Positions 1 to 64,000 of a stretch of 64,000 nucleotides of DNA are shown one piece after another (position 1 is the stretch's first letter; each line of letters opens with the position of its first letter). The translations under genes and the position numbers were made by a program. Below the pieces are notes generated by a model. The model was not told where the DNA came from and ran no database searches. It worked only from the letters and a program-made list of their open reading frames with translations. The stretch is from Haloprofundus salinisoli (GTDB lineage: Archaea; Halobacteriota; Halobacteria; Halobacteriales; Haloferacaceae). Location of the stretch: NCBI RefSeq assembly GCF_020097815.1, contig NZ_CP083663.1, positions 1,612,001-1,676,000 of the forward strand, in the 5' to 3' direction.

Positions 1-91
1 TGAACGAACGTCCGAGAGTTTCGTCTGCTATCTTCGATGGAGTTGTTGCCCGATTACGGGCGTAGCGAATCGGTCCGAACCTCGAAGTTCC

Positions 92-433
92 CTACTCGTC
101 GTCGGACTTGCCAGGCCACGTCACGGACCCCAGGAACGGGACGCCGGTCTGTTCTGCCGCTCGCGATATCATGTGCGCGCCGGTCGGCACCGTCAGGAAC
201 AGGAAGACGATACCGATGAGCGACGAGAGGCCGGCGCCCCCGGGACCGAAGTACGCGAACCCGGCTAGGAAGACCGCGACCGCACCGATGGTCGCCGGCT
301 TGCTCGTCGCGTGCATCCGGTTGTACACGTTTGGTAGTCTCAGCAGGCCGATCGTCCCGACCGTGAGGAAGAACGTCCCGACGACGACCAGGCCGACGAT
401 AGCCCAGGTCCGTATCGCTTCCAATTCGACCAT
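92..433 (-). CDS. mnhG: Mrp/Mnh Na+/H+ antiporter subunit G
   Basis: A 113-residue membrane protein and the last gene of the Mrp operon. It has three hydrophobic segments (about residues 10-30, 45-63 and 70-90). The family signature RLPNVYNRMHATSK lies at about residues 32-45. In known Mrp systems this small subunit is required for assembly of the hetero-oligomeric antiporter that exports Na+ in exchange for H+. The ATG lies 75 bases after the mnhF stop. Nothing recognisable follows it up to the window edge. Confidence 0.95.
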   Translation of the reverse strand: MVELEAIRTWAIVGLVVVGTFFLTVGTIGLLRLPNVYNRMHATSKPATIGAVAVFLAGFAYFGPGGAGLSSLIGIVFLFLTVPTGAHMISRAAEQTGVPFLGSVTWPGKSDDE

Positions 434-508
434 CAGCGGTCGCCTCCGGCAACCCGCTGACTCGTCGGAACGGCCCGTCGCATTCGGTGTTCGTGATACA
501 TGCTGTGG

Positions 509-802
509 TCACTCCTGCATAACGATGATGTCGCCTTCGGTGACGAACTTAGCAACCGCGACCGTCGAGAGGAACGCGATAATCGCGAGGACGAGACTGA
601 CGGTCACGAAGAGGCCCCGGCCGGTCTTGATGGCGAACAGGACGGCGATGGCGACGACGTTCGTCGCGATGGCGTCCAATGCGACCACGCGGTCGGGGAT
701 CGTCGGGCCCAGGACCGCGCGGTAGCCGCACAGCAGATTCAGAAGCACTACGAGGACGATCGCGGCGTCTACTACCGGCACTATCGTCCCCTCAGCGACC
801 AT
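509..802 (-). CDS. mnhF: Mrp/Mnh Na+/H+ antiporter subunit F
   Basis: A small membrane protein (97 residues) with three transmembrane helices. The MrpF motif GPTIPDRVVALD follows the first helix. It is part of the Mrp antiporter. The ATG at 802 is chosen; a GTG nine bases upstream (811) would add three residues. The start overlaps the end of mnhE by 11 bases, so the two are probably translationally coupled. Confidence 0.93.
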   Translation of the reverse strand: MVAEGTIVPVVDAAIVLVVLLNLLCGYRAVLGPTIPDRVVALDAIATNVVAIAVLFAIKTGRGLFVTVSLVLAIIAFLSTVAVAKFVTEGDIIVMQE

Positions 803-1460
803 CGTCGTCACCTCCTGTGGCCTCCTCAGCCGGCGGTTCAGCCTCCGTCTCCGCCTCTCTCTCGGTTTCGGGTACGGCCTGTTTGAGGACGGGATGAGTC
901 CGGTCGGTCGGGTAGACGGCGAAATCCGGCGCGGGGTCGCCCGCCGATAGCTCCTCGTCGAAGATGACGAGCGCGTAGTCCTCCCAGTCGCGGATCGGGG
1001 CGACGATGTCTTCGGGATCTCTCCCGTCGATGACGTGGACGTACAGTGCGTTCTCCTCCGAATCGTAGTCGAGCGTGAGCGAGCCGGGGGTCATCGTGAT
1101 GCTGTTGGCGATAGTGGTCACGCCGAGGTCCGTCTGTACCCGCAGCGGGATGAGTATTACCTCGGGTTCGATCGGCGGTTCGGAGAGCGCGAGCACGCGG
1201 TACGTGACGTCGAGACTGGAGACGACCGCCTCCCTGACGAACGTTAGCATGTACAGTATCGTGTACGGGATTCCACGAAGCACCTGGCGGAGATCGAGGG
1301 TGTCCGCATACAGGCGCCGGAAGACGTAGGCCAGGGGGATCCCGACCACGAGGCCGACCAACAGCGACCCGACGAGCGGTTCGGGTTCGAGCGGTGGCCC
1401 GTCGACGAATACCCAGATGAGGCCGAACAGGGCGCCGATGACGGGCCAACTGCGGGTCAC
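792..1460 (-). CDS. mnhE: Mrp/Mnh Na+/H+ antiporter subunit E
   Basis: A 222-residue protein of the MnhE family. Two N-terminal hydrophobic stretches are followed by a cytoplasmic domain that contains the family segment NSITMTPGSLTLD at about residues 119-131. It is longer than many bacterial MrpE proteins (about 160 residues) because of an acidic, Glu/Ala-rich C-terminal tail from about residue 190. That tail is typical haloarchaeal ornament. Its ATG overlaps the mnhD stop by four bases (ATGA). Confidence 0.94.
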   Translation of the reverse strand: MTRSWPVIGALFGLIWVFVDGPPLEPEPLVGSLLVGLVVGIPLAYVFRRLYADTLDLRQVLRGIPYTILYMLTFVREAVVSSLDVTYRVLALSEPPIEPEVILIPLRVQTDLGVTTIANSITMTPGSLTLDYDSEENALYVHVIDGRDPEDIVAPIRDWEDYALVIFDEELSAGDPAPDFAVYPTDRTHPVLKQAVPETEREAETEAEPPAEEATGGDDDGR

Positions 1461-3064
1461 GCGTCACCACCTCCGCCGAGACCCACGACGTCGACGTAGG
1501 CCTCGGTGTCGATTGCGGCGTTCGCCGCCGTCTCGGCGAACCGGTAGACCGGGTCGAACCCCACGCCGACGAGGACGACGGCCGCCGCGAGTGCGACGAG
1601 GACCAATATCTGACCCGGTTCGGCGGTAGTGACCTCGACCGCCGGCGTCTCGGACCCCCAGAAGCCGCCGACCCACACCCGCGTCGCGTACAGAATCGTG
1701 AGCACAGCGCCGAGGAGCAACGCGACCAGCGCGACTGCCGATAGCGCGCCGGACCCGGACGCGAGCCCCCGAACTGCTGCGTCGAAAGCGAGGAACTTCC
1801 CGAAGAATCCTGTCAACGGCGGGAGGCCGATCAGCGAGAGGAGGCCGACGAAAACGGCCCCCGCGAGCAGCGGCAAGCGGCCGGCGAGGCCGCCGAGGTC
1901 CCGCAGGTTGTCCGTCCCGGTCGCATTCTCGACGGCGGCCGCCGAGAGGAAGAGAAGTCCTTTCGCCAACGCGTGGTGGAGCGCGAACACCAGCGCAGCC
2001 GCGATGGCGACCCCGCGGAGAGTCCCCGTGGGGTCGGCCGCCGCGGCGACGGCGATGGGGATGGCGATGAAGCCGACCTGGCCGACGCTCGAGTACGCGA
2101 ACACGCCCTCCAGTCGGTCCTGGCCGACGGCACCGAACCCGCCGACGACGATGCTCGCCGCCCCCATCGCTGCCAGCACCGGGGCGAGGAAGGCGAGCGG
2201 TGACACGCCGGCGATACCGAGCAAGTCGACGGAGACGGGCGCGCCGGCGAAGACCGTGAAGTAGAGGCGGACGATCGCGTACATGCCGACCTTCTTGGTG
2301 ACGCCTGCGAACATCGCAGTGATGGGTGGCGGGGCAGCGGTGTAGGCGGCGGGCACCCAGAACTGGAAGGGGACGAGGCCGGCCTTCAGCGCGAACACCG
2401 CGAGCAGCAGGGCCGACAGGCCGACAGCGGGCGCGAGGTCGACGCCGTACGCGGCGGGGTCGGCCAACCGCTGGGCCATGTCGGCCATGTTGAGCGTGCC
2501 CGTCGTGGCGTACAGGCCGCCGATGGCCACGAGCATGAGCGCGCTTCCGAAGACGTTCATCACCAGATAGCGGAACGACGCCGCGGTGGCGTGATCGGTG
2601 CCGTAGAAGGCGACGAACACGTAGCTGACGATCAGCATCACCTCGAACCAGACGAACAGGTTGAACAGGTCGGCGGTGAGGAACGCGCCGGTCACGCCAA
2701 CGAGGAGCATGTGGAACAGCGGGTGGTAGTACACGCGTTGGTTCTCGGGGGTCACGTACTGGACCGAGAACAGTATCGACGCGAGACCGACGCCTGCGGC
2801 GATAGTCAGCATGAACGCTGACAGCCCGTCGAGGACGAGTGTGATTCCGAAGGGGGCGGGCCAGTCGCCCACCTGGTAGGCCGCCGCGCCGGGCGCCGCC
2901 GGCGCGAGGACGAACGTCCAGGCGGCACTGGAAACAGCCACGACGTAACCGACGGCGCCGGCCACGCTCGCCGCGCGCTGCATCTGTGGCCGCTGGCCGA
3001 GCGCGAGCGTGAGCACGGCGGTACCGAGCACGACTAGCAGCGGCGCGATGACGATCCAGCTCAT
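1457..3064 (-). CDS. mnhD: Mrp/Mnh Na+/H+ antiporter subunit D (NuoN/L-like)
   Basis: A 535-residue polytopic membrane protein of the proton-conducting membrane transporter family, related to complex I antiporter-like subunits. About 14 hydrophobic helices are visible. The core has the conserved Glu segment FEVMLIVSYVFVA and the Lys-containing segment FALKAGLVPFQFW, which form the proposed proton path. It overlaps both neighbours by four bases (mnhC upstream, mnhE downstream), as expected for one coupled operon. Confidence 0.96.
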   Translation of the reverse strand: MSWIVIAPLLVVLGTAVLTLALGQRPQMQRAASVAGAVGYVVAVSSAAWTFVLAPAAPGAAAYQVGDWPAPFGITLVLDGLSAFMLTIAAGVGLASILFSVQYVTPENQRVYYHPLFHMLLVGVTGAFLTADLFNLFVWFEVMLIVSYVFVAFYGTDHATAASFRYLVMNVFGSALMLVAIGGLYATTGTLNMADMAQRLADPAAYGVDLAPAVGLSALLLAVFALKAGLVPFQFWVPAAYTAAPPPITAMFAGVTKKVGMYAIVRLYFTVFAGAPVSVDLLGIAGVSPLAFLAPVLAAMGAASIVVGGFGAVGQDRLEGVFAYSSVGQVGFIAIPIAVAAAADPTGTLRGVAIAAALVFALHHALAKGLLFLSAAAVENATGTDNLRDLGGLAGRLPLLAGAVFVGLLSLIGLPPLTGFFGKFLAFDAAVRGLASGSGALSAVALVALLLGAVLTILYATRVWVGGFWGSETPAVEVTTAEPGQILVLVALAAAVVLVGVGFDPVYRFAETAANAAIDTEAYVDVVGLGGGGDA

Positions 3065-3405
3065 TCAATCCACTCCGTGACATCCATGGTCTCGTTCTCC
3101 TCGTAGGCCCGATACGACAGGACGAGCGCCAGCGCGGTCGTCCCGAAACTGATGACGATAGCGGTCAAGACGAGCGCCTGCACCACGGGGTCGGCGACCA
3201 CGGGAACCTCGCCGCCGTGGGTTTCGAGGACGGGCACGAGGTCGTGGGTCCCCTCGTCGACGCCGCCCATCGCGATCAGATAGACGAACGTCGCCTGAGA
3301 GACGACGGCGACCCCCACGACGACCCGCACCAGGTCCCGCCGCAACAGCAGGAAGGTCCCGACGGCGAACAACCCGCCGACCGTAACTGCCAGAGCGACG
3401 CTCAT
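3061..3405 (-). CDS. mnhC: Mrp/Mnh Na+/H+ antiporter subunit C (NuoK-like)
   Basis: A 114-residue NuoK-like subunit with three transmembrane helices. The family signature DPVVQALVLTAIVI is in the third helix and is followed by FGTTALALVL. The ATG lies 46 bases after the mnhB stop, the only sizeable gap in the first half of the operon. Its stop overlaps the mnhD start. Confidence 0.95.
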   Translation of the reverse strand: MSVALAVTVGGLFAVGTFLLLRRDLVRVVVGVAVVSQATFVYLIAMGGVDEGTHDLVPVLETHGGEVPVVADPVVQALVLTAIVISFGTTALALVLSYRAYEENETMDVTEWIE

Positions 3406-3451
3406 CGGGTATCAGCTCCACGTCGGGCAGGCGGCGTCTCTGTGTTCCGAG

Positions 3452-3916
3452 TCATTCGGCGCTCACCACCGAGATGATCGTCAGAAGACTGCCGACGACG
3501 ACGAGGTACACGCCCAAATCGAACACGAGCGCGCTGGCGAGTTCGACATCGTGGTAGATCGGGACACCACCGACGTGGACGTACGTCTGGGTCAAGAACG
3601 GGTCGCCAACGAGCATCCCGGCGACTCCGCTGCCGATGACGACCGCCAGCCCCAAGAGCAACGTGCGGCGGTAGGCGGCGACCGTGCGGTGCTCGAAAAT
3701 GCTGGTGCCGGGATTGACCTCCCTGTCGAGGACCCCCGACTCCAAGTAGTCGAGGTCGTAGGCGACGTAGATGAGCACGAACGCCGCCGTGGTGAGGACG
3801 CCGCCGATGAACCCGCCGCCGGGCAGGTTGTGGCCCTGGAGGAACAGCCAGATCGAGAGGACGAGCACGATGGGGACGGTCACCCGGACCGTCGTCCGCA
3901 TTATCGTCGTCGTCAC
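3452..3916 (-). CDS. mnhB: Mrp/Mnh Na+/H+ antiporter subunit B
   Basis: A 154-residue membrane protein of the MnhB family. It has four helices and the diagnostic GHNLPGGGFIGG motif near residue 30. It starts with ATG, overlapping the mnhA stop by four bases. In characterised Mrp complexes MrpB sits beside the C-terminal part of MrpA. Confidence 0.95.
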   Translation of the reverse strand: MTTTIMRTTVRVTVPIVLVLSIWLFLQGHNLPGGGFIGGVLTTAAFVLIYVAYDLDYLESGVLDREVNPGTSIFEHRTVAAYRRTLLLGLAVVIGSGVAGMLVGDPFLTQTYVHVGGVPIYHDVELASALVFDLGVYLVVVGSLLTIISVVSAE

Positions 3917-6306
3917 GGCGAGTCACCCCCGTCGGGAATCGGTCCCTCTTCGCTATCGCCCACGGTCTCTTCACCCCGGGTCCGCATCGTCACGAGCACG
4001 AGGATGGCGATTGCGGCGACCGTGACGACCAGCAACTCGCCCAGCGTGTCGAACGCCCGGAAGTCCACGAGGATGACGTTGACGACGTTCGTGCCGCCAC
4101 CACCCGGGACCGCCTGCTCCGTGTAGTACGTGGCGACGCTCGTCGGGTCGGCGTCGGGACGAGGTGCCGTCAGGAGGACGGACACGAACGCCATCGCGCC
4201 CACCAGAATCGCCACGCCCGCATCTCGGGCGAGCGCGAGCGGTCGGACGTCCGAGTAAAAAGACGGCAACCGTTGGAGGACGAGCAGGAAGATCAGGAGT
4301 ACGAGCGTCTCGACGACCAGTTGCGTGAGCGCCAGGTCCGGCGCGCTCGCGAGGATGAAGAAGATGGCGAGCATGAATCCGAGAATCGACAGCGTGAGGA
4401 CGCTGACGACGTGGGAGGGGGCGGTCGTCACCGCCACACCGGCGAGGATGGCGATCATCAGCACGGCGGCGACCGCCAGCGGCACGCCGAGCCTATCGAT
4501 TCCGAGAGCCCCTCTGGTTGCGGCGAAGCCGGCGAGCGCGAGCAGACTCCCGGCCGCCGCCACCCACGTCACGTACGTCCGCAGGAGGCCGTTGTGGACG
4601 AACGGGCCGAACCGGGCGCTGGTCGTCTCCGCCGTCGAGACGACCCAGTCGTACCACCCGCGGGGCCGCACGGGGACCGGGGCATCGACGCCGCGTCCGA
4701 TGGCCGTCGCGAGACGCCCCGCGAACGGGTACGCGGCGAGTCCGCCTAGGATAGCGACGGCAGACATCGCGACCGGGGGTGAGAAGTGAGTCGGCAGTCC
4801 AGCCTCGAGGTGAGCCTCGCCGATGGCTGTGGCCTCGACGGCCTCCTGGACGATGGCGTCGACCGCTAGTTGCGGCGCGACGCTGACGACGGCTGCCGCG
4901 GCGGCCAGCAGGGCAGGGGGTGCGACCAGCGCGACCGGTGGCCGGTGGATGTCCGCGAGCGGCGCTCGCCGCTCGCCGAAGAACATCCCGAGGAACTTCA
5001 CCGAGTAGACGACGGTAAACACGCTCGCGACCGTCGCCACGGTGGGGTACAGCCAGGCGACTCCGCCGGCCTCGTGAGCAACCTCGTAGGTCGCCTCGAA
5101 CAGCAGCTCCTTCGAGTAGAAGCCATTGAGCGGGGGGATACCGGCCATGCTCAACGCGGCGACCCCGGTGATTGCGGCCGTTATCGGGAGCTCCCGCCAG
5201 AGCCCCCCGAGGTTGTCGAGATTGCGCGTGCCGGCCTCGTGGGCGACGATTCCCGCGACGAGGAACAGCGGCGCCTTGAACAGTGCGTGGTTGAGCAGGT
5301 GGAACGTGCCCGCCTCGCCGCCGTAGACGACGTCGAAGCCGAAGCCCGCGACCATCAGCCCGAGGTGGCTCGCCGTCGAGTAGGCGAGCAACTCCTTGAT
5401 GTCGGTCGAGGCCACCGCCAGCAGCGCTCCGACGGTCATCGTCAGGAGTCCCAGCGTCGCGACGAGCAGCACCCACTCGGGGCTCATCAGCAGGGGGCGC
5501 ACGCGCCCGAGGAAGTAGACGCCCACCTTGACCATCGTCGCGGAGTGGAGGAAGGCGGAGACGGGCGTCGGCGCGACCATGGCGTTCGGCAGCCAGAAGT
5601 GCAGCGGCACCTGCGCGGACTTGGCGGCCGCGGCGACGACGACGAGGACGAGTGCCGGCACGAACAGCCCCGACTCGCGGAGGGCGGCGCGCATCGCTTC
5701 GTCGTTCGCGATCATCGCCGTCAGGTCGAAGGTCACGCCGCCGAGGGCGTCTTGCGCCGCCACCGAGAGCACGAGCAGGCCGGCGAGCAGGCACAGGCCA
5801 CCGCCGACGGTCACGACCATGGCCATCCGTGCCGAGTAGCGCGACTCGGCGTCGTCGGTATAGTGACCGATGAGCACGAACGAACAGAGGCTGGTCAGTT
5901 CCCAGAACAGGAAGACGAGAACGAGGTCGGAGGCGAGCGCGACGCCGAGTATCGAGCCCATGAACGCCAGCAGCGCTGCGTAGTAGCGCGCCAAGCCGTC
6001 CTCGCCGTGCATGTACCGCGCCGAGTAAACGAACACGAGGACGCCGATGCCGCTGGCCAGGAGCGCGAAGAGGAGCCCCCAACCATCGACGGTGAACTGG
6101 AACCCCACGTCGAGAGCGGGAACCCACGACGCCCTGACGGTGCCGTAACTGTCGGCCTGCGTCGCTAGAAGTCCGAAACTCGCCGCCGCGACGAGGGCCC
6201 CCGCATAGCCGGTCCGTTCGCCGAGGACGCGATAGAGGAGCGGTGAGAGGACCGCGGCGACGAAGGGAAGCGCAACGATAGTCGTAACGACTGTTAGGTT
6301 TGCCAT
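3913..6306 (-). CDS. mnhA: Mrp/Mnh Na+/H+ antiporter subunit A
   Basis: First gene of the operon, 797 residues. The N-terminal two thirds is a NuoL-like proton-pumping module, with the conserved WELTSLCSFVLIGHY segment near residue 135 and a Lys-containing helix around KSAQVPLHFWLPNAM. The C-terminal third carries the extra MrpA helices (ILGFMLAIFFILASAPDLAL and ETLVLLIFLLVLQ), related to MbhD/MbhE. The complex couples the proton gradient to Na+ export, a central need of a halophile. A 349-base divergent region separates it from the aminotransferase gene. Confidence 0.96.
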   Translation of the reverse strand: MANLTVVTTIVALPFVAAVLSPLLYRVLGERTGYAGALVAAASFGLLATQADSYGTVRASWVPALDVGFQFTVDGWGLLFALLASGIGVLVFVYSARYMHGEDGLARYYAALLAFMGSILGVALASDLVLVFLFWELTSLCSFVLIGHYTDDAESRYSARMAMVVTVGGGLCLLAGLLVLSVAAQDALGGVTFDLTAMIANDEAMRAALRESGLFVPALVLVVVAAAAKSAQVPLHFWLPNAMVAPTPVSAFLHSATMVKVGVYFLGRVRPLLMSPEWVLLVATLGLLTMTVGALLAVASTDIKELLAYSTASHLGLMVAGFGFDVVYGGEAGTFHLLNHALFKAPLFLVAGIVAHEAGTRNLDNLGGLWRELPITAAITGVAALSMAGIPPLNGFYSKELLFEATYEVAHEAGGVAWLYPTVATVASVFTVVYSVKFLGMFFGERRAPLADIHRPPVALVAPPALLAAAAAVVSVAPQLAVDAIVQEAVEATAIGEAHLEAGLPTHFSPPVAMSAVAILGGLAAYPFAGRLATAIGRGVDAPVPVRPRGWYDWVVSTAETTSARFGPFVHNGLLRTYVTWVAAAGSLLALAGFAATRGALGIDRLGVPLAVAAVLMIAILAGVAVTTAPSHVVSVLTLSILGFMLAIFFILASAPDLALTQLVVETLVLLIFLLVLQRLPSFYSDVRPLALARDAGVAILVGAMAFVSVLLTAPRPDADPTSVATYYTEQAVPGGGGTNVVNVILVDFRAFDTLGELLVVTVAAIAILVLVTMRTRGEETVGDSEEGPIPDGGDSP

Positions 6307-6655
6307 CAGTGTTCGTCGGTGTCGGCCGGTACGCAGTTGCTATCGTAGTCGGCCTCTGCCCTACCATTGGATGTCTCCTCCAAAGTAGCTGTTGACCAAC
6401 CCACTGACCGGACAGTGGGGACCCACCGTGAACTCCGCTCTGCCGTAAGAGGGAGAAACACTGAACCCCCCGCGAGAGAGAACCGGACACATACGAATTA
6501 CGCAGAATCGCCGCGTCTGCCGTACTCGTCGGGGCGAGCGAAGTCAGGGCGGCTACTGTCGAGAGCCTCGCCGAGCAGTCGGACGCGAGCATCGAACAAG
6601 TGACCGAACACGCCGCCACGCGAACGTTTTTCCCGCGGCAGTCGCTCTGGCGACC
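6307..6655. other. Divergent intergenic region between mnhA and aminotransferase
   Basis: 349 bases without a convincing gene. The region must hold the promoters of the Mrp operon (minus) and of the aminotransferase (plus). A Met-less open frame runs on the plus strand from about 6465 to 6661, but I could not link it to a family. No strong repeat or palindrome was seen. Confidence 0.6.
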
Positions 6656-7810
6656 ATGGTAACACCCACCGAACGCGTGCGGGCGGTCGACCGCTCCAGC
6701 ATCCGCGTGATGTTCGACCTCGCGGAGGCGACAGACCGCGACCTGGTCCGCCTCGAAGTCGGCGAACCCGACTTCGATACGCCCGAGCACGTCGTCGACG
6801 CCGCCGCCGAGGCCGCCCGCGCGGGGGAGACGCACTACACCTCGAACGCCGGCCTTCCGGTCGTCCGCGAGGCCATCGGCGAGACGATGGCCGACCGATT
6901 CGACGTAGCGGTCGCCCCCGACGACGTCGTCGTCACTAACGGCGGGATGGAGGCGCTGTTGCTCGCCGTTCTCTCGACGGTCGGCCCCGGCGAGGAACTG
7001 CTCATCCCCTCGCCCGGGTGGCCGAACTACTGGGCGCAGGCGCGACTCGCCGACGGCGTCCCCGTCGAGGTGCCGATGCCCGCCGACGAGGGGTATCCGC
7101 TGGACGTCGACCGCGTCCGTGACGCGCTGAACGAGAACACCGCCGCGATCGTGCTCTGCTCGCCGTCGAACCCGACTGGGAGAGTGTACGACGAGGGCGC
7201 GATTCGTGAGGTCGTCGACGCCGCCGCCGAGTACGACGCCTACGTCATCGCCGACGAGGTGTACGCGGGGCTCTCGTACGACCGCGACCTGACGGGCATC
7301 GCGGCGCTCACCGGCCACCCCGACCACGTCCTCACAATCAACTCCTGCTCGAAGACGTACGCGATGACGGGGTGGCGCGTCGGGTGGCTCTGCGGGCCGC
7401 CCGAACTCATCGACGAGGTGACCAAGATTCACGAGAGCACCACTTCCTGTGCGTCCAGCGTCGCCCAGCACGCCGCGCTCGCGGCGCTGACCGGCCCGCA
7501 GGACTCCTTCGAGGAGATGCACGACGCGTTCGGCGAACGGCGCGACTACGTCGTCGACCGAATCGCCGACATCGACGGGCTCAGCTGCCCGCGGCCGCAG
7601 GGAGCGTTCTACGCCTTCCTCGACGTCGATATGGAGGGGTCGAGTCTCGACGTCGCAAAGACGCTTCTGACGGAGTACGGCGTCGTCCTCGCGCCCGGCG
7701 ACGGCTTCGGCGACGCCGGCGCGGGCAAACTTCGGCTCAGTTTCGCCAACAGCATCGACCGTCTCGAACTCGGATTCGACCGCATCGAGCGGGCGCTCTC
7801 CGAGCGCTGA
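6656..7810 (+). CDS. PLP-dependent class I/II aminotransferase
   Basis: A 384-residue fold-type I aminotransferase, probably acting on aspartate or another amino acid with 2-oxoglutarate. Visible landmarks are the substrate-loop segment VRLEVGEPDFDTPEHV, the PLP-phosphate region NGGMEAL, the Asn/Pro segment SPSNPTGRVY, the Asp/Tyr segment ADEVYAGLSYD, and the Schiff-base lysine in NSCSKTYAMTGWRVGW (Lys about 233). Length is normal. The ATG at 6656 is preferred. The substrate cannot be assigned from sequence alone. Confidence 0.92.
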   Translation: MVTPTERVRAVDRSSIRVMFDLAEATDRDLVRLEVGEPDFDTPEHVVDAAAEAARAGETHYTSNAGLPVVREAIGETMADRFDVAVAPDDVVVTNGGMEALLLAVLSTVGPGEELLIPSPGWPNYWAQARLADGVPVEVPMPADEGYPLDVDRVRDALNENTAAIVLCSPSNPTGRVYDEGAIREVVDAAAEYDAYVIADEVYAGLSYDRDLTGIAALTGHPDHVLTINSCSKTYAMTGWRVGWLCGPPELIDEVTKIHESTTSCASSVAQHAALAALTGPQDSFEEMHDAFGERRDYVVDRIADIDGLSCPRPQGAFYAFLDVDMEGSSLDVAKTLLTEYGVVLAPGDGFGDAGAGKLRLSFANSIDRLELGFDRIERALSER

Positions 7811-7849
7811 GTCGCCTCACCGCTTTTCGCCCCGGCTCCCCGAACCCCC

Positions 7850-8608
7850 TCAGTTCGACTCGAACGCCCACTCTCTGAGCGCCTGCCGGACGAAGTCGCC
7901 CTCGACCTCGCGGAACTGCGCGTCCGACCCGTCGTGGTCGCCGAACTCGAAGCCGCGGACGACGACGACGGGCGTGCCGCCGTCGCCCTCGCCGGCGACG
8001 AGGTTCGCCGCCGCCGCGAGTTCGTCGACGACGTTCTGGACCGTCACGCCGAGTTCGCGGCCGTCGCGGTCGGCTTCGCCGCGCCAGTCGCGGGAGGCGG
8101 GCATCCCGGCCCAGCCGATGGCGACGCCGCGCTGGCCGTGGCGGAACGGCCGCCCGCAGGTGTCGGTGACGACGACGCGGTCGACGGGCAGTCCCTCGCG
8201 GATGCGCGCGGCGCTCTCGGAGGGTCGTTTCGGAAGCAACAGGAGATCCGCGCCCGCCACGTTCGAGCGGTCGATGCCGGCGTTGACGCCGACGTGGCCG
8301 AACCGCGACTCCGTCAGCAGAAACGGCGCTTCCACGATTATCTCGGTGCTCTCCTCCAGGACGGCCTGGGCGAACCGCGGGTCTTTCTCGTCGCCGGAGA
8401 TCTCGGCGAGGCGCGCGGCGAGCTCTCTGGCGCGCGGCCCCGCCGGAAACTCCGAGAGGTCCGCGAGGCGACCCTCGGCCTTCGAGACGACGGTACTGGC
8501 GACGCAGACGACGTCGTCCGGTTCGAGATCGACCCGCTCGCGGATCAGCGCCGCGAGGTCGTCGCCCGGCCGAATCTCGGGGAGGTCGGGAACGGCGAAC
8601 AGCTCCAT
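7850..8608 (-). CDS. cofE: Coenzyme F420-0:L-glutamate ligase (CofE)
   Basis: A 252-residue protein that adds L-glutamates by GTP-dependent gamma-ligation to F420-0, making the deazaflavin cofactor. The start is set at the ATG giving MELFAVPDLPEIRPGDDL, which matches the family N terminus (IPEI.PGDDL). A longer open frame upstream runs into the next gene and looks spurious. Family segments are DVVCVASTVVSKAEGR, ESRFGHVGVNAGIDRSN and VVTDTCGRPFRHGQRGVAIG. It lies 43 bases after the phosphoesterase-like gene on the same strand. Confidence 0.93.
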   Translation of the reverse strand: MELFAVPDLPEIRPGDDLAALIRERVDLEPDDVVCVASTVVSKAEGRLADLSEFPAGPRARELAARLAEISGDEKDPRFAQAVLEESTEIIVEAPFLLTESRFGHVGVNAGIDRSNVAGADLLLLPKRPSESAARIREGLPVDRVVVTDTCGRPFRHGQRGVAIGWAGMPASRDWRGEADRDGRELGVTVQNVVDELAAAANLVAGEGDGGTPVVVVRGFEFGDHDGSDAQFREVEGDFVRQALREWAFESN

Positions 8609-8651
8609 ACCGAGACGTTGCGGAGCGGCGTGAAAAACGCCGCGCTGCCGG

Positions 8652-10384
<1,733 letters not shown>

Positions 10385-10414
10385 GCGCCGTTGGACCGAC
10401 GAGACGCCGCGACG

Positions 10415-10642
10415 TCAGAAGTAGCTGGAGTGGCGACCGACCCGCGTCTGCGGGTGAAGCGACCGTTCTATCTCGCTGCCATCACCGTCGTCGGACTCGT
10501 ACTCCGCGACGTATTCGTCGACGATGTCGGCGAGGAGGTCCTCGACGGAGCATCCCTCCTCCGCGGCGATCTCGGTGACTTTCGCGTACTGTTCGTTCGT
10601 GAGGTGCTGTGAGAGCACCGTCTCAGTCTGTTTCGTTGCCAT
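10415..10642 (-). CDS. Small acidic hypothetical protein
   Basis: A 75-residue acidic protein. Its first 50 residues look helical (LTNEQYAKVTEIAAEEGCSV then EDLLADIVDEYVAEY), the pattern of a ribbon-helix-helix or other short DNA-binding or antitoxin-like fold. A disordered, charged tail follows. The function is not recognised. The upstream region has an 8-base inverted repeat (10644-10651 and 10675-10682) and AT-rich sequence, so the gene may be regulated through that palindrome. Confidence 0.65.
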   Translation of the reverse strand: MATKQTETVLSQHLTNEQYAKVTEIAAEEGCSVEDLLADIVDEYVAEYESDDGDGSEIERSLHPQTRVGRHSSYF

Positions 10643-10643
10643 G

Positions 10644-10682
10644 TTATCACCGACGTAGTAAGTACAACACGAAGGGTGATAA
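10644..10682 (-). promoter_or_regulatory. Inverted repeat upstream of small acidic protein
   Basis: TTATCACC at 10644-10651 and GGTGATAA at 10675-10682 are perfect 8-base inverted copies 23 bases apart. They lie directly before the ATG at 10642. Very AT-rich sequence (10683-10712) follows. This is compatible with an operator, perhaps autoregulatory. Confidence 0.4.
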
Positions 10683-10777
10683 ATTGTATATGGGTATTTT
10701 TGGCTATATAGAAACAGTTTCGGCCCGGTCTATGGAGTGCGGCCGTCGAGCGTCGACCCGCCGACGCGACCGCGCTG

Positions 10778-11404
10778 CTACTTGACGAACTTCAGCAGGT
10801 CGTCGCGCTTGGCCTCGTGGAAGTGAAACCGGAGTGCTTCTTTGAGCGGCTCGATGCTGCCGCGTTTGGCGCTGATGGGCGCGATGACCTCGCCTTCCCA
10901 CTGCTCCCACGGCGGGAACAGGCCGAGGCGGTCGCAGAGTTCGTTCAGTCGCTCGTCTCTGTCGTCGACCTTGTCCATCTTGTTGACGGCGACGACGACC
11001 GGAACGTCGAGCTCGTCGAGGAAGTAGAACATCTCCACGTCGTGCGGAATCTCGTCGTCGTTCGTGTGGCGGTCGATGATGTCGACGACGCTCTTGCCGT
11101 CGACGACGAGGACGGCCGCGAGAATCGAGTCGGCGTTGTCCTCGATGTAGCGGACGATGTCCGTCTTGATCTGCTCGCGGCGACCCTCCTCGACGCCGGA
11201 CATGAAGCCGAACCCGGGCAAGTCGGTGAACATGAAGCTCTCGGCGGCCCAGTCGAAGTGGTTCGGCTTCCGAGTGACGCCCGGTTTCTTCCCCGTGCTG
11301 AACCCCTTGTGCCCGGTCAACTCGCGCATCAGCGTCGACTTCCCGACGTTCGACCGGCCGGCGAACACCACCTCGGCGTCGCGGTTCGGTCGGTTCTCGA
11401 ACAT
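10778..11404 (-). CDS. engB: EngB/YihA-type ribosome biogenesis GTPase
   Basis: A 208-residue TRAFAC-class GTPase. G1 [10 protein letters not shown] is near residue 14, the G3 region is [11 protein letters not shown]4 is NKMD and G5 is SAKRGS. Bacterial EngB assists assembly of the large ribosomal subunit; haloarchaeal members are annotated by similarity. The ATG at 11404 ([19 protein letters not shown]) is chosen because the upstream extension in the open frame is not conserved-looking. Length is normal for the family. Confidence 0.9.
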
Positions 11405-11556
11405 ACCCCCGCTACTCCGTTCGGCCGGATAAACGCCGCGGGACGCGCCTCTCGGCATCGGCGACTCCCGTCTGCGCCGTCGGACGCCGCTCTCGTTGGG
11501 CCGAGTTCGCCCCGACTACGTGGACTTTTCGTGGCGGCGGCGACAACCCCGTCACG

Positions 11557-12267
11557 ATGGAGAAACAGAACCTCCGCGAGCGCGTCTGGACCGCCCTCGA
11601 AACCGAGGGCGTCAACCGGTTTCCGTACCCGCCGGAGGGGCGAATCACGAACTTCGCCGGGGCGAAAGAGGCCGCCGACGGACTCGCCGACACCGACGAG
11701 TGGCGGGCGGCGGAGACGGTGAAGGCCAACCCGGACGCGCCGCAACTGCCCGTTCGACGCCGAGCGCTCCGCGACGGCATGACCGTCTACATGGCTGTGC
11801 CGCGACTCCGCGACGAGAAACCGTTTCTGAAACTCGACCCGGCCGAAATCGACGATATCGACGCCGCGACGACCATCTCCGGGTCGTCGACGTACGGCGT
11901 CCCCGTCGGCCCCGACGAGGTCCCGCACGTCGACTTCATCGTCGCCGGGAGCGTCGCGGTCACCGAGACGGGCGCTCGAATCGGCAAGGGTGAGGGGTAC
12001 AGCGACCTCGAATTCGCGGTGCTCTGGGAACTCGGGGCCGTCGACGACGAGACGACGGTGGCGACGACGGTCCACGAACTGCAGGTCGTCGACGACGCCG
12101 AGGTGACGCCCGACGACCACGACGTGCCGCTCGACCTGGTGGTGACGCCGGAGCGGACGGTTCGGACCGAGACGGCGTCCCACCGCCCCTCGGGCGTCGA
12201 CTGGGACGCGCTCGGCGCGGAGAAACTGTCCGAGATCCCGGTCCTCCGCCGGCTGAACCCGAACTGA
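11557..12267 (+). CDS. 5-formyltetrahydrofolate cyclo-ligase family protein
   Basis: A 236-residue protein of the MTHFS family. N-terminal helices carry RERVWTALETEGVNRFP, and the later segments DFIVAGSVAVTETGARIGKGEGYSDLEFAVL contain the conserved G.G.GY.D motif. The family converts 5-formyl-THF to 5,10-methenyl-THF using ATP, but archaeal homologues are not all proven to do so. It is divergent from engB and stands alone on this strand. Confidence 0.82.
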   Translation: MEKQNLRERVWTALETEGVNRFPYPPEGRITNFAGAKEAADGLADTDEWRAAETVKANPDAPQLPVRRRALRDGMTVYMAVPRLRDEKPFLKLDPAEIDDIDAATTISGSSTYGVPVGPDEVPHVDFIVAGSVAVTETGARIGKGEGYSDLEFAVLWELGAVDDETTVATTVHELQVVDDAEVTPDDHDVPLDLVVTPERTVRTETASHRPSGVDWDALGAEKLSEIPVLRRLNPN

Positions 12268-12332
12268 ACGCTCCACTCTCGGCGAGTAGCTTCCGCCTCA
12301 GGATATTTCCCCTCTCGCTGTGAGTACCGGAT

Positions 12333-13727
12333 GTGCGACTCGTTCAGGTGATGGTTCCGGCGGGCAAGCGAGAGGCGATTCTCGGCCTCCTCGACGGCGA
12401 GGGAATCGACTACGCGCTCTCCGAGGAGACCAGCGGCCGAGAGTACATCGCTATCGTCTCGATTCCGCTGCCGACGAACGCCGTCGAGCCGGTGCTGGAG
12501 CAACTCCGCGACGCGGGTATCGAGCGGGACGCGTACACGGTCGTTCTCGACGCCGAGACGGTCATCTCCCAGCGGTTCGACAGTCTCCGCGAGAAGTACG
12601 AAAAGGAGGAGTCGAACGGCGACCGAATCGCCCGCGAGGAACTCGTCGCGTCGGCGCAGCAACTCGCCCCGGAGATGCCGGTGTTCGTGATAATGACCGT
12701 CATCAGCGCCGTCGTCGCGACGGCGGGTCTGCTGCTCAACGACGCCGCGGTCATCGTCGGGTCGATGGTCATCGCGCCGCTGGTCGGGCCCGCGATGGCG
12801 ACGAGCGTCGGCAGCGTCGTCGACGACCGCGAGTTGTTCCTGAGAGGGGCCAGACAACAGGTCGCGGGCGGCGCGCTCGCCATCGTGAGCGCTGCGATTT
12901 TCGCCTTTCTGTTCCGAATGACCGGTATCGTTCCGTTCGGTGCCCAAGAGGTGTTCGACATACAACAGGTCCGCCTCCGACTCGCACCCGACGTGCTCTC
13001 GCTGGCGGTCGCGCTCGGCGCGGGCGTCGCGGGCGCGCTGAGCATCTCCTCGGGCGTCTCGGCGGCGCTCGTCGGCGTGATGATCGCCGCCGCGCTCGTC
13101 CCACCTATCGCCGTCGTCGGCATCGGCATCGCGTGGGGGAGTCCGGCGACCGTCCTGGGGTCGTTCGTGCTCGTCTTGGTCAACTTCATCTCGATCAACT
13201 TCACTGCCCTCGGCGTGCTCTCGTACATGGGGTACCAACCGGTCCAGCTGTTCCAGCGACCGGCGGCGTCTCGGGCCACGTTAAAGCGCATCCTCGGACT
13301 GGGGGTTGCGATTCTCGTCCTCTCGTCGTTCCTCGGGGGCGTCACGTACGCCAGCTTCCGGTCGAACAGCTTCGAGGAGACCGCTCGAACGTCAGTGGAC
13401 GCGGCTCTCGACCAGCACGACGACCTCGTGCGCCTCGGCATCGAGGTGCAGTACGACGACGAGATTCCGTTCCGTCAACCGCGGCAGGTCACCGTCACCG
13501 TCGGCCACCCGGTCGGTCAGGACCCGCCACCGGTGGCGAACGGCATCCTGAGTCGAATCCAAGCCAACACGAACGCGCCGTTCGGTATCGTCACTCCCGA
13601 CCGCGTCACGGTTGTCGTCCGGTACGTCGAGATAGACCGTTCGACCGGCGAGACCACCGCGTCGAACGCTCACGCGAACCCGACAGAGCGCCCCGAAGCA
13701 GTATGTAAAACGGCTCTTTGTGCTTAG
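12333..13727 (+). CDS. DUF389 / TIGR00341-type membrane protein
   Basis: A 464-residue protein. Residues 1-80 form a small alpha/beta, ACT-like domain (MRLVQVMVPAGKREAILGLL). From about residue 110 there are six or seven hydrophobic helices containing the DUF389 core LNDAAVIVGSMVIAPLVGP and ISSGVSAALVGVMIAAALVPP. A soluble beta-rich C-terminal domain follows. The initiation codon is GTG. The function is unknown; a ligand-gated membrane role is only a guess from the architecture. Confidence 0.88.
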   Translation: MRLVQVMVPAGKREAILGLLDGEGIDYALSEETSGREYIAIVSIPLPTNAVEPVLEQLRDAGIERDAYTVVLDAETVISQRFDSLREKYEKEESNGDRIAREELVASAQQLAPEMPVFVIMTVISAVVATAGLLLNDAAVIVGSMVIAPLVGPAMATSVGSVVDDRELFLRGARQQVAGGALAIVSAAIFAFLFRMTGIVPFGAQEVFDIQQVRLRLAPDVLSLAVALGAGVAGALSISSGVSAALVGVMIAAALVPPIAVVGIGIAWGSPATVLGSFVLVLVNFISINFTALGVLSYMGYQPVQLFQRPAASRATLKRILGLGVAILVLSSFLGGVTYASFRSNSFEETARTSVDAALDQHDDLVRLGIEVQYDDEIPFRQPRQVTVTVGHPVGQDPPPVANGILSRIQANTNAPFGIVTPDRVTVVVRYVEIDRSTGETTASNAHANPTERPEAVCKTALCA

Positions 13728-13762
13728 CGCAGCTTGATAGTTTCAGCCAGCTATCTACTGCT

Positions 13763-14479
13763 ATGCGCTTCCGATTACCCGCAGTCGTGTTGGCCGTCGC
13801 GTTGCTGACGGCCGGCTGTCTCGCACCGTTACAGACCTCGTCTCCGTCCGCCGCCGGCGACGGCCAGCAGATCTCCGTCTCCGGCACAGGCGAAGCCAAC
13901 GCCGACCCGGACGTCGCAGTACTCTCGGTCACCGTCGAGGCGGGTGCCGACAGCGCCGCCGAAGCCCGTGACACCGTCGCCAACCGATCCGAGACGCTCG
14001 TCTCGGCGCTCGTCGACGCCGGCGTCGCCGAGGATAACATCACGACGGAGTACTACGCCGTCCACCCCGAGTACGACCACAGCGGCGAGGAACGCCGAGT
14101 CGTCGGGTACACCGCTCGCCACGCCTACCGCGTGGAGACGACGCCCGACCGCGCCGGCGAGCTCATCGACGTCGCCGTCGACAACGGGGCCTCGCGCGTC
14201 GACGGCGTTCAGTTCACCCTGAGCGACGAGAAGCGCGCCGAACTCCGCGAGGAAGCCATCGACGCCGCCGTCGCCGACGCCGAAGGCGAGGCGTCGAGTC
14301 TCGCCGCGGCCGCCGGCCTCGAACTCGGCGAGGTCCGTACCCTCTCGACGACGGGAACGAGCGACCCGTACTCACCCCGATACGAGATGGCCAGCGACGC
14401 CGGAGCGGCCGGGACGAGCGTCCGTCCCGGTCCGGTCTCCGTCACGGTGACGGTGCAGGCGACGTACACGGCCGATTAA
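13763..14479 (+). CDS. SIMPL (DUF541) domain lipoprotein
   Basis: A 238-residue exported protein. A short signal peptide ends in a lipobox (LLTAGC, about residues 14-19), predicting lipid anchoring outside the membrane. The rest is a SIMPL domain: ISVSGTGEANADPDVAVLSV at the start and a typical VTVQATY strand at the end. SIMPL proteins are periplasmic or extracellular in bacteria, with no agreed function. The ATG at 13763 gives the signal peptide. The last 39 bases are duplicated just past the stop. Confidence 0.87.
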   Translation: MRFRLPAVVLAVALLTAGCLAPLQTSSPSAAGDGQQISVSGTGEANADPDVAVLSVTVEAGADSAAEARDTVANRSETLVSALVDAGVAEDNITTEYYAVHPEYDHSGEERRVVGYTARHAYRVETTPDRAGELIDVAVDNGASRVDGVQFTLSDEKRAELREEAIDAAVADAEGEASSLAAAAGLELGEVRTLSTTGTSDPYSPRYEMASDAGAAGTSVRPGPVSVTVTVQATYTAD

Positions 14480-14505
14480 GCGGCCGTGACGGTGCAGGCG
14501 ACGTA
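14447..14505. repeat. Tandem duplication of the SIMPL gene end
   Basis: The 20-base string GTGACGGTGCAGGCGACGTA occurs at 14447-14466, inside the coding end, and again at 14486-14505, after the stop. The copies start 39 bases apart. The second copy again runs in frame to its own stop (TGA at 14516-14518). Confidence 0.85.
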
Positions 14506-14542
14506 TAGAGTCGACTGAGCGACGAACCAGATTGGTCACTCA

Positions 14543-14720
14543 CGCTGACGCCGCTGCCCTCCCATCATCCGCTCGCTACGCCCCCGCTGACGCTATCCCT
14601 CCACCGCTCACCCCGTTGACGCCGTTCCCTCCCACCGTTCGTTCGCCGCATCCACGCTGACGCTGCCTCCCTCCGTCCGCCCGCTCAGGGTCCCCCGCTG
14701 ACGCCGGCTCCCTCCCAACC
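14543..14720. repeat. Five-copy degenerate tandem repeat, about 41-base period
   Basis: CGCTGACGC (one copy CGTTGACGC) starts at 14543, 14585, 14614, 14655 and 14696, giving spacings of 42, 29, 41 and 41. Each is followed 3-10 bases later by a pyrimidine-rich TCCCTCC-like tract. Copies are too diverged and too few for CRISPR. Confidence 0.75.
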
Positions 14721-14825
14721 CGCTCCGATTCGGTCTCTCCTTTCCGTACCGTTTTTCGCCGCCCGCGACCGATGCCGTCGACTGCACCTATCACCGTAGA
14801 CGAACAGTCGGTTTCCGTGAACGGC

Positions 14826-14833
14826 GATTTAAC
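14826..14833 (+). promoter_or_regulatory. TATA-like box
   Basis: GATTTAAC lies 25-32 bases before the ATG at 14858, the usual spacing for a leaderless haloarchaeal transcript. Confidence 0.5.
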
Positions 14834-14857
14834 AGCGACGAGACTGACTCCTCAGCC

Positions 14858-15826
14858 ATGTCCGAGAACCCAATCGGGACGGTGGCCGACCGGAACCGAC
14901 TCGTCGAACTCAGCGTCGAGGAGACCGACGACGGCCGGGCGTTCTTCGTCGACGTGACCGACCCCGCGCGCGACGCCGGCCTCCCCGAGGACGCGTCCCT
15001 CGACTGGATGGTCGACCGAGACGTCGAAGCTGAGACCGAGCACGCGGGACCGGTGCTCGTCTTCGGCGAGATCGAGGCCGAAGAGGCGGAGACGGCTACG
15101 TTCCCGACCGAGTTCTTACACGAAGACGACCGCCTCCTCCTCTCCGTCCCGCCGACGCTGCTCGGGACGGACGACGGTCTCGATCTCGACCTCGACGCCT
15201 ACGCCGACGACACTCCGCTCCTGTTCTACCCCGCCTCCCTCGGCGAGGAGACCGGCGAGCGCGGCGGTACGTCGCGTCGACCTGCGCCGACGTTGGCGAA
15301 TCCGATTGCGCTGGTTCCGCTTCGCTACGCCGACGGAACGCCGTACGAACCAGTTCCGAGACGCGACGTCGACGGGGAGAGCGACCCCATCGCGGAGGCG
15401 ACGCTCGAACGACGGGGCGAGAACGCCGAACCGCGCTCTGCGACCGTCGCCGCCGCCGTCGATGCGGACCTCATCGACGAGATGGTCGCCGAGTCCGACG
15501 TCTCGCGCGCCGCCCTCGTCGACGTGCTGGAGGCTATCGAGCGTCGCCGGGTCATCGACGCCGACTACGCCGTCGCCGACAACCAACCCGTCACGGTCGA
15601 CGACCGCATCGTCGTCGTGGTCGACCGAGAGACCTGGGACGACGTGCTCGCGGACGCCCTCGACGCAGATGCGGGGCCCGTCGACTCGGCTCGACGGCTC
15701 CACCGCAAACAGGCGGAGCGACTGCTCCGGGCGGGGGAAGTCGACGATGCTGACGAGTCCGGCGAGTCGGGCGAGGCGTTCGAAGAACCGTACGAGGCCG
15801 TCGTCCTTCGGCGGGAAATCGACTGA
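14858..15826 (+). CDS. Haloarchaeal acidic hypothetical protein
   Basis: A 322-residue strongly acidic soluble protein that I do not recognise. The N-terminal half is beta-rich (LVELSVEETDDGRAFFVDV near residue 13). Residues 195-225 contain an HTH-like stretch (DLIDEMVAESDVSRAALVDV then LEAIERRRVIDADY) suggesting a winged helix. The tail is charged. No signal peptide or membrane segment. A promoter-like box 28 bases upstream supports the start. Confidence 0.75.
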   Translation: MSENPIGTVADRNRLVELSVEETDDGRAFFVDVTDPARDAGLPEDASLDWMVDRDVEAETEHAGPVLVFGEIEAEEAETATFPTEFLHEDDRLLLSVPPTLLGTDDGLDLDLDAYADDTPLLFYPASLGEETGERGGTSRRPAPTLANPIALVPLRYADGTPYEPVPRRDVDGESDPIAEATLERRGENAEPRSATVAAAVDADLIDEMVAESDVSRAALVDVLEAIERRRVIDADYAVADNQPVTVDDRIVVVVDRETWDDVLADALDADAGPVDSARRLHRKQAERLLRAGEVDDADESGESGEAFEEPYEAVVLRREID

Positions 15827-15829
15827 CGG

Positions 15830-16846
15830 TCACTCGCGCCGCGACGGCGGGATATCCGGCTCGAAGCCGACGGCGTCGACGGCCATGTCGAGCACGTCGT
15901 CGACGCCCTCGCCTTCGGTGACGCTCATGTACGCGTCGGCCTCGACGTCCGTCGACCGGTCGCTCTTGTTGCAGATTGTGAGTACGGGCACGTCGAAGCG
16001 GCGCTGCATCTCGTCTCTGAGTTCGAGCTGCGCGTCGAGCGGGTAGCCGCAGTCGCCGCTGGCGTCGACGACGAACAGCACGGCGTCGGCGAGATGTTTG
16101 AGCGCGCTGACCGCCTGCCGCTCGATGTCGTTGCGCTCGACCTCCGGGCGGTCCAAGAGGCCGGGCGTGTCGATGATCTGGTAGCGGATGCGGTTACGCT
16201 CGAAGTGACCGAGTTGGACGCCTTTCGTCGTGAATGGGTACGAGGCGATTTCGTTGCTCGCGCGAGTGACGGTGTTGACGAACGACGACTTGCCGACGTT
16301 CGGGTAACCGGCGACGACGATGGCCGGTTCGTCGGGGCGCACGTCCGGGAGGTTCTTCAGCGCGTCCCGCGCCTCGCTGACGCGCAGCAGGTCGCCTTCG
16401 ACCTGCTCGACGATGTCGGCCATCCGCGCGAACGCCTGTTTGCGGTGTTTTCGCGCCGTGTCGATGTCGCTGCGGCGTAGCTTCGAGACGTACTCGCGGT
16501 GCAGTTCCTTGATCTGTCGGCCGGCCCACGTGAGGTTGGCGAGGCTCTGGCGGAGCGTGTCGACGCCGCCGTCGCCTTCGAGCTCGTCGGCTTCGGCCGC
16601 GAACGTCCCCTGTCTGCGGAGCACGGCGTCGGCGAGTTCGTAGTAGAACGGGTCGACCGTCTCGAAGTCAGGCCACGCCGTTACGACGTTCTGGACGTTG
16701 TCCGAGAGGATGTTCGCCGCCGTCTGAAGCATCGACTCCTGGGCTTCCAGGCCCGATTTGGCCCGGCCGGCCCGCGCCGCCCGCGAGAACGCCTTGTCGA
16801 TGAGCTCCTCCGACCGGGGCGTCGTCGGAAGATTCTCGAAAATCAT
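15830..16846 (-). CDS. NOG1-type GTP-binding protein
   Basis: A 338-residue GTPase of the OBG/NOG1 family. Helical N-terminal residues 1-160 carry LIDKAFSRAARAGRAKSG and LRRSDIDTARKHRKQAFARM, as in NOG1. The G domain follows: G1 AGYPNVGKSSFVN (about 178), G3 DTPGLLDRP, G4 NKSD. Eukaryotic Nog1 acts in large-subunit ribosome maturation; archaeal proteins are thought to do likewise. The gene converges on the acidic hypothetical, with three bases between the two stops. Confidence 0.92.
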   Translation of the reverse strand: MIFENLPTTPRSEELIDKAFSRAARAGRAKSGLEAQESMLQTAANILSDNVQNVVTAWPDFETVDPFYYELADAVLRRQGTFAAEADELEGDGGVDTLRQSLANLTWAGRQIKELHREYVSKLRRSDIDTARKHRKQAFARMADIVEQVEGDLLRVSEARDALKNLPDVRPDEPAIVVAGYPNVGKSSFVNTVTRASNEIASYPFTTKGVQLGHFERNRIRYQIIDTPGLLDRPEVERNDIERQAVSALKHLADAVLFVVDASGDCGYPLDAQLELRDEMQRRFDVPVLTICNKSDRSTDVEADAYMSVTEGEGVDDVLDMAVDAVGFEPDIPPSRRE

Positions 16847-17003
16847 GCTTCGTTCTTGACGACGGGCGTACTAAAGCGCGTCCGTTTGTGTGGCCCGTGC
16901 GCCGACGTTTCACGGACGCCCGACTCACCGCCTCCGAACGTCGCGGAGTCGCAGGCGGCGAATCGACACGACGCTTTTGGCCTCTGAGGCTCTACGCTCA
17001 GCT

Positions 17004-17366
17004 ATGACTGACTGGCGCGCGGTCGGTGTCGGCCTCGTCGTCCTCCTCGTCGTCGGGGCCGTCGGTCTCTCGGTACCGATAGTCGGACAGATCGGCGCGG
17101 GCCTCATCGGCGGGTTCGCCGCGGGCTACCTCGCAGGCGGCAGCCTCGGCCGCGGGGCGTGGCACGGCCTCGTCGCGGGGTCGATTTCGGGCATCGTCCT
17201 GACGGTGTTCGTCGCGCTGCTCGGTGGGCTCCTCGGCTTCGCCGGCGGGCCGCTCGGCGGTCTCGTCGCTGGCGGGGGTATCCTCGTCGTCGGCGCGGTA
17301 GTGACCCTGCTGTTCGCCGTCGACAGCGCGCTCGCCGGTGCGGTCGGCGCGTGGGTGAAAAGCTGA
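17004..17366 (+). CDS. DUF5518-like small membrane protein
   Basis: A 120-residue hydrophobic protein with four predicted helices and Gly-rich packing (AGLIGGFAAGYLAGGSLGRGAWHGLVAG split by turns). It resembles the haloarchaeal DUF5518 family, function unknown. The upstream open frame is ignored; the ATG at 17004 lies about 27 bases after a weak TATA-like CTTTTGG. A paralogue follows 87 bases downstream. Confidence 0.8.
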   Translation: MTDWRAVGVGLVVLLVVGAVGLSVPIVGQIGAGLIGGFAAGYLAGGSLGRGAWHGLVAGSISGIVLTVFVALLGGLLGFAGGPLGGLVAGGGILVVGAVVTLLFAVDSALAGAVGAWVKS

Positions 17367-17453
17367 GTCGTCACCTCTTCTCGCCCGTTTCCGGGAGTGT
17401 CCGTCCAATCGTCAGACGAGTTCAATACTCTACGTCGCGTTCTCTCTTCTGCT

Positions 17454-17858
17454 ATGGCACAGTTGAACTGGCTCGCAATCGTCATCGGGTTCGTCGTCAC
17501 GCTACTAATCGGACTGCTCAGCGGCAACGCGATTCCGCTGACCGACCTCACGCTTCCCGTTATCGGCTGGGGCCTGACGGGCGTCGTCGGCGGTCTCGCA
17601 GCCGGATACGTCGCGGGCCACGGAATGGGTAACGGGGCCGTCAACGGTCTCGTCGCGACCACCATCGGCGCGATACTCGTGTACGCGGTGCTGACGATAC
17701 TCGGGACGGTACTGTTCGGCTTCGCCGGCCTCTCGTTCGCGCTCGTCGCCCTCCTGTTCCTCGGCCTCTACGCCATCCCCGGCGCGGTCGGCGGCGCGGT
17801 CGGCGCGATGTTGAACCGCTCGTCGCCCGCGGACCGGGCACAGCCGACCGGCCGCTGA
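17454..17858 (+). CDS. DUF5518-like small membrane protein, second copy
   Basis: A 134-residue paralogue of the preceding gene. It has the same four-helix layout and the shared core GGLAAGYVAGHGMGNGAVNG. A tandem duplication with later divergence is likely. A TATA-like TTCAATAC about 28 bases before the ATG suggests separate transcription. A T-rich stretch after the stop may terminate it. Confidence 0.8.
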   Translation: MAQLNWLAIVIGFVVTLLIGLLSGNAIPLTDLTLPVIGWGLTGVVGGLAAGYVAGHGMGNGAVNGLVATTIGAILVYAVLTILGTVLFGFAGLSFALVALLFLGLYAIPGAVGGAVGAMLNRSSPADRAQPTGR

Positions 17859-17884
17859 CGAACCGGAGAAGAGACTTTACGACT

Positions 17885-17896
17885 GTTTTTGATTTT
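17885..17896 (+). terminator. T-rich terminator candidate
   Basis: GTTTTTGATTTT follows the DUF5518-like gene by 26 bases and precedes the convergent tsr3 end. T-runs of this kind end archaeal transcripts. Confidence 0.4.
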
Positions 17897-17923
17897 CGCA
17901 GACTCTTCGAGTCGAGCGCCCGC

Positions 17924-18427
17924 TCACTCCCGGTCGAGATACTCGCCCTGCACCTCGACGACCTCGGTCGAGTCGGCGCAGGCGGCGTACCGTCGCAGCG
18001 GCTCCTCGTTGAGTTCCAAGAAGGTGTGACCCCAGGTGAACTTCGAGAGAATCTCCTCGGCGTAGTCGTCGCTGCCGAAGATACACAGCGCCGCCGCCAG
18101 CGCTTCCACCGTCGTGAGTTCCATCGGCCGGCCGAAGTTTACTGGATTCGCCGCGACGAGAAACGGCAGCGCGCGGTGGATTCCGCCGAGCGTGAACATC
18201 GCCCGTTCGGCGGACTCCCACGAGCAGTCGAGCGCGACGAGGCCACGGTCGGCCGCTCGCGGTTCGTCCGCGGGCGACAGCGCCTGGTCGGCGTGGGGGT
18301 TGAGGATGACGCCACGGGGTGCGGCCCGGTCGGTACGATGTAACTCGGTGAGGTCGAATCGGGCGAGTTTCCTCGCCGTGCATTTGGTCGGGTCGTCGTC
18401 ACCCTCGTACCGGACGTGAATCTCCAC
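17924..18427 (-). CDS. tsr3: 16S rRNA aminocarboxypropyltransferase (Tsr3, DUF367)
   Basis: A 167-residue protein of the Tsr3 family, which transfers the aminocarboxypropyl group of S-adenosylmethionine to a modified uridine in small-subunit rRNA. Family landmarks are [13 protein letters not shown] near the N terminus, [46 protein letters not shown] and [22 protein letters not shown] start (18427) giving [17 protein letters not shown] is chosen because upstream codons do not fit the family. Length is normal. Confidence 0.9.
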
Positions 18428-18493
18428 ACCGGAGATGGACGACCGTAGAAGAAAAACGCCTCGTTCGCCGACCGACAATGCGACGCTGCGAGC

Positions 18494-18583
18494 GTTTATA
18501 GCCGATGAGGGGGCCATCTCGCCTCGTGACCTGACGACCCGACGCACGCCGGTCGAGGCGGGAGCGCGAGCATCCGGCGTGCG
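18494..18583 (+). promoter_or_regulatory. TATA-like box and long hairpin between tsr3 and NTF2-like gene
   Basis: GTTTATAG at 18494-18501 is TATA-like on either strand. Downstream on plus, CGCACGCCGG (18543-18552) and CCGGCGTGCG (18574-18583) are perfect 10-base inverted copies around a 21-base loop. They would form a stable hairpin in the leader of the 18653 gene or a separate small RNA. Confidence 0.4.
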
Positions 18584-18652
18584 ACACGGGTAACGAGGAC
18601 GCTCGCCTGTTCGCCAAAACCATCATACGGCACCACCACGGAGTGAGGACAC

Positions 18653-18991
18653 ATGGACCACGCCGCCGTCGTTCGCGCGTACTACTCGGCGCTCGACGAA
18701 CACGACTACTCGGCGCTGTCTGACCTCCTCGCGCCGACGTTCGTCCACGACCGACCCGACAGAACGCTCGACGGCCGTGAAGCGTTCGTCTCCTTCATGC
18801 GCGACGAACGGCCGAACAAGCAGACGAGCCACGAACTCGACGAAGTGTACGAGAACGGCGATCGTTCGGAACTCGTCGTCCGCGGCCGTCTGCTCGACGC
18901 CGACGACGAACGCCTGTTCGACTTCGTCGACGTCCACCGGTTCGAAGACGGCGTCGTCGGCACGCTCCGGACGTACGCGAGAAAAGAGTGA
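18653..18991 (+). CDS. SnoaL/NTF2-like protein
   Basis: A 112-residue single-domain protein with the SnoaL-like cone fold pattern: the N-terminal helix AVVRAYYSALDEHDYSALSDLLAPTFVHD, then strands ending in GRLLDADDERLFDFVDVHRFEDGVVG. Such proteins are small hydrolases, isomerases or ligand-binding subunits, and the substrate cannot be told. A long leader with a strong hairpin lies upstream. Confidence 0.85.
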   Translation: MDHAAVVRAYYSALDEHDYSALSDLLAPTFVHDRPDRTLDGREAFVSFMRDERPNKQTSHELDEVYENGDRSELVVRGRLLDADDERLFDFVDVHRFEDGVVGTLRTYARKE

Positions 18992-19001
18992 GCGATGGCC
19001 G

Positions 19002-19240
19002 TTACGTCTCTCGCTCGAGGCGCTGTCGACGCGTCTCGTACTCCTCGTCGGTCAGTTCGCCGAGAGCGTAGGTGACCCGAAGCGCTTCGAGCGCCCGATC
19101 ACCGCGGCGCTCACCACCGTCGCCGAGCGCGCGGACCAACGGGTAGCCGCCAGTACGGCGAGAAGCGGGATGAGGGGGTCTCGGAGCAGAAACCCGATGT
19201 CAACGATTCCCGGAAACGAGGAGTCGTTCGGGGACGCCGT
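19002..19240 (-). pseudogene. Frameshifted SHOCT-domain membrane protein relic
   Basis: Directly after serS on the same strand. One frame encodes a hydrophobic stretch (DIGFLLRDPLIPLLAVLAA). A different frame then encodes a clear SHOCT motif ending at 19002: ALEALRVTYALGELTDEEY followed by ETRRQRLERET. Neither frame has an ATG, GTG or TTG start in a suitable place. The usual haloarchaeal arrangement is a membrane helix followed by SHOCT in one frame, so this looks like a decayed gene with at least one frameshift. Confidence 0.5.
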
Positions 19241-20623
19241 TCAGTCCTTCTTTCCGGCACCGACGGCGCTCTCGCCGACCGGTTCGTGGCCCTCGATGAC
19301 GTCGCGGCCGCCCATATACGGTCGCAGTGCCTCGGGAACCGTCACAGTGCCGTCGTCGTTCTGGTAGTACTCCAGCAGCGCGACCATGATTCGGCCGACG
19401 GCCGTGCCCGAGGCGTTGAGCGTGTGGAGATACTCCGCCGACTCGTGGCGCTCGGGGCGGTAGCGGAGTCCGGCCCGGCGCGCCTGGAACTCCTCGAAGT
19501 TCGACGCCGACGACACTTCGAGCCACCGGCCGCCGCGGTCGGGGCCGTCGTCGCTCTCGGTGCCCGGTGCCCACACCTCGATGTCGTACGTCTTCGCCGA
19601 GGCAAACGTCAGGTCGCCGGTGCAGAGCGTCAGCACGCGGTACGGCAGCCCGAGTCGCTTCAGCACTTCCTCGGCCTCCTCGACGAGCGCTTCGAGGCGG
19701 TCGTAGCTCTCCTCGGGTTCGACGAAGTTGACGAGTTCGACCTTGTTGAACTGGTGGACGCGGACGATTCCTCGCGTCTCGGTTCCGTGTTCACCCGCTT
19801 CACGGCGGAAGTTCGGCGTGTACGCCTGGTGCTTCAGCGGGAGATCGTCCTTCAGCAGAATCTCGTCGGCGTACATGTTGGTCACCGGGACCTCTGCGGT
19901 CGGGCAGAGCCAGAGATCGTCGTCCGCGTACGCTTCGGTCTCGCCGCCGCCGATGCGGTAGGCGTCCTCGGCGAACTTGGGGAGTTGCCCGGTACCGACC
20001 ATCGACGTGCTCTTGACCGGAATCGGCGGGAACAGGTCGACGTAGCCCTGCTCGCGGTGGACGTCGAGGAAGAACTGGATGAGCGCGTGTTCGAGCATCG
20101 CGCCCTCGCCTTTGAGGAAGTAGAAACCCGATCCCGTCGTCTTCGCGGCGCGCTGTTCGTCGATGATGTCGAGATCCTCGCCGAGCTCGAAGTGCGGCGT
20201 CACCTCGCCGGGCAGCTCGCGCAGGTCGTCGAAACCCCAGCGGCGGTCCTCGACGTTGTCGTCTTCGTCGTCGCCGACGGGGACGTCCTCGTGCGGAACG
20301 TTCGGCAGTTCGAGCAGCGACTCCTGCAACTCGGCTTCGAGTTCGTCGGCGCGTTCCTCGACGTCTTGGAGCTTCCCTTTCAGCTCCTGCGAGCGGGCGA
20401 TGGCTTCGTCGGCCTCGTCGTCTTTCCCCTCGGCTTTCAGTTGGCCGATCTCGCTCGACACCTGATTGCGCTCGTGCCGCAGGTCGTCGCCTTCGCTCTT
20501 CAGCGAACGCCACTCCTCGTCGACGGCCAGAATCCGGTCGAGGTCTACGTCGTCCATCCCTCGCTGGTCGAGCGCGGCCCGGACCTCCTCGGCGTGCTCC
20601 CGGAGGTACTGTCTGCTGAGCAT
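19241..20623 (-). CDS. serS: Seryl-tRNA synthetase
   Basis: A 460-residue class II aminoacyl-tRNA synthetase. Residues 1-110 form the tRNA-binding coiled coil (EEWRSLKSEGDDLRHERNQV onward). The catalytic domain contains TGSGFYFLKGEGAMLEHAL, class II motif 2 TPNFRREAGEHGTETRGIVR and motif 3 near LNASGTAVGRIMVALLEYY. The start MLSRQYLREHAEEVRAALD matches the family; the open frame continues far upstream but is spurious. It is of the standard, not the methanogenic, SerRS type. Confidence 0.96.
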   Translation of the reverse strand: MLSRQYLREHAEEVRAALDQRGMDDVDLDRILAVDEEWRSLKSEGDDLRHERNQVSSEIGQLKAEGKDDEADEAIARSQELKGKLQDVEERADELEAELQESLLELPNVPHEDVPVGDDEDDNVEDRRWGFDDLRELPGEVTPHFELGEDLDIIDEQRAAKTTGSGFYFLKGEGAMLEHALIQFFLDVHREQGYVDLFPPIPVKSTSMVGTGQLPKFAEDAYRIGGGETEAYADDDLWLCPTAEVPVTNMYADEILLKDDLPLKHQAYTPNFRREAGEHGTETRGIVRVHQFNKVELVNFVEPEESYDRLEALVEEAEEVLKRLGLPYRVLTLCTGDLTFASAKTYDIEVWAPGTESDDGPDRGGRWLEVSSASNFEEFQARRAGLRYRPERHESAEYLHTLNASGTAVGRIMVALLEYYQNDDGTVTVPEALRPYMGGRDVIEGHEPVGESAVGAGKKD

Positions 20624-20755
20624 TTGTGCGAGATTCAGGCGGCCCCGGCAAAACCGTGTCGCATCCGTGTGCCCGCGTCTCATCGTCGCCTCCGCGCCGG
20701 GTCTCTTTCTCGCCAGCGTCCGAACGCTTTTCTCCGCCGCGGACGCCAACGGTAC

Positions 20756-21673
20756 ATGGCAATCGGCGACGTTGATCCAGTTTCCGGCACCGAGGACACC
20801 TACTACGTCGACACCGGCATGTACGACACCGAGTCGTACGGGTCGGTCTACCTCGTCGACGCCGACCGACCCGCAGTGATCGACACCGGAATCGGCACCC
20901 ACTACGAGTACATCCTCGACGCGATGGACGAAGTGGGAATCGACCCCGAAGCGGTGGCGTACGTTCTCCCGACGCACGTCCACCTCGACCACGCGGGCGG
21001 CGCGGGCTTTCTCGCCGAAGCGTGCCCGAACGCAACCGTGCTCTGTCACGACATCGGCGTCCGCCACCTCGTCGACCCCTCGCGACTCGTCGAGGGGACG
21101 AAAGCCGCCGTCGAAGACCAGTGGGAGTTCTACGTCGAACCGAAACCCGTCCCACAGGAGCGCATCGACGGCATCGACGGCGGCGACGAGATAGACCTCG
21201 GCGACCGAACGCTCGACGTGGTTCACGCGCCGGGGCACGCCCCGCACCAGGTGATGTTCCACGACCGGTCGACGGACGCACTCTACACGGGCGACGCCGC
21301 CGGTATCTGGGTGCCGAGCGAGAACACGATTCGTCAGACGTCGCCGCCGTCGCAGTTCGACCTCGAACAGTGTCTCGAAGACGTCAACACCATCGTCGAA
21401 CGCGACCCCGAGACGCTTTGTTTCGGCCACTTCGGCCCCTGCGAGTTCAGCGAGGAACTGATGAGCGAGTACAAACGCACTCTCGTCGAGTGGGTCGAAG
21501 CAGTCCGGCGCCGCCGCGAGACGCTCGACGACGACGATGCGGTCATCGACCACTTCGTCGAACACACCGACATGGCCGGAACGTGGGGCGAGCGCAAAGC
21601 CACCGCCGAGGAACGGTTGAACGTCCGCGGCGTGTTGGGCTATCTCGACTACCGAGACGGCCAGCGCGAGTAA
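20756..21673 (+). CDS. MBL-fold metallo-hydrolase
   Basis: A 305-residue metallo-beta-lactamase-fold hydrolase. The metal motif HVHLDHAGG is at about residues 80-88. Later ligands are in HAPGHAPHQVMFHD and TGDAAGIW, and a C-terminal His is in CFGHFGPCEF. The family covers glyoxalase II-like and related enzymes, and the substrate is not evident. The ATG at 20756 is chosen. Divergent from serS with a 132-base gap. Confidence 0.88.
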   Translation: MAIGDVDPVSGTEDTYYVDTGMYDTESYGSVYLVDADRPAVIDTGIGTHYEYILDAMDEVGIDPEAVAYVLPTHVHLDHAGGAGFLAEACPNATVLCHDIGVRHLVDPSRLVEGTKAAVEDQWEFYVEPKPVPQERIDGIDGGDEIDLGDRTLDVVHAPGHAPHQVMFHDRSTDALYTGDAAGIWVPSENTIRQTSPPSQFDLEQCLEDVNTIVERDPETLCFGHFGPCEFSEELMSEYKRTLVEWVEAVRRRRETLDDDDAVIDHFVEHTDMAGTWGERKATAEERLNVRGVLGYLDYRDGQRE

Positions 21674-21783
21674 CGTCTCCGCCGACCGCTTTCGCGTCTG
21701 GTTCAATCGCGTGCAACGCGCCCCGAGTTGTCGTGTTCGCAAACGTACATTCTTTTCAATGTGGAATACCGTATCTGGATGGT

Positions 21784-23757
21784 ATGGAATGGCGGGACGC
21801 GGAAGCGGCGTACGACAGCGAGGTCATCGGTCGAACGACGCTTCCCGTAATGTTCGAGGAGAGCGCCGAGCGCAACGCCAACCGCATCGCACAGCGGTAC
21901 AAGGGCGGCATCTACGACCGATCGCTCGCGCCCGACGTGGTTCCGGCGGCGTCGGCCGACGAGTACGGCACCGTCACCTACGCAGAGATGCGCGACATCG
22001 TCCGCAATCTCGCGGCGGGCTTTCGTGACCTCGGCCTCGAAACGGACGATCGAGTCGGTATCCTCTGTCACACCCGGATGGAGTGGGCGCAGAGCGACTT
22101 CGCCGTTCTCGCCGCCGGCGGTGTCGTCACCACCGTCTACACCTCGTCGTCTGAGCAGCAGGTGCGGTACCTGCTCGGCGACCCCGACGCCTCGGGTGTC
22201 GTCGTCGAGAACGCCGAACTTCTGCGAAAAGTGCTCGCGGTCGAAGACGAGCTCGACCTCGAGTTCATCGTCGTCGTCGACGACCTCGCCGACGGCAGCG
22301 GGATGGGCGGGGCGCTCCGCGACCGCGACGACATCCTCACGCTCGGCGAGCTCCACGACCGCGGCGCGGACCGCTTCGACGAGGCCGAGTACCAGTCGTG
22401 GCTCGACGCCCGCGACCCCGACGAGCTCGCGAGCCTCATCTACACCTCCGGGACGACCGGCCAACCGAAGGGCGTCCAACTCACCCACTGGAACTTCCGC
22501 TCGAACGTCAACCAGTGTTACCGACGCTTCGGGCCGCGGCGCGACAGGGGCGACCTGCCGGTCATCGACACGCAGTCGACGACGCTCTCGTTCCTGCCGC
22601 TGGCGCACGTCTTCGAGCGTCTCGCGGGCCACTTCCTGATGTTCGCGGCGGGTGCCACCGTGGCGTACGCGGAGAGCCCCGACACGCTCCGCGAGGATTT
22701 CCAACTCGTCCGACCCACCGTCGGCACGAGCGTCCCCCGCGTCTACGAGAAACTGTACGACGCGATTCGGACCCAGGCGTCCGAGTCCGCGGTCAAAGAG
22801 CGCATCTTCGAGTGGGCGATCGGCGTCGGCCGCGAGTACCACACGACGGAGAACCCGGGGACGCTGCTCTCGGCGAAACACCGCGTCGCCGACAGACTCG
22901 TCTTCAAGCAGGTTCGGGAGGCGCTCGGCGGCCGCATCGACTTCTTCATCAGCGGCGGCGGGAGTCTCTCGCCGGAGCTCTGCGCGCTGTATCACGGCAT
23001 AGGGCTGCCCATCCTCGAAGGCTACGGGCTGACCGAGACGTCACCCGTCATCGCCGTCAACCCCCCCGAGAACCCCCAGATCGGCACCATCGGTCCGGCC
23101 GTCCACGGTGTCGAAACGCGCGTCGACGACAGCGTCGTCGGCAAACAGACCCGCGAGTCGGTGGCCGGCGAGGTGGGCGAACTACTCGTCAAGGGCCCCA
23201 ACGTCGCGCAGGGGTACTGGAACCGCCCCGAGGAGACCGAGCAGGCGTTCGACGCCGAGGGATGGTTCCGCACCGGCGACGTGGTCGAGATACGGCCGGA
23301 CGGCTACATCGCCTTCCGCGAGCGCGCCAAACAGATTCTCGTCCTCTCGACGGGCAAAAACGTCGCGCCAGGGCCCATCGAGGACGCGTTCGCGTCCAGT
23401 GCGCTCGTCGAACAGTGCATGGTGCTCGGCGACGGTCGCAAGTTCGTCAGCGCGCTCGTCGTCCCCAACTTCGACGGCGTCCGCGAGTGGGCCGACCGCG
23501 AAGGACTCGACCTGCCCGAGAACCCGGAAGACATCTGTCGAAACGACCGCGTTCGGGAGCGTATCGAGGCGGAAATCGAGGCCGCAAACGAGGAGTTCGA
23601 GCCCTACGAGCGGATAAAGCAGTTCCGCCTCGTCCCCGAGGAGTTCACCGAAGACAACGACCTCATGACGCCGACGATGAAGAAGAAGCGGCGCAACATC
23701 CTCGACCGCTACGCCGAGCAGGTCGACCTGCTGTACGACACCCCCACGACGCGCTGA
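21784..23757 (+). CDS. Long-chain fatty-acid--CoA ligase (AMP-forming)
   Basis: A 657-residue ANL-superfamily enzyme that activates fatty acids with ATP to acyl-AMP and then acyl-CoA. The P-loop YTSGTTGQPKGVQLTH is at about 220, the A5 motif GYGLTETSP at about 416, then FRTGDVVEIRPDGYI. The hinge and final Lys region reads LMTPTMKKKRRNILDRY. Length and insertions match the FadD15/FAA1-like long-chain group. A short palindrome (ACATT-6-AATGT, 21747-21762) lies just upstream. Confidence 0.92.
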   Translation: MEWRDAEAAYDSEVIGRTTLPVMFEESAERNANRIAQRYKGGIYDRSLAPDVVPAASADEYGTVTYAEMRDIVRNLAAGFRDLGLETDDRVGILCHTRMEWAQSDFAVLAAGGVVTTVYTSSSEQQVRYLLGDPDASGVVVENAELLRKVLAVEDELDLEFIVVVDDLADGSGMGGALRDRDDILTLGELHDRGADRFDEAEYQSWLDARDPDELASLIYTSGTTGQPKGVQLTHWNFRSNVNQCYRRFGPRRDRGDLPVIDTQSTTLSFLPLAHVFERLAGHFLMFAAGATVAYAESPDTLREDFQLVRPTVGTSVPRVYEKLYDAIRTQASESAVKERIFEWAIGVGREYHTTENPGTLLSAKHRVADRLVFKQVREALGGRIDFFISGGGSLSPELCALYHGIGLPILEGYGLTETSPVIAVNPPENPQIGTIGPAVHGVETRVDDSVVGKQTRESVAGEVGELLVKGPNVAQGYWNRPEETEQAFDAEGWFRTGDVVEIRPDGYIAFRERAKQILVLSTGKNVAPGPIEDAFASSALVEQCMVLGDGRKFVSALVVPNFDGVREWADREGLDLPENPEDICRNDRVRERIEAEIEAANEEFEPYERIKQFRLVPEEFTEDNDLMTPTMKKKRRNILDRYAEQVDLLYDTPTTR

Positions 23758-23860
23758 CCGCTTCGGTCCGGTCCTCGCTCCGACAGTCGACGTCGGTCGT
23801 ACTCTCGAACGTTTCCGGGACGCCGTAGTTTTTATCCGAGCGTCACCTCTGCAGAGAGAT

Positions 23861-23875
23861 ATGAGGGCGATCTAA
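23861..23875 (+). other. Five-codon upstream ORF before antiporter gene
   Basis: ATG AGG GCG ATC TAA lies at 23861-23875 and its stop overlaps the ATG of the antiporter (TAATG). A T-rich TATA-like GTTTTTATCC at 23828-23837 would place transcription start near this tiny frame. It may feed ribosomes to the main start or simply be leader sequence. Confidence 0.35.
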
Positions 23876-25743
23876 TGGCCGAAGCAGGAGGTGATCTCAT
23901 CCCGCTCGTCGCCGCCATCATCGGCGTCGGGGTGGTCGCGCAGGTGCTCTCGGACCGATACCGCGTGCCGAGCGTCGTCTTCCTCGTCGCCGCCGGTATC
24001 GTGATGGGTCCGGAGGTACTCGGCTTTCTGCAGCCGGACGCATTCGGCGACGCGCTGTCGGCCATCGTCGGCCTCTCGGTCGCCATCATCGTCTTCGAGG
24101 GAGCGTTTCACCTCAGCGTGGACAAACTACGGCAGGCCCCGGCGGCGACTGTTCGTCTCGTCACGGTCGGCGCGCTCATCGCGCTCGTCGGCACTTCGGT
24201 CACCGTCCACTACGTCCTCGGTTCGACGTGGGCGGTCGCCTTCCTCATCGGCGCACTGCTGATCGCCACCGGACCGACGGTCATCACGCCGATTCTCGAA
24301 GTCGTCCCGACGCGCGACCGCGTCCGGGCGGCGCTGGAGACGGAGGGCATCGTCAACGACGTGACGGCGGCGATTCTCGCCATCGTCGTCTTCGAGGCCA
24401 TCCGGACGGGCGTCACCGCACCTGTCGAACTGCTCGAACTGTTCGCCCAACGGCTCGGTGTCGGCGTCCTCGTGGGGCTCACCGTCGCCGGCGTGCTCTA
24501 CTACGTGCTGCAGTACATCGACCTCTCGCCGGCGAGCGCACCGCGAAACGCTCGCCTGCTCGTCCTCGCGGGCGCGCTCGTCGCCTACGGAACGGCGGAC
24601 ACCATCGCCACCGAGGCGGGCGTCGCCGCCGCGGCGACGGCGGGCGTCCTCCTCGGCAACGCCGACATCCCCTACGAGGAGGACGTGACCGACTTCAAAG
24701 GCGACGTCACGCTAGTCGTCCTCTCGTTCGTCTTCATCACGCTCGCGGCCCTGTTGGAGTTCAACGAACTCCGACAGCTCGGGGTCGGCGGGTTGGTCGT
24801 CGTCGTCGTCGTCGCGCTCGTCCTCCGGCCGCTCTTAGTGTTCGTCTCGACGGCCGGCGACCGATTCAGCCGCAACGAGAAACTGTTCATGAGCTTCGTC
24901 GGCCCGCGCGGCATCATCCCCGCATCCGTGGCCACGCTGTTCGCTATCGAACTCCGGACGCAGGGGATGGACCAGGCGGCGCATACCCTCGTCGGCACCG
25001 TCTTTCTCGTCATCCTCGCCACCGTCGTCTTCGAGGGCGGTTTCGCCCGCCGAATCGCGGAATACCTCGATGTGATACCCATGCGCATACTCGTCATCGG
25101 AGGTGGGAAGGTGGGCCGGACGCTCGCCGAACGCCTCGAAACCCGCGGAGAGAACGTCGTACTGATAGAGAACGACCCCGACATCGTCGAACTCGCCCGA
25201 AACGAGGGGTTCACCGTCCACGCAGGCGACGCTACCGACACGGCGGTGCTCGAAGCCGCCGGAGCGGCCAACGCGAAGGTGGTCGTCGCGGCCACCGGCG
25301 ACGACGACGTGAACCTGCTCGTCACGCAGCTGGCGGAGACGAAGTTCGCCCCCGAGACCATCGTCGCCCGCGCAAACGACCCCGACAACGCGCGCGCGTT
25401 CCGCGAGCTGGGCGTCGAGACGATCTCGTCGACGGTCGCCACCGCGCAGTCCATCGACAACTTCATCGAGCGGCCGACGCTGTCGGACTGGATGGACGAA
25501 TTCGGCGAGAGCGGCGACGTCCAAGAGATTGCGGTGACCGCCGCCGACCTCGTCGGCAAGCAGATACGCGACCTCGGCGACGACCTCCCCGACGGCTGCC
25601 TCATTGCGCTCGTCTCCAACGGCGAGACGACGGAAGTACCGTCGGCCGAGTACACGCTGCGCGAGGGCGACCGCATCACCCTCCTCGGGCGGCGCGGTGC
25701 GGTGCGTGAGGCGATGTCGTACGTCCACCCCGAGAGGGGGTAG
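23875..25743 (+). CDS. CPA1-type Na+/H+ antiporter with C-terminal TrkA (RCK) domains
   Basis: A 622-residue fusion. Residues 1-400 hold 12-13 membrane helices of a cation/proton antiporter, with IATGPTVITPILEVVP and EGIVNDVTAAILA carrying the ion-site Asn-Asp. From residue 403 there is a TrkA-N Rossmann domain (MRILVIGGGKVGRTLAERL) and then a TrkA-C domain (LVGKQIRDLGDDLPDGCLIA). The RCK part would bind nucleotides and gate ion exchange. The ATG overlaps a five-codon upstream frame. Confidence 0.92.
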   Translation: MAEAGGDLIPLVAAIIGVGVVAQVLSDRYRVPSVVFLVAAGIVMGPEVLGFLQPDAFGDALSAIVGLSVAIIVFEGAFHLSVDKLRQAPAATVRLVTVGALIALVGTSVTVHYVLGSTWAVAFLIGALLIATGPTVITPILEVVPTRDRVRAALETEGIVNDVTAAILAIVVFEAIRTGVTAPVELLELFAQRLGVGVLVGLTVAGVLYYVLQYIDLSPASAPRNARLLVLAGALVAYGTADTIATEAGVAAAATAGVLLGNADIPYEEDVTDFKGDVTLVVLSFVFITLAALLEFNELRQLGVGGLVVVVVVALVLRPLLVFVSTAGDRFSRNEKLFMSFVGPRGIIPASVATLFAIELRTQGMDQAAHTLVGTVFLVILATVVFEGGFARRIAEYLDVIPMRILVIGGGKVGRTLAERLETRGENVVLIENDPDIVELARNEGFTVHAGDATDTAVLEAAGAANAKVVVAATGDDDVNLLVTQLAETKFAPETIVARANDPDNARAFRELGVETISSTVATAQSIDNFIERPTLSDWMDEFGESGDVQEIAVTAADLVGKQIRDLGDDLPDGCLIALVSNGETTEVPSAEYTLREGDRITLLGRRGAVREAMSYVHPERG

Positions 25744-25809
25744 GCGGGCGTCTCGTTCGCCGGGTCGCTCTCGTCACGATTCTTGTCCGTCGTCGCCGAA
25801 TCGGTGCCC

Positions 25810-26463
25810 GTGAAAGACCTCTCGCACCCGCTCTCGCCCGACACGTCCGTCTACCCCGGCGACCCACCGGTTCGACTCGACCCCCACGCCACCCACGCCG
25901 CAGACGGCTATCGCGTCACCGACATCGGAGTCGGCAGCCACGCCGGCACCCACGTCGACGCGCCGTCGCACGTCCTCGAAGACGGCGACCCGCTCTCGGC
26001 GTTTCCGGTCTCTCGGTTCCGTCTCGACGCGGCGCTCGTCGACCTCCGACCGCTCGACGCGGGGGCGACGGTGTCGATCGCGGCGCTCGAAGCCGCCGAC
26101 CCCGCCCCCGACTGTGATCTACTCGTCCTCCGGACGGGGTGGGACGTCCACTGGGGCACCGACCGTTACTACGACCACCCGTCGTTGCCGCCGGAGGCGG
26201 CGACGTGGTGTGCCGACCGAGGCTACGACGTGGCGCTCGACTGCGCCAGCCCCGACCCGTTCGGAAGCACCGACCTCCGGGCGCACCGGGCGCTCTCGGG
26301 CACCAACCGACTGATTTTCGAGAATCTGCGCCTCGGAGACGCCGAGCTCCCCGGCCAGTTCCGTCTCCACGCTTACCCGCTGTCGTTCGTCGGCGTCGAC
26401 GGCTCGCCGGTGCGCGCCGTCGCGGAACCGAACTCCGAGTCGTCGCTCGATTCAGATCGCTGA
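25810..26463 (+). CDS. Cyclase / kynurenine formamidase-like metal hydrolase
   Basis: A 217-residue protein of the cyclase family. The diagnostic metal motif SHAGTHVDAPSHV is near residue 39, preceded by LSHPLSPDTSVYPGDPP. Family members include arylformamidases and other amide or ester hydrolases; the substrate is not evident. A GTG at 25810 is chosen; GTG 25804 or TTG 25783 are alternatives that add two or nine residues. It lies 66 bases after the antiporter gene. Confidence 0.85.
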   Translation: MKDLSHPLSPDTSVYPGDPPVRLDPHATHAADGYRVTDIGVGSHAGTHVDAPSHVLEDGDPLSAFPVSRFRLDAALVDLRPLDAGATVSIAALEAADPAPDCDLLVLRTGWDVHWGTDRYYDHPSLPPEAATWCADRGYDVALDCASPDPFGSTDLRAHRALSGTNRLIFENLRLGDAELPGQFRLHAYPLSFVGVDGSPVRAVAEPNSESSLDSDR

Positions 26464-26481
26464 CGTTCACGAACGTTTATC
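26463..26481 (+). promoter_or_regulatory. Palindrome and TATA box before aldehyde ferredoxin oxidoreductase
   Basis: ACGTTC-AC-GAACGT at 26463-26476 is a perfect palindrome abutting the TATA-like GTTTATC (26475-26481), which lies 24-30 bases before the ATG. It overlaps the BRE position, so a protein bound there could block or recruit TFB. Confidence 0.45.
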
Positions 26482-26504
26482 GGCGTGAACGCGAAACCGG
26501 GCGT

Positions 26505-28187
26505 ATGCACCACGCACAGGGACCACTCCTCTCCATCGACGTCGGCGACCGAACCGCCGAGGAAGTCGACGTGGACGACGTGCTCGACTCGTTCGTCGGC
26601 GGCCGCGGCGTCTGCACGAAACTCGCCGCCGACCGCATCCCGACGGACGCCGACCCGTTCGGGCCAGAGAACAGCGTCCTCTTCGCCACCGGTCCGCTGC
26701 AGCACTCGCAGATGAGTTTCACCGGCCGGATGAGCGCGACGGGTCTCTCGCCGCTCACCGACGGGTTGCTCTCCTCGAACGCGGGTGGGTTCCTCTCGCG
26801 GAACTTCGTCGCAACGGGCTACGCCGCCGTCGAGGTGACCGGTGCGAGCGACGAGTTGCTCGCCGTCCACGTCACCGACGAGGGTGTCGAGTTCGAAACG
26901 GTCCCGGAACTCGCCGAGGCGACGACCTCCGAGGTCACCGAGTACGTCGAGGAGACCCGAGAGTTCGGCTCCGACCACACGCTCTGCGTCGGCCCCGCGG
27001 GCGAGAACCGCGTCCGCTTCGCTTCCATCATGACCTCCGAGCACCGCGCGTTCGGCCGCGGCGGCCTCGGCGCGGCGCTCGGGTCCAAGGGGGTGAAGCT
27101 CGTCACCTTCGACGGCGACGCGGAATCCACTCTGGACCTCGCGGACGTGACCGCGGAGGTCCACCGCGAGGCGGCCACCGCCGACCACTCGATGAAGAAG
27201 TCGGGGACGGCGGGCATGACCGAGTACGCGAGCCAGGTCGGGGCGCTGCCGACGCGCTACTTCTCGGAGCTCTCCTTCGAGGGCGCGGAAGCCATCGGCG
27301 GCGACGCCGTCGCCGAGAAGAAGTACAAGCGCGGCACCTGCTCGGCCTGCGCGTTCGCCTGCAAACTGCCGACGCGCGACGAGGAGACCGGACTCGAAAC
27401 TGAGGGGCCGGAGTACGAGACGGTGATGGCGTTCGGCGCGAACGCGGGCGTCGCCGACCTCGTCGCCGTCATGAAGTCGAACCAACTGTGCGACGAACTG
27501 GGGATGGACACCATCTCCTGCGGCGACACCGTCTCGGCGTACCTCGCCAGCGAGGACGCCTTCGGCGACGCCGACCTGGTCCACGAACTCGTCGAGCAAA
27601 TCGCCTACCGCGAGGGCGTCGGCGACAGGCTCGCGGAGGGCGTCGCCCGCGTCCACGAGGAACTGGGCGTCGAGAACTGGAGCGTGAAAGGGATGGAGTT
27701 CCCCGCTCACGACGGTCGCCACCTCAACGGACAGGGGCTCGCGTTCGCCACCTCCAACCGCGGCGCGGACCACATGTACGCGGAAGTGTACGCCAAGGAG
27801 TACCCGCTGGTCCCCCGCGACCAGGCGGTCGCCCCCGACGGCCTCGACGGGAAAGCGCCGCTGGTCGTCGAAAAGGAGAACCACAACGCGGTGCTCGACA
27901 GCGCCGTCGCCTGCAAGTTCTCCCGGGACTTCCTCTCGCCGGAGCGGCTCTCGACGCTGCTCGACGCCCCGTACGACGAGTTGCAGGAGGTCGGTGCACG
28001 CGTCGTCGAACTCGAACGCGCGTTCAACAACGCCCGCGGCTTCGACCGCGACGACGACGCGGTCCCGTACGACCTCCCCGACTTCGAGGCGGCGCTCGAC
28101 GAGTACTACGAGGCCCGAGGCTGGAACCCCGACGGGACCGTTCCCGACGCGGCCGACTCGTCCGACTCGGCCCCCGCAGACGACTGA
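26505..28187 (+). CDS. Tungsten-dependent aldehyde ferredoxin oxidoreductase
   Basis: A 560-residue AOR-family enzyme that oxidises aldehydes to acids, passing electrons to ferredoxin, with a tungsten bis-pterin and a 4Fe-4S cluster. The N-terminal domain (residues 1-200) has FVGGRGVCTKLAADR and the cofactor stretch SEHRAFGRGGLGAALGSKG. The cluster motif CSACAFAC is at about 279-286 with a further Cys near 339. It is shorter than the 605-residue Pyrococcus AOR but has all core regions. It is a likely consumer of the tungstate imported by the tup cluster at 43-45.5 kb. The exact aldehyde is unknown. Confidence 0.92.
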   Translation: MHHAQGPLLSIDVGDRTAEEVDVDDVLDSFVGGRGVCTKLAADRIPTDADPFGPENSVLFATGPLQHSQMSFTGRMSATGLSPLTDGLLSSNAGGFLSRNFVATGYAAVEVTGASDELLAVHVTDEGVEFETVPELAEATTSEVTEYVEETREFGSDHTLCVGPAGENRVRFASIMTSEHRAFGRGGLGAALGSKGVKLVTFDGDAESTLDLADVTAEVHREAATADHSMKKSGTAGMTEYASQVGALPTRYFSELSFEGAEAIGGDAVAEKKYKRGTCSACAFACKLPTRDEETGLETEGPEYETVMAFGANAGVADLVAVMKSNQLCDELGMDTISCGDTVSAYLASEDAFGDADLVHELVEQIAYREGVGDRLAEGVARVHEELGVENWSVKGMEFPAHDGRHLNGQGLAFATSNRGADHMYAEVYAKEYPLVPRDQAVAPDGLDGKAPLVVEKENHNAVLDSAVACKFSRDFLSPERLSTLLDAPYDELQEVGARVVELERAFNNARGFDRDDDAVPYDLPDFEAALDEYYEARGWNPDGTVPDAADSSDSAPADD

Positions 28188-28200
28188 GGCCCTGCGGCGG

Positions 28201-28494
28201 TCACCGACCGCCGAGCCATCGACCGAACGCGTACAACACCGCGACGATACCGACGACCGCCGACAGCGTGCCGACGCCGGCGGTCATCGCGCTGCGACGC
28301 TCGAACGACGAGTCGGTGTCGTCGCTCGTCGCCTCCGAACCGACGGTCGCCTCGGCCGTGACCGTCTCCGCCCGCCCGGCGTTCGTGGCGGCTCCGAACG
28401 CCGGGCCGACGGCCGTCGTCCCCGACCCCGACGCGGCAGCGCGGACCAGCTCTCGTCGCGTCACGCCCGCCGTCGTCTCGTGTGCCTCCGACAT
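28201..28494 (-). CDS. Small exported or membrane-anchored hypothetical protein
   Basis: A 97-residue protein. Its N terminus has a twin-arginine stretch (TRRELVRAAASGSG) and one hydrophobic helix lies at the C-terminal end (about residues 70-90), followed by a basic tail. It may be exported and anchored by the C terminus. The N terminus resembles that of the neighbour at 28576-29244, suggesting a related origin. Function unknown. Confidence 0.6.
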   Translation of the reverse strand: MSEAHETTAGVTRRELVRAAASGSGTTAVGPAFGAATNAGRAETVTAEATVGSEATSDDTDSSFERRSAMTAGVGTLSAVVGIVAVLYAFGRWLGGR

Positions 28495-28575
28495 GCTGAT
28501 ACGAGGAGAGACCGACCCCATCCCAATAAACGGTAGTACGTCTCTCAGTTCGGGCGAACGGGGGCGACGCGGCGA

Positions 28576-29244
28576 CTACTCGCGGTCGGCGGAGCGCCCG
28601 AACCAGAGGGCCGCGCCGCCGAGACTCGCTGCGCCCGCGAGCGGGCCGAAGCCGGGCGTCGTCGTCTCTGTCGACCCCGTCGTCTCCGCACTGTCGGTGG
28701 CCCCCTCACCGCCCGTCGTGGTCGACTCCTCGACGGGACCGCTCTCGGTACCCGCACCGCCGCCGTCACCGCTGGAGACGTTTATCGCACTGGCACCGAC
28801 GGATTCGAGTTCGAGTTGGACCAGCGGGCCGCCGCAGGACTGCTGGCCGTTTATCACGTAGAGATTGCCGACGCCGAGTTCGTCTGTCCCCTCGACGGCG
28901 TAGAGCAGCGTCTCCTCGCTCGGGTGGTCTTCGGCGGTGCGGTCGATGAGGCGCGCGACGTAGACGATGGTCTCGTCGTCGCCGCTAAAGAAGTCACAGC
29001 TGTCGAGTCTGGAGACGCTCTGGTCGTTCGAGACGCTCCGGACGTGAACGAACAGCCCAGTGTAGTCAGAGCCGCTGAACGTCGGTGCGTCGTCCGAAAT
29101 CGCCGCCGTCGTCGTCACCGTCTGTGCGGACCCGACGGAGGCGGACGAACCCACCGTGGCGAGGCCGAAGACGCCGACTCCCGCGGTACGCAGTAGTTCA
29201 CGCCGAGTCGTTTCAGCCTGTCTCGCCTTCTTCTTCTGGCTCAT
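28576..29244 (-). CDS. Tat-exported protein with PGF-CTERM-like anchor
   Basis: A 222-residue secreted protein. The Tat signal TRRELLRTAGVGVFGLATVG is followed by AQT at the likely cleavage site. The middle domain is beta-rich with Cys residues (DSCDFFSGDD and QQSCGGPLVQ) that could pair. A Thr/Ser/Glu-rich linker leads to TPGFGPLAGAASLGG and a basic end, the layout of the archaeosortase substrate signal PGF-CTERM. The start at 29244 is chosen to give the Tat signal. The molecular role is unknown. Confidence 0.8.
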   Translation of the reverse strand: MSQKKKARQAETTRRELLRTAGVGVFGLATVGSSASVGSAQTVTTTAAISDDAPTFSGSDYTGLFVHVRSVSNDQSVSRLDSCDFFSGDDETIVYVARLIDRTAEDHPSEETLLYAVEGTDELGVGNLYVINGQQSCGGPLVQLELESVGASAINVSSGDGGGAGTESGPVEESTTTGGEGATDSAETTGSTETTTPGFGPLAGAASLGGAALWFGRSADRE

Positions 29245-29374
29245 TTCCGCGTAGCACGTCCACATCCACCTGCAAAAGCCTCGGGTCCCATCGCAACTGA
29301 GCCGACTCGCCCCCTCCTTCGTCTCGGGCGACCCGTGAGTCGCCCGCCGAACTGCACCGCTTCGCTCCCGCGAT

Positions 29375-30508
29375 CTATCGCGAGAACTCGATGGCCGCGC
29401 CCTGGCCGAAACCGACGCAGAGCGTCGCCAGTCCGCGGTCGACGTCGCGGCGAATCATCTCGTGGACGACTGCGACGGGGAGGCGCGCGCCGCTGGCTCC
29501 GAGCGGGTGGCCGAGCGCGATTGCGCCGCCGTTGACGTTGTACTTCTCGTCGTCGACGCCGAGTTCGCCGCGCGCGTAGACCGCCTGGGAAGCGAACGCC
29601 TCGTTCAGCTCCACGAGGTCGTAGTCGTCGATGGAGCGGCCGTTGCGTTCGAGGAGGTTTCGCGTCGCCGGGACCGGGCCGATACCCATCACCGTCGGGT
29701 CGACGCCCGCGACGGCGTTGGTGCCGATTTCGGCCATCACGTCGAGGCCGTGGTCCTCGGCGAACTCGCGGCTGGTGACGAGCGTCGCCGCCGCCCCGTC
29801 CGAAATCTGCGAGGAGTTGCCCGCCGTCACGGTGCCGTCGCCGGTGAACGCGGGTGAGAGGTCTGCGAGCGTCTCCAAGGAGGTGTCGCGGCGGATGCCC
29901 TCGTCCTCGTCGACGACGCCGTCTTCGGTTTCGATGGGCACTATTTGGTCGTCGAAGTAGCCCTCGTCGGTCGCCGCCGCGGCGCGCTCGTGGCTCCGAA
30001 GCGCGTACTCGTCCTGCTCCTCGCGGCTGACGCCGTACTCCTCGGCGACTTTCTCGGCGGTCATCCCCATCTGGAGCTGGAAGACGTTGTAGCGCTCGGA
30101 GAGCTCCGGGTGGAGGTGCTGGTAGGAGTCACCGTCCATCGGCACGCGAGACATGTTCTCGACACCGCCGGCGATGATGACGTCTCGATTGCCCGCGGCG
30201 ACGGCGTCGCTGGCGCTGATGATTGCCTGCATCGAGGAAGCACACCAGCGGTTGATGCTCGTCGCGGGTGTGTTCTCGCCGAGTTCCGAGAGGAGCGCGA
30301 TGACGCGTGCGACGTTGTTGTCCTGCTCGCCGCGCTGCTGGGCGACGCCCCACATCAGGTCGTCTACGTCGTCGCCGGAGAGCCCCGTCTCGTCGAGGAT
30401 GGTGTCGATGAGCGGAATCGAGAGATCCTCGCTGCGAACGTCCTCGAAGACGCCGCCGCCTTTACCCTGTGCGGTCCGCCGCGCGGCCGCGATGACTGGT
30501 GTTGGCAT
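29375..30508 (-). CDS. Acetyl-CoA C-acyltransferase (thiolase)
   Basis: A 377-residue thiolase acting in fatty-acid beta-oxidation or acetoacetyl-CoA formation. The nucleophile Cys is in [11 protein letters not shown] (about residue 86), with later catalytic His in [16 protein letters not shown] and Cys in LCVGFGQG. The ATG at 30508 ([12 protein letters not shown]) matches the family start; upstream frame is ignored. It fits functionally with the acyl-CoA ligase (21.8 kb) and enoyl-CoA hydratase (50.7 kb), though they are not adjacent. The promoter lies in a palindrome-rich AT island. Confidence 0.94.
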
Positions 30509-30660
30509 ACCTGTCCCTCCGGGGTCTATCCTGATAAACGTGGGAGAACCGAGGGCCGGAGAAATCGAGTTTATCCGGAACCGGCTGACGCGTCGTCGCA
30601 GTCTGGACGCCCGAGTCGGTCGTCGACGGCGAACAGCTCCGGCGCAACGTCGGCGGAACT

Positions 30661-30781
30661 GTGAAAATTTCACGCACGAATTCTGACCACCTGTCCGAAA
30701 TAGAGCGGTATTAATACAATATAGTGATGTTATAGTCCTTCCACTCGAATAATATCGTATAATTTGACGAACTTTCGGACA
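30661..30781. promoter_or_regulatory. Nested palindromes in AT island
   Basis: GTGAAAATTTCAC (30661-30673) is a perfect palindrome. TGTCCGAAA (30692-30700) and TTTCGGACA (30773-30781) are perfect 9-base inverted copies flanking a 72-base AT-rich core. GTATTAATAC (30708-30717) is a perfect palindrome inside that core. A multi-site operator or bidirectional control region is the simplest reading. Confidence 0.5.
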
Positions 30782-30855
30782 CATATCTCGCTCCGATGTC
30801 GGAGCGGGGCGTCCGGTCGGCGCTCGAAAGCGGGGCGTTCGCGCGGGGTTCGACG

Positions 30856-30863
30856 GTATTAAG
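30856..30863 (+). promoter_or_regulatory. TATA-like box
   Basis: GTATTAAG lies 26-33 bases before the ATG of the AAA ATPase gene (30889). Confidence 0.5.
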
Positions 30864-30888
30864 ATTCTCTGGCAGCTAATTCTCGGGG

Positions 30889-32304
30889 ATGAGTACCCCG
30901 GCTCTCGAAGTCGTCGAATTCCTTCTCACGGCTCACGTCTACAACGAAAACCGGGAGTTGGACGAGAACGACCTCCCGCCGCGCTATCGGCGCGTCTTCT
31001 GGGCCGAGCGCGACGGGGACGCCGCCGACACCGACTCCGCCGAGGTCGAACCGCTCGGCGGCGTCGACCGCCCGCTCTCGGTCACCGAAACCGACGCCCG
31101 GACGGCTACCGGCGTCGAACGTCCCTGGGAGGCGGTTTCGGACCTGTTGTTCACCGACCGGACGGAGTTCTCCGGCACGCTCTCGTTCACCCAACCGGAG
31201 ATGGCGCTGGAGTGGTATCTCAAGCGCGCCGACCGCGAGCGCCTCGTGACGAATCCGACGCTGGCGTTCGCCGCCGAGGACCGCGACGACATCGACGTGA
31301 CGCGAGAGGAAGCCCGCGAGCAGAACCGCCCCATCCACGCCGACCGCGTCTGGATCGACAGCCTCCTGGAAGCGTACTTCGACACCGACGACGAGGAAGG
31401 CGACGCCGAGATGCTCGACCTCGTCCACGTCCGCGCGCCCGAGGAGATCGAGATGACGCTCGACGACCTCGTGCTCACCGCCGACCAGGAGGGCGAGATC
31501 GGCAAGATCGTCAAAGCCATCGAACACCGCGACTACCTCGCCGAAATCGGCCTACGCGAGATCGGGAAACTGCTGTTCGTCGGCCCACCCGGGACCGGCA
31601 AGACGACGGTCTCGCGCGCGCTCGCCCACGAACTCGGCCTCCCGTTCGTCGAGGTCAAACTCTCGATGATCACCTCGCAGTATCTCGGCGAGACGGCCAA
31701 GAACGTCGAGAAGACGTTCGAGGTGGCGAAGCGGCTCTCCCCGTGTATCCTCTTCATCGACGAGTTCGACTCCGTCGCCAAAACGCGCCGCTCGGACGAG
31801 CACGCGGCGCTGAAGCGCGCGGTCAACACGCTGCTGAAGAGCATCGACGACATCTCGCTCATCCGCGACGACGTGTTGCTCATCGGGGCGACGAACCACC
31901 CCGACCAGCTCGACGCGGCGGCGTGGCGGCGCTTCGACGAAATCGTCAACTTCCCCAAACCCGACCGGCAGATGCGCGCGGACATCCTCCGCGTCATCAC
32001 CCAGCGGATGGAGATCGCGGAGTTCGACCCCGAGTCGGTCGCCGACCGGACCGAGGGCCTCACCGGCAGCGACCTCCGGCTCGTCCTCCGCGAAGCCGTC
32101 CTCGAGGCGCTGACCGAAGAGCGGATGTCGCTCACCCAGGAGGATATCCTCGACGCCGTCGCCGACTTCGAAGAGCGCGACAACCTGAAGAACATGGACA
32201 TGATGGACCCCGACTCCGACTCGCTCATCGCGGGCAACGCCGGGTCGGCGGACGCCTCCGACCACGGTCACGACCACGACCACGCACACGACCACCAGCA
32301 CTGA
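30889..32304 (+). CDS. AAA ATPase with histidine-rich tail
   Basis: A 471-residue AAA-family ATPase. An N-terminal domain of about 200 residues is of unknown type. The ATPase domain has Walker A GPPGTGKTTVSRAL (about 226), Walker B CILFIDEFDS and the second-region-of-homology segment LLIGATNHPDQLDAAAWRRFD. The last 14 residues are almost all His and Asp (DHGHDHDHAHDHQH), a possible metal-binding tail. The stop overlaps the next ATG (TGATG). It is similar to the CdcA/FtsH-like core, but the partner is unknown. Confidence 0.88.
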   Translation: MSTPALEVVEFLLTAHVYNENRELDENDLPPRYRRVFWAERDGDAADTDSAEVEPLGGVDRPLSVTETDARTATGVERPWEAVSDLLFTDRTEFSGTLSFTQPEMALEWYLKRADRERLVTNPTLAFAAEDRDDIDVTREEAREQNRPIHADRVWIDSLLEAYFDTDDEEGDAEMLDLVHVRAPEEIEMTLDDLVLTADQEGEIGKIVKAIEHRDYLAEIGLREIGKLLFVGPPGTGKTTVSRALAHELGLPFVEVKLSMITSQYLGETAKNVEKTFEVAKRLSPCILFIDEFDSVAKTRRSDEHAALKRAVNTLLKSIDDISLIRDDVLLIGATNHPDQLDAAAWRRFDEIVNFPKPDRQMRADILRVITQRMEIAEFDPESVADRTEGLTGSDLRLVLREAVLEALTEERMSLTQEDILDAVADFEERDNLKNMDMMDPDSDSLIAGNAGSADASDHGHDHDHAHDHQH

Positions 32305-33128
32305 TGCGCGTCACCCTCCTCGGAACCGGTGACACGACGGGCACGCCTACCGTCGGGTGCGACTGCGACACCTGCCGGACGGCGCGCGAGCGAGGCGTCG
32401 AACGCTCGCGCTTTTCGGTCCACGTCGAGAACGAGCAGACCGGCGAGTCGCTTCTGGTCGACGCCAGTCCCGACTTCCGCAGCCAGTTTCTCTCCCACGA
32501 CGTGCCGCTGCCCGACGTGATGGTCATCACCCACATCCACTTCGACCACCTCGACGGCCTCGGCAACGCCTACCGAATCTTCGACGACCTTCCGGTGTAC
32601 GCCGCCGACGAGACGGACCCGAAGACGGGCGAGAGCGTCGCCGAGACGGTTCGCTCGAAGTTCGACTACCTCGACCGCATCACCGTCCACGCGGCGACGC
32701 CGTTCGAACCGTTTCGCGTCTGCGGTTTCGACGTGACGCTCGTCCCCGTCGACCATCCGCCGCTGCTCTGCTACGGCCTCGTCGTCTCCGACCCCGAGAC
32801 GGACGCGAAACTGTCGCTGTCGGGCGACACGAACTACGATATCTCCGAGGACTCCCGGGCGGCGCTCGCCGACCCGGACCTGTTTCTCGCCGACGCCCTC
32901 GTCCCGGCGTCGCTCTGCGAGCACCACCCGGCGGGCGGCCGTCACCGCGACGACGAGGGCGTCCCGCGAACTTTCGGTCACAAACACATGACCCGCGAGG
33001 GCGCGCTCTCGATGGCCGAGGAGCTGAACGCGAAGATGACCCGGTTGGTCCACACGTCGCACTTCTACCCCGTCGACGAGGCGTTCGAGGAGCCGTTGGC
33101 GGCGGACGGCGAGCAGTACGACCTCTGA
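32304..33128 (+). CDS. PhnP-like MBL-fold hydrolase
   Basis: A 274-residue metallo-beta-lactamase-fold protein of the PhnP/RNase Z-like group. It starts RVTLLGTGDTTGTPTVGCDC, with a CDCDTC cluster typical of PhnP, then the metal motif THIHFDHLDG (about 75), and later His in HKHMTREGAL and HTSHFYPVDE. Known relatives are cyclic phosphodiesterases. It is translationally coupled to the AAA ATPase (TGATG overlap), which suggests a shared process. Confidence 0.87.
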   Translation: MRVTLLGTGDTTGTPTVGCDCDTCRTARERGVERSRFSVHVENEQTGESLLVDASPDFRSQFLSHDVPLPDVMVITHIHFDHLDGLGNAYRIFDDLPVYAADETDPKTGESVAETVRSKFDYLDRITVHAATPFEPFRVCGFDVTLVPVDHPPLLCYGLVVSDPETDAKLSLSGDTNYDISEDSRAALADPDLFLADALVPASLCEHHPAGGRHRDDEGVPRTFGHKHMTREGALSMAEELNAKMTRLVHTSHFYPVDEAFEEPLAADGEQYDL

Positions 33129-33153
33129 CCGCCGATTTCTCGTCCGCCGTCGA

Positions 33154-34116
33154 CTATCCGAACTGGTCCAACCCGCTCTGTCGTCGCGCGACGCCCGACG
33201 GTTCCCGTACCCACGACGACCGCCCGGCGCGAATCGCGTCCAACTCCAGTTCCGAACCCTCGCTTTCCTCGAACCCCGGACACGACTCGCCGCAGTCGCT
33301 GCCGGGATCGACGACGCACCCGAAATGTTCGCAGCGGGGTCGTCCGTCGTCGGTCGGGTTCATCCGCGCACACGGCGGCAACTCGTAGTTTCGCCACCCC
33401 TTGCCGTAGGCGCGTTCGGCGATGCGTCGCCGCTTCCGCGCTTTCTCGCCCGTGCCGACGATGGCCACGTCGGTCCGAAGCGGCCGCTCGTCGAGCAGTT
33501 CGACGCCGGGGTCGGCGACCGGCAACGTTGCTGCCTCGCGGACGACTTCACGCTCGCCGGTGTCGGGGTCGAAGCGCCAGACGCCGACCTCCTCGGGGAT
33601 GCGGTTCAGGTGCGCGCGGGTGACGTAGCTCTCGGTGGCGAGAATCACCTCGTCGAACAGCGCGAGACTCACATCGACCCTGAGTTGGCGCTCGAGGTCG
33701 CCCGGCCGCGAGAGGTCGGGCTTGTTCTCGATGCCGACCAAGCGGGAGAACCAGTTTTCGGGGTAGCGCGTCGTCCGGCGGACGTATCGTCGGCTCCCGC
33801 GGCGTTCGGACTCGAAGAAGCCGAGCTCGACGGCGCGGTCGGTAACGCCGCGGGCCGTCTCGGGATGGCAGTCGAAGGCGTCCTTCCAGTAGGTCGCGCG
33901 GCCGACGCCTACGTCGCTCTCGATTGCGAGCGCGGGGATGGAGTACGGGGTGATTCGCGTGCGGGCGGCGAACCCCGGGCCGGGTTCGACGAGAACGGTG
34001 TCGACGATGCGGCTGCCCGGCGAGGCGACGGCTGCCCCGAGCTGGCGGGCGACGAGCGAGTCGGTCGCCTCTTCGAGAGACGCACAGAGGGCCAACTCGA
34101 ACCCGAACTCCTGCAC
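33154..34116 (-). CDS. DUF5787-like haloarchaeal protein
   Basis: A protein of about 320 residues, restricted as far as I know to haloarchaea. Basic and acidic alpha/beta sections include [14 protein letters not shown] and [20 protein letters not shown]. That second motif, with [16 protein letters not shown], resembles a nuclease-like ENK core. The C-terminal region has a Cys cluster (CARM, CEHFGC, CGESC) suggesting a metal site. GTG 34116 is chosen; TTG 34143 would add nine residues. The DUF name is from memory; function unknown. Confidence 0.75.
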
Positions 34117-34170
34117 AGCGGAGGGGAGGTGACGGGGACGCAAAAGCGGACCGGTCGTCTGCGGCGCGTT

Positions 34171-34208
34171 GCGCGGCAGTGTGCGGCAGTGCGCGGCGGT
34201 GCGCGGAG
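34171..34208. repeat. 10-base tandem repeat upstream of aIF2-gamma
   Basis: GCGCGGCAGT, GTGCGGCAGT, GCGCGGCGGT and GCGCGGAG follow each other from 34171. This gives almost four copies with a 10-base period, about one DNA turn. Confidence 0.7.
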
Positions 34209-34275
34209 GCCCTCAAAACCGAAGTCGAGGTGTTTGTTCACACGTCACGAACCGTCAGACGCGGTGAGAACAGCA

Positions 34276-34326
34276 ACTTTATCACTCGCACGGGGCGAAT
34301 CTTTCGCAAGATTGCTCTTAGGAGGT
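34276..34326 (+). promoter_or_regulatory. Promoter, palindrome and Shine-Dalgarno of aIF2-gamma
   Basis: ACTTTATC at about 34276-34283 is TATA-like. AATCTT-TCGC-AAGATT at 34298-34313 is a perfect 6-base stem palindrome around the expected transcription start. GGAGGT at 34321-34326 is a strong Shine-Dalgarno only two bases before the ATG, or five before the in-frame GTG at 34332. Confidence 0.5.
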
Positions 34327-34328
34327 CA

Positions 34329-35558
34329 ATGGTGACGAAAACACAACAACCGGAGGTGAACATCGGACTCGTCGGCCACGTCGACCACGGGAAAACGACG
34401 CTGGTGCAGGCGCTCAGCGGGTCGTGGACCGACCAGCACTCGGAGGAGATGAAGCGCGGTATCTCCATCCGTCTGGGCTACGCCGACGCGACGTTCCGAC
34501 GCTGTCCGGGAATGGACGAACCGGAGTGTTACACGGTCGAAGAGGAGTGCGAGAACGGCGAACCGAGCGAACCGATTCGCACGGTGTCGTTCGTCGACGC
34601 ACCCGGCCACGAGACGCTGATGGCGACGATGCTCTCGGGCGCGGCGCTGATGGACGGGGCGGTGCTCGTCGTGAGCGCCACCGAGGACGTCCCGCAGGCG
34701 CAGACCGAAGAACATCTGATGGCGCTCGATATCATCGGCATCGAGAACGTCGTCATCGCACAGAACAAGGTCGACCTCGTCGACCGCGACCGCGCGGTCG
34801 AGAACTACGAACAGATCAAGGAGTTCGTCGAGGGCACCGTCGCCGAGGACGCGCCCATCGTCCCGGTGAGCGCCCAGCAGGGCGTCAATCTCGACCTGCT
34901 CATCGACGCCATCGAGCGCGAGATTCCGACGCCCGAGCGCTCGTCGAACGACGACGCGCGGATGTTCGTCGCGCGCAGTTTCGACATCAACCGACCGGGG
35001 ACGACGTGGGATAACCTCTCCGGCGGCGTCGTCGGCGGTAGCCTCGTCGACGGGACGCTGAGCGTCGACGACGAGATCGAGCTGCGCCCCGGCCGCGAGG
35101 TCGAAGAGGGCGGCCAGTCGGAGTGGCAACCCATCTCGACGACGGTCCGGTCGCTGCAGGCGGGCAGCCAGATGCTCGACACGGCGACGCCGGGCGGTCT
35201 GCTCGGCGTCGGCACCGGTCTCGACCCGAGTCTCACGAAGGGCGACGCGCTGGCCGGACAGGTCGCCGGGACGCCCGGCACCCTCCCGCCGACCCGCGAG
35301 GCGTTCGAGATGGAGGTCGACCTGCTCGAACGCGTCGTCGGCGGCGACGACGAGATCGACGAGATTTCGACGGGCGAACCGCTGATGCTGACCGTCGGCA
35401 CGGCGACGACCGTCGGCGCGGTGACGAGCGCCCGCGAGGGCGAGTGCGAGGTGTCGCTGAAGCGCCCCGTCTGCGCGGCCGCCGGCGCGAAGATAGCCAT
35501 CAACCGCCGCGTCGGCGCGCGCTGGCGACTCATCGGCATCGGAACGCTCGTCGAATAA
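34329..35558 (+). CDS. eif2g: Translation initiation factor aIF2, gamma subunit
   Basis: A 409-residue GTPase that carries initiator Met-tRNA to the ribosome. G1 [17 protein letters not shown] is at about residue 14, G2 [14 protein letters not shown], a zinc-like loop [20 protein letters not shown]3 DAPGHE, G4 AQNKVDLVD. The remainder forms the two EF-Tu-like beta barrels. It heads a long co-oriented cluster (PIN protein, rpo7, spt4, DUF359, rps24e, kae1-bud32). The Shine-Dalgarno is unusually close to the ATG; GTG at 34332 is an alternative start. Confidence 0.96.
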
Positions 35559-35564
35559 CCACGG

Positions 35565-35954
35565 ATGGTCGCCGTCGCCATGGACACTAACGCGCTCATG
35601 ATGCCCGTCGAACTCGACGTCCGCGTCTTCGACGAACTCGACCGACTGTTCGGTCTCGGGACCGTCGATCTCGTCGTCCCCGAGACCGTCGTCGCCGAGT
35701 TGGAGAAGCTCTCGGCGGGCAACGGCGAGGAGAGCGTCGCGGCGAGCGTCGGTGCGGACCTGGCGGCCGACCGCTGTCGGACAGTCGAGACCGAGGCGAC
35801 GTACGCCGACGACGCACTGGTCGAACTCGGCGCGCGCGGCGACTGTGAGTACGTCGTCACGAACGACCACCCCCTGCGCGACCGCCTGCTCGAACGCGGC
35901 GTTCGAGTAATCGGTTTAAGGGGTCGGAACACACTGAGTATCACAGAACCATAA
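35565..35954 (+). CDS. PIN-domain protein (Fcf1/UTP24-like)
   Basis: A 129-residue PIN-domain protein with acidic metal residues in VAMDTNALMMP (Asp about 7), ETVVAELEKL (Glu), DDALVELGARGDCEYVVTNDHPLRD (Asp pairs). It lies in an information-processing cluster between aIF2-gamma and rpo7, as in other archaea. That argues for a role in RNA maturation rather than as a toxin. The gap to aIF2-gamma is six bases. Confidence 0.87.
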   Translation: MVAVAMDTNALMMPVELDVRVFDELDRLFGLGTVDLVVPETVVAELEKLSAGNGEESVAASVGADLAADRCRTVETEATYADDALVELGARGDCEYVVTNDHPLRDRLLERGVRVIGLRGRNTLSITEP

Positions 35955-35955
35955 C

Positions 35956-36528
35956 ATGTACAAGAGGGTACGACTCAAGGACACGGTCGAGGTGCCCCCG
36001 CGGCACCTCGCCGACGTGACGCCCGAACGGGTGAAGCGTCTGCTACAGGATAAGTTGGAAGGACGGATGGACGAGGACGTCGGTAGCGTCGTCAGCATCG
36101 CCGAGGTGAAAGACATCGGCGACGGCTCGGTACTCCCGAACCGCCCGGGCGTCTACTACGAGGCGGAGTTCGACGCCATAACGTACGACCCGCACATGCA
36201 GGAAGTCGTCGACGGGATCGTCGTCGAGGTCGTCGAGTTCGGCGCGTTCGTCGGTATCGGACCGGTCGACGGCCTGCTGCACGTCTCGCAGATTTCGGAC
36301 GAGTATCTCGCCTACGACGGCGAGAACCAGCAGTTGGCCTCGACGGAGTCCTCGGACACGCTCGGCGTCGGCGACTCCGTTCGCGTCCGCATCGTCACCA
36401 AGAGCATCGACGAGCGCAACCCGCGCGACTCGAAGATCGGTCTCACGGCGAAACAGCCCGGACTCGGCAAGCACGGTTGGCTCCAGGTCGAGCGAGAGGA
36501 ACGACAGGCCACGACGGAGGGTAACTGA
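35956..36528 (+). CDS. rpo7: RNA polymerase subunit Rpo7 (E')
   Basis: A 190-residue subunit of the stalk of the archaeal RNA polymerase. The N-terminal RNP-like domain starts MYKRVRLKDTVEVPPRHL. The S1 domain begins near residue 80 (VVDGIVVEVVEFGAFVGIGP) and includes GLLHVSQISDEY. The stalk helps promoter opening and binds nascent RNA. The ATG lies one base after the PIN gene stop; its own stop overlaps the spt4 start. Confidence 0.95.
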   Translation: MYKRVRLKDTVEVPPRHLADVTPERVKRLLQDKLEGRMDEDVGSVVSIAEVKDIGDGSVLPNRPGVYYEAEFDAITYDPHMQEVVDGIVVEVVEFGAFVGIGPVDGLLHVSQISDEYLAYDGENQQLASTESSDTLGVGDSVRVRIVTKSIDERNPRDSKIGLTAKQPGLGKHGWLQVEREERQATTEGN

Positions 36529-36725
36529 TGGCCAAACCCCGCCTCGCCTGCCGCGAGTGCCACTACATCAACCAACCGGACTCACAGAGCTGTGACCGCT
36601 GCGGGTCGTCGAGTCTCACCGAGGACTGGGCGGGGTACGTCGTCGTCGCCCACCCCGAAGAGAGCGAGATTGCCCGGGAGATGAACGTCGACGAACCCGG
36701 CGGCTACGCGCTGAAGGTCCGGTGA
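36528..36725 (+). CDS. spt4: Transcription elongation factor Spt4 (RpoE'')
   Basis: A 65-residue zinc protein with two CxxC knuckles (CREC near residue 8 and CDRC near residue 22) and the family segment EDWAGYVVVAHPEESEIA. Spt4 pairs with Spt5 to keep RNA polymerase processive. Its ATG overlaps the rpo7 stop by one base, so it is translationally coupled. Confidence 0.95.
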   Translation: MAKPRLACRECHYINQPDSQSCDRCGSSSLTEDWAGYVVVAHPEESEIAREMNVDEPGGYALKVR

Positions 36726-36732
36726 GCCGCTG

Positions 36733-37263
36733 ATGTTGCGGCTCCCCGACGAACTCCGGGGAGCGTTCAAAGAGCCGCTGGGCCCCGTCTACACCGACAG
36801 CGAGCGACTGCTCTCCGAAACTGCGGGCCCGATCGTCGCCGTCGGTGACGTCGTCACCTACCACCTCCGGACCGCCGACCGCGACCCCGACGTGGCCGTC
36901 ATCGACGGGAAGACGAAGCGCGAAGCAGTCGGCGACGAGATTCGCCGCGTCCTCTCGGGCGACAACCCGCGCATCGAAGTCGAGAACCCCGCGGCGACCC
37001 TCTCCGAGGAACTGCTCGCCGCCCTCCGCGACGCCGTCGAGAGCGACGAGAACACCGTCGTCGTCGTCACAGAGGGCGAGGAGGATATGGCGACGCTTCC
37101 CGCGATTCTGGTCGCTCCCGTGGGTTCGCTCGTCGTCTACGGCCAACCCGACGAGGGGATGGTCGGTGTGGCCGTCACTCCGGAGACGAAAGCCGACGCG
37201 CGCGAGCTGATGACGCAGTTGGCGGGCGACACGGACGCGGCGTTCGAGACGCTCGGCGTCTGA
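36733..37263 (+). CDS. GTP-dependent dephospho-CoA kinase (DUF359)
   Basis: A 176-residue member of the DUF359 family, shown in Thermococcus to phosphorylate dephospho-CoA with GTP, the last step of archaeal CoA synthesis. Family features are VAVGDVVTYHLRTADRDPDV, VIDGKTKREAV (central Asp) and VVVTEGEEDMATLPAIL. It lies seven bases after spt4, in the same operon position as in other archaea. Confidence 0.9.
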   Translation: MLRLPDELRGAFKEPLGPVYTDSERLLSETAGPIVAVGDVVTYHLRTADRDPDVAVIDGKTKREAVGDEIRRVLSGDNPRIEVENPAATLSEELLAALRDAVESDENTVVVVTEGEEDMATLPAILVAPVGSLVVYGQPDEGMVGVAVTPETKADARELMTQLAGDTDAAFETLGV

Positions 37264-37293
37264 ACCCGGCCTCCGCCGAGACGCTCGCTGAGT

Positions 37294-37332
37294 GCTCACC
37301 GGTCGCTCGCGTAGCGCTCACCGGTCGCTCGC
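37294..37332. repeat. 17-base direct repeat
   Basis: GCTCACCGGTCGCTCGC occurs at 37294-37310 and 37316-37332 (22-base period) between the DUF359 gene and rps24e. Confidence 0.8.
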
Positions 37333-37407
37333 CGAAACTCCGCCGTCGCCTCCCGCCCCTTCGAAATCCTTTTACTTGCTTCGCCGGGATTTATGAGCAA
37401 CTGAACT

Positions 37408-37719
37408 ATGGAAATCGAAATCATCGAAGAGGAGGAGAACCCGATGTTGCACCGGACGGACGTTCGATTCACGATGACGCACGACGAGGCGACGCCCTCG
37501 CGTCTCTCGGTCCGCGACAGCCTCGCGGCGAAACTCGACAAGAACTCCGACGAAGTCGTCGTCCACGAACTCGACACGAAGTTCGGCATGCGCAAGACCG
37601 CCGGCTACGCGAAAGTGTACGAGAGCTCCGATTTCGCCCGCGACGTCGAGCAGGAGTACATGCTCGAACGCAACAAGATCACCGCCGACGACGCCGACGC
37701 GGAAGCCGAGGAAGCGTAA
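37408..37719 (+). CDS. rps24e: Small-subunit ribosomal protein eS24
   Basis: A 103-residue ribosomal protein with the eS24 pattern: MEIEIIEEEENPMLHRTDV, then THDEATPSRLSVRDSLAAKL and TKFGMRKTAGYAKVYESSD. The acidic C-terminal tail is a halophilic trait. AT-richer sequence just upstream (37366-37395) probably holds a separate promoter. The gene is followed eight bases later by kae1-bud32; no S27ae gene lies between. Confidence 0.95.
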   Translation: MEIEIIEEEENPMLHRTDVRFTMTHDEATPSRLSVRDSLAAKLDKNSDEVVVHELDTKFGMRKTAGYAKVYESSDFARDVEQEYMLERNKITADDADAEAEEA

Positions 37720-37727
37720 TCTGAAAC

Positions 37728-39383
37728 GTGCGCGTTCTGGGTATCGAAGGGACGGCGTGGGCCGCGAGCGCTGCGCTGCACGATACCGAACGCGACTCCA
37801 CTCTTATCGAATCCGATCCGTACCAACCCGATAGCGGCGGCATTCACCCGCGCGAGGCGGCCGAGCACATGAGCGAGGCCATCCCGCGCGTCGTCGAAAC
37901 CGTTCTGAAGCGAGCCGAGGAGACCAGCGAGGGCGACGGCGCGCCGATCGATGTTGACGAGCGAAGCTCGTCGGCCCAACGGGCGACGCCCGTCGATGCG
38001 GTAGCGTTCTCGCGGGGCCCCGGCCTCGGTCCGTGTCTCCGCATCGTCGGCACCGCCGCGAGAGCGCTCGCCGGCGCGCTCGACGTGCCTCTGGTCGGCG
38101 TCAACCACATGGTCGCCCACCTCGAAATCGGCCGCCACCAGTCGGGGTTCGACTCGCCCGTGTGTCTCAACGCTTCGGGCGCGAACGCGCATCTCCTGGG
38201 CTATCACAACGGCCGCTACCGCGTCTTGGGCGAGACGATGGACACCGGCGTCGGCAACGCCATCGACAAGTTCACTCGACACGTCGGCTGGACCCACCCC
38301 GGCGGACCGAAGGTCGAACGGGCGGCCGCAGACGGCGAGTACATCGACCTTCCGTACACGGTGAAGGGGATGGACTTCTCCTTCTCGGGCATCATGAGCG
38401 CCGCCAAGGACGCCTCCGACGAGGGCGAGGCGGTCGAGGATATCTGCTTCTCGCTGCAGGAGCACGTCTTCGGCATGCTCACCGAGGTCGCCGAGCGCGC
38501 GCTCTCGCTCACCGGCACCGACGAACTCGTTCTCGGCGGCGGCGTCGGCCAGAATCAGCGTCTCAGGGAGATGCTGACATCGATGTGCGAGGAGCGCGGC
38601 GCGAAGTTCTACGCGCCCGACCCGCGCTTCCTCCGGGACAACGCCGGGATGATCGCCGTCCTGGGCGCGAAGATGTACGCCGCCGGCGACACCCTCGAGA
38701 TAGAGGACTCCGCCATCGACCCGAACTTCCGACCCGACCAGGTGCCGGTGACGTGGCGCGGCGAGACGGAGTCGGTCGCCCGCGTCGTCGACGGCGACGG
38801 CGCCGTCAGGGGCGCGGAAGCGACCGTCGAGTTCGACGGCGACCGCGTCGTGAAGCGCCGCCTCCCGAAGGCGTACCGCCATCCGGAACTCGACGCGCGC
38901 CTCCGCCGCGAGCGGACGGTCGCGGAGGCGCGACTCACGAGCGAGGCGCGGCGGGCGGGCGTCCCGACGCCGCTGGTCCGCGACGTCGACGTGCGCGAGT
39001 CGACCATCACGTTCCAGCGCGTCGGCGATGCGGATCTCGCGGCGACGCTCGACCCCGACGCCGTCGCCGACGTGGGCCGACATCTCGCGGCGCTGCACCG
39101 CGTGGGAATCGTCCACGGCGACCCGACGACGCGAAACGTCCGGGTCGCCGAGAGGGCGACCGCGGCGGGCCGGACGTTCCTCATCGACTTCGGCCTCGGC
39201 TTTCACACCGGCCACGTCGAGGACCACGCGATGGACCTGCACGTCTTCGAGCAGAGCATCGAGGGGACCGCCGCCGACCCCGACCCGCTTCTGGAGGCGT
39301 TCGAGACGGGATACGCCGCCGACGGCGACGAAGACGTACTCGCACGGCTTCGAGGAGTCGAGTCGCGGGGACGCTACCGCTGA
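37728..39383 (+). CDS. kae1-bud32: Kae1-Bud32 fusion, tRNA t6A threonylcarbamoyltransferase and kinase
   Basis: A 551-residue fusion. Residues 1-330 are Kae1, which transfers threonylcarbamoyl to A37 of tRNA, with metal motif NHMVAHLE (about 126-133), GVNH and GGGVGQNQRL. Residues 345-551 are the Bud32 kinase/ATPase that activates it, with HGDPTTRN (catalytic Asp about 465) and LIDFGLGFHTG (about 485). It starts with GTG eight bases after rps24e. Residues about 75-89 look like an insert encoded by two perfect hairpins (37956-37972, 37979-37993), unusual inside a conserved gene. Confidence 0.95.
   Translation: MRVLGIEGTAWAASAALHDTERDSTLIESDPYQPDSGGIHPREAAEHMSEAIPRVVETVLKRAEETSEGDGAPIDVDERSSSAQRATPVDAVAFSRGPGLGPCLRIVGTAARALAGALDVPLVGVNHMVAHLEIGRHQSGFDSPVCLNASGANAHLLGYHNGRYRVLGETMDTGVGNAIDKFTRHVGWTHPGGPKVERAAADGEYIDLPYTVKGMDFSFSGIMSAAKDASDEGEAVEDICFSLQEHVFGMLTEVAERALSLTGTDELVLGGGVGQNQRLREMLTSMCEERGAKFYAPDPRFLRDNAGMIAVLGAKMYAAGDTLEIEDSAIDPNFRPDQVPVTWRGETESVARVVDGDGAVRGAEATVEFDGDRVVKRRLPKAYRHPELDARLRRERTVAEARLTSEARRAGVPTPLVRDVDVRESTITFQRVGDADLAATLDPDAVADVGRHLAALHRVGIVHGDPTTRNVRVAERATAAGRTFLIDFGLGFHTGHVEDHAMDLHVFEQSIEGTAADPDPLLEAFETGYAADGDEDVLARLRGVESRGRYR
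37956..37993 (+). repeat. Twin hairpins inside kae1 coding sequence
   Basis: GACGAGC-GAA-GCTCGTC (37956-37972) and ACGGGC-GAC-GCCCGT (37979-37993) are perfect short hairpins six bases apart. They are bracketed by ATCGATG at 37947-37953 and GTCGATG at 37992-37998. They encode the non-conserved segment around DVDERSSSAQRATPVD. Confidence 0.65.
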
Positions 39384-39448
39384 CCGAGTCGGGCCGCTAC
39401 CGTTCCACCGCACGCCTCGATTCGCACACGCGACGACGCAGCCAAAAC

Positions 39449-39456
39449 GATTTATC
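39449..39456 (+). promoter_or_regulatory. TATA-like box
   Basis: GATTTATC lies 24-31 bases before the ATG at 39480. A palindrome CGAGTG-TATCG-CACTCG (39462-39478) sits between it and the start codon. Confidence 0.5.
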
Positions 39457-39479
39457 AGAGGCGAGTGTATCGCACTCGT

Positions 39480-39755
39480 ATGGCGGACAAACCAGAAACC
39501 GGCGAACTGTTCGGCGTCCCGTACAACTTCGAACGTCCGAGCGCCGGTCGGATGCTGTCCTCGTACTGGCAACCCGGCGACCGGATGCTCGTGAAGAAAC
39601 CGTTCGGCGTCGGCTACACGCTCAACCTCGCCAACTGGCGCTCGTGGGTCGTTCTCCTCGTCGCGGCGGTGCTGGTCTTCCAGGAGCGCAAGAGCCGCGA
39701 AGAAGCCGAGTACGAAGACGATGGGCCGGTCGAAGTCGTCGTCGACGACGACTGA
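39480..39755 (+). CDS. DUF5808-like small membrane protein
   Basis: A 91-residue protein. Residues 1-45 hold the DUF5808-type pattern GELFGVPYNFERPSAGRML and a following PFGVGYTLNLAN. One hydrophobic helix follows (WVVLLVAAVLVFQ) and then an acidic tail. Function unknown. ATG 39480 is preferred over an upstream in-frame codon because the TATA box is 24-31 bases before it. Confidence 0.78.
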   Translation: MADKPETGELFGVPYNFERPSAGRMLSSYWQPGDRMLVKKPFGVGYTLNLANWRSWVVLLVAAVLVFQERKSREEAEYEDDGPVEVVVDDD

Positions 39756-39773
39756 GCCGCGTTCCTCCCGTTG

Positions 39774-39778
39774 TTTTT
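39774..39778 (+). terminator. T-run terminator candidate
   Basis: TTTTT lies 19 bases after the stop of the DUF5808-like gene, before the convergent gene at 39808-40059. Confidence 0.35.
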
Positions 39779-39807
39779 CGACGAGCGGACGACCGTTCGT
39801 CGAGTCG

Positions 39808-40059
39808 TTACTGGCGTGAGCGGGCGAGACCCGTCGCGCGCCAGACGTTACCGCGCGTGCCGACCGGACGCAGTTCCAGCGGAACCGACGCCCCGGCGGG
39901 CAGCTGCTGCAGCGTCGACTGCAACTGCGAGGTTTCGTACTCCGCGATGTGTCGCGTGGCGTTCGATTCAACCGCCTCGACGGTCATCGCGCCGTGCGCG
40001 TTCATCTCCTTCCTGACTGTCACCAGCTCCGTAGCGTACTGCTGCCGTGCCCCGGACAT
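39808..40059 (-). CDS. Small haloarchaeal hypothetical protein
   Basis: An 83-residue soluble protein (MSGARQQYATELVTVRKEMN onward) with a helical start and two later beta strands (SVPLELRPVGTRGNVWRATGL). I do not recognise a named family beyond a haloarchaeal-only look. The upstream region, shared with the XTP pyrophosphatase gene, is AT-rich and has two hairpins. The open frame extends to 40110, but ATG 40059 is preferred. Confidence 0.65.
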   Translation of the reverse strand: MSGARQQYATELVTVRKEMNAHGAMTVEAVESNATRHIAEYETSQLQSTLQQLPAGASVPLELRPVGTRGNVWRATGLARSRQ

Positions 40060-40117
40060 ACCCGCCCTATTTAATCGCAATTGCTTAAATGCTGATAATT
40101 TTCTTACCATCTGATAC

Positions 40118-40158
40118 TGAGAGCTCTGTAGCTCTCATTTAGTGACAAATAATGTCAC
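40118..40158. promoter_or_regulatory. Two hairpins in divergent AT-rich region
   Basis: TGAGAGCT-CTGT-AGCTCTCA (40118-40137) and GTGACA-AATAA-TGTCAC (40142-40158) are perfect inverted repeats four bases apart. They lie between two divergent genes in a notably AT-rich patch. The second is followed by TTTTT (40161-40165). Confidence 0.45.
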
Positions 40159-40250
40159 AGTTTTTCGTACGCCGAACTCACGCGCCTCGCACCCCGTATC
40201 GCCTCGGCGAGACCGACGCCTCTTTGCGACGGGCGACCCCCTCCTCGGAT

Positions 40251-40922
40251 ATGCTCCACTACGTGACGACGAACGAGGGGAAAGTCGCAGAGGCGGCGTC
40301 GTACCTCGGCGAGTCGGTCGGCCAGGTCGACTTCGACTACACGGAGATCCAGAGCGACGATTTGGGACGCATCGCGGCACACGGCGCGCGCGAGGCGTAC
40401 CGCCACACCGTCGCCTCACAGACGCGACGAGCAGACGGCTCCGCCGCCGACGTCGGCGACGCCGTCCTCGTCGACGACGCGGGGTTGTTCGTCGATGCCC
40501 TCGGCGGCTTCCCGGGGCCGTACTCCTCGTACGCCGAGGACACCCTCGGCGTCGAACGCGTCTGGCGAATCGCCGAAAAAGAGGAGAACCGAAAAGCGGC
40601 GTTTCGCTGCGTGCTCGCCTACTGCGACGGCGAACCGTTCGCCGCCTCGCCGGACCCGGTGGACCGCGACGACCGCGTCGCCGCTGCCGCGACGGGCGCG
40701 GAGCGCGACGCCGAGGAGACCGAACCGCTGCCGGTCAAGCTGTTCGAGGGCGTCGTCCGCGGCCGTCTCGTCGCCCCGCGCGGCGAGGGCGGGTTCGGTT
40801 ACGACCCCATCTTCGAACACGACGGGAAGACGATGGCCGAGATGAGCACCGAGGAGAAAAACGCTATCTCGCACCGGGGTCGGGCGTTGGCGAAGTTCGG
40901 GGAGTGGTTTGCTGAGCGATAG
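40251..40922 (+). CDS. XTP/dITP diphosphatase (Ham1/RdgB family)
   Basis: A 223-residue nucleotide pyrophosphatase that removes non-canonical purine triphosphates. It starts MLHYVTTNEGKVAEA (the T.N.GK motif). The catalytic segments are VLVDDAGLFVDALGGFPGPYSSY, EGVVRGRLVAPRGEGGFGYDPIFE and the end SHRGRALAKFGEWF. It is longer than the usual 185-200 residues because of an insert around residues 140-165 (PVDRDDRVAAAATGAERDAE). The first 33 codons of the open frame are excluded. Confidence 0.92.
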   Translation: MLHYVTTNEGKVAEAASYLGESVGQVDFDYTEIQSDDLGRIAAHGAREAYRHTVASQTRRADGSAADVGDAVLVDDAGLFVDALGGFPGPYSSYAEDTLGVERVWRIAEKEENRKAAFRCVLAYCDGEPFAASPDPVDRDDRVAAAATGAERDAEETEPLPVKLFEGVVRGRLVAPRGEGGFGYDPIFEHDGKTMAEMSTEEKNAISHRGRALAKFGEWFAER

Positions 40923-41060
40923 CGAAGCAAACCTCGGAGGGCTCGCGCTCGAATACGAAACTCAACTGGAAATCATCTGAAACCGTACTATGTATCCACT
41001 TGTTCGGAACTCTTCACCCGTTTTCCGCCATTACCGACCGACAACCAGTGATACGGCCGT

Positions 41061-41576
41061 CTATCCTCGCGGGTCGCGGTCCGGGCCGGGATACTCCCCG
41101 CCGACGACTTCCCGATAGAGGCTCTCGGCGTCGAACAGCGTCGCGAACGCCTTCGGGTGACGGACGCTCATCGAGACGCGTCTCTGCAGCGTCGCGCCCG
41201 CCTGCGCCGTCTGCAGACGCGGGTCCAGCGTCAGGAGATGCATCGCGCCGCCGTGGTACGCCGACCCCAGCGCCGGGTGGTCGCCGTCGGTGTGCTCCGT
41301 CGGTTCGCACAGCGTCTCGATTTTCGCTCGCCAGTCGGCGGCGATATCGGCATCTGCCAGCGCGGTGACGACGGTCTCGGCGTCGTCCAACAGCGCGTCG
41401 CTTGCGACGAGCGTCGTCCACGAGTGTTCGCGGAGGTAGTCGAGCGCCCGTCGGGAGTCACTGCCGACGAGAAGGTCCGCCGCGAGCACGTCGGCGTCGG
41501 CGACGACGCGGGCGGGAGACGCCTCGGGGCACTCGGTCGTCCCGGGCCCTTCGTCCGCTCCGGCTCCGTTAGCCAT
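41061..41576 (-). CDS. PIN-like domain protein coupled to a small upstream ORF
   Basis: A 171-residue protein with the PIN pattern: RVVADADVLAADLLVG (first Asp pair), a helix DYLREHSWTTLVASDALLDD, then DADIAADWRAKIETL and a C-terminal MHLLTLDPRLQ carrying further Asp. It may be an RNase. Its ATG overlaps the stop of a 32-codon ORF (ATGGCTAA), a toxin-antitoxin-like or regulatory coupling. A housekeeping role is equally possible. Confidence 0.75.
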   Translation of the reverse strand: MANGAGADEGPGTTECPEASPARVVADADVLAADLLVGSDSRRALDYLREHSWTTLVASDALLDDAETVVTALADADIAADWRAKIETLCEPTEHTDGDHPALGSAYHGGAMHLLTLDPRLQTAQAGATLQRRVSMSVRHPKAFATLFDAESLYREVVGGEYPGPDRDPRG

Positions 41577-41667
41577 CGTCGCTCCGCCTTCGTTCGAGTT
41601 CCTCTCGCGCGTCGCGTTCGGTCGCCTCGTACTCGGTCGCTCGCTCGAAGAGGTCGGCCCAGGTCAT
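41569..41667 (-). CDS. 32-residue charged small protein upstream of PIN-like gene
   Basis: A short ORF reading MTWADLFERATEYEATERDA then REELERRRSDDG and ending within the start of the PIN-like gene. The product is predicted as one long amphipathic helix, almost half charged residues. It is much shorter than usual VapB antitoxins (about 70 residues). The tight overlap with the next gene supports its being translated. Confidence 0.5.
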   Translation of the reverse strand: MTWADLFERATEYEATERDAREELERRRSDDG

Positions 41668-41698
41668 ATCGAAACGTGGGGCGGCCACCACAAGACGC

Positions 41699-42802
41699 TT
41701 ATCGGTCGTCGGTTCCCGTACCGTCGTACTTTGACGCCACGAGCCACGCCGCCACCCCGACGACGAACGCGACGCCGACGTTCGTCACGACGCCGCCGAC
41801 GCCGACGAGGACGGTCAGTGCGAGCGACTCTGTCTGTGTCGCGCTTCGTCCCAACTGGACCGCGACGAGCACCAAGAGGACACCCAGAAGTGCCATCGGG
41901 AACGCGAGCACGACGCCCGCGAACAGCGCGGCGACGACGTAGACGACGCCGAGGACGACGTTCGCTCCGCCGGTCCGCGCGCCGAAGGCGTACTTGCCCG
42001 CGAGGCCGCCGCTGCCGTGGCACATCGGTAATCCGCCGAAGGGGACCGAGAGAAGCGTCATCGCGCCCATGCTCGTCGAGAGGTCGTCCGCCGACACGTC
42101 GGCGTCGAAGAGGTCCGAGCAGAGAAGCGAGGTGGCGACGGCGGCGTTGCCGACGGTCATCGCCAACTGCGCCGTCGCGCCCTCCAGCGAGCCGAGAGTG
42201 AGCGTGGGTCCGCCCGCGGGGAAGACGGAGAGGTCGGGGAGTTCGGCCGCCGGAACGCCCGCCGTCGCGGCCGCCATCGCTCCACCGACGCCGAGCACGA
42301 CGAGCGTCGCCGCCCGCGGCCGTCCGAGTGCGACGACGCCGAGAGTGAGCGCCACGGCCAGCGCCGCGAGCGCGGGATTTCCGAGACCGAGTTCGACACC
42401 GGTCTGCGCCAAGAGCAGCGCGACGGCGAGTTGGACGCCGCGAACGACCGGTTCACCGACGTAGCGTTCGACCGACGAGATGGCGCTCGTCCGACCCGCC
42501 AACAGGAGCACCGCGCCCGCGACGAGCCCAGCGGCGACGAGTTCACCGTAGCTCAGCGCTCCGGCGATAGCGAGCGCCGCGAGCGCTTTCATCGGTTCGA
42601 CCGACAGCGGCAGGCCGTAGACGAGCCCCCAGACGAGCTGAAAGAGGCCGAAGGCGACGAGAACGTGCGGGAGCGACATCGGGGTCAGCGCGCCGAGCGC
42701 GACGACTATCGGGAGAACCGTAACCGAATCACCTAACGCGCCGGTAACTTCTCCGGCGTCGAACCGAAGCGCTCTCTCGCTCCGTACGCCCGCGAATGCC
42801 AT
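41699..42802 (-). CDS. MOT1-like molybdate/sulfate transporter
   Basis: A 367-residue membrane protein with 10-11 helices and the MOT1/SulP-related pattern: an N-terminal FDAGEVTGALGDSVTVLPIV, the loop VYGLPLSVEPMKALAA, and PFGGLPMCHGSGGLAGKYAFGAR, the two conserved motifs of molybdate transporters. It likely takes up molybdate, tungstate or sulfate. It is divergent from the tup ABC genes, sharing a 133-base control region with GGTAAC-like repeats. Confidence 0.87.
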   Translation of the reverse strand: MAFAGVRSERALRFDAGEVTGALGDSVTVLPIVVALGALTPMSLPHVLVAFGLFQLVWGLVYGLPLSVEPMKALAALAIAGALSYGELVAAGLVAGAVLLLAGRTSAISSVERYVGEPVVRGVQLAVALLLAQTGVELGLGNPALAALAVALTLGVVALGRPRAATLVVLGVGGAMAAATAGVPAAELPDLSVFPAGGPTLTLGSLEGATAQLAMTVGNAAVATSLLCSDLFDADVSADDLSTSMGAMTLLSVPFGGLPMCHGSGGLAGKYAFGARTGGANVVLGVVYVVAALFAGVVLAFPMALLGVLLVLVAVQLGRSATQTESLALTVLVGVGGVVTNVGVAFVVGVAAWLVASKYDGTGTDDR

Positions 42803-42838
42803 CGTCTGAGTCTATACGGGGCACGTGATGAGAGTTGT

Positions 42839-42911
42839 CGGTAACTAATCCTCCTCACGCCAAGCGACTGCCGGAACCGAAATTGGTTAACATCGGAGGG
42901 TAACACTTAAT
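42839..42911. promoter_or_regulatory. GGTAAC-like repeats and TATA between oxyanion transporters
   Basis: CGGTAACT (42839-42846), GGTTAAC (42885-42891) and GGGTAACA (42898-42905) are three related strings in the divergent region. ACTTAATC (42904-42911) is a TATA-like box 25-32 bases before tupA. The repeats could be sites for the TOBE-domain regulator downstream. Confidence 0.4.
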
Positions 42912-42935
42912 CAGCCGCTCTCCATCGATGAATCC

Positions 42936-43967
42936 ATGAAGATACAACGGAGGCGGTTCGTCCAAGCAGCGGGTGTCGGGGCGGTTCTCGGACTGAGCGG
43001 CTGTTCGAGTCAATATCCGCCGGAGAACACTGAAAGCAACATCGCGGGAAACCAGACCAACAGCGGTAGCCAAAGCGACGGCGAGGGCGGTCAACAGGAG
43101 CTCACGCTCGCGACGACGACGAGTACCTACGACACGGGTTTGCTCGACGACCTGAACCCGATGTTCGAAGCGCAGTTCGACGCCCGGATCAACACAATCC
43201 CGCAGGGGACCGGCGCGGCCATCGAGACGGGCGCGGCCGGCGACGCCGACGTGATTCTCGTCCACGCGCGCGGTGCCGAAGACGAGTTCCTCCAGCAGGG
43301 TCACGGCGTCAACCGCCGCGACGTGATGTTCAACGACTTCGTCATCGTCGGCCCCGAGGACGACCCGGCGGGCATCAACGGGACGGGGAGCGCGACCGAG
43401 GCCTTCTCGACTATCGCCGAGACGCAGTCGACGTTCATCTCCCGCGGCGACGACTCGGGGACGAACAAGAAAGAGCTCCTCGTCTGGGAGGAGGCCGGCG
43501 TCGAACCCGGCGGACAGTGGTACCGCGCCATCGGCCAGGGGATGGGCGACACGCTCAACCAGGCGAGTCAGTCGAGCGCGTACACCCTCGCCGACCGGGG
43601 GACGTATCTCTCGATGCAGAACGAGATCAGTCTGGCCGTCCACGTGCAGGGTCCCCTGCAGGACGGCCCGGTGATTCTCCAGAACCCCTACGGCGTCATC
43701 CCGGTCAACCCCGCCCAACACGACACCGTCAACTACGAACTGGCGATGGCGTACGTGGGCTTTCTCACGAGTCCCGAAGGCCAGAACGCCATCGACAGCT
43801 ACACCGACAACGGGTCGCAGTTGTTCTTCCCGAACGCGCTCTCGGAGGAGCCGAACTTCGAACAGTACGTCCCGCAGGGGTACAGCGCCGAGGAGAGTCA
43901 GTCGCTCTCGCGGCGCGACAAACAGTTCCTCTACTGGGCCGACCAGCAGGTCCCGGCGGATTATTAG
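42936..43967 (+). CDS. tupA: Tungstate ABC transporter substrate-binding protein (TupA-like)
   Basis: A 343-residue exported lipoprotein. The Tat-like start KIQRRRFVQAAGVGAVLGLSG leads to a lipobox Cys (SGCSSQ). The mature domain begins LTLATTTSTYDTGLLDDLNP, a TupA hallmark, and later has STFISRGDDSGTNKKELLVW and YTLADRGTYLSMQ. It should capture tungstate (or molybdate) outside the cell and hand it to TupB/TupC. Confidence 0.92.
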   Translation: MKIQRRRFVQAAGVGAVLGLSGCSSQYPPENTESNIAGNQTNSGSQSDGEGGQQELTLATTTSTYDTGLLDDLNPMFEAQFDARINTIPQGTGAAIETGAAGDADVILVHARGAEDEFLQQGHGVNRRDVMFNDFVIVGPEDDPAGINGTGSATEAFSTIAETQSTFISRGDDSGTNKKELLVWEEAGVEPGGQWYRAIGQGMGDTLNQASQSSAYTLADRGTYLSMQNEISLAVHVQGPLQDGPVILQNPYGVIPVNPAQHDTVNYELAMAYVGFLTSPEGQNAIDSYTDNGSQLFFPNALSEEPNFEQYVPQGYSAEESQSLSRRDKQFLYWADQQVPADY

Positions 43968-43991
43968 TCGGGTGCCCCCTCAGACAGAACC

Positions 43992-44678
43992 GTGATTTCG
44001 GCGTTCGGCGACCTGAACCTGAACTACCTCGTCAGCGTCACGTTCGTGTCGCTGTACGTGAGCACCGTCGCTGTCGGCATCAGCACGCTCGTCAGCCTTC
44101 CAGTCTCCATCGGCGTCGCGTTCGGCGACTTCCCCGGTAAGCGCCTCCTCACGACGGTCATCAACACCGGGATGGGGTTTCCGAGCGTCGTCGTCGGTCT
44201 CGTGGTCCTCCTGACGCTCTCGAACGCCGGCCCGCTCGGCGACCTCCAACTGCTGTTCACGCCGCAGGCGATGATCATCTCCCAGACCATCCTCGCGACG
44301 CCCGTCGTGCTCAGCGTCTCCATCTCCGCCGTCGAGGGGGTCAGCGGCGATCTGCGCGACGCCGCCTTCGCCGCGGGCGGAACGAACACCGACGTGGGGT
44401 TGCTCGTTCTCCGCGAGGCGCGCTACGGCATCGTCACGGCCGTTTTGGCCGGCTACGGTCGCGCCATCAGCGAGGTCGGCTCCGTGCTCATCGTCGGCGG
44501 GAACATCGTCTACCCGCCCGAACAGACCTCCTTCACCCGGACGCTGACCACGGCCGTCACCGTGGAGGCCCGCCGCGGCAACTACGAGACGGGACTCGCG
44601 CTCGGCGCGGTGCTTCTGGTGCTCGTGCTCGTCGTCAACGCGCTCGGCGGTCGTATCCGCGACGGGGGGCGAGCGTGA
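43992..44678 (+). CDS. tupB: Tungstate ABC transporter permease (TupB-like)
   Basis: A 228-residue permease with five to six helices. It carries the EAA-type loop ([20 protein letters not shown]) that contacts the ATPase. A GTG start lies 24 bases after tupA. The stop overlaps the GTG start of tupC. Confidence 0.92.
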
Positions 44679-45547
44679 GCGAACAGGAAGCGACGGACCG
44701 CCTCCGTCTCGTCGCCGACGGCGTCTCCCGCGGCTTCGACGGGAAGCCGGTCCTCGAAGACGTCTCGCTCTCCGTCGAACCCGGCGAAGTGCTCGCCATC
44801 GTCGGGCCCTCCGGAACCGGTAAGACGACGTTGCTGCGCCTCCTGGCGCTGTTCTCGCGGCCGGACGAGGGTCGTATCGGACTCGGAGACGTCGCCAAGA
44901 GCCCGACTAACGCTCCCGACGGCGGCGTCGCCGACGTCCGGACGAACGGGCGACTCGACGCTACGACCCGCGACGCGTGGGCGCTGTCGGACGAGGAACG
45001 GCTTCGGCTCCGGCGACGCATCGGTCTCGTCGCGCAGGACCGCTCGCTGTTCTCGGCGTCCGTCGCGTACAACGCCGCCTACGGCCTCGGCGTCAGACGG
45101 GGACGGTCGTCTCGGCTGCGCGCTTCGCTCGCGAGAGCAGTTGGGCGGTGGTCGCCGCCCGACGCCGCCCTCGACGCGCTCGAAACGGTGGGGATGGTCG
45201 AGATGGCCGACGAACACGCGGAGTCGCTCTCGTCGGGCGAGGCCCAGCGCGTCGGCGTCGCGCGGGCGCTCGCGGTCGACCCCGACGTCCTCCTCCTCGA
45301 CGAACCGACCTCGAACCTCGACCCCCGAAACACGGCGGTCATCGAAGACGCGATGCGCGAAGCGAAAGCGCGCGGTATCGGCGTCGCGCTCGCAACACAC
45401 GACATGGCGCAGGCGCGTCGCGTCGCCGACAAGACGGCTGTCGTTCTCGACGGAGCCTGCATCGAGCACGGACCCACCGAGAGGGTGTTCGAGTCGCCGC
45501 GCGACGACCGCGCCAGCCAGTTCATCGCGGGCGAACTCGTCTACTGA
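44675..45547 (+). CDS. tupC: Tungstate ABC transporter ATP-binding protein (TupC-like)
   Basis: A 290-residue ABC ATPase with Walker [17 protein letters not shown] (about residue 43), Q-loop VAQDRSLF, signature [15 protein letters not shown], Walker [14 protein letters not shown] and H-loop ATHD. An insert of about 50 residues between Walker A and the Q-loop ([18 protein letters not shown] onward) and another before the signature make it longer than usual. It starts with GTG overlapping tupB. Confidence 0.92.
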
Positions 45548-45599
45548 CCCGACTCCCGAGTACTGGTGGACTGATTACGGGGGCCCGCGAACGGGGGGT

Positions 45600-46322
45600 A
45601 TGGACGGCGCGTTCGAGGCGTACCTCGCGGCCGGCGGCGTCACCTTCGACGACGACGACGTCGAACTGCTCCGAGCGGTCGACGACCACGGTTCGGTCAG
45701 CGGTGCCGCCGCCGCCCTCGGCCGCTCGCGGGCCCGCGCGCTCTCGCGGCTGGAGACGCTCGAATCCGCCTTCGGCTCGCTCGTCGAACGCCGACGCGGC
45801 GGGGCCGACGGCGGCGGGAGCGAACTCACCGACGAGGCCGGAGCACTGCTCGACCGGTTCGCCCGCCTGCGCGCGGCGCTCTCGGGGACGACGGGCGCGC
45901 GCGAGGCGGTCCTCTACGGCCGAATCGCCAGCGTCGACGGCGAACTTGGTATCGTGGACACGGACGCGGGGTCGGTCCGCGCGCTCGTCGTCGACGCCGA
46001 GGGGCGGTTGGTCCGAGGAGTCGACGCCGGAACGCCGGTGCAGGTGGGGGTCCGCGCCGACGCCGTCACGCTCCACGCGCCCGACGATGCGCCCCTGTCG
46101 TCGGCGACGAGCGCCCGAAACCGCTTCGACGGCGTGGTCTCCGACCTCGACGCCGGCGAGACCGTCGCCACCGCCGTCGTCGACATCGGGACGAAGCCGC
46201 CGCTGTTCGCGCTCGTGACCGCCGAGAGCGTCGAACGCCTGGGGCTCGCCGAAGGGGCAAGCGTCGTCGCGTCGTTCAAAGCCACGGCGACGCGAGCAAC
46301 GGTGGTCGACGACGAAAAATAG
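45600..46322 (+). CDS. ModE-like regulator with TOBE domain
   Basis: A 240-residue protein. The N-terminal 90 residues are a LysR/ModE-type winged helix (DDDDVELLRAVDDHGSVSGA then AAALGRSRARALSRLETLE), and the C-terminal part has TOBE-like repeats (ARNRFDGVVSDLDAG and LFALVTAESVERLGLAEGA). ModE binds molybdate or tungstate and represses transporter genes. It lies 52 bases after tupC and is the natural regulator of this cluster. The two TOBE segments look degenerate. Confidence 0.87.
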   Translation: MDGAFEAYLAAGGVTFDDDDVELLRAVDDHGSVSGAAAALGRSRARALSRLETLESAFGSLVERRRGGADGGGSELTDEAGALLDRFARLRAALSGTTGAREAVLYGRIASVDGELGIVDTDAGSVRALVVDAEGRLVRGVDAGTPVQVGVRADAVTLHAPDDAPLSSATSARNRFDGVVSDLDAGETVATAVVDIGTKPPLFALVTAESVERLGLAEGASVVASFKATATRATVVDDEK

Positions 46323-46334
46323 GGCTCGGACGCG

Positions 46335-47192
46335 CTACAGTTCCGCGACCAATGACTCTAGTTCCTCGCGCACCTCGTCGTCCACGGGTTGGTGCGGCGC
46401 GCGGGCGTAGCCGGCGGGCGCGCCGCGGGCGCGCATCGCCGCCTTCAGTCCGGGGACGCCGTGGACCGCCGTCACCGCGCGGTTCAACTCGACGAGACCG
46501 GCGTTCAGTTCGCGCGCCCCCTCGGTGTCGCCCTCGCGGTGGCGCTCGTATATCTCGGCGCAGGCCTCGGGCGCGACGTTCGCCAGACCCAAAATACCGC
46601 CGTCGGCACCCGCGTCGAGCGCGTGCGCGGCGACGCTGCCGGCACCGACGAAGAACTCGAACTCGTCGCCCGCCAGTCGACGGGTGCGGCCGAACGCTTC
46701 GAGGTTCCCGCTCGAATCTTTCATGCCCGCGACGTTCGGGTGGTCGGCCAGACGACCCGCGGCCTCCGGCGAGAGCGCGACGTTCGTGTACGGCGGGACG
46801 CTGTAGAGGTACACCGGAATCTCGGCGTCGTCGGCCACCTCGCGGTAGTGCGCCTCCAGCGCCGCCTCGTCGTGCGGGAAGTAAAACGGCGTGACGACGA
46901 GCGCGCCGTCGGCACCCGCGTCGGCGGCCAACTGCGTCTGTCGCTTCGTTTCGCGCAGGCCGGGATGGCCGGTGCCGGCGAGCACCGGCACGGAGGCCTC
47001 CCCGACGACGAGCTCGACCACGCGGGCGCGCTCTTCGGCGCTCATCAGTTCGGCTTCGCTGTTCGACCCGCAGGGGACCAGAAAGTCGACGCCGCGGGCT
47101 TCGACCCAGCCGACGAGTTCTCTGAGCGATTCCTCGTCGAGGTCGCCGTCTTCGGTGAACGGGGTCGCAAGCGGCGGTCCGATTCCTTCCAT
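46335..47192 (-). CDS. DapA-family class I aldolase
   Basis: A 285-residue TIM-barrel protein of the dihydrodipicolinate synthase / N-acetylneuraminate lyase / KDG aldolase family. Features are PPLATPFTEDGDLD at the start, VPCGSNSEAELMS, VVTPFYFPHD, LYSVPPYTNVALSP (catalytic Tyr) and AGMKDSSGN (Schiff-base Lys about 160). The substrate is not set by sequence: lysine synthesis or a sugar-acid aldolase are both possible. A TATA-like ACAATTT 20-30 bases upstream suggests a leaderless transcript. Confidence 0.9.
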   Translation of the reverse strand: MEGIGPPLATPFTEDGDLDEESLRELVGWVEARGVDFLVPCGSNSEAELMSAEERARVVELVVGEASVPVLAGTGHPGLRETKRQTQLAADAGADGALVVTPFYFPHDEAALEAHYREVADDAEIPVYLYSVPPYTNVALSPEAAGRLADHPNVAGMKDSSGNLEAFGRTRRLAGDEFEFFVGAGSVAAHALDAGADGGILGLANVAPEACAEIYERHREGDTEGARELNAGLVELNRAVTAVHGVPGLKAAMRARGAPAGYARAPHQPVDDEVREELESLVAEL

Positions 47193-47521
47193 AGCGACCG
47201 GTCACGCGCGGCGAAATTGTAGCTTTGGGTCGGGGTCGCACGGTCCGCTTTCTCGGCCGTCGCGCAGAGAACGCCTCAGGGAGACGAAACGTCCGAATCC
47301 GGCGTCGTACGACAGTCGCACGCCCGTCTGACGCGGGTTTAAGTCGGTCCACAGGCACCGTTCATCCGGGCGCGTAGACGGCATCTGTTCCCATCCTCCC
47401 ACCCGTTCGCGCCCGGATGCACGCCGAACCCCACCCGACTGCATCCGAGTTCGCTCCGGACGGTCGTCCCCCGCGGCCGACTCCGGGCGAACGTACCGCG
47501 TTTTCGCCGTCGCGACTCGAC
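47193..47521. other. Intergenic region with candidate structured RNA
   Basis: 329 bases without a protein gene. The aldolase promoter is at the left end. The centre carries a TATA-like box on plus and three segments that can pair in two exclusive ways (47338-47447). The rest shows nothing notable. Confidence 0.65.
47338..47447 (+). ncRNA. Candidate small RNA with alternative hairpins
   Basis: TTTAAG (47338-47343) is TATA-like. CATCCGGGCGCG (47363-47374) is perfectly complementary to CGCGCCCGGATG (47408-47419), a 12-base stem with a 33-base pyrimidine-rich loop. CGGATGCA (47414-47421) is perfectly complementary to TGCATCCG (47440-47447). The two stems share bases 47414-47419 and exclude each other. 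Direction is inferred from the TATA box; the function is unknown. Confidence 0.4.
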
Positions 47522-48196
47522 TCAGGCGCTCTCGACAGCCGCGTCTCCGAGTAGATGTCTGCGAACGTCTTCGAGCGACTCCTGTTCGACGATGAGCGCG
47601 ACTCTGTCGCCTGCTTCGACGGTCGTCTGCGGTAACGGAATCGTCATCGCCTCCCGGTCGTTGCCGTGAGCGTAGATGCGGGCGGTCGACGGCAGGTCGA
47701 TCTCGCTGGCGCGCTTGCCGACGACCGGCGAGCCGTCGGGGATAGTGACCGCCGACAGCTGGAGGTTCTCGGTGAGTTCGCCGATGGCGTTGAAGTTCCC
47801 ACCCAGGAGGGCGGTCTTCGCGCCCGCCGCGCCGAGTCGTTCGGGGTAGATTATCTCGTCGACGTCGTCGGCGTACTCCTTGTAGATCTCCTCGCGGTAG
47901 TCGGCGTCGATGCGGAGGACGGTCCGGCAGCCGTGTTCTTTGGCGATCATGCAGACCGCGTAGTTCGTGTTCAGATCGCCCGTGATGGCGCCGACGGCGA
48001 CGACATCGTCCAGTCCGGCGCGCTCCAAGACGGCCTCGTTGCTGCCGTCGCCTTCGATGACCTCGAATCCGGATTTTCGGGCGCGCTCGACTTTCTCCCG
48101 GTTGTTCTCGACCAGTACGACCTCGTGGCCCTCCTCCTTGAGGATGCGCGAGGTTCGAGAGCCGACCCGGCCGTACCCAACGATAACGAATCGCAT
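47522..48196 (-). CDS. trkA: TrkA family potassium channel/transporter regulator
   Basis: A 224-residue protein with a TrkA-N (RCK) Rossmann domain (MRFVIVGYGRVGSRTSRIL; second motif VVLVENN, Asp/Glu for NAD) and a C-terminal TrkA-C domain (VVGKRASEIDLPSTARIY, PQTTVEAGDRVALIV). It would gate a K+ transporter or channel. No transporter subunit is adjacent; the membrane protein upstream is unrelated in sequence. Confidence 0.92.
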   Translation of the reverse strand: MRFVIVGYGRVGSRTSRILKEEGHEVVLVENNREKVERARKSGFEVIEGDGSNEAVLERAGLDDVVAVGAITGDLNTNYAVCMIAKEHGCRTVLRIDADYREEIYKEYADDVDEIIYPERLGAAGAKTALLGGNFNAIGELTENLQLSAVTIPDGSPVVGKRASEIDLPSTARIYAHGNDREAMTIPLPQTTVEAGDRVALIVEQESLEDVRRHLLGDAAVESA

Positions 48197-48289
48197 GAGT
48201 CAGTATACCGTGCTCCGCCTCAAAAAGCTACGTCCCGTCCGGGACTCGTCGTGGTGTCGATGCCTCCTCACCGTCAGTGTCTCGTCGGC

Positions 48290-48922
48290 TCACCGTCCGC
48301 GCCTCCGTTCGAGGCGTCCCACGAGCGATTCGACCGTCGCCGAGAGTCGCTGCGTGCCGAACAGCGCGACGAGCACCGCTCCGACGGCGTCGAAGACGAG
48401 GTCCATCAGCGTGTCTTCGAGGCTGTACTGGATGAGGACCGCCTGGATGCCCAGCAGGTCGGTGACCACGCGCATGCTGAACTCCAGCACCTCCCAGAAC
48501 ACGCCGAACGCGAGTGTCACGACGAGAATGAACACGGAGAGAAACCGCGGCGGGAAGAACACCGCACGGGTGTGCTCGTCGAGTGCGCGCGTGGTCGCGT
48601 AACCGACACCGGCGACGACCGTCGCAGACAGCGTGTGCGTGAGGTTGTCCCACCACGGTATCGCGGTATAGAGTCCGAGCATCCCGAGCGAGTGCAGCGA
48701 GACGGCGAGCGTCACCCAGAGCGTGACGCCCGCACCGAGGTTGATGTCGGTGTCGCGTTCCAAGAGCGCCGGCAGAAACGTCACTGAGAGCGCTATCGCC
48801 GCGTTGGCGACGACGCTGAGGTTGCGCTGGAGGAGGCCGACGACCAGCGCCGCTCCGATGACGAGTTGGAGACCGCGACTGAGTCGCCGTTGCCGACGCG
48901 CCGACAGGGAAAACAGCGTCAT
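48290..48922 (-). CDS. YjdF/DUF2238-like membrane protein
   Basis: A 210-residue protein with five to six hydrophobic helices. The motif IPWWDNLTHTLSATVVAGVGY and the later FGVFWEVLEFSMR and YSLEDTLMDLVFDAVGA carry the acidic and His residues typical of the YjdF-like family. Function unknown. It lies 93 bases before trkA on the same strand. Confidence 0.78.
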   Translation of the reverse strand: MTLFSLSARRQRRLSRGLQLVIGAALVVGLLQRNLSVVANAAIALSVTFLPALLERDTDINLGAGVTLWVTLAVSLHSLGMLGLYTAIPWWDNLTHTLSATVVAGVGYATTRALDEHTRAVFFPPRFLSVFILVVTLAFGVFWEVLEFSMRVVTDLLGIQAVLIQYSLEDTLMDLVFDAVGAVLVALFGTQRLSATVESLVGRLERRRGR

Positions 48923-49012
48923 CGTGCTGTGTCTTCGGCGTCCGCGCTAAACGTTGTTCCGGCGACGTAGTGAGCACGACTTCAGAGAGCAGCCGACGTT
49001 TTTCGGTTTTCG

Positions 49013-49078
49013 CACGTGCCGTGCTCCCACATGTGCTGTGCTCCCACACGTGCCGTGCTCTACACGTGTCGTGCGTGC
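49013..49078. repeat. Four-copy tandem repeat centred on CACGTG
   Basis: CACGTGCCGTGCTCCCA (49013), CATGTGCTGTGCTCCCA (49030), CACGTGCCGTGCTCTA (49047) and CACGTGTCGTGCGTGC (49063) follow one another with a 16-17-base period. The array lies between two divergent membrane-protein genes. Confidence 0.8.
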
Positions 49079-49135
49079 GCTGCGTTTCCACGGTGCCCGA
49101 CACGGTTTTTGCCTCATATGCCATATTCGGGGTCG

Positions 49136-49738
49136 ATGATGGCCACCACGCACGCCCTGATAGGGGTCGTGCTCGCGCTCGTCGTCGCCCCCGACGGCGG
49201 CCTCCTCCCGGTTGCGGCCGCCGGTCTCGGCGGACTGTTTCCCGACTTCGACCTCTACGCCGGACACCGAAAGACGCTACATTTCCCCGTCTACTTCCCG
49301 CTCGCCGCGTTCTTCGCCGCGGGTGTCGCCGCGCTCGTCGCCTCGCCGATAGCGCTCGCCGTCGCCCTCTTTCTGGCGGCGGCGGCGATCCACTCCGTGA
49401 TGGACATCGTCGGCGGCGGCCTCGAACTCAAGCCGTGGGAAGCGACCTCCGACCGGGCGGTGTACAACCACTTCAGCGGTCGATGGATCGCGCCCAAGCG
49501 GTGGATTCGCTACGACGGCGCGCCCGAGGATTTCCTCCTCGGGGCCGCCTTCGGTGTGCCCGCGTTGCTCGTCCTCGCGGGCCCCGAACAGACCGTCGTC
49601 GGCGTCGCCCTCGCCATCTCGGCGGTGTACACGCTCTTGCGCAAGACGCTCGTACCCATGGCCGAACACCTCGTTGACGTGCTACCCGCCGAACTGCTCG
49701 CGTACGTCCCCGAGCGCTTCGTCGAAGACTTTCGGTAG
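49136..49738 (+). CDS. YdjM-like membrane-bound metal-dependent hydrolase (DUF457)
   Basis: A membrane protein of about 200 residues. It has the family N terminus MATTHALIGVVLAL with a His, GGLFPDFDLYAGHRKTLHFP (Asp/His cluster in a PDFD...HR..H pattern) and IHSVMDIVGGGLEL (His/Asp). Known relatives include an LPS or membrane-stress-linked hydrolase, but the substrate is unknown. The first of two tandem ATGs (49136, 49139) is used. The CACGTG repeat lies just upstream. Confidence 0.82.
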   Translation: MMATTHALIGVVLALVVAPDGGLLPVAAAGLGGLFPDFDLYAGHRKTLHFPVYFPLAAFFAAGVAALVASPIALAVALFLAAAAIHSVMDIVGGGLELKPWEATSDRAVYNHFSGRWIAPKRWIRYDGAPEDFLLGAAFGVPALLVLAGPEQTVVGVALAISAVYTLLRKTLVPMAEHLVDVLPAELLAYVPERFVEDFR

Positions 49739-49785
49739 GCGGCCGCTCGGCGACGAAACGTCTCACAGAAGTGGAATCGACAGTA

Positions 49786-49857
49786 AGCCTAGGCCGGGAT
49801 TTGAACCCGGGCTCTCGTCCTTACCAAGGACGCGCTTTACCGCTAAGCTACCCAGGC
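49786..49857 (-). tRNA. tRNA-Thr (GGT)
   Basis: A 72-base cloverleaf on minus. The acceptor stem is GCCTGGG/CCTAGGC with one G-U pair. The anticodon arm CGTCC-TTGGTAA-GGACG gives anticodon GGT, and the T arm is CCGGG-TTCAAAT-CCCGG. No CCA is encoded. Confidence 0.95.
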
Positions 49858-49912
49858 GCCTACTGCGCAATCAGTCGTTTGCCCGATTCGTCTTTAGGCG
49901 TTTCGATTCGGG

Positions 49913-50629
49913 TCAGCTATCGGTAGGCGATGGCACGGGATCGTCGCCACCGGCCGCCAGTCGCTCGGCCGCCGCATCGGGAAGCGTCGCCGGTGCGGGG
50001 GGAAACGACGTCCCGTATTCGGCGGCGAGGTCGGCGGCGTACGCCGAGAGCGACTCCGGTATCGCCTGTCCGACGGCCGTCGCGCCGGCGAGCACCGCGA
50101 GGTCGAGCACGTCTGCTTCCAGTCGCCGGTTGAAGGATTCGACGTCACGGTCGGGCTCGCCGTCGATGGCGGCGCTCGAAGTCGGTCGACGGCCGAGCGT
50201 CTGGTCGCGGCCGAACGTCCGGACGGTGTCGACGGCGCGCGTCGCCGCCTCGGTCCGCGCGAGGACGAAGAAGCCGCGAGCGACGAGCACGTCGGCCGCG
50301 AGGACGAGCATGTCCGCCTCGATACCCGCGATGAGACCGTCGGTGCCGTTCTGTCGTTCCGAGGCGTCGTCGGCCCACGGTTCCTCGCGGGCGAGGTCAC
50401 GGGTGAGACGGAGGCCTTCGTAGATCAGTTGGACGCCGGCGGCGCGTTCGGCGAGCGCCTCGGCGTCCACGTCGGGGTCGAGCGCCCGTGCGCTCACCAG
50501 TGCGAGCGCCCCCGGCAGCATCGACGCGTCCGCGAGGCGCGCATCTAACGCGTCTAACAGTTGCGGAGGGTCGATATCCGAAAGCGCTTCGCGCGCGGCA
50601 TCGCGGGTCCGCACGGCGTCGTCCATCAA
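49913..50629 (-). CDS. DUF7114-like all-alpha protein, possible degenerate prenyl synthase
   Basis: A 238-residue all-helical protein. The order of helices (AAGVQLIYEGLRLTRDLA, then GIEADMLVLAADVLVARGFF) recalls trans-prenyltransferases, where the first helix would carry DDxxD and the second the A.L.GD.L motif. The Asp-rich motifs are absent. Function unknown; the DUF name and the fold comparison are from memory. Confidence 0.65.
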   Translation of the reverse strand: MMDDAVRTRDAAREALSDIDPPQLLDALDARLADASMLPGALALVSARALDPDVDAEALAERAAGVQLIYEGLRLTRDLAREEPWADDASERQNGTDGLIAGIEADMLVLAADVLVARGFFVLARTEAATRAVDTVRTFGRDQTLGRRPTSSAAIDGEPDRDVESFNRRLEADVLDLAVLAGATAVGQAIPESLSAYAADLAAEYGTSFPPAPATLPDAAAERLAAGGDDPVPSPTDS

Positions 50630-50685
50630 CGGACGGTAACGACGGGAAAGGCAAAGACCTTTGGAAACTCCCCCGCAGCCCCGGT

Positions 50686-51387
50686 ATGGTTCGCTTCACC
50701 GACCGCGAACGCCTCCGCGTGGTCACCCTCGATCGACCCGAACGGCGCAACGCGCTCCGCCCTGAGGACTTGGACGCGCTGGAGGCCGCGGTCACTGGTG
50801 CCGACGCCGCCGGCGTGCCGGTTGTCTACCTCCACGGCGAGGGACCGGCGTTCTGCGCCGGGGCGGATTTGGACGTAGTCACCTCACTCTCGGACCCCGA
50901 AGCGTTCGCCCGCCACGGTCAGCGCGTCGCAAACGCCATCGAAGCCGCCGATTCCGTCGTCGTCGCTGGTATCGACGGCGCGGCCCGCGGCGGAGGTGTC
51001 GAACTCGCGTTAGCCTGCGACCTCCGTCTAGCGACGCCCGAGGCGACGTTCGCCGAACCCGGCGTCCGGTTCGGCCTGTTCGGCGCGTGGGGCGGCACGG
51101 TCCGCCTCCCGCGCGTCATGCGCGAGGGCGACGCGCTCGACTTCGCACTCTCGGGGCGCACGATCGACGCCGAGGAGGCACTGCAGACCGGGTTGGTCTC
51201 CCGAATCGAGGAGAATCCGATGGGGGTCGCTGAGCGCCTCGCCGCCAACGAAGCGGACGCGCTGGCGGTGGTGAAAGCGCGGATGCGAGACCGGCGGGAG
51301 AGAGAAGCACAGGAGGCCGCAGAAGCGGAGGCGTTCGGCGACCTCGTGCGGGCGCACGCCGCCGACATCGCGGCGGATAGAGAGTAG
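50686..51387 (+). CDS. Enoyl-CoA hydratase/isomerase family protein
   Basis: A 233-residue crotonase-fold protein. It has VVTLDRPERRNALRPEDLD, the oxyanion-hole stretch HGEGPAFCAGADLDVV, and IDGAARGGGVELALACDLRLA with ATFAEPGVRFGLFGAWGGTVRLPR, where the catalytic Glu is expected. It could act in beta-oxidation. The ATG at 50686 gives the family N terminus. Convergent with nadE, with two bases between the two stops. Confidence 0.9.
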   Translation: MVRFTDRERLRVVTLDRPERRNALRPEDLDALEAAVTGADAAGVPVVYLHGEGPAFCAGADLDVVTSLSDPEAFARHGQRVANAIEAADSVVVAGIDGAARGGGVELALACDLRLATPEATFAEPGVRFGLFGAWGGTVRLPRVMREGDALDFALSGRTIDAEEALQTGLVSRIEENPMGVAERLAANEADALAVVKARMRDRREREAQEAAEAEAFGDLVRAHAADIAADRE

Positions 51388-51389
51388 TA

Positions 51390-52223
51390 CTACAACTGGA
51401 GCGCGTCGGGTGCGGGCGGCATCGACCGCTTGTGGGCGCTCTGGACGACCAACTGTTCGACCCGTTCTATCTGTGCTTCGGTCACGCCGAGATGCCGCGC
51501 GGTCGCCGCCGTCGACAGCGGGCCGTCGACGTGCAGCGCGAGAATCGCGTCGAGCGTGTCGTAGGTAACGCCCATCTCATCTTCGTCCGTCTGTTCGAGC
51601 CACATTTCCGCGGAGGGCGTCTTCATCACGAGGTCCTCGGGGACGCCGACGTGGGCGGCGAGTTGGCGAACTTGCTGTTTGTACAGGTTGCCGATGGGGT
51701 TGCAGTCGACGGCCTGGTCGCCGTACTTCGTGAAGTAGCCCGTCATCGCCTCGCTGCGGTTGCCCGTGCCGAGGACGATGCGGCTCTCGTGGTTAGCGAC
51801 GAAGTAGCCCAGCACGCCGCGGGTGCGGACGTAGACGTTACCGGCGGCCATCCGGTCGTCGGCCGCCTCGGGGAAAGCGTCGAAGAACCGCTCGGCGATG
51901 GGCTGTATCTCGACGACGTCGTACGGGATTCCGAGCATCTGTGCGACCCGTTCGGCGTCGCTCATGTTCTCCTCGGTGTTCACCGAACTCGGCATCACGA
52001 GGCCGTGAAGCCCCTCCTCGCCGAGCGCCTCGACGGCGAGGTGGGCGGTCAACGTGCTGTCGATACCCCCCGAGAGACCGAGCACCGCGCCCTCCGCGCC
52101 GGCGTCGTCGACGACGCTCCGGATGAACGCGACGATGTGTTCGCGCGTCGCTTCGAGTTCGGACTCCGAGAGCCGGAGGTCCAGCGGTGCAGTGTCGTCG
52201 AGAATCGGCGTCTCGCTACTCAT
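51390..52223 (-). CDS. nadE: NAD+ synthase (NH3-dependent)
   Basis: A 277-residue ATP pyrophosphatase that amidates deamido-NAD+, the last step of NAD synthesis. The P-loop LGLSGGIDSTLTAHLA is near residue 50. Others are GLVMPSS, VLGTGNRSEAMTGYFTKYGDQAVD and MKTPSAEMWLEQTDEDEMG. It lacks a glutaminase domain, so ammonia is the donor. Confidence 0.95.
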   Translation of the reverse strand: MSSETPILDDTAPLDLRLSESELEATREHIVAFIRSVVDDAGAEGAVLGLSGGIDSTLTAHLAVEALGEEGLHGLVMPSSVNTEENMSDAERVAQMLGIPYDVVEIQPIAERFFDAFPEAADDRMAAGNVYVRTRGVLGYFVANHESRIVLGTGNRSEAMTGYFTKYGDQAVDCNPIGNLYKQQVRQLAAHVGVPEDLVMKTPSAEMWLEQTDEDEMGVTYDTLDAILALHVDGPLSTAATARHLGVTEAQIERVEQLVVQSAHKRSMPPAPDALQL

Positions 52224-52353
52224 CGACTACTCGTAGACGCGTCGGTGACTAATAGGCATCTCTTCGCGGAATTTGCTGGACGCGCGTCCAGTTCCGCGAA
52301 ACGCTATCTTGAAGTGTTCCCGTCCGGTATTTTTGGTGCACGCGACGCAGTGA

Positions 52354-52424
52354 GCGCCGATGGTCCAATGGTAGGACAGTGGCTTCCCAAGCCACCGGTC
52401 CGGGTTCGATTCCCGGTCGGCGCA
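52354..52424 (+). tRNA. tRNA-Gly (CCC)
   Basis: A 71-base cloverleaf. The acceptor stem is GCGCCGA/TCGGCGC, the anticodon arm GTGGC-TTCCCAA-GCCAC gives CCC, and the T arm is CCGGG-TTCGATT-CCCGG. The discriminator is A and no CCA is encoded. Its last 22 bases are repeated downstream, marking it as an integration target. Confidence 0.95.
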
Positions 52425-52524
52425 TAACCGCTGTGAGCGCACGCGAATAGCGTGTTTTTGCGACGGGAATCCGAACCCTGCTAGTCGAAGCGTTCGAGCG
52501 CAGCGAGAACGACCGTCTGGCTTC

Positions 52525-52546
52525 GGTTCGATTCCCGGTCGGCGCA
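52525..52546 (+). repeat. Att-like copy of the tRNA-Gly 3' end
   Basis: GGTTCGATTCCCGGTCGGCGCA, the last 22 bases of the tRNA-Gly gene (52403-52424), recurs exactly here, 100 bases after the tRNA end. It lacks the 5' half of a tRNA. This is the pattern of an attachment-site repeat left by an integrated element. Confidence 0.8.
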
Positions 52547-52597
52547 CTTCATCTGGTCGTTTACCGACCGTCGTTCACCTCGCTTCACTCGGTGAAC

Positions 52598-52611
52598 TCC
52601 CGGTCGGCGCA
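52598..52611 (+). repeat. Second partial copy of the tRNA-Gly 3' end
   Basis: The last 14 bases of the tRNA (TCCCGGTCGGCGCA) occur a third time. TTCACC (52574-52579) and GGTGAA (52591-52596) form an inverted repeat just before it. This suggests repeated integration or excision at the same site. Confidence 0.7.
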
Positions 52612-52720
52612 GTTTTGTCGAACACCGTCGCCATCTCGGTGGAGAGTCCGTCTACCGCGGGGTCCTGGTCGCGGGACTCGGTCATCCGCTCGTCCGTGCG
52701 CTTCGACGCGTTCCGCGCCG

Positions 52721-53455
52721 CTATTCGAACCACGGCGCGTCGTCCGTCTCTCGCTCGCCATTGTCCACCAGTGCCCGAAGTTCCGCCGTCGCCGCCTCGT
52801 CGTACCAGAAGCGCCGCCGCCACCACGGCCCTTTCCCGGAGTCGTTCGACAGTTCCGTGACGAGTCGGTTCGCCGTCGCGCCCGCCTCGCGCGAACTCAG
52901 CGGGACGACGCGCTCGAACAATCCCGACCCCTCGCCGCCTTCGACGAGCACCTTCGCGTCGAAGGGGTCGCGCTTGACGTGGGCGTTCTCGGCGAATCGT
53001 TCGCGGTCGGCCGGCGAGAGCTCGTGGTACTGTTCGCCGGTCACCGCCCTGCGAACGCGGAACTCGCCGATGAGGTAGGTACCCCAGTCGTCGCGGACGA
53101 CGCGGTTCGAGGCGGGTGAGTCGCCCTCCAGACTCAACGTCGCGTAGAAGAACAGCGAGTCGCCGGGCACTAACTTCGACAGCGGCCCGGCTTTGACGCC
53201 GTGTTCGTCGCCGTAAGTGTGTCGCGTCGAGCCGTGGACGCCCGAGAACGCCGGGTCGAGGTGGACCGGCGTGTCGTGCACCGACGCCGGCAGGTCGAAG
53301 CCGAACGAGAGGTCACCGTACGTCGGCACTGTCTCCGCCGTCTCTTCTCGTTCGGGAATCGGGACGTACTCGAACCGGCCATCGGGGTACACCGGCCCGC
53401 GAAACCCGGGTAGATTCGTGTTCGCGGCGACGTTGATGGCGATGCTTTGGGCCAC
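52721..53455 (-). CDS. Nmad3-like protein (nucleotide-modification-associated domain 3)
   Basis: A 244-residue soluble protein. Its pattern fits the Nmad3 domain, reported from comparative genomics as linked to modified DNA bases: a start with AINVAANTNLPGFRGPVYPDG, then LDPAFSGVHGSTRHTYGDEH, KLVPGDSLFFYATLSL and WGTYLIGEFRVRR. It lies 110 bases past the third tRNA-Gly copy, so it may be the remnant or the nearest host gene of an integrated element. The family call is from memory. Confidence 0.5.
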   Translation of the reverse strand: MAQSIAINVAANTNLPGFRGPVYPDGRFEYVPIPEREETAETVPTYGDLSFGFDLPASVHDTPVHLDPAFSGVHGSTRHTYGDEHGVKAGPLSKLVPGDSLFFYATLSLEGDSPASNRVVRDDWGTYLIGEFRVRRAVTGEQYHELSPADRERFAENAHVKRDPFDAKVLVEGGEGSGLFERVVPLSSREAGATANRLVTELSNDSGKGPWWRRRFWYDEAATAELRALVDNGERETDDAPWFE

Positions 53456-53497
53456 GCCGTCGCTACGGACTGCGGCGACAAATCGGCGGCGTTTCGC

Positions 53498-53830
53498 TCA
53501 CCCGAGTCGCTGCGCACAGCTCCGACAGAACGTGAACGTCGTGTCCGGTTCGTTCTCGACGCCGCAGTGCGGACAGACGCGCTCTGTCGTCGACTCGCGG
53601 AACGCCTCCGCCGTCGCCGTCGACATCGGCGGTCCGACGTTTACGGCTCCCGTTCGGTCGCGGACGATCTCACGCTCTGTGGGTTCGTCGCCCCCGCTGC
53701 CGCGTCGGGCACCGGCGCTGTCGGCCTCGGCGAACGCGCCGCCCTCGCCACCGAGATACCGGTAGACGAGCAGTTGGAGGACGACCAACCCGAGCACGTA
53801 CACGAGTATCCATCCCCACAGTGCACGCAT
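53498..53830 (-). CDS. Membrane-anchored zinc-ribbon protein
   Basis: A 110-residue protein. One N-terminal helix (LWGWILVYVLGLVVLQLLVY) anchors it. A flexible linker leads to a C-terminal zinc ribbon CPHCGVENEPDTTFTFCRSC. Such proteins are common in haloarchaea; role unknown. It lies 42 bases before the Nmad3-like gene on the same strand. Confidence 0.8.
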   Translation of the reverse strand: MRALWGWILVYVLGLVVLQLLVYRYLGGEGGAFAEADSAGARRGSGGDEPTEREIVRDRTGAVNVGPPMSTATAEAFRESTTERVCPHCGVENEPDTTFTFCRSCAQRLG

Positions 53831-53996
53831 ACTGTGTCATTTGTCATCATGGCACTTGTGTCTTCGGTTTACTTTATAAACAAACGCTGTCGACGGTGCG
53901 CCGTCGGTCGACTAGGATGGAGTCGAAAAGCCCGAACGAAGAGGTCAGAGGTGCGACGAGAGGGGCTGTCGGCCGAGACGAGTTCGTGCATCCGAA

Positions 53997-54024
53997 TCGG
54001 AGTCGAAGTCGGAGTCAGAGTCGG
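53997..54024. repeat. Short GGAGTC/GAGTCGG repeat
   Basis: CGGAGTC at 53998-54004, CGGAGTC at 54010-54016 and GAGTCGG at 54018-54024 lie just past the stop of the sugar dehydrogenase gene. On minus, another frame reads SDSD-like residues. Confidence 0.6.
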
Positions 54025-55161
54025 CTACTCCGCTTCGGGGAAGAAGCGAACGACCCTGTCGTCGCCGTCGCGCGGTTCGCCCCGACCGTCGCGGTTGCTC
54101 GTCACGGCGTAGAGGTGGTCGTCCGGGCCGGTAAACACCGTCCTGAGTCGGCCGAACTCGCCCTCGTACAGTGTCTCGTCTTCGACGACTTCGGTGCCGT
54201 CGATGCGGAGGCGTCGCAGGTGTTCGCCAGCGAGCGTCCCGAAGAAGAAGTCGCCCTGCCACTCGCGGTAGGGGCCGTCGTAGAACGTCGCGCTCGCGGG
54301 AGCGATAGTCGGGGTGTACTCGGCGATTGCACCGGTGTACTCGTCGGTGCTCTCGGTGCCACCGACGTCGGGCCACCCGTAGTTGTTGCCCGCCTCGAGT
54401 ACGTTCACCTCGTCGTTCTCGGCGGGACCGTGTTCGGTCGAGAAGATATCTCCGTCGCGGAAGGCGAGACCCTGCGGATTGCGGTGGCCGTAGGTGAACA
54501 CCTCGTTGTCGAAGGGGTTGTCCGGATGCGGGTCACCGTCGAACGTCACCCGAAGCACCGACCCGTTGAGCGACTCGGTGTCCTGTGCCCGTTCGCGGAC
54601 GTTCGCGTCGCCGACGGTGGCCAAGAGACTGTCCTCGTAGACGGCGAGGCGACCGCCGTCGTGGATGATGTCGCCGGGGATGCCGTCGACGATCGGCTCC
54701 CACTCCCAGCCGTTTTCGACGTCGTGACGCACGATACGGTTCGTGAACTCGTACTCGCCACCCGCGTAGGTGTGGTAGGTAAACGCCGCCGGTTCGCTCG
54801 GGTGAAAGACCAACCCCGTGAGTCCGCCTTCGCCGTCGTCGACGATGTCGGAGACGCTCAGAACCTCCTCGGGGTCACCCCGTCCGCCGGGGATACGGAC
54901 GATTCGCCCGAGTCGCTCGGTGAGATAGAGGTCGCCGTCGCGCCACGCGGCTCCCCACGGGATTTCGAGGCCCGTGGTCACTGTCTCGTGTTGGATGCTC
55001 TGTGGCGGGGAGTCGGTCTGAGAGTCGTCGGTCGAGGAGCCGTTGCCGGTCGGAGGGCTGGAGGTGCTGTCGTTTCCGGGCGGGTCTGAAGTGGTCGGGG
55101 CGTCGAGGCAACCGCTTGCGGCGGCGGCGCCGACGAGTCCGAGGTAGGTCCGTCGGTCCAT
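54025..55161 (-). CDS. Lipoprotein PQQ-type glucose/sorbosone dehydrogenase
   Basis: A 378-residue exported lipoprotein. The signal (MDRRTYLGLVGAAAASGC) ends in a lipobox. The mature part is a six-bladed beta propeller of the sorbosone dehydrogenase family (GLEIPWGAAWRDGDLYLTER near the start, YTYGHRNPQGLAFRDGDIFSTEHG, FDNEVFTYGHRN). Known relatives use PQQ, but the family also has aldose dehydrogenases with broad range. ATG 55161 is chosen to give the lipobox. Confidence 0.88.
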   Translation of the reverse strand: MDRRTYLGLVGAAAASGCLDAPTTSDPPGNDSTSSPPTGNGSSTDDSQTDSPPQSIQHETVTTGLEIPWGAAWRDGDLYLTERLGRIVRIPGGRGDPEEVLSVSDIVDDGEGGLTGLVFHPSEPAAFTYHTYAGGEYEFTNRIVRHDVENGWEWEPIVDGIPGDIIHDGGRLAVYEDSLLATVGDANVRERAQDTESLNGSVLRVTFDGDPHPDNPFDNEVFTYGHRNPQGLAFRDGDIFSTEHGPAENDEVNVLEAGNNYGWPDVGGTESTDEYTGAIAEYTPTIAPASATFYDGPYREWQGDFFFGTLAGEHLRRLRIDGTEVVEDETLYEGEFGRLRTVFTGPDDHLYAVTSNRDGRGEPRDGDDRVVRFFPEAE

Positions 55162-55258
55162 ATCTCGGATATCTGGCTTCGCCAACCAAAAGTTATCGCA
55201 AGAAAATCACGTTTCGACGTTCGAACCTCTCTCGAACTCCGAGGGCCGAACGCTCGAT

Positions 55259-56158
55259 TCAGTTCGGCGATTCGAGATCTCGACCGAACTCGTCGAACGC
55301 GTCGATACCCTCGGGGAGGTCGTACGGAATCTCGCGTTCGGCCTGCCGGTTCTCGCCGCCGGCCTCCAGCGGTTCGGCCTCCTCCTCCCACCCCGGCTTC
55401 ACCTTCACGCTCTTGGCGGGCGTCCCGACGGCGACGTGGTGGGCGGGCACGTCGCCTTGCACGACCGACCGCGCGCCGACGACGCTGTTCTCGCCGATTT
55501 TACAGCCGGCGCGGACCATCGCGTCGTAGGTGACGCGGGCGTCGTCCTCGACGACGGTGTGGAAGTTCTTCACTGCGGTCTGGTCGACGATGTCGTGGTC
55601 GTGGCTGTAGAGGTGGACGCCGTCGGAGATGGAGACCCGATTCCCGATGGTCAACCGGCCTCTGTCGTCGAGGTGGACGTTGTCGTGGATGACGGTGTTG
55701 TCGCCGACGCGGATGTTGTGACCATACGTCATCGTGATACCTTTGAACAGACGGAGGTTCTCGCCGGCCTCCTCGAACAGGTGGTTGGCGAGCATCTGTC
55801 GGAAGCGGAGCGCGAACTCCACGTTGTCGGCCATCGGCGTCGCGTCGAACTGCCGCCAGAGCCACTGGAGGTGTTTCGAGCGCTTGAACATCTCCTCGTC
55901 CTTCTCGGCGTAGTACTCCGACTCCAGCGTCGAGTTGCACGGGTCGTACCCCTGCAGGCGGACGCGCTCGGCGTTCGACACGTCTTCTCCCGCCTGCCAG
56001 CGTTCGTACGCCTCCCGGTCGCCGTAGAGGTCGATAAGAACGTCTTGGACCACGTCACAGGTGTCCTCCTCGCCGGAGAGTCGTTCGTCAACCTCGTCGA
56101 TGAAGGCTCGAACTCCTTCCTCGGCCGCGAGGGGGAGCGAGATGTGACGCTTTGTCAT
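55259..56158 (-). CDS. Left-handed beta-helix acyltransferase
   Basis: A 299-residue protein. Residues 1-130 are helical and not part of the known fold (LSGEEDTCDVVQDVLIDLYG and onward). From about 135, hexapeptide repeats follow (MTYGHNIRVGDNTVIHDNVH, IGNRVSISDGVHLYSHDHD) with the MAT/GAT-type catalytic His. It ends with AVGTPAKSVKVKPG. Similar to galactoside or maltose O-acetyltransferases; the substrate may be a surface sugar. The long N-terminal helical domain is unusual. Confidence 0.83.
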   Translation of the reverse strand: MTKRHISLPLAAEEGVRAFIDEVDERLSGEEDTCDVVQDVLIDLYGDREAYERWQAGEDVSNAERVRLQGYDPCNSTLESEYYAEKDEEMFKRSKHLQWLWRQFDATPMADNVEFALRFRQMLANHLFEEAGENLRLFKGITMTYGHNIRVGDNTVIHDNVHLDDRGRLTIGNRVSISDGVHLYSHDHDIVDQTAVKNFHTVVEDDARVTYDAMVRAGCKIGENSVVGARSVVQGDVPAHHVAVGTPAKSVKVKPGWEEEAEPLEAGGENRQAEREIPYDLPEGIDAFDEFGRDLESPN

Positions 56159-56267
56159 CGGGCGAAGTTGGCTATCGTCGCTCAAATCGGTTCGGGTGTG
56201 CGCGCGCCGTGTCAGACCACGTGAGAACCGGAGATACACTCTTGTCGACCCGATTCACATCGGAACT

Positions 56268-56483
56268 ATGTTCAGGCGACAATTCTCGCGGGGCGTCGTT
56301 TCGGTGACGGCCGGCACGGTTCTCGCTGGGTGCGTCGACGCGACGGGAACGTACCGAATCGACGCCGAAACCGAGTCCGCACCGGAGCAGTGGGAGTGGT
56401 TCGTCTCGAACAAATCGAGAAACGGACTGCTACGCATCACTGAAGGCGGCGAACTGACGTTCTCGGAAGTCCCGCAACTGTGA
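56268..56483 (+). CDS. Small lipoprotein
   Basis: A 71-residue protein with a signal peptide and lipobox (VTAGTVLAGC) and a short acidic mature part of about 50 residues ending FSEVPQL. It may be a small exported lipoprotein or a truncated one. It lies 54 bases before the GH68 gene and could share its promoter. No family recognised. Confidence 0.6.
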   Translation: MFRRQFSRGVVSVTAGTVLAGCVDATGTYRIDAETESAPEQWEWFVSNKSRNGLLRITEGGELTFSEVPQL

Positions 56484-56537
56484 CCTCCACCGAGAACTAT
56501 CGGGAACACTTAGAACCTGCGTTCGCCTGCCTCCACT

Positions 56538-57857
56538 ATGCAAGACGACTCTGAGCGGCGTTCTCCCGACGAGGACGTGCGCCGCCGCACCCCGGCGTGG
56601 ACCCGCGAGCACGCCGCCGGAATCGAACGCTCCGAGGACACCGTCGCACCCATCATCTACCCGCCGGAGGCACCCGTCGACTCGGATCTCCACATCTGGG
56701 ACACGTGGTTCCTCCGCGAGCGCGACAGCTCCATCGCCGAGATCGACGGCTACCGCGTCATCTTCGCGCTCACCTCCTCCTCGGAACTGCTCCCCGGCAA
56801 GCGCCACGACGTGGCGACTATCCGCTACTTCTACTCGCGCGACGGCGAGGAGTGGGAAACTGGTGGACCCGTCTTCGACGTCGACGAGAACGGTCCGCTC
56901 GGGTCGCGGCAGTGGGCCGGCTGCGCGCTGTACGACCAAGGAACCGTCTACGCCTACTACACCGCCTCGGGCGCGCGAGGAGAGGAGGAACTCACTTACA
57001 CCCAGCGCCTCGCAGTCGGTCGCGGTGGCACCGTCGAAACCGACGAGAACGGCCTCCGAATCGACGGGACGTGGACCCACGAGGTGCTTTTGGAACCCGA
57101 CGGCGAATATTACGAGATCGAGGCCCAGTCCCGCGGGATGATCTACACCTTCCGCGACCCGTGGTTCTTCGAGGACGAGGGCACTACCTACCTGTTGTTC
57201 GAGGCGAACACGCCCGTCCTGGAGGGCTCCGACGCCTGCGGCGACCCCGCCCAACAGGAGTTCAACGGTAGCGTCGGCATCGCCGAGTCGCCGACGGGCG
57301 ACCCTACGGACTTCAAACTCCGCCCACCGCTTCTCGACGCCGTCTGCGTGAATCAGGAACTCGAACGCCCGCACGTCGTCCGCCGCGACGGCCGGTACTA
57401 CCTCTTCATCTCCAGCCACGTCCATACGTTCGCGCCCGACCTCGACGGCTACGACGCGCTGTACGGCTTCGTCGCCGACTCGCTGCGCGGCGAGTACGAA
57501 CCGCTCAACGGCTCGGGACTTGTGTTGACGAACCCGGCGAACGCGCCGTTTCAGGCGTACTCCTGGCTCGCGTACGACCACGGCGACGAACTGCTCGCCA
57601 CCTCCTTTTTCAACTACTTCGAGTTCGACCGGCCGAGTCTCGACGAAGTCGCGGTACTTCCGGAGGCCGAGCAACTGCGTCGGTTCGGCGGGACGCTCGC
57701 GCCGACGGTTCGCATCCGTCTCGACGACAACCGGACGAAAGTGGTGGGCACGCTCGGCCACGGCCACCTCCCGCTGCCAAACGAAAAACTCCCGGAGCCG
57801 TGGTGGGAGCGCGGCGAGCGATTGCCGAACGAAGGCGAGTACGGACGGCGGACGTAG
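56538..57857 (+). CDS. GH68 fructosyltransferase (levansucrase/inulosucrase family)
   Basis: A 439-residue five-bladed beta-propeller enzyme that transfers fructose from sucrose to make levan or fructo-oligosaccharide. The three catalytic acids are visible: nucleophile in HIWDTWF (Asp55), transition-state stabiliser in TFRDPWF (Asp207) and acid/base in QELERPH (Glu276). No signal peptide is seen, unlike most levansucrases. It is convergent with a GH32 fructosidase gene (18-base gap). Confidence 0.92.
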   Translation: MQDDSERRSPDEDVRRRTPAWTREHAAGIERSEDTVAPIIYPPEAPVDSDLHIWDTWFLRERDSSIAEIDGYRVIFALTSSSELLPGKRHDVATIRYFYSRDGEEWETGGPVFDVDENGPLGSRQWAGCALYDQGTVYAYYTASGARGEEELTYTQRLAVGRGGTVETDENGLRIDGTWTHEVLLEPDGEYYEIEAQSRGMIYTFRDPWFFEDEGTTYLLFEANTPVLEGSDACGDPAQQEFNGSVGIAESPTGDPTDFKLRPPLLDAVCVNQELERPHVVRRDGRYYLFISSHVHTFAPDLDGYDALYGFVADSLRGEYEPLNGSGLVLTNPANAPFQAYSWLAYDHGDELLATSFFNYFEFDRPSLDEVAVLPEAEQLRRFGGTLAPTVRIRLDDNRTKVVGTLGHGHLPLPNEKLPEPWWERGERLPNEGEYGRRT

Positions 57858-57875
57858 ACTGTCCGAACCGTCGCC

Positions 57876-60023
57876 TCAGGACTGTCGTCGCTTTCCGGCT
57901 GGGAACGTCGCTTCGAGCTCCCACGCCCCCGCCGACCGTAGTGTCACGTCGCCGCCGACCGCCGACAGCGACACGCCCTCGGCGTCGATTCGAGTCGGGT
58001 AGACGCGACTCGTGAGACACCGACGCTCGTTTGCGAACAGTTCCAGAATAGAGCCGTCGACGAACGCGCGAAGCGAGAGCTCGTCCTCCTCGACGGGCAT
58101 CCGCTGTTCGTCCTTCGCCCCCGGGCCGTGACTCGACGCCGAGCGGTCGACGACGACCGACTCGCCGTCGCACCGCACGAGCGTCCGCTCCGAGAGCGCC
58201 GGCGACTCGAACACGCCGAGTTCGAACGTCGCTCCCTCGTCGAGCGAGATCTCGAACGCCAGTTCGTAGCTGTTGCCGGTCAGATCGAGCGTTCGGCGCT
58301 CGCCCGCCGACAGCGATACGTCGCCGGAGAGCGCGCCGGGTCCGCGAAGACTCGCCAGTTCGGCGGCCGGCCGCTGGACGATGTCGCCGTCGGAGACGTC
58401 CAGCTCCCGCGGCAGCGACATCGCCCCCGACCAGCCGGCGCGCCACTGCGCGTCGAGGTCACGAGCCTCCGGGAGCCATCCCCACGTCAGCACGCGGCCG
58501 TCGGGCGCGCGCAGCGACTGCGGGGCGTAGTAGTCGCCGTAGTCGAGGACTCCTTCGTTCGTCGGGTCGAAGTCGGGTGCGTCGAGGTCCGCCTCGCCGA
58601 CGAAGTAGATGGGCTCGTCGTAGTTCGACACCTGCAGGAGCTGTGTATCGCCGAAGTCGAGCAGTTCCGGACACTCCCACACCGTCCCGGGGTCGGGTTC
58701 CTCGCGGCCGAACAGCGGACCGACGTACTCCCACTCGTCGAGGCTCTCACCGCGGTAGAGCAGCACGACGCCGCCGCCGGTCTGCGCGCCCGCGCCGACG
58801 AGGTGGTACCAGACGCCGTCCTGTCGCCAGACGCAGTGGTCGCGGAACTCCGCGTCCCAGTCGTTCGTCGCCAGCACCGGCGGGTCCGTCGGCGCTTGCT
58901 CGATGACGGGATTTTCGGCGTGTTTCACCCACGTCCGGAGCTCATCGTCGGCGGCCGTCGCCAGACACGGCAGTTGGACGCGACCGCGGCCGCCGGTGTA
59001 CAGGAGTCTCGGCGCCCCGTCGGTGTCGACGACGGTACACCCCGACCAACAGCCGTCGCGGTCGGGACCATCCGGCGACGGCGAGAGCGCCACCGGTTCG
59101 TCGCGCCAGTTGACGAGGTCCCCGCTCGTCGCGTGTCCCCAGTGAATCGTCCCGTGGAACGGTCCCGCGGGGTTGTACTGGTAGAACACGTGGTAGCGCC
59201 CGCCGTAGTGGACGAGGCCGTTCGGGTCGTTCAGCCAGTTGGCGGGCGCGGCGAGGTGGTAGCCCGGTCGGTGGTGGTCGCCGGCCAGCGCCGCCCGAAC
59301 GTCGGCAAACCCCTCGACGTCGGCAGGGCGGTCGGTGAAGCTCGGCCGTCGGTCGGAGGCCAACGACGCCAGCAGATTTCGCGCGAACCGGTCGCGGGCG
59401 TGCGTCTCGCCGCCCTCGCGGTCAAAGTGGAGATGTTCGCCGCTGCCGGCGACCGTTCCCCGGCCAACGCGCCACGAAAGCAGCGACTTGTGGCCGACGA
59501 GTAACTCGTCGCCGCGGAGCGAACTGCCGAGAACCTGGCCCCGTTCGGGGACGAGCCTCTCGTACCGCGCGAACGGCCGGTCGTCGCCGGGCGACGCCAG
59601 GTGGAACCGGTCGTCAAACGACTCGAAAGCGGGGTGGTCCGCGTAGAGCGCCTTCCGCGCGAACCCGGACGGGCCGTGCACGTCCTCGACGCCGGTGGCA
59701 TCCGGGCGGACGCCGTCGATGCCGAGGGGTTCGACCGCAGACAGCGCGTGAAGCGAGAGGAGCAGGCCGCCGCCGTCTTCGAGAAACGACTGAACGCATC
59801 GAGCGCTTTCACGGACCGCCGCCGGCCCGTCGTCGAGAGGGGTATCGCGGTGCCACCAGACCGCATCGTAGGCACCGAGGTCGACGGCACCGTCGGCGAC
59901 GGCGGCGAACGAGACGATGTCGGCGGCCGTCGCCGCCTCGGCACACCACTCGTACGCCGCCCACTGCTCCGACGAGCGGTCGGCCACGTACATACACGCG
60001 ACGCGTACTGGGAGCGTCTCCAT
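57876..60023 (-). CDS. GH32 fructan/sucrose hydrolase with N-terminal glutamine-amidotransferase-like domain
   Basis: A 715-residue fusion. Residues 1-225 look like a class I glutamine-amidotransferase/ThuA-like Rossmann domain ([40 protein letters not shown]). Residues 250-550 are a GH32 propeller: nucleophile WLNDPNG (Asp266), stabiliser FRDHCVW (about 395), acid/base WECPEL (about 450). A C-terminal beta-sandwich follows. It would release fructose from levan or sucrose. No signal peptide, so it may act inside the cell. Confidence 0.9.
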
Positions 60024-60127
60024 CCTCTACGAGTGACGTCGCTGAGCGATTAAGCGTTGCCGACTTCGCAGCGGTTGCTGGCGTCGCCCTCTCCCTCTTG
60101 CGCCATTTGATATCGCAGTATGTGGTT

Positions 60128-60256
60128 TAACTTCGAACGTGGCCCTGCGACTGGCTCTCGACGGACGTGAGGCCGAGGCGCTCCGCCCACCGGACAATCC
60201 GCTCGTCACCCCCCGATTCGACGGGTGAACCGGTTCCGATAAGTGTCGTCTCGCCT
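60128..60256 (-). other. Possible C-terminal gene relic
   Basis: An open frame on minus with no start codon ends GGDERIVRWAERLGLTSVES then QSQGHVRS and a TAA. It has the look of a real helix and strand C terminus, but the region upstream on minus is the aldo/keto reductase gene on plus, so no full gene fits. It may be a decayed remnant or chance. Confidence 0.25.
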
Positions 60257-60267
60257 TAGCGCGCGGT

Positions 60268-61320
60268 ATGAACTACCGAACGCTGGGCGATTCGGGAGTG
60301 GAAGTGAGCGAAGTCGGCTTCGGCGCGTGGGTCGTCGGCACCGACTGGTGGGGCGACCGGACCGAAGACCAGGCCGTCGAGATGGTCGAGTACGCCCTCG
60401 ACCAGGGAATCACGTACTTCGACACCGGCGACGTCTACGGCCACGGCGACAGCGAGAAGCTCATCGGGAAGGCGCTGGCCGACTACCGCGACGAGGTGAC
60501 GCTGTCGACGAAAATCGGCTACGACTTCTACAACCACCCGCAGGCGGGCCACGGCGAGTTGCCGAAGCGACTGGACTCCGAGTGGATTCGAACCTGCGTC
60601 GAACGGAGTCTGGAGCGTCTCGACACCGATTACGTCGACTTCCTCCAACTGCACAACGCGAACGTCGACGAGGTGACGCCCGACGTGGTCGAAACCCTCG
60701 AATCACTCCGGGAAGAGGGAACCGTCGACGCGCTCGGCTGGGCGCTCGGCCCCTCCATCGGTTGGCTCGCCGAAGGTGACCGCGCCGTCGAATTCGACTT
60801 CGACGCCATCCAGACCGTCTTCAACGTCTTCGAGCAGACCCCCGGCCGACACTTCCTCGACACCATCGCGCGCGAGGACGCCGACACCGCCGTCATCGCC
60901 CGCGTGCCCCACTCTTCGGGGCTTCTGAACGAGCAGGTGACGCCCGACACCGAACTCGATGCCGGCGACCACCGCGGGTTCCGCCCCGACGAGTGGTACG
61001 AGACGGGGTGGGAGAAAGTCGAGGCGCTTCGGTTCCTCGAACACGACGGCGAGCGCACGATGGGGCAGGCCGCCATCCAGTGGCTGCTCAGCCACGACGC
61101 CGTCGCGTCGGTGACGCCGACGTTCCGGACGACGGACGACATCGACGAGTGGGCCGCCGCCTCCGAAACCCCGCCGCTCTCCGAGGCGGAGGTCGACCGT
61201 GTCGAGGAACTCTACCGAGAGAACTTCGGAATCACCCGCGACGACGGCATGGACAGCCTCCGCTCTTCGGTGGACGGCGCGGATCTGGTGGGCACCGGCA
61301 AGCAGAACGCCGGTCGATAA
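60268..61320 (+). CDS. Aldo/keto reductase
   Basis: A 350-residue TIM-barrel NADPH oxidoreductase. The catalytic tetrad is visible: Asp and Tyr in FDTGDVYGHGDSE (Asp about 52, Tyr about 56), Lys in LSTKIGYDF (about 89) and His in DFLQLHNANV (about 131). The end of the barrel has the NADP-binding stretch TPTFRTTDDIDEWAAA. It starts MNYRTLGDSGVEVSEVGFG. Substrate unknown. Confidence 0.92.
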   Translation: MNYRTLGDSGVEVSEVGFGAWVVGTDWWGDRTEDQAVEMVEYALDQGITYFDTGDVYGHGDSEKLIGKALADYRDEVTLSTKIGYDFYNHPQAGHGELPKRLDSEWIRTCVERSLERLDTDYVDFLQLHNANVDEVTPDVVETLESLREEGTVDALGWALGPSIGWLAEGDRAVEFDFDAIQTVFNVFEQTPGRHFLDTIAREDADTAVIARVPHSSGLLNEQVTPDTELDAGDHRGFRPDEWYETGWEKVEALRFLEHDGERTMGQAAIQWLLSHDAVASVTPTFRTTDDIDEWAAASETPPLSEAEVDRVEELYRENFGITRDDGMDSLRSSVDGADLVGTGKQNAGR

Positions 61321-61421
61321 ACCTTCAACCACGATACGAAATTCTCGCCCGCCGAGAATCACGATTCGAGACTGTAGCGGTGTACTATCCTCCCCTACTC
61401 GCTCACGGCTGACGCCGTTCG

Positions 61422-61910
61422 GTGGACTCCCGAGGAGTCGACGGTCTCGAAGCGGGACGCGCGGCCCTCCTCGCGGCCGAGCGGGCGGACGAACAGCGGT
61501 CGCTCACCGCCCGGCTCGACAGTCGCGAGTCGCTCGCGGAGTTCCGCGCGTACTGCAATGCCCACGACCTCGACTTCGAACTCGACGACATCGCCGAAGA
61601 CACTCAGCCGAGAGCCGTACAGTACGACCTCTCGACGCCGCAGTTGGACGCGCTCGTGGCGACGTTCGAGATGGGCTCCTTCAACATCCCGCGGGATACG
61701 ACGCTCGGCGAGGTCGCAGACTACTTCGGTATCTCGACGCACGCGGCTTCCGAACGCTTCCGTTGAGGACAAACGAATTTCATCGCAAAGACGCTCTCGA
61801 TGGCAAGTCGGACGACGAGGAAGCGCGAGTCGGCGACCCCGCTGGTTATTTCTACGACCTCTCGAACAAGGCTCAATTATATATCAACGGAGATTGTGGT
61901 ATTCTATTGA
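61422..61910 (+). pseudogene. Broken HTH-10 (Bat-like) regulator
   Basis: The C-terminal part of a bacterio-opsin-activator-type regulator. It ends with the HTH-10 helix-turn-helix: DLSTPQLDALVATFEMGSFN, then PRDTTLGEVADYFGISTHA, SERFR. An in-frame TGA (61764-61766) follows, and reading on gives GQTNFIAKTLS, the expected continuation. A CGA to TGA change would explain this. The N-terminal sensor part is missing, because a stop lies just before the first codon. Confidence 0.65.
61877..61885 (+). promoter_or_regulatory. TATA-like box for small ORF and DUF7344-like gene
   Basis: TTATATATC lies 30-38 bases before an ATG at 61915. It is the most AT-rich TATA candidate in this part of the window. 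Confidence 0.5.
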
Positions 61911-61914
61911 CAGT

Positions 61915-62031
61915 ATGTCGTCCCCTCTCCAACGAAGAACGAGCCCCCTCCAGCGAAGAACGACCACCGGTACCTGCTCGGTGAAACACCTCGGTCCGTG
62001 CCGCGACGCGGATCACTGTTCACAAAAGTGA
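61915..62031 (+). CDS. Candidate 38-residue Cys/His microprotein
   Basis: The frame reads MSSPLQRRTSPLQRRTTTG, with a direct internal repeat (SPLQRRT twice), then TCSVKHLGPCRDADHCSQK. Cys21, His25, Cys29, His34 and Cys35 could bind zinc. The stop overlaps the ATG of the next gene (TGATG), so translation would be coupled. A strong TATA lies upstream. Haloarchaea are rich in small zinc proteins; this assignment is inference. Confidence 0.45.
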   Translation: MSSPLQRRTSPLQRRTTTGTCSVKHLGPCRDADHCSQK

Positions 62032-62369
62032 TGTCCGCAGACGATTCCGAGCGTTCACTCTCCCCGTCGACGGCGTTCGAACTGCTCGCCGACCCCTCGC
62101 GGCGGGGCGTGTTGTACGTCCTGTACGATTCGGACAGTGCCATCCAGTACGAACGACTCGTCGACCGACTCCTCCGCCGGGAGATCACACCGTTCGATAA
62201 CCGCCGCCGTCTCCACCTCGAACTGCACCACACCGTGATACCGAAACTGACCGCGTCGCTGTTCGTCCAGTACGACGAACGGACCCGCCGTCTCCGTCTG
62301 ACCGACCCGAGGTCGGAACTCGAACCGTATCTCGCCTTCGCGCGGTCGATGGACCGTACCGAGCGATAG
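62031..62369 (+). CDS. DUF7344-like winged-helix protein
   Basis: A 112-residue protein with the pattern of a haloarchaeal winged helix: SPSTAFELLADPSRRGVLYVLYD, a wing or dimer segment, and LHHTVIPKLTASLFVQYDER. It probably binds DNA and regulates a nearby gene. The ATG overlaps the stop of the small Cys/His ORF. The family name is from memory. Confidence 0.7.
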   Translation: MSADDSERSLSPSTAFELLADPSRRGVLYVLYDSDSAIQYERLVDRLLRREITPFDNRRRLHLELHHTVIPKLTASLFVQYDERTRRLRLTDPRSELEPYLAFARSMDRTER

Positions 62370-62439
62370 CGTCCCCGAGCCCGCGCGTTCGTCTCTCCTT
62401 CGACCCCTCCGTTTCGCTTCGAATTCGACGGCCGACGGC

Positions 62440-62455
62440 GGCGGGCGTTCCCGCC
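62440..62455 (+). terminator. Hairpin after winged-helix gene
   Basis: GGCGGG-CGTT-CCCGCC (62440-62455) is a perfect 6-base stem 71 bases after the stop. It lacks a following T-run, so terminator function is uncertain. Confidence 0.25.
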
Positions 62456-62492
62456 CGTATACTTCCACTACGCACCCTCGACAAGCGTCGGA

Positions 62493-62501
62493 AAGTAATA
62501 C
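62493..62501 (+). promoter_or_regulatory. TATA-like box
   Basis: AAGTAATAC lies 26-34 bases before the ATG at 62527. Confidence 0.45.
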
Positions 62502-62526
62502 GTTCATCGGCGTCATCGGATATTGT

Positions 62527-62955
62527 ATGACCGACTCACACGTCCACGTCTCGGTTTCGGTCGTCGCCGACGGCGAAACGATCGGCCAGTTCGACTCCGA
62601 CTCCCAATCCGCAGCGAACGCGTCGATGACGAGCGAAGACGCGGGCGACCAGAGCCGAACGGAGTCGGCCGAAACGACCGAGGCCGTCGGGGCACCCGAG
62701 ACGGTCGAGACACCCGAAACGGACCGTGAACCCGACGTCGACGGCGAGACCGATACCGACGAGTCCGAACCGGAGGCGGCGGCGACGTTCGAGTTGTACC
62801 GCGACAAAGCCGACGAGTGGCGCTGGCGACTCCGCCACCGTAACGGGAACATCATCGCCGACGGTGGCGAGGGCTACTCGTCGAAGTCGGCCGCGAAAAA
62901 CGGCATCAAGAGCGTCCGGCGAAACGCACCGGGGGCGACGCTCCTGACGCGGTGA
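62527..62955 (+). CDS. HVO_2922/YegP-like DUF1508 protein
   Basis: A 142-residue protein. Residues 1-85 are acidic and disordered-looking (Glu, Thr and Asp-rich). The C-terminal domain of about 50 residues is DUF1508/YegP-like: ATFELYRDKADEWRWRLRHR, GNIIADGGEGYSSKSAAKNG and IKSVRRNAPGATLL. These small domains are widespread and of unknown biochemical role. The long acidic extension is a haloarchaeal variant. Confidence 0.8.
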   Translation: MTDSHVHVSVSVVADGETIGQFDSDSQSAANASMTSEDAGDQSRTESAETTEAVGAPETVETPETDREPDVDGETDTDESEPEAAATFELYRDKADEWRWRLRHRNGNIIADGGEGYSSKSAAKNGIKSVRRNAPGATLLTR

Positions 62956-62964
62956 GCCGTCGAC

Positions 62965-64000
62965 TCAGGCGAGGAAGACGTGCCGCGGCCGGTCCGCCAG
63001 CACGTCACGGCCCCACTGTACAGTCTCGCGGAACTCGTCGCTGCGGAAGAAACCCATCGCGTCCTCCTTCGAGCGCCACTGACTGGCGATGAACATGTCG
63101 TCTTCGTCTTCGACGTTCACCATCAGGTCCGTCTCTTGGTGGCCGTCCATCTCGTCTAAGAGGCCGCCGACCGTGCCGAACTTGTCGACGAACTCTCCTC
63201 GATGCTCGGATTTGACCGTGTAGAACATCCCCATCGTGCCGAATCCGGATTCTTCGCCCGCGCGCGAGACGATGCCCGGCAGTTCCGAGAGGAAACCGCC
63301 GGCCGTCTCCGCTGCGCTTTGCGTCTCCCAGATGCTGACGACGGCCGACCGACCGCGCTCGTTCGCCTCGTAGACGGCCGTCTTGACGTGCGTGCCGTAG
63401 TGCTCGAAGTTACCGCGGAGACCCTCGACTTCCTCGAACAACTCGTCGGTGTCGGCCTCCGAGTACAGCACCGTCGCGTACACGTCCTCGCCGTGAGGCT
63501 TCCCGGCGTAGATGTTCAGGTCGGTGAGTTCGCCGCGGATGTCATCCGCATCGCCTTCGTCTGTGGTGTCCGACTCCCCGTGGTGGTGGCCGCTGGCGCC
63601 GCCGTGGTGGTGACTGTCGTCGCTGTGGTGACTCCCGTTACCGTCGCCGCCGTGGTGATGACCGCCGCCCTTACCGTGGCCGTGGTGTCGACCGCTCTCG
63701 CCGTGACCGTGCGGCGATTCGCCGGCGTGTTCGCTCGTCGGCACCGATTCGCCGTCGAGGTACGCGCCGAGGTCCGTCGACGGGAACCGCCGCCCAACGT
63801 AGAACTGGCCGAACTCGCCGTAGCGCGACGATGCCTCGTCGAAGCGCATCTCGTAGACGATGTCTTTGATATCCGTCGGGTCGCTGCCGAACAGGGTGAC
63901 GCCCCACTCGTAGTCGTCGAAGCCGACGCTGGAGGCGATGACTTGCTTGATCTTCCCCGCGTACTCGCGGCCTACGTCGCCGTGGCCCGACATCAGCTCC
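62965..64000 (-). CDS. pitA: Chlorite-dismutase-like haem protein fused to a monooxygenase-like domain (PitA-like), 5' end outside window
   Basis: At least 345 residues, continuing past the right edge. The visible N-terminal part ([31 protein letters not shown]) is the second half of a chlorite-dismutase-like domain. A His/Gly/Ser-rich linker of about 50 residues follows. An antibiotic-biosynthesis-monooxygenase-like ferredoxin-fold domain comes last (about residues 165-345). The ATG at 63993 is internal, since the domain would begin earlier. In haloarchaea this fusion is called PitA. It probably binds haem. Confidence 0.85.

Follow-up and report, generated by a model that had tools for sequence, protein, structure and literature searches.

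A predicted small RNA gene with a C-rich loop, widespread in haloarchaea and probably orthologous to HVO_1885s of Haloferax volcanii

Small RNAs that carry a C-rich loop are found in bacteria, for example in the staphylococcal Rsa family with its UCCC motifs, for which targets are proven. In haloarchaea, many mRNAs are without Shine-Dalgarno sites. The sRNAs studied to date in Haloferax volcanii are mostly described as poorly conserved (PMC3956466 Table 5; PMC6560208). The closest described system is HVO_1885s (Liao et al. 2021, PMC8406309), listed as an 'RNA with unknown function'. In that paper, it is among 18 CdrS ChIP sites, with the motif at -41, and its RNA is lower (log2 -2.2) upon cdrS-ftsZ2 repression. 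HVO_1885s is apparently activated by CdrS; the published repression hit cdrS together with ftsZ2 and not cdrS alone. The same ChIP list also includes FtsZ1 and a PRC-domain protein. The text consulted gives nothing on the structure of HVO_1885s, on its loop or on its spread beyond H. volcanii.

Other intergenic sRNAs of H. volcanii share single traits with the RNA described here. sRNA132 (PMC6560208) also has its own haloarchaeal promoter, but it is 138 nt long, is encoded at HVO_1405s, is found in Haloferax only and belongs to phosphate starvation. rancRNA_s194, IG1.7/htsf242 and Hts4 (PMC6104027, PMC3956466), the first two of which have C runs, are located at HVO_2011s2, HVO_1933s and HVO_2019s, respectively. 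Identity with any of these was rejected, as they are other loci.

The locus was analysed in a window of 64,000 nt from Haloprofundus salinisoli, i.e. the whole stretch of DNA under study. It occupies an intergenic gap of 329 nt between a DapA-like gene and a gene with TrkA-N and TrkA-C domains, both on the minus strand (Table 1). A tungstate/anion-type ABC operon is found upstream in Haloferax, Halegenticoccus and others, and in Haloferax loci the solute-binding, permease and ATPase genes are directly upstream of the element. The ModE-like and DapA-like genes stand between the ABC operon and the sRNA in the window. In H. volcanii, HVO_1885s is located beside the ABC operon HVO_1886-1888, named as a glucose-specific transporter (PMC3402447), and has a CdrS site just upstream of its promoter (PMC8406309). 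Close Haloferax species carry the element, and aIF2-gamma, which is HVO_1901 in H. volcanii (PMC3828320), lies at the corresponding distance in the Haloferax gene order. Judged by gene order and CdrS site, the RNA in the window is a probable orthologue of HVO_1885s. As an intergenic sRNA with a probable orthologue already annotated in H. volcanii, it is of an ordinary kind. For the class-wide conservation, the fixed architecture and the dyad, no description was found in the main texts of open-licence papers.

Table 1 Features of the putative sRNA locus and its neighbours (positions in the window)
Feature	Position	Strand	Remarks
ModE-like protein, LysR-type HTH and TOBE domain	45561-46322	+	directly after the ABC operon
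DapA-like gene	46335-47192	minus	
Predicted sRNA gene	47315 to ~47450	+	3' boundary approximate
Dyad GTCGCACGCCCGTCTGACG = GTCGCACG-CC-CGTCTGACG	47315-47333	+	probable CdrS binding site, by the motif before ftsZ and a PRC-barrel gene
TATA box TTTAAG	47338-47343	+	nearly every aligned locus has TTTA; distance to the 5' arm is fixed
Inferred transcription start, first G of GGGCGCG	47368, accurate to ~3 nt	+	from TATA spacing
5' arm of the conserved stem, GGGCGCG	47368-47374	+	7 pairs
C-rich loop	47375-47407	+	blocks CGGCATC and TTCCCATCCTCCC
Loop block CGGCATC	47379-47385	+	
Loop core TTCCCATCCTCCC	47388-47400	+	contains CCCATCC
3' arm of the conserved stem, CGCGCCC	47408-47414	+	
Second hairpin GGATGCA/TGCATCC	47415-47447	+	genus-specific; may form part of the RNA's 3' part
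TrkA-N/TrkA-C domain gene	47522-48196	minus	Pfam TrkA_N 7.6e-27; convergent neighbour, outside the RNA itself

To characterize the distribution of the element, positions 47300-47500 were used as a Blastn query. One strong place per genome was found in all five genomes of the genus, with the other four being 86-93% identical to the element of the window, and of 170 family genomes, 73 gave matches. In an alignment of 31 sequences (A1), GTCTGAC, TTTA, GGGCGC, a loop with GTTCCCATCC and CGCGCCC are invariant; the spacer from the TATA box to GGGCGC is not conserved. A covariance model built from A1 (R1) matches 273 of 391 Halobacteria genomes. A second model, R2, built from 56 diverse matches, finds the element in 296 of these 391 genomes and in 71 of 86 genera, usually with a single match per genome. 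Among the matches listed for 148 genomes of the phylum, none lies outside the order (12 genomes with matches, all from the same order), and plasmid and phage collections gave no match to the element. With Rfam release 15 (4227 families), the window yields two tRNAs only at the gathering score, and at E up to 10 nothing relevant was found on the region or in three homologues. The spread over most of the sampled genera together with the fixed promoter, stem and loop indicates strong selection.

In family f1, many genomes of the large genus g21 and some of g12 and g14 give no or weak matches with either model; g21 may have lost the RNA or altered it strongly. Several f3 genomes (g34, g44, g49) have two model matches each, the second of which are possible RNA paralogues or chance matches.

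GGGCGC follows the TATA box's first T by exactly 30 nt in every one of 24 loci, across a spacer that is otherwise not conserved. When the arm is picked by its pairing, 30 nt being preferred, the spacing is 28-31 nt in 71 of 71 loci. Thirty nucleotides is the usual haloarchaeal TATA-to-start distance; in H. volcanii s194 it is 28 nt (PMC6104027). Given the fixed spacing, transcription very probably begins with GGGCGCG, at 47368, or only a few bases from there. An earlier note on this DNA had named the same TTTAAG as TATA-like, and its predicted start near 47360 was close to the position given here. The start is also compatible with the published motif-to-TSS distance of -41 of HVO_1885s (PMC8406309). 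In the window, the 10th base of the dyad is 44 nt, not 41, before this start, which means a shift of about 3 nt in either the motif frame or the start.

The conserved stem consists of 7 pairs, with 99.7% of cells paired among 56 sequences on a model-based alignment (A3). In the same 56 sequences, 3 of the 7 pairs show changes on both sides, and compensated arms include GGACGCG/CGCGTCC and AGGCGCG/CGCGCCT. The covariation score is above 500 of 500 shuffles and is lost when the partners are slid. Pair counts were taken from A3 because a MAFFT alignment of divergent cores (A2) is partly out of register in the stem; A3 leans towards structure, and the changed arms are nevertheless readable in the raw sequences. 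The compensatory changes that the earlier note had proposed to look for in both of its stems are thus seen in the first, whereas the second hairpin, common to the five genus genomes, has no conservation at the family level. Taken together, an own TATA promoter with a start at about 47368 and a GC-rich stem holding a C-rich loop are almost certainly features of this locus, as judged from the comparative evidence.

Both stems of that note are present, the first formed by CATCCGGGCGCG (47363-47374) and CGCGCCCGGATG (47408-47419), with arms extendable to 16 nt at 94%, and the second by CGGATGCA (47414-47421) and TGCATCCG (47440-47447). By themselves, such stems are weak evidence, and a 12-bp repeat is not rare in this GC-rich window. 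Perfect 12-bp inverted repeats with a spacer of up to 60 nt occur three times in the whole window, against 1.2 +/- 1.7 in simulations, and perfect 8-bp repeats with a spacer of up to 30 nt occur 159 times against 115 expected. Compared with its shuffles, the 123-nt region has a more favourable fold (z = -3.24; 1/200). It is the conservation of the region that rules out chance.

The stems had been regarded as mutually exclusive, which suggested a two-state RNA switch toggling on a signal between 47363-47374/47408-47419 and 47414-47421/47440-47447. As drawn, they do have the six bases 47414-47419 in common, and a longer fold that includes upstream bases favours the first stem. However, the outer five pairs of this stem (47363-47367/47415-47419) are upstream of the inferred start and hence outside the transcript, and within the genus the five outermost 5'-arm bases vary (CATCC, CATTC, TACTC, CAACC). 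With a start at 47368, the overlap falls to at most one base, and folding of 47368-47450 forms the conserved stem and the second hairpin side by side, likewise in all five genus members. The idea of a switch therefore fails. The second hairpin is moreover outside the conserved family core and no plus-strand gene follows that could be controlled, so toggling is very unlikely. The other part of the earlier proposal, a gene for a structured non-coding RNA that is driven by a plus-strand promoter of its own and is not the leader of a neighbouring gene, is borne out by the comparative evidence and by the convergent orientation of the next downstream gene. A riboswitch or cis leader was rejected on the same grounds, as there is no same-strand gene downstream. 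A C/D box guide RNA was likewise rejected, since inspection by eye showed no C box (RUGAUGA) in the listed cores and the D box sequence CTGA in some loci only.

The loops are 49% C. CCCATCC is present in 67 of 71 loci, and the spacing between the two conserved loop blocks varies. In L067, L075, L082, L154 and L161 (some Halobellus, Halogeometricum and others), extra or different sequence is located between the 5' arm and the loop core; therefore, the 5' half of such loci is missed by simple pattern searches. Read on the minus strand, the majority of loci have GGGAGG-ATG-GGA, like a start codon with a Shine-Dalgarno site, as would be expected of a small protein-coding gene. Loop indels are not multiples of three, though, with loop lengths out of frame (27, 20 and 24 loci for mod 0, 1 and 2), no promoter was recognised on the minus strand, and the plus-strand core is without ATG, GTG or TTG in 65 of 71 loci. 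The chance of a coding function is close to nil.

A dyad is found just upstream of the TATA box. Its GTCTGAC is invariant in 59 loci, and the form GTCnnnCGnnCGTCTGACG emerges from base counts. In the genus, the 19-nt dyad pattern also precedes ftsZ (assigned by Pfam Tubulin and FtsZ_C and by NCBIfam ftsZ) and a PRC-barrel gene. The pattern occurs in a handful of places per genus genome, and the reversed control pattern in none. The motif and the matching published targets support, without proving, the assignment of the dyad as a CdrS site. The ribbon-helix-helix cell-division regulator CdrS would thus bind next to the TATA box and activate transcription, which is highly probable, and the RNA level would then track ftsZ1 and other CdrS targets.

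As a whole, the locus is best explained, with reasonable though far from full confidence, as encoding a CdrS-activated, trans-acting small non-coding RNA orthologous to HVO_1885s. Transcribed from its own TATA promoter from about 47368 on, this RNA would open with the GC-rich stem and present an unpaired C-rich loop with the core CCCAUCC(UCCC). Its constant loop could pair in trans with G-rich stretches of target mRNAs and adjust their expression within the CdrS growth and division programme, a tentative step for which the odds are slightly below even. Since the loop's complement resembles GGAGG-ATG, pairing with ribosome-binding sites suggested itself. The hairpin resembles the staphylococcal Rsa type in exposing an unpaired C-rich motif like an anti-Shine-Dalgarno sequence, and the RNA may work like these without being a member of that family. 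Rsa-type RNAs, in contrast, are bacterial and have proven targets, whereas no target of the haloarchaeal RNA was found in the searches made. A 17-mer complement of the loop occurs nowhere but in the gene itself, and an 11-mer complement has few other sites, none of them at gene starts shared across the genus. At 210 gene starts (~400 kb of one genome), there was no excess of pairing over shuffled loops, and start regions paired no better than internal regions. The best pairing site, at an HpcH/CitE-like gene (assigned by eye), has -35.3 kcal/mol, a value reached by 14 of 300 shuffled loops (~5%).

As no pairing target was found, a protein partner is a serious alternative. The C-rich loop of a CdrS-activated RNA could dock or sponge up a protein, e.g. 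an RNA-binding regulator. The loop core is nearly invariant class-wide, which is more than expected of a seed with changing targets. A rigid protein site, however, fits less easily with the variable spacing of the two loop blocks, and no protein partner is known; overall, docking is given perhaps a quarter of the weight and is rather unlikely.

In 35 of 40 divergent loci, the trkA-like gene follows downstream in convergent orientation, and in some loci the inferred start is just 54-80 nt from the 3' end of trkA. Both would be in line with a cis antisense or interference RNA acting on this gene. Yet the inferred start lies anywhere between 54 and 1266 nt from the trkA-like gene, and five fetched loci retain the RNA although no trkA was found in them, which makes a cis role less likely. 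Overlap with trkA would also leave the conserved loop unexplained, and this reading is improbable. The hairpin is likewise downstream of trkA on the minus strand, where it could be a terminator or 3' UTR hairpin of that gene. This is scarcely credible, as the CdrS-like dyad, the TATA box and the fixed 30-nt spacing on the plus strand would be left without explanation, and a search found no terminator-like site.

The RNA is absent from Rfam, although no fewer than 71 of the 86 sampled genera have it, with promoter, stem and loop all fixed. The RNA might be a core member of the CdrS regulon across haloarchaea, linking division to post-transcriptional control by its C-rich loop, which is conceivable but on the doubtful side. 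If true, cells may require the RNA to grow normally or to keep a normal size. CdrS regulates ftsZ1 and ftsZ2, and such a link would make an RNA arm of archaeal division control testable in H. volcanii.

At locus L036, positions 567-618 (+) match the C/D-box family sR1 weakly (24.3 bits; gathering score 45), possibly an unannotated guide RNA. Each Haloprofundus genome has several CdrS-like dyads, common to the genus, among them those at G000:C1:650280, 666540, 1155477, 1707285 and 2421100 (L175, L190, L195; orthologues L191, L189). Judging by the motif, the genes of unassigned function that have such a dyad, besides ftsZ and the PRC-barrel gene, may be additional CdrS targets.

Follow-up and report, generated by a model that had tools for sequence, protein, structure and literature searches.

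Why does the end of a single tRNA gene stand three times in a row in a haloarchaeal chromosome? The window, that is, the whole stretch of 64,000 nucleotides analysed here, comes from the Haloprofundus salinisoli genome (3.42 Mb in 3 contigs), and its gene for tRNA-Gly(ccc) occupies positions 52354-52424 of the plus strand. The last 22 nt of this gene (52403-52424) recur at 52525-52546 and the last 14 nt at 52598-52611, on the same strand and with zero mismatches, as the first-pass annotation had reported. Archaeal viruses and plasmids favour tRNA tails as docking sites, and the copies had been read as footprints of such an element, since lost. Our analysis indicates that these repeats are probably part of a family of folded cassettes rather than scars of a lost virus. 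On balance, we favour a class-wide family of DNA hairpin cassettes whose members come and go through recombination at the tRNA tail.

The tail copies are not a product of chance. Shuffling the window 100 times with dinucleotides preserved never produced the 22-mer, even with up to three mismatches allowed. The 14-mer with up to two mismatches has 11 matches in the window against 3.0 expected, and its exact matches are three, the tRNA tail and the two copies. In the whole genome, the last 20 nt of the tail occur exactly only in the tRNA itself and in the 22-nt copy. Together with the swapped-tail controls given below, the shuffles rule out a chance origin. Every copy at the locus (52354-52611) ends at the discriminator base of the tRNA, as att repeats do at the tRNA 3' end.

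Beyond what had been noted before, each tail copy forms the 3' arm of a hairpin. The 122 nt directly behind the tRNA gene (52425-52546, plus strand) form a class I cassette, composed of a leader hairpin followed by a long palindromic hairpin. The 3' arm of the latter is the 22-nt copy, which spans the T arm to the discriminator base, and its 5' arm is an inverted T arm, GGGAATCCGAACC (52465-52477), predicted by folding to pair, apart from a single bulged base, with the tail copy. The inner part resembles AGTCGCAGC ... GACCGTCT, flanking a variable helix. It includes the conserved class Ia hairpin (52473-52529; internal motif AGTCG / GACCGTCT), which scores 77.4 bits with our model R1, for which it was itself a training sequence. 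The hairpin is closed by the cap GA-GC-GCA-GC-GA (52496-52506), with a GNA triloop comparable to that of extra-stable DNA mini-hairpins. The following 65 nt (52547-52611, plus strand) form a class II cassette with arms at 52564-52579 and 52591-52607, delimited by folding, covariation and a match to model R2 (again a training sequence). The final 14 nt of the tail make up its 3' arm, and the 5' arm is mostly their complement. Predicted folding energies are -41.1 kcal/mol for 52455-52546 (z -2.9), -54.0 kcal/mol for the complete class I unit (z -2.7) and -22.4 kcal/mol for class II (z -3.1). We consider it fairly probable that 52425-52546 and 52547-52611 are two members of a family of cassettes of about 60-180 nt, often in tandem, located behind tRNA genes.

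Equivalent copies are present behind many other tRNA genes, which rules out a scar unique to tRNA-Gly(ccc). We searched for copies of the last 22 nt of each tRNA, with up to four mismatches, within 500 nt downstream of the gene. Such a copy follows 15 of the 51 tRNA genes found by the Rfam tRNA model in the Haloprofundus genome (8 exact) and 23 of 41 (15 exact) in G085, a genome from another family of the same order picked for its many model matches. None follows the 37 tRNAs taken, out of 50, from G174, which is kin at the phylum level only. When tails were swapped between tRNAs over the same stretches, copies were found in 5 of 2398, 3 of 1558 and 1 of 1232 comparisons, respectively. Upstream of the tRNAs, where neighbouring tRNA genes were left unmasked, the counts are 3/51, 0/41 and 4/37. 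Among tRNA-Gly(ccc) genes linked to nadE, an exact copy of 13 nt or longer is present at 21 of 32 loci. We defined a unit as starting with the first base behind a tail and stopping where the following tail copy stops. Predicted tRNAs that contain long 'introns' were set aside, as were, in one unit set, repeats of at least 40 nt and units longer than 260 nt. So defined, a unit ends with the sequence from the T arm to the discriminator base, or with the last 13-16 nt, of the preceding tRNA, and it contains an inverted copy of part of this tail that generates the long hairpin. The same plan is repeated at successive tRNA genes of G085, and the longest array seen, behind a tRNA-Gly of this genome (L237), has five R1 matches within 1 kb.

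The cores of these units are related to each other. When each unit is compared with those at the other tRNAs of its genome, the identity to its closest counterpart is at least 0.7 for 14 of 16 units in the Haloprofundus genome, 38 of 39 in G085 and 20 of 21 in G001, a second genome of the genus; shuffled units reach this value 0, 4 and 2 times, respectively. Within one genome, cores behind different tRNAs can be up to 94% identical despite different tails. As MAFFT aligned the outer stems poorly and RNAalifold then returned six inner pairs only, we instead used a core of 57 nt whose structure was written by hand. The resulting model R1, built from 16 units, ends at GGTTC, i.e. before the tRNA-specific part. 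At E ≤ 0.001, all seven R1 matches in the Haloprofundus genome (three of them training sequences) are found 49-203 nt downstream of a tRNA and share its strand; an eighth (L174, E 0.0011) does not lie behind a tRNA. Model R2 for class II gives eight matches at the same threshold, of which six lie behind a tRNA, a seventh in an array displaced by the element integrated at tRNA-Gly(tcc), and an eighth (C1:1514695, L193, E 4e-5) with no tRNA nearby. Eight weaker R1 or R2 matches of this genome were viewed by eye: L196 represents a unit in degraded form downstream of tRNA-Val, and the seven for which no tRNA was credited (L174, L175, L177, L178, L193, L195 and L197) were treated as chance matches.

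The family is spread over the whole class. At E ≤ 1e-5, R1 matches are present in 139 of 145 haloarchaeal genomes, with up to 32 matches per genome. In each of the 29 best-scoring genomes the top match lies behind a tRNA, as identified on the same strand by ARAGORN in 28 cases and by Rfam (a 118-nt tRNA) for L207. In a sample of the phylum, 31 of 196 genomes have R1 matches and all 31 are labelled as belonging to the same order or nearer; of the 165 without a match, 2 are listed to family or order, 18 to phylum only and 145 are unlisted, and the search filters miss weak matches. Judging from a single weak R2 match (E 0.0076) in 32 loci of G085 and 28 of G174, class II seems to be of restricted occurrence. 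Only tRNA exceeds the Rfam gathering score in window positions 52300-52700 and 16 loci, so that a known RNA family was ruled out there. No description of these units was found in a literature search that left most subscription journals outside. These palindromic tRNA-tail cassettes are apparently a widespread haloarchaeal family that has not been described before.

Units match the tRNA that they follow. The 17 nt after the R1 match, compared as the best of four end trims, are identical to the tail of the unit's own tRNA in 23 of 33 units and differ by at most two mismatches in 30; the three others are degraded, with 7-9 mismatches of 17. For the inverted arm, compared with 39-46 tails in a test that set aside units with more than two mismatches, the outcome is only moderately clear: the own tRNA ranks best in 7 of 33 units and among the top three in 16. 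The tails of tRNA-Gly(ccc) themselves vary by genus (GGTTCGATT in Haloprofundus, GGTTCAATT in Haloferax), and the copies mostly vary along with them. The match is not always perfect, as one Gly copy of Halogranum rubrum and one tRNA-Thr copy of G001 deviate from their tRNA in the T loop. Judged from these sequences, the core family appears to have spread among tRNA genes, with its ends fitted to each of them. A search of plasmids with one 101-nt unit gave two weak matches, one of them inside a tRNA gene on a Haloarcula halophila plasmid (NZ_CP119561.1, L229). Here, a unit core lies within an apparent tRNA-Cys gene, so identified from its anticodon and recognized by Rfam as tRNA at 1427-1569, and splits the T arm, which suggests that the T loop is the junction of unit and tRNA. 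Upstream of a gene with a TROVE domain, the same plasmid carries a dense tRNA array, in which Rfam recognizes 14 genes and ARAGORN 17.

Comparison of relatives shows that the spacing behind tRNA-Gly(ccc) differs between them; an identical arrangement everywhere, the outcome that the first-pass annotation had named as refuting its own reading, was not found. The array adjacent to nadE contains up to four copies, and unit order, compared by eye, varies in Haloferax, Halogranum and Haloprofundus; in Haloferax prahovense (L046) the array contains N, and the unit number may be an assembly artefact. Between the H. salinisoli genome and G001, we could pair 37 tRNAs, setting aside 10 of the 47 of G001 that had no clear partner. 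Eighteen pairs have a copy (at most two mismatches) in at least one genome, and ten of these in one genome only; for at least three of the ten (Lys-ctt, Val and Met), the other genome carries a degraded unit. Filled and empty sites could be aligned in register, to within 1 nt, at three of the six loci tested, out of 11 unequal loci in all: Pro and Leu-caa, filled in G001, and Gly-ccc, which lies outside the 37 pairs and is filled in the H. salinisoli genome. Their flanks score 22, 46 and 43 versus 8, 6 and 5, with matches starting 2, 25 and 8 nt in, respectively, and Arg-tcg, Thr and Glu-ttc gave no flank match between filled and empty site. The 122-bp Gly-ccc unit is absent as a whole from three genomes of the genus (G001, G002 and G004), and the flanks there line up in register with at most 1 nt of deviation (empty-site scores of 35 for G002 and 34 for G004). 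The flank in H. marisrubri, whose NAD synthase shares 91% identity with the one encoded in the window, matches the empty site of G001 from its first base (score 49). The proposal of the first-pass annotation is thus borne out in part, as the tail duplications are genuine and entire units delimited by the copies are gained or lost; its claim that the copies are the footprints of a larger lost element was not supported.

The Nmad3-domain gene (PF18754; 52721-53455) behind the array and the genes that follow had been proposed as cargo of such an element. In other genera, however, they belong to the normal surroundings of nadE: the Nmad3 gene has relatives at 13 of 68 nadE loci and the acyltransferase-like gene at 24, and the cargo reading was rejected (the Nmad3 label is from Pfam; the others are our own). 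A genuine integrated element is present elsewhere in the same genome, at tRNA-Gly(tcc) (L166, C1:370000-381000). It is 5.5 kb long, has a 42-nt tRNA repeat 5.5 kb away, and encodes a tyrosine integrase (Phage_integrase PF00589, E 1e-15), an alpha/beta hydrolase and a molybdopterin-oxidoreductase. The 42-nt repeat is followed by a class I unit and, after it, by a class II unit whose end has decayed. As this array stands intact behind the element, element and cassettes are distinct. The integrase family of L166, the only one sought, has relatives in six of the 68 nadE loci, none of them near tRNA-Gly(ccc). Four are directly behind tRNA-Thr(ggt), a neighbour at this locus (L058, L068, L081 and L085), one precedes tRNA-Thr(ggt) (L043), and in L055 no tRNA was found with it. 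Likewise, the 32 nadE-linked tRNA-Gly(ccc) loci, over spans of 5.1-7.8 kb (74 bp in L068), contain no full relative of this integrase near tRNA-Gly, setting aside a 30-aa match in L100 that overlaps the tRNA gene itself. They also contain no distant tail repeat, except in L100, where another complete tRNA-Gly gene lies at a distance of 2.2 kb. The att-like repeats of the locus enclose short spacers, and neither between them nor in relatives, for one integrase family and these 32 loci, was an integrase or element found. Near C1:2410108 in the H. salinisoli genome, the flank of tRNA-Glu(ttc), with no cassette directly behind it, resembles by eye the start of an integrase gene.

In the conserved hairpin, the bases of the two arms change together. 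The 95 sources used here yielded 69 distinct R1 matches (a few being training sequences, in an alignment fitted to the model). Standard pairs fill 93.8% of their 1250 pair cells, and covariation is 0.334, against 0.112 after shuffling and at most 0.064 in slid controls. In class II, two-sided changes occur at 13 of 14 pairs (19 sequences). The cap form GA-RC-NNN-GY-GA is present in 83 of 159 unit strings, which are partly redundant because some are one unit cut differently, versus about one expected from shuffles; its loop is a GNA triloop in 57 of the 83, four further strings have a four-base loop, and 72 of the 159 have neither form. GNA and GNNA loops that sit on two or more G-C pairs are described, in the passages of PMC4686876 that treat them, as extraordinarily stable in DNA.

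Several explanations could account for such structures. An RNA element transcribed together with the pre-tRNA, as a trailer, a terminator or a decoy for 3' processing or other tRNA-binding enzymes, would agree with the position of the units directly behind the tRNA and on its strand, with copies that stop at the mature 3' end, with the T runs seen by eye in many leaders and flanks, and with the strong folds (z about -3). A fold selected in a transcript should nevertheless favour G-U. In the inner stem, which is not derived from the tRNA, we counted 831 Watson-Crick, 13 G-T, 19 A-C and 44 other cells, and in class II 230, 7, 9 and 15, respectively; an excess of G-T over A-C, as tolerated in structured RNA, is absent. 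In contrast, the acceptor and T stems of tRNAs from the H. salinisoli genome, G085 and G001 have G-T:A-C ratios of 18:1 and 35:0 (53:1 combined), leaving out tRNAs with fewer than 5/7 acceptor or 3/5 T-stem standard pairs. We therefore infer that the palindrome is maintained at the DNA level, through a function as cruciform or single-strand hairpin or through palindrome correction. This argument falls short of proof, as misaligned cells would also inflate A-C. The prevalence of the DNA-stable triloop and the variable presence of units between congeners also speak against an RNA element, which we regard as unlikely. More generally, the G-T:A-C ratio offers a simple test telling DNA-level from RNA-level palindromes.

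A non-autonomous transposon, moved by a transposase with a preference for tRNA tails and later homogenized with the tRNA, would fit the palindromic form, the occurrence of related cores behind several tRNAs of a genome and the number of matches per genome. REP/BIME elements and the MITEs of haloarchaea are likewise short palindromic intergenic repeats with many copies per genome; unlike the units, neither are known to be tied to tRNA tails or matched to a neighbouring gene. The 29 top matches and the seven R1 matches of the H. salinisoli genome all lie behind tRNAs, one R2 match of that genome being without a tRNA, and both arms tend towards the local tRNA. Neither a transposase nor a terminal repeat came to our attention in passing, and this explanation is improbable. 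At the tyrT locus of E. coli, tandem repeats behind the tRNA gene each carry the last ~19 bp of tRNA-Tyr. They resemble the units in their tandem arrangement, but are known from one locus and are not known to form a family behind many tRNAs or to carry tailored palindromes. A similarly low probability attaches to scars left by integrase-borne viruses or plasmids that were once inserted at the tRNA tail. In their favour, the sources describe archaeal integrated elements with direct repeats of the tRNA 3' part (PMC3119063; PMC8371274), and a 22-nt tRNA duplication, the same length as here, marks a Haloquadratum walsbyi prophage (PMC3119063); integrase genes do occur behind tRNAs, both in the H. 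salinisoli genome and next to tRNA-Thr in four nadE loci. In such elements, unlike in the units, the distal copy is kilobases off and usually accompanied by an integrase, and the passages devoted to them describe no shared hairpin (PMC3119063; PMC8371274). A conserved covarying hairpin in nearly all haloarchaeal genomes, behind many different tRNAs, is not expected of a scar, and the cassette array is separate from the 42-nt repeat of the real element. The exact core pattern, which captures 23 of the 29 top loci and 27 of 75 R1 matches, has no match in viral_contigs, and the 101-nt unit has none in phages. As the core is common to many loci, the scar reading is largely refuted.

Under the recombining-cassette reading, the tRNA tail would be the fixed target of the cassettes, recombination at the tail repeats would lead to the gain and loss of units, and recombination or conversion would keep the copies matched to the tRNA. 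The fold, maintained in DNA as a cruciform or single-strand hairpin, may be acted upon by a putative recombinase or repair enzyme, in the way that IntI acts on folded attC sites. In the sections of PMC2727003 on these sites, attC are imperfect palindromes of 57-142 nt that fold as single-stranded DNA. By eye, the folds of the units look like these sites, which are palindromes with an unpaired spacer, bulged bases and a variable terminal structure (PMC2727003); the tandem arrangement of cassettes and the one fixed target site also correspond. The units lack the conserved R'/R'' heptamer boxes of attC, as their outer arms are T arms that differ between tRNAs, and, in contrast to integron cassettes, no gene was seen in them. 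Given the missing boxes, we would say by analogy that the cassettes work like attC sites, not that they are members of this group. Insertion behind a new tRNA would also require both arms to be refitted to it, a step that known attC recombination does not include and that speaks against the cassette reading. Presence and absence of units could, moreover, arise by deletion alone, the movement of units being our interpretation. In haloarchaea, DNA between short direct repeats has been reported to be lost, leaving one copy (PMC3119063), which fits the empty sites. Such deletion could account for the losses of cassettes; gains require another process, and the hairpin, the tailoring and the spread would not be explained by it. 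That a dedicated recombinase stands behind the cassettes is only a tentative suggestion, with the chances rather against it. We would be similarly doubtful of its full version, an integron-like system free of cargo in which a host recombinase moves GNA-capped single-stranded or cruciform hairpins at tRNA tails and rewrites both arms.

With a cassette family in 139 of 145 haloarchaeal genomes, short tRNA duplications alone do not prove past integration. These observations raise the questions of which enzyme would move and tailor the cassettes, and whether cassettes could serve integrases as decoys or hot spots. In Haloferax gibbonsii (L047, 10359-10530), two identical tRNA-Thr genes stand 28 nt apart and are followed by tail copies.
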